This document shows, piece after piece, positions 1 to 5,523 of a DNA stretch of 5,523 bases. This stretch comes from Methanobacteriota archaeon (GTDB lineage Archaea; JAADCQ01; Methanopyri; Methanopyrales; Methanopyraceae): positions 1 through 5,523 of the forward strand of contig JAMOPO010000055.1 in assembly GCA_027064425.1 (NCBI GenBank), given 5' to 3'. Under the pieces are notes generated by a model. That model had not been told where the DNA came from. It did no database searches and saw only the letters and a list, made by a program, of their open reading frames with translations. Positions within the stretch are counted from its first letter, which is position 1; each line of letters opens with the position of its first letter. A program made the translations under genes and the position numbers.

Positions 1-947
1 AGGGCCACCACGCCCACGTCCCGCAGCCCGGACCGCGCCAGCTCCCCCCGGATCTCCTCCACCACCCGCTCCACCAGCCCCGACTCACCCTTGTAAAGGG
101 CGTCAACGTAACCGAGCACCACCACCAACCGCCGACCCGGGAGCTCCAACGACCTCAAGAACCCCAGGCACCGCTCCCGCAGCCCCCGCACCCAGGACGG
201 AAGGATCGCCAGCCTCACCTCAAACCACAGGCCCCGCTCCCCCGCCGCCAACCGCCGCAGCCACCGGTGGTACGCCCCCTCCAACTCCGCCCCGGAGACC
301 TCCGGAAACACCCATCCACGACCCGGAACGTACGCGGCCACAAAGGAAACCCGGACCGAGGAAAGCCGCAGCCGCTCCGCCGGCACGTCCGGGTACGCGA
401 GCCACAACAGGTACTCCACCACCGGCACCAGCGAGTCGGAGAACCGGAACAGGAACCCCAGGTTCGCCACCGCGGCCGTATTATCCCGAACCCTCCGACA
501 CCCCGGACCGAGCAGGATGAAATCGTGCCGATCCCCCGTCACGCACGCCACGAGCCGCTTCTCCCGCGCCAGCTCCCGAAAGAAACTCGACACGTCCGCC
601 ACCGGACGCCCCAGCACCCGCGCCGAGAGCTCCTCCACGAACGGGCCCGGCAGCGGCCCCATGTTGTCCAACACGACGATCTGAGACCGCCGAATGTCCC
701 GAGCCAACGCGTCGAAGTCCACCGGAGCGCTCTGATCGCTCCAACTCACCAGCACGTTGTGCACGTGCAGCCGCACCCGAATTCCCAGGTCCGAGTAGAC
801 CGCCTCCTCCACCCGCTTAAGCTCCTCCGGCGACCCCTTCGCCGCGTTCCCGAAGATCGTGACGTCCACGGGACCGACGGGAACCGAGGAGACCGACGAC
901 GGAATAACTAAAACGGCCGACAGCAGCACTAGGACGGGGGGTAACAA
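1..947 (-). CDS. Exported CobN-like (cobalto/magnesium-chelatase large subunit-like) protein, C-terminal part outside window
   Basis: This frame is open for 315 codons and runs off the window edge, so only the N-terminal part is visible. An in-frame TGA at 951-953 limits the start. TTG at 945-947 is chosen because it gives a complete signal sequence (residues 1-21, LLPPVLVLLSAVLVIP then SSVSS). GTG at 927-929 would cut into it. The signal peptide has no basic residue before its hydrophobic core, which is unusual. The mature part starts with a beta-strand (VDVTIFGNAAKG, 27-38), then VDFDALARDIRRSQIVVLDNMG (76-97), an NLGFLFRF segment (162-169), a proline/aromatic segment (203-230) and a RRLVVVLGYVDAL strand (272-284) followed by a helix. 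This order matches my recollection of the N-terminal region of CobN/BchH: 'D-hydrophobic-xxMG', 'NLxxLLxF', 'YHP...WY' and 'VGxLFYxSxY'. CobN inserts cobalt into hydrogenobyrinate a,c-diamide. Exported CobN-like relatives occur in methanogens. The metal-insertion part is not visible, so catalytic activity cannot be judged. Confidence 0.6.
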   Translation of the reverse strand, partial: MLPPVLVLLSAVLVIPSSVSSVPVGPVDVTIFGNAAKGSPEELKRVEEAVYSDLGIRVRLHVHNVLVSWSDQSAPVDFDALARDIRRSQIVVLDNMGPLPGPFVEELSARVLGRPVADVSSFFRELAREKRLVACVTGDRHDFILLGPGCRRVRDNTAAVANLGFLFRFSDSLVPVVEYLLWLAYPDVPAERLRLSSVRVSFVAAYVPGRGWVFPEVSGAELEGAYHRWLRRLAAGERGLWFEVRLAILPSWVRGLRERCLGFLRSLELPGRRLVVVLGYVDALYKGESGLVERVVEEIRGELARSGLRDVGVVA

Positions 948-960
948 CCCTCAACCCCCG
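935..960 (-). promoter_or_regulatory. GC hairpin enclosing the TTG start of the CobN-like gene
   Basis: CGGGGG at 935-940 is perfectly complementary to CCCCCG at 955-960, leaving a 14-nt loop. The TTG start (945-947) and the GAGGG just before it (948-952) lie in that loop. An all-GC six-base stem could hold the start region in a hairpin in the mRNA and modulate initiation. The stem is seen directly. The regulatory role is inference and chance is possible in such GC-rich DNA. Confidence 0.35.
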
Positions 961-975
961 ACGGGCCCGTTCAGG

Positions 976-996
976 ACAATTAAGTTAAACCTTTCC
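976..996. promoter_or_regulatory. Divergent promoter region with shared AT-rich TATA-like element
   Basis: The 62-bp gap between the divergent genes is GC-rich except for a compact AT block containing TTAA-G-TTAA (980-988), which reads almost the same on both strands. On the minus strand it reads GGAAAGG followed by TTTAACTTAATT, a purine-rich BRE-like stretch before a TATA-like box. An archaeal start site about 25 nt downstream would fall near 958-960, leaving a leader of roughly 12 nt before the TTG at 947. On the plus strand the same spacing would put the start close to 1007-1011, so the toroid mRNA could be leaderless or nearly so. No other AT-rich element exists in the gap. Confidence 0.5.
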
Positions 997-1004
997 GGGG
1001 GGAG
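997..1004 (+). promoter_or_regulatory. Shine-Dalgarno-like GGGGGGAG deciding a CTG start
   Basis: GGGGGGAG ends five bases before the CTG at 1010-1012. It is the only Shine-Dalgarno-like string between the in-frame TAA (986-988) and the signal-peptide coding region, so it supports CTG as the initiation codon. It would be used only if transcription starts upstream of about 997. The TATA-like spacing suggests a start nearer to the CTG, so the two signals are in mild conflict. Confidence 0.4.
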
Positions 1005-1009
1005 CCCCG

Positions 1010-2584
1010 CTGAAGCGAGCGCCCGCCGCCACCCTGCTCCTGGCGGGCCTGCTCGCGCTGGCGGCCCCCGCGACCGCGATCGATTGGACGGGAACCCAGG
1101 AGTACCAGCGGCTGAAACCCCAGTGCGAGAAGGCGGTTCGGGCGGCCACCATCTGGTTCTTCATCCCGGAAAGCAACGGGGGCTGGTACCTGCCCGAGCA
1201 CCACCTCTGGAAGCCCGCGTTCGACTACGAGCTGAAGTCCCTGTGCCTCGCGTGCCCCCTCCTCGCCCACGCGGACCGCATGGGCCTCCTCGCCAACCAG
1301 GTCCCCCAGGGCGTCCCCGCCAAGAACCCGAGCCAGGAGTGGCCGATGGCCCGCAAGGCTGCCGTCCAGTGGCTGCTGGACAACCAGAACGAGGACGGCG
1401 GCTGGGGCTCGGGATGGTCGTTCCGGGGCATCGTGCACACCGGCAGCCAGACGTCCGACACCGCCGCCGGCGTGCACCTGCTCCTGCGGCTGGGCGACGG
1501 ATCCAAGGAGGTCATCGACGCGATCCACCGAGCCCTCACGTGGCTCCTCCGCGAGCAGCTGGAGGACGGCGGATGGAGCCGCCGAAAGGAAGAGTCCAAG
1601 GAGGGCGCCGCGTGGCACACCGAAGCCGCGATCTCCGCGCTGCTCCAGGCGCTCATGCACCGGGACAAGCTGGACCTGACCGACGAGCAAGTCACCCGAA
1701 TCAAGCGGGCCATCGAGCGTGGGGTTCAGTGGCTCCTGAGCACCCAGAACCCGGACGGGTCCTGGTACTCCGGGATCATGTGCCAGGAGTACTCGGCGGA
1801 CACGCAGGCGTACGTCCTCAGCGCGCTGATCGACGTGTACCTGCTCGCGGACCAACTGGGATTGAACGTGGACAAGAATAAGGTGCTTCAGGCGATTAGG
1901 AAGGGTATCCAGTGGTTGTTCTCAAGCAACGCGGGTATAGATTGGGTGCAGACGGAGTTGGGTAAGGGTCCGGCCTGGGCGTACTCCGAGGCTTACCTGC
2001 AGGCGCAGGGCTCGCCGGAAACGACCGTCACGGGCAACGTGCTGCGACTCGCCATCCTCAAAGCACTCTGGTTCGACGTGGGTACGGACGTGCTGATCAA
2101 CACGCCCGGGGGCAAGATGAGACTGAGGGACCTCCTCACGAACCCGGATTACAACATTCACGCGACCATCAAATGGCTCCTAGACCAGCAGTGGCTCGAC
2201 GACGCGCTCCAGAGGGGCCACCCCGAGTGGTACGGCGGCTGGCCCTGGCCCGCCCGGGGCGTGACGAGCACCGTCGAAGGAGCCTCCTACGAGCCCGCCT
2301 CCATCTGGGCCACCTCCTTCGCCACCCGAGCCATCGAAGCCTACCTCAACCCAACCGAATACTACGGACCATCGAAGGCATCGAAAGAGCGGAGCACCAA
2401 ACAGAAGGAGGAGCGCGAGGGAAGGGGCCGCGTGAGTGGAGAGACCAAAGGAGGGACCAAAGTGAGCGGAGAGACCAAAGAGACCAAAAAGAGGGGGAGA
2501 CCGGGCGTGCCGGTGATCCCGGTGCCCCCGCTAGCGCCGGCGCGCCGCCAGCGGGAGCAGCGCGACCAGCGCCAGCACCGGTAG
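1010..2584 (+). CDS. Exported alpha/alpha-toroid protein with prenyltransferase/squalene-cyclase QW repeats, degenerate C-terminal anchor
   Basis: The protein has 524 residues. The frame is open from just after the TAA at 986-988 and contains no ATG, GTG or TTG before the signal peptide (LKRAPAATLLLAGLLALAAPATA, cut near 23). The CTG at 1010 is therefore the likely start, since the first ATG (1280) would discard the export signal. QW-type repeats follow: a divergent one near 41-59, then AVQWLLDNQNEDGGWG (118-133), ALTWLLREQLEDGGWS (175-190), GVQWLLSTQNPDGSWY (238-253), GIQWLFSS (299-306) and TIKWLLDQQ (386-394) with WYGGWPW (407-413). These repeats build an alpha/alpha toroid. The DxDD motif of squalene-hopene cyclases and DCTAE of oxidosqualene cyclases are absent, so terpene cyclisation is unlikely. 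A binding or structural role at the surface fits better. Cysteines lie at 39, 79, 82 and 258. A Lys/Glu/Gly-rich linker (455-498) leads to VPVIPVPPLAPARR, a remnant of the neighbours' anchor without its hydrophobic core. The end overlaps the convergent gene by 54 bp. Confidence 0.8.
   Translation: MKRAPAATLLLAGLLALAAPATAIDWTGTQEYQRLKPQCEKAVRAATIWFFIPESNGGWYLPEHHLWKPAFDYELKSLCLACPLLAHADRMGLLANQVPQGVPAKNPSQEWPMARKAAVQWLLDNQNEDGGWGSGWSFRGIVHTGSQTSDTAAGVHLLLRLGDGSKEVIDAIHRALTWLLREQLEDGGWSRRKEESKEGAAWHTEAAISALLQALMHRDKLDLTDEQVTRIKRAIERGVQWLLSTQNPDGSWYSGIMCQEYSADTQAYVLSALIDVYLLADQLGLNVDKNKVLQAIRKGIQWLFSSNAGIDWVQTELGKGPAWAYSEAYLQAQGSPETTVTGNVLRLAILKALWFDVGTDVLINTPGGKMRLRDLLTNPDYNIHATIKWLLDQQWLDDALQRGHPEWYGGWPWPARGVTSTVEGASYEPASIWATSFATRAIEAYLNPTEYYGPSKASKERSTKQKEEREGRGRVSGETKGGTKVSGETKETKKRGRPGVPVIPVPPLAPARRQREQRDQRQHR
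2432..2480 (+). repeat. Two 19-bp direct repeats at 30-bp spacing in the Lys-rich linker
   Basis: GTGAGTGGAGAGACCAAAG (2432-2450) recurs as GTGAGCGGAGAGACCAAAG (2462-2480) with one mismatch. The start-to-start distance of 30 bp equals ten codons, giving VSGETKGGTK then VSGETKETKK. This looks like tandem duplication inside the flexible linker between the toroid domain and the former anchor. Confidence 0.75.
2486..2496 (-). terminator. Pyrimidine-rich T-run terminator of the propeller/coiled-coil gene, inside the opposing CDS
   Basis: Read on the minus strand this is CCCCTCTTTTT, beginning 35 nt past the TAG stop at 2531-2533. The same 11-nt string occurs 25 nt past the stop of the other minus-strand surface gene (4683-4693). 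Archaeal transcription commonly ends at T-rich stretches without a stem. This one sits in the part of the toroid gene encoding the Lys-rich linker (ETKKRG), so the two transcripts would overlap at their 3' ends. Confidence 0.5.
2527..2555. repeat. Near-perfect GC inverted repeat at the convergent gene ends
   Basis: The arms 2527-2539 and 2543-2555 pair at 11 of 13 positions around a GCG loop, with mismatches at 2533/2549 and 2537/2545. It spans the TAG of the minus-strand gene. It also codes for similar peptides on both strands: PLAPARR on plus and PLAARRR-stop on minus. It could form a hairpin in either transcript and help terminate or protect both 3' ends. The pairing is seen directly and the function is inferred. 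Confidence 0.6.
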
Positions 2585-4519
2585 CACCGGACCCTTGCCC
2601 TTCTTACCACCCTGCTTCTCCAGCTCACTCACCCGCTTCTCCAGGTCCTTCACCTTACCCTCTAGGTCGCTGACCTTACCCTCTAGGTCACCGACCTTGC
2701 CCTTCACGCCCTTCAGGTCGCCCTCCAGGCTCCCCACCTTCTTCTTCAGGTTGTCCACATCGTTCTTGAGCGCCTTAACGTCGCCCTTGACACTCTCCAG
2801 ATCCTGCTGAAGGTCCATGCGCTTGCGATCCAGCTCGGAGATTTGGTGCTCCATCCACGGCACCATCTCGTCGATCGGCCCGCCCAGGTTCACCAGGTCC
2901 AGGACCACGTCGCCCCGGTTGTGGCCCCCGTACCCCGTGTCACCCTTGTAGAACGCCACCGCCACCCGGGCGTTACCGAACGTCTCGTCGACGGTGACCG
3001 CCGTCGGGGTGAAGTAGTACACTCCGTTCCCGTACCCCGTCAGGTCGTACTGGGCCAGGACCAGCAGCTGGCCGCCCCTGCACCTCAGCAACGCGCCCGC
3101 GAGCCTCTCCTTACCGAACCCGCCGCTGTTGTCCGAGAACACCACCAGGTAGTGTCGGGCCAACACTTTACCGCTGCCGTTCGTCTCGTCGTACACGTGC
3201 ACCACGCACGGGGCGGTCTGCGTGTAGATCCTTCGGTAGACGCACTTGACGCTCTTGAACACCCACCTCACTTCCTCACGCCCTTTTTCACGCACTTTCT
3301 CACGCACGATCAGGGCCGCGTAGATGTCCGGGCCCGTGTCCGAGCCGCTCATACCTCCCCACAGCGGGCCGGCCCGGTACACGATCACGTTGCCCGCGAC
3401 CCAGGGCGCCTCGCTCGTCTCATCCTTCTCCGTCAGCCCGCCCTGCACCTCCACCGGGCTCAGCTGGGCGCTACCCAGCGTCGAGAGGTCGCTCGGGAGC
3501 TCGATCACGAACGCGCGCACGTGGCACTTATTCCACTGGCCGTAGAAGCGGCCATAGCTGAGGTCCGGATTCGCGTTCGAGTAGTCCGTGAGCGCCACGA
3601 TCAGGTACTTCTTGCCGCCCTCCTCGTACACCGAGGCCACCGGCCGCGCGTGCCCGAAGTAATGCTCATTTCCATGCACGTATTCCTTGCACGCGCGCTG
3701 CTTGATCACCACCGGATTACCAAGCACTACGCTCAAGTTGCCGCTGGTGTCGATCTTCAGGACCTGCAGCACGACGTCACCCATTTTCCCTTGCTGACCT
3801 CCTTGCTGGCCACCCTGCTGCTGACCACCTTGTTGTTGCTGACCAGTCTGACCAGTCTGTTGCTGCTGTCCGCCTTGCTGACCTTGCTGTTGCTGACCGC
3901 CCTGTTGACCACCCTGCTGTCCCCAAGCCTCGTACACGACGGCCACGTAACGGTTACCGTTCTTGTCCTCGCCCAGGTACACCAGGTGCGGGTACGCGGC
4001 GTTACTCGCCACCTTCTTGGCGTTGTCCACGGTGATCTGCTTGTTCTGCGCGTCCACGGTCACCTTGTACACGTACAGGTCACCGTAGTCCTTGGTTTGG
4101 CGGTCCTGCCGGGACACCTTCACGACCGCCAGCAGGAACTTGCCCCGGTCGTAGGCTACCAGGGCCGGCCCGAACAGAACGTTGCCCTGACCCGGGTCGA
4201 CGGTGGCACCGGCGACCTCGTTACCCTGTTCGTCCAGCGCCTTCAGCCCGATCTTACCGACGATCTGACCGCCCTCGGACCAGTCCTCCCACGCGACGAG
4301 GATCACCTTGCTCTTGTCATCGTAGGCCACCGCCGGGCCCTTGATCTGGTAGTAGTACCCGTCCCGGGAGGCCACGTCGCTGTCCTTCCACTTCTGCTGC
4401 TTCTGGTCGTACTGCATGGCCTGATCCAGGGTTTTCGTCCACTCCACCTGCAGCGCCTGCGCGGGCCCCGCGAGCAGCACCGCCAGCGTGGCGGCGATCA
4501 GCACGGTCCACTTGCTCAA
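2531..4519 (-). CDS. Surface protein: signal peptide, probable beta-propeller with Gln/Gly insertion, coiled-coil stalk, C-terminal RRR anchor
   Basis: The product has 662 residues and starts at TTG (4517-4519), which gives a textbook signal peptide (MSKWTVLIAATLAVLLAGPAQA, cut near 22). There is no ATG, GTG or TTG in frame in the 40 bp upstream. Seven similar units follow, each a short strand with Pro/Val/Ala/Tyr, a turn, then a hydrophobic strand: GPAVAYDDKSKVILVAWED (61-79), then near 117, 176, 291, 371, 436 and 504. This pattern recalls beta-propellers of the 'PxVAYD...LVAWED...DIYG' kind. A Gln/Gly tract (200-245) is inserted in the loop after the third unit. Residues 556-636 form a coiled coil with heptads such as VGDLEGK and VSDLEGK. 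A GGKKGK linker precedes GPVLPVLALVALLPLAARRR (643-662), a hydrophobic anchor with a basic end. Cysteines are at 277, 332, 426, 438 and 480. The protein is probably membrane-anchored with the propeller held away on the coiled-coil stalk. Its ligand is unknown. The next gene upstream shares the anchor and the Gln/Gly tract. Confidence 0.88.
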   Translation of the reverse strand: MSKWTVLIAATLAVLLAGPAQALQVEWTKTLDQAMQYDQKQQKWKDSDVASRDGYYYQIKGPAVAYDDKSKVILVAWEDWSEGGQIVGKIGLKALDEQGNEVAGATVDPGQGNVLFGPALVAYDRGKFLLAVVKVSRQDRQTKDYGDLYVYKVTVDAQNKQITVDNAKKVASNAAYPHLVYLGEDKNGNRYVAVVYEAWGQQGGQQGGQQQQGQQGGQQQQTGQTGQQQQGGQQQGGQQGGQQGKMGDVVLQVLKIDTSGNLSVVLGNPVVIKQRACKEYVHGNEHYFGHARPVASVYEEGGKKYLIVALTDYSNANPDLSYGRFYGQWNKCHVRAFVIELPSDLSTLGSAQLSPVEVQGGLTEKDETSEAPWVAGNVIVYRAGPLWGGMSGSDTGPDIYAALIVREKVREKGREEVRWVFKSVKCVYRRIYTQTAPCVVHVYDETNGSGKVLARHYLVVFSDNSGGFGKERLAGALLRCRGGQLLVLAQYDLTGYGNGVYYFTPTAVTVDETFGNARVAVAFYKGDTGYGGHNRGDVVLDLVNLGGPIDEMVPWMEHQISELDRKRMDLQQDLESVKGDVKALKNDVDNLKKKVGSLEGDLKGVKGKVGDLEGKVSDLEGKVKDLEKRVSELEKQGGKKGKGPVLPVLALVALLPLAARRR
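2534..2593 (-). other. C-terminal anchor / sorting-signal-like segment (GPVLPVLAL...RRR)
   Basis: It codes for residues 643-662. It is tripartite: Pro-containing motif (PVLPVL), hydrophobic helix (ALVALLPLAA) and terminal RRR directly before the stop. This layout is shared by PGF-CTERM, PEF-CTERM and PEP-CTERM signals that archaeosortases and exosortases process. The exact motif does not match those named classes as I know them. Confidence 0.65.
2571..2590. repeat. 20-bp exact repeat in the anchor, copy 1
   Basis: GCCAGCACCGGTAGCACCGG is identical to 4758-4777. Both copies encode PVLPVLA of the anchor with the same codons, including the CTA. Identity at synonymous positions points to recent duplication or gene conversion. 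Confidence 0.9.
2612..2854 (-). other. Coiled-coil stalk coding segment with 21-bp heptad repeat
   Basis: It codes for residues 556-636, from MEHQISELDRKRM to VSELEKQ. Hydrophobic residues (V, L) recur in a heptad a/d pattern and charged D/E/K residues fill the other positions. At DNA level ACCTTACCCTCTAGGTC occurs at 2652-2668 and again at 2673-2689, a 21-bp (seven-codon) period. The stalk therefore seems to have grown by duplication of heptads. Glycines (GDLEGK) recur at surface positions. Confidence 0.85.
3785..3922 (-). repeat. Gln/Gly low-complexity tract in the propeller gene
   Basis: It codes for residues 200-245, almost only Q and G with three T and one terminal K, interrupting a propeller loop between VAVVYEAW and MGDVVLQVL. 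Codons alternate CAG and CAA with GGT/GGC/GGG, so this is not a pure triplet microsatellite. Two stretches are identical to the tract of the neighbouring gene: 3804-3826 with 4935-4957 (23 bp), and 3891-3910 with 4950-4969 (20 bp). Confidence 0.9.
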
Positions 4520-4529
4520 CTCAGGCTGA

Positions 4530-4545
4530 CCCCGGCTCTTCGGGG
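4530..4545 (-). promoter_or_regulatory. Small leader hairpin upstream of the propeller/coiled-coil gene
   Basis: CCCCG (4530-4534) and CGGGG (4541-4545) form a perfect five-base stem with a six-base loop, ending ten bases before the TTG start. On the mRNA the GGGG arm is the best candidate ribosome-binding string, so the stem could mask it. It is short and GC-rich, and may be chance. Confidence 0.3.
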
Positions 4546-4605
4546 CTAAAGTCGAGGGATGAATGTAAGGATCGGGTTCCCGGTGGTGTTAAGCATAGGT
4601 TGACG
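4546..4605 (-). promoter_or_regulatory. Probable promoter zone of the propeller/coiled-coil gene
   Basis: This is the least GC-rich part of the 198-bp spacer. Minus-strand candidates for a TATA-like box are TATGCTTAACA (about 4592-4602), CCTTACATTC (4561-4570) and ACTTTAG (4546-4552). None is a strong match. The upstream gene has its own terminator in the spacer, so a separate promoter here is likely, but I cannot choose the exact box. Confidence 0.35.
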
Positions 4606-4682
4606 CTGCGAGAGGGGACGGCTCAACGCGCTCGGTGCGGTCGCGGAAGAATTAGTGGGGGTTGGGTGCGTGAGGCGTCGGG

Positions 4683-4693
4683 AAAAAGAGGGG
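4683..4693 (-). terminator. Pyrimidine-rich T-run terminator of the Gln-rich stalk gene
   Basis: On the minus strand this reads CCCCTCTTTTT followed by CCC, within a C/T-rich run beginning right after the TAA stop. The same 11-nt string lies downstream of the other minus-strand gene (2486-2496). This supports separate transcription units, not one operon. Confidence 0.55.
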
Positions 4694-4714
4694 TGGGGCG
4701 TGAGTGGGAGGGGG
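4690..4714 (+). other. Predicted G-quadruplex motif just after a stop codon
   Basis: The plus strand has GGGG-T-GGGG-CGTGAGT-GGG-A-GGGGG: four G-runs with loops of 1, 7 and 1 bases, meeting the usual G3+N1-7 rule. It lies on the template strand of the minus-strand gene, starting three bases past its TAA, and overlaps the T-run terminator. It may help RNA polymerase pause. The motif is seen directly and folding is unproven. Confidence 0.55.
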
Positions 4715-4717
4715 TGT

Positions 4718-5523
4718 TTAGCGTCGGCGGAGTGCGGGCACGGCCAGCACCGCTAGGGCCAGCACCGGTAGCACCGGGATTTTCGGCTTCTGCTTCTTCT
4801 GCTGCGGCTGCTGTTGAGCCTGCTGTTGCTGCTGGGCCTGCTGCTGGCCGACCTGCTGTTGCTGCTGACCGGTCTGCTGACCACCACCTTGCTGCTGTTG
4901 GGCCTGCTGGCCTTGCTGACCGCCCTGCTGTTGCTGCTGGCCACCCTGCTGCTGACCGCCCTGTTGACCGCCGCCTTGCTGCTGCTGGGCCTGCTGCTGG
5001 ATCGTGACGGTCAGCGGCACTGCCTTCACGTCGTACTGCCCAGCGGTGCCGGTCTCCTCGTAGTACGAGAGCATCACCTTGGCACTCGCCTGCTGCTGAC
5101 CCTGCTGGGACTGTAGCTTCTGCACCGTGACCGCGGCCAGGTAGGCGTTGTTGCTCACGTCCATTTCGGCGGTCTGCTTCACGTCCGCCGTCGCGTTGCT
5201 CGCGTCAACCTCCACCAGGTACGAGATCAGCTTCTTCTGGCCGTTGTCGTACGTGGTGATCACGTAGTAGTCCTTGCCGTTGTACTGGCCGACGTACGCC
5301 ACCCGCGACGTGTCGTTGACGGTGACGTTGGCGACGTTTAGCTTGGTCAGCTGCAGGCCGCTCTTGCCCTGGGCCAGGATGGCCACGCCGTAGTTGCCGC
5401 TCTGATCCTTGTACAGGACGAGGTCGCCCGCGACGTGGACGACCTCCTGCACGTTCAGGTCGCCGGTGCTTACGTCGCTCGCCTGCGCCTGCGATAGCTT
5501 GGACAGGTCGGTCACGTCGACCG
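4718..5523 (-). CDS. Surface protein with propeller-like strands, long Gln/Gly stalk and C-terminal RRR anchor, N-terminal part outside window
   Basis: The frame is open from the window edge to TAA at 4718-4720. A GTG lies at 5513-5515, but the frame continues upstream (VDVTDLSKL) and no signal peptide is present, so the true start is almost certainly beyond the edge. From that GTG, residues 1-172 contain repeated beta-strand pairs: HVAGDLVLYKDQSGNYGVAIL (27-47), SRVAYVGQYNGKDYYVITTY (70-89) and NAYLAAVTVQKL (123-134) to AKVMLSYYEE (145-154). They are like the blades of the propeller in the next gene, so this may be the end of another propeller. Residues 173-239 are nearly all Gln with Gly, a few Ala and single T, V and P residues. 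They form a stalk where the neighbour has a coiled coil. KKQKPK then IPVLPVLALAVLAVPALRRR (246-265) is an anchor nearly matching the neighbour's. No cysteine is visible. The protein is probably surface-exposed and membrane-anchored. I do not recognise a named family. Confidence 0.82.
   Translation of the reverse strand, partial: VDVTDLSKLSQAQASDVSTGDLNVQEVVHVAGDLVLYKDQSGNYGVAILAQGKSGLQLTKLNVANVTVNDTSRVAYVGQYNGKDYYVITTYDNGQKKLISYLVEVDASNATADVKQTAEMDVSNNAYLAAVTVQKLQSQQGQQQASAKVMLSYYEETGTAGQYDVKAVPLTVTIQQQAQQQQGGGQQGGQQQGGQQQQQGGQQGQQAQQQQGGGQQTGQQQQQVGQQQAQQQQQAQQQPQQKKQKPKIPVLPVLALAVLAVPALRRR
4721..4783 (-). other. C-terminal anchor / sorting-signal-like segment (IPVLPVLAL...RRR)
   Basis: It codes for the last 21 residues. 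Like the segment at 2534-2593 it has PVLPVLAL, a short hydrophobic helix and RRR before the stop, with a Lys-rich stretch in front. Upstream sequence of the two proteins differs completely (Gln stalk here, coiled coil there), so the tail behaves as an independent module. Confidence 0.68.
4758..4777. repeat. 20-bp exact repeat in the anchor, copy 2
   Basis: It is identical to 2571-2590 and encodes the same PVLPVLA residues with the same synonymous codons. It is the second copy of the anchor repeat. Confidence 0.9.
4799..4999 (-). repeat. 67-codon Gln/Gly/Ala low-complexity tract
   Basis: It codes for a stalk made mostly of Gln runs of two to five separated by Gly or Ala. On the plus strand it appears as CTG/TTG-rich triplet DNA with interspersed GCC, ACC and GCCC blocks. 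Mixed CAG/CAA codons argue against a simple slippage product. Segments 4935-4957 and 4950-4969 are exact matches to the tract of the downstream gene. Confidence 0.92.

Follow-up and report, generated by a model that had tools for sequence, protein, structure and literature searches.

Surface proteins of Methanopyrus share a C-terminal tail with the core motif P-V-x-P, which is most probably a genus-wide sorting signal: the single archaeosortase-family enzyme of the cell would process it and likely transfer the protein onto an amino-lipid. Two such tails are encoded in the window analysed here, which is one whole contig (C55; 5,523 bp) of a genome of 1.54 Mb in 57 contigs (G000, the own genome). 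This genome and four relatives from the same genus make up the five Methanopyrus genomes used for comparison.

The features of the window are listed in Table 1. The 3' end of the toroid gene overlaps the tail-coding part of protein 1 on the opposite strand, and the same convergent order of a toroid gene and a protein 1-type gene is present on contigs C9, C10 and C15 of the own genome. The toroid protein itself ends in RGRPGVPVIPVPPLAPARRQREQRDQRQHR, which has a PVIP motif but no hydrophobic helix.

Table 1. Genes and protein features of the window, with the basis for each assignment
Feature	Positions	Strand	Basis
Truncated gene	3-947	minus	
Secreted alpha/alpha-toroid protein (SQHop cyclase/prenyltransferase-like)	1010..2584	plus	ORF; Pfam PF13243 over cut-off; start probably CTG
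Protein 1 (662 aa, TTG start), with a signal peptide, a predicted propeller head resembling sialidases, a predicted coiled-coil stalk and a PVxP tail	2531..4519	minus	ORF; structural prediction and fold search
Protein 1 signal peptide, residues 1-22, LSKWTVLIAATLAVLLAGPAQA	4454..4519	minus	Sequence; N-terminus conserved in paralogues and orthologues
Protein 1 all-beta head, residues 23-546	2882..4453	minus	Secondary structure and fold search
Protein 1 coiled-coil stalk, residues 552-633	2621..2866	minus	Predicted helix; coiled-coil Pfam matches
Protein 1 PVxP tail, GPVLPVLALVALLPLAARRR; PVLP at 2579-2590	2534..2593	minus	ORF, tail profile, DNA comparison
Protein 2 (at least 267 aa): N-terminal part, Gln-rich stalk, PVxP tail	4718..5521	minus	ORF; contig edge cuts 5' end
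Protein 2 PVxP tail, IPVLPVLALAVLAVPALRRR; PVLP at 4766-4777	4721..4780	minus	ORF, tail profile, DNA comparison

An earlier note on this DNA had described a shared C-terminal module on two otherwise different proteins. Both tails, GPVLPVLALVALLPLAARRR of protein 1 and IPVLPVLALAVLAVPALRRR of protein 2, are real and in frame, each is preceded by the Lys-rich linker that the note had seen (KKGKG and KKQKPK), and the stalks are unrelated, as it had stated: protein 1 has a predicted coiled coil (residues 552-633) and protein 2 a Gln-rich tract. The N-terminal signal peptide that was thought to handle export is present in protein 1; protein 2 begins beyond the contig edge. The two genes share a stretch of exactly 20 identical bases, CCGGTGCTACCGGTGCTGGC, at 2571-2590 and 4758-4777, and their 60-nucleotide tails are 68% identical at the DNA level; the likeness between the two tails exceeds chance.

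A first tail profile was built from ten tails, mostly of protein 1 relatives, and run over the five genus genomes. It found many further tails on unrelated proteins, and the reading frame was inspected for nearly every match. The refined profile has 46 matches at E<=0.1 in the five genomes (15, 8, 12, 4 and 7, the 15 being in the own genome; these counts are profile-search matches, not a complete proteome survey), so that the two window proteins have the tailed companions on which the earlier note had made its idea depend. In 96 other archaeal genomes, the same profile has 12 weak matches (best E 0.008), with 9.6 expected by chance. The genus matches are nearly all C-terminal in their reading frames, with the end of the match at most 17 residues from the stop codon, and most of the tailed reading frames have a signal peptide at the N-terminus. 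When the bodies of the tailed proteins were clustered at E<=1e-5, they fell into 20 groups: eight have two or more members and the remaining groups have single, truncated or weakly scoring members.

The tails have a common layout: P-V-x-P is followed by about 10-16 hydrophobic residues and then by Arg-Arg-Arg (R(R)R). In 32 of 42 tails, 19-22 residues separate the start of the motif from the end of the protein, and its third position is most commonly S, L, N or T. The originally proposed PVLPVLAL holds as one instance of the signal, but the core needs widening to P-V-x-P, and a few tails of the family carry motif variants (KIPVAGAVALLSL on C15, AVYP and AISP). The own genome has two close copies of protein 1 with the same tail (on C10 and C9), a second protein 2-type tail on C10, a relative on C11 ending in EITVLPALVLAVLAVPALRRR and another on C15 ending in KIPVAGAVALLSLIAALAARRRH; in other species of the genus, proteins found via the body of protein 1 end in SPMAVLAAILTLAAYRRYSR, PVTPIAVVLGLTALAMVLRRR, PVVPIVLVGALGALAALRTRR and PVLPMVVIGALALVTARRRA, which are related but different tails. 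Six matches from outside the training set of the refined profile, inspected later, are C-terminal tails, one of them doubtful. Residue-shuffled tails keep the pattern in 3.0 of 46 cases, compared with 38 of the 46 observed tails; this is a secondary check, because the tails tested had been selected by the profile. Four low-scoring matches look doubtful and were given no weight: one ends without Arg (G002:1370741), two are short His/Tyr-rich frames (G003:C24:7985 and G004:C36:12247) and one has neither signal peptide nor PVxP (G000:C34:3877). Searches with protein 1 identified no relative in GTDB r220, from which the own genome and near ones are possibly absent, and none in a plasmid collection.

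None of the curated sorting-signal models is matched well by PVxP tails: single tails have weak matches in NCBIfam, most often to MYXO-CTERM and JDVT-CTERM (best E 0.0001-0.0015). The motif had been suspected to be undescribed, and this holds for the libraries searched, because no signal model fits well and the enzyme described below falls outside the named subfamilies.

Exactly one archaeosortase-family gene (TIGR04178) is present in each of the five genus genomes, scoring 37.8-42.4 bits (cut-off 23), and its product has the Cys, Arg and His expected by the earlier note. The enzyme of the own genome (161 aa, G000:C57:74023-74508) also scores 29.4 bits with PF09721 (cut-off 25.7). Its active-site pattern, Cys64, Asn103-x-x-Arg106 and His125, aligns with archaeal relatives: N103, R106 and H125 are invariant across 30 aligned sequences and C64 is nearly invariant. 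All listed models of named archaeosortase and exosortase subfamilies in NCBIfam 20.0 score below cut-off on the Methanopyrus enzyme. With a profile of its own family, run over 345 archaeal genomes, the genus enzymes reach 294-317 bits and the next best protein 61. In a phylogenetic tree, the genus enzymes group together as a single clade (99/97), and their sister group (97/97, long branches) is made up of ArtA-like proteins, which score 216-282 bits on the ArtA model. Genomes outside the genus with the nearest enzymes, within the 96-genome set, have PVxP tails not above chance.

The enzyme is predicted to be a multi-pass membrane protein: its structural model (mean pLDDT 87.6) has helices at residues 4-17, 23-39, 67-79, 85-117 and 121-158, with the placement in the membrane deduced from hydrophobicity. 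A PDB sequence search returned nothing relevant, and a fold search with the model no significant match (the best is DgkA at Z 6.5, a score that helical bundles commonly reach). The fold therefore argues neither for nor against the archaeosortase assignment. The gene adjoins no tailed gene, and the pairing of enzyme and tails therefore rests on co-occurrence, in one genus and five genomes. Among the papers searched, we found none on a Methanopyrus archaeosortase; an earlier mention in the founding archaeosortase paper (Haft 2012) is possible. The set of tails and the single archaeosortase-family gene support, as a prediction, the dedicated sortase-like enzyme that the earlier note had imagined, in which PVxP would be a new sorting signal and its partner a member of a new archaeosortase subfamily, with cleavage and lipid attachment as the presumed outcome.

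The 60-nucleotide tail of protein 1 has 100% DNA identity with the tail of a protein with an unrelated body from another species (G003 L041). In comparison with the protein 1 locus, this locus has similarity in the stalk upstream of the tail and unrelated DNA downstream; the archaeosortases of the two species are 84% identical at the protein level. Stalk-tail DNA has likely been exchanged recently between genes. The PVLPVLAL tails would then owe their exact likeness partly to shared ancestry, and it is the diverged PVxP tails that carry the argument for a signal. Copying of this kind also bears on another explanation, in which the tails are stop-transfer membrane anchors, made of a hydrophobic helix and cytoplasmic Arg residues, that are not cut and are alike through descent and DNA exchange. 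The hydrophobic-plus-RRR layout fits an anchor and the identical tail on the unrelated protein means that copying explains part of the likeness, but P-V-x-P, which an anchor does not need, is kept at a fixed distance even though the other residues differ widely, and every genome of the genus retains an archaeosortase whose catalytic residues are intact. We consider uncut anchors a rather unlikely explanation.

All five genus genomes also encode one classical sortase (PF04203, class E/C-like) above cut-off, and this enzyme could process the PVxP tails and link the proteins to an acceptor such as pseudomurein: sortase signals likewise have three parts, and Methanopyrus has a pseudomurein wall under its outer layer (PMC4243693). 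However, in all five genomes the sortase lies next to a secreted protein whose tail is of another type, GKYRTGESLFL...YRGL (YxTG). This tail occurs roughly once per genome (G004 has one or two further, weaker matches), and the protein that carries it is likely the substrate of this sortase. The sortase-linked tail has a T/A-G pair, whereas the PVxP tails have no T-G pair at their motif. Proline-rich motifs, moreover, are typical of exosortase and archaeosortase signals. As the sortase has a YxTG neighbour of its own, the PVxP tails are left to the archaeosortase as the better partner, and we regard their processing by the classical sortase as very unlikely. In a pangenome of pseudomurein-containing archaea, a 'Sortase E' is listed in one gene cluster with an RcpC/CpaB-like protein (PMC11915815).

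Processing by another intramembrane protease, of the rhombosortase or myxosortase type, is hinted at by the weak MYXO-CTERM and JDVT-CTERM matches but is extremely improbable, as in the one such protease family searched, CPBP (PF02517), no protein scores over cut-off in the five genus genomes and the PVxP tails have neither the invariant Cys of MYXO-CTERM, or any conserved Cys, nor a Gly-Gly motif.

If the tails are processed by the archaeosortase, as we favour, the N-terminal signal peptide would export the tailed protein, the tail would hold it in the membrane, Cys64 would attack and cut at or near PVxP, and the new C-terminus would be transferred to an acceptor, for which an amino-lipid (archaetidylethanolamine or archaetidylserine, for example) is the likeliest candidate; this is the simplest reading. 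It is modelled on Haloferax, where proteins with PGF tails are cut by ArtA and end up linked to lipid, where the ArtA-dependent maturation requires PssA and PssD, and where archaetidylethanolamine has been proposed as the lipid acceptor (PMC7157517). In Methanopyrus, a tandem of PssD- and PssA-like genes lies a few kilobases from the classical sortase; each gene scores over one curated cut-off and below the archaeal-specific ones. The genomes themselves show the signal and where it sits, the relation of many tails to one enzyme, the conserved catalytic residues and the lipid-synthesis genes, and from these we infer the action of the enzyme on the tails, the cut site and the lipid acceptor. Counting against this explanation are the enzyme gene standing apart from the tailed genes, the few motif variants, the weak MYXO-CTERM and JDVT-CTERM matches and the possibility of plain anchoring.

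The structural model of protein 1 (mean pLDDT 72.4) predicts a beta-propeller head, similar to sialidases, that is carried by a coiled-coil stalk, with a Gln-rich insert in the head at about residues 202-240. Foldseek ranks the sialidase Neu2 first (E 1.2e-7), at low identity; known propellers share only about 10% identity with protein 1, and it is therefore the fold alone that we propose. The Methanopyrus envelope is two-layered, with pseudomurein below an outer layer in which no regular order is visible (PMC4243693), and a long-stalked head anchored by a lipid would fit a wall of this kind. We lean slightly towards a broader picture, in which an undescribed archaeosortase subfamily, confined to Methanopyrus within the set of archaea searched, fixes to lipid a varied coat of PVxP-tagged propeller, toroid and coiled-coil proteins through the pseudomurein wall, in parallel to the classical sortase with its own tail, and in which the tail DNA is a module exchangeable between unrelated surface-protein genes and between species.

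The PVxP tag and its enzyme are absent from the curated libraries, while the type of system is already known. The pair adds to these libraries an enzyme-signal combination that they lack, and dozens of surface proteins of this early-branching hyperthermophilic methanogen that otherwise lack annotation gain a testable function. The findings also point to an archaeosortase and a classical sortase working in one cell with a pseudomurein wall, where one can ask to what each system attaches its proteins.

Among known systems, MYXO-CTERM with its myxosortase and JDVT-CTERM resemble the PVxP tails in having a short Ala/Leu-rich helix and an Arg end, and this explains the weak profile matches. JDVT-CTERM, like MYXO-CTERM, is sorted by a CPBP-type enzyme, for which no protein over cut-off is found in the genus. 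The MYXO-CTERM signal needs an invariant Cys (PMC11980579), which the PVxP tails lack. The class E-like sortase/YxTG pair of the same genomes also combines C-terminal sorting by a three-part tail with an enzyme that uses Cys, but this enzyme belongs to an unrelated family (PF04203), its tail has a T/A-G pair and neither PVxP nor an RRR end, and it has about one substrate per genome. The pairs VPXXXP/ArtB and PEF/ArtC as well as ArtD, ArtE, ArtH, heimdallarchaeosortase and XrtH have the TIGR04178 signature and the tail layout in common with Methanopyrus, but their models are below cut-off on the Methanopyrus enzyme and their tails match weakly at best. Archaeosortase A of Haloferax volcanii with PGF-CTERM (TIGR04125, TIGR04126) differs in size (about 270 aa versus 161-172 aa for the Methanopyrus enzymes) and in its motif (PGF versus PVxP), the Methanopyrus enzymes score 28-41 bits on TIGR04125 (cut-off 75), and the Methanopyrus cell has pseudomurein. 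The two systems are alike in the polytopic membrane enzyme with Cys, Arg and His, in the many-to-one relation of tripartite tails ending in Arg and in the PssA/PssD genes, and the Methanopyrus enzymes are sister to ArtA-like proteins in the tree.

The toroid gene (window 1010-2584), which encodes a secreted protein with a predicted alpha/alpha-toroid fold, and the gene of protein 1, the surface protein with a predicted sialidase-like head, are convergent and overlap (against window 2531-2593); consequently, the final codons of the toroid protein are antisense to the protein 1 tail (LAPARRQREQRDQRQHR). The same convergent arrangement is also present on three further contigs of this genome (C9, C10 and C15). 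The start codon of the toroid gene is likely CTG: ATG, GTG and TTG are all absent ahead of its signal peptide, no stop interrupts the frame after the one at 986-988, and LKRAPAATLLLAGLLALAAPATA begins at a CTG (window 1010) located behind GGGGGGAG. The secreted protein encoded by the partial gene at the contig edge had no matches in Pfam and NCBIfam searches.

Features of the window and of other stretches (L numbers)
Feature	Position	Strand
Secreted protein, at least 315 aa, cut by contig edge	window 3-947	minus
Proline-rich C-terminal variant lacking the hydrophobic helix	window 2492-2551; L004, L007, L012, L045	

Genes with the PVxP tail are frequently found two together: a toroid protein comes after a DLQEYKEAY protein, for instance (genus stretches L090, L095, L096), or a VVLPYHGSYDPHWVYKAHELP protein adjoining another tailed protein (L085, L087, L100). 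The C-termini of several secreted proteins are a proline-rich tail variant that has no hydrophobic helix (GVPVIPVPPLAPARRQ, VIPVAPLVPPARRQRGDQ, GLPIPVPPTLPRPRRRR, GVPVVPVPFTGRSS); these ends may be tails that have decayed, or an alternative form of the tail. Near-exact stalk-tail DNA is common to unrelated surface-protein genes of two species (L041 1574-1723 and window 2530-2661), a sign of recombination.

The classical sortase lies in one cluster with PssD, PssA, the YxTG-tailed protein and a further neighbour that may be RcpC/CpaB-like (L182, corresponding to G000:C27:142500-149000, and L183). The distance from PssD to the sortase is about 3 kb, likewise in the other genomes of the genus, and a link between the sortase and lipid synthesis is possible.
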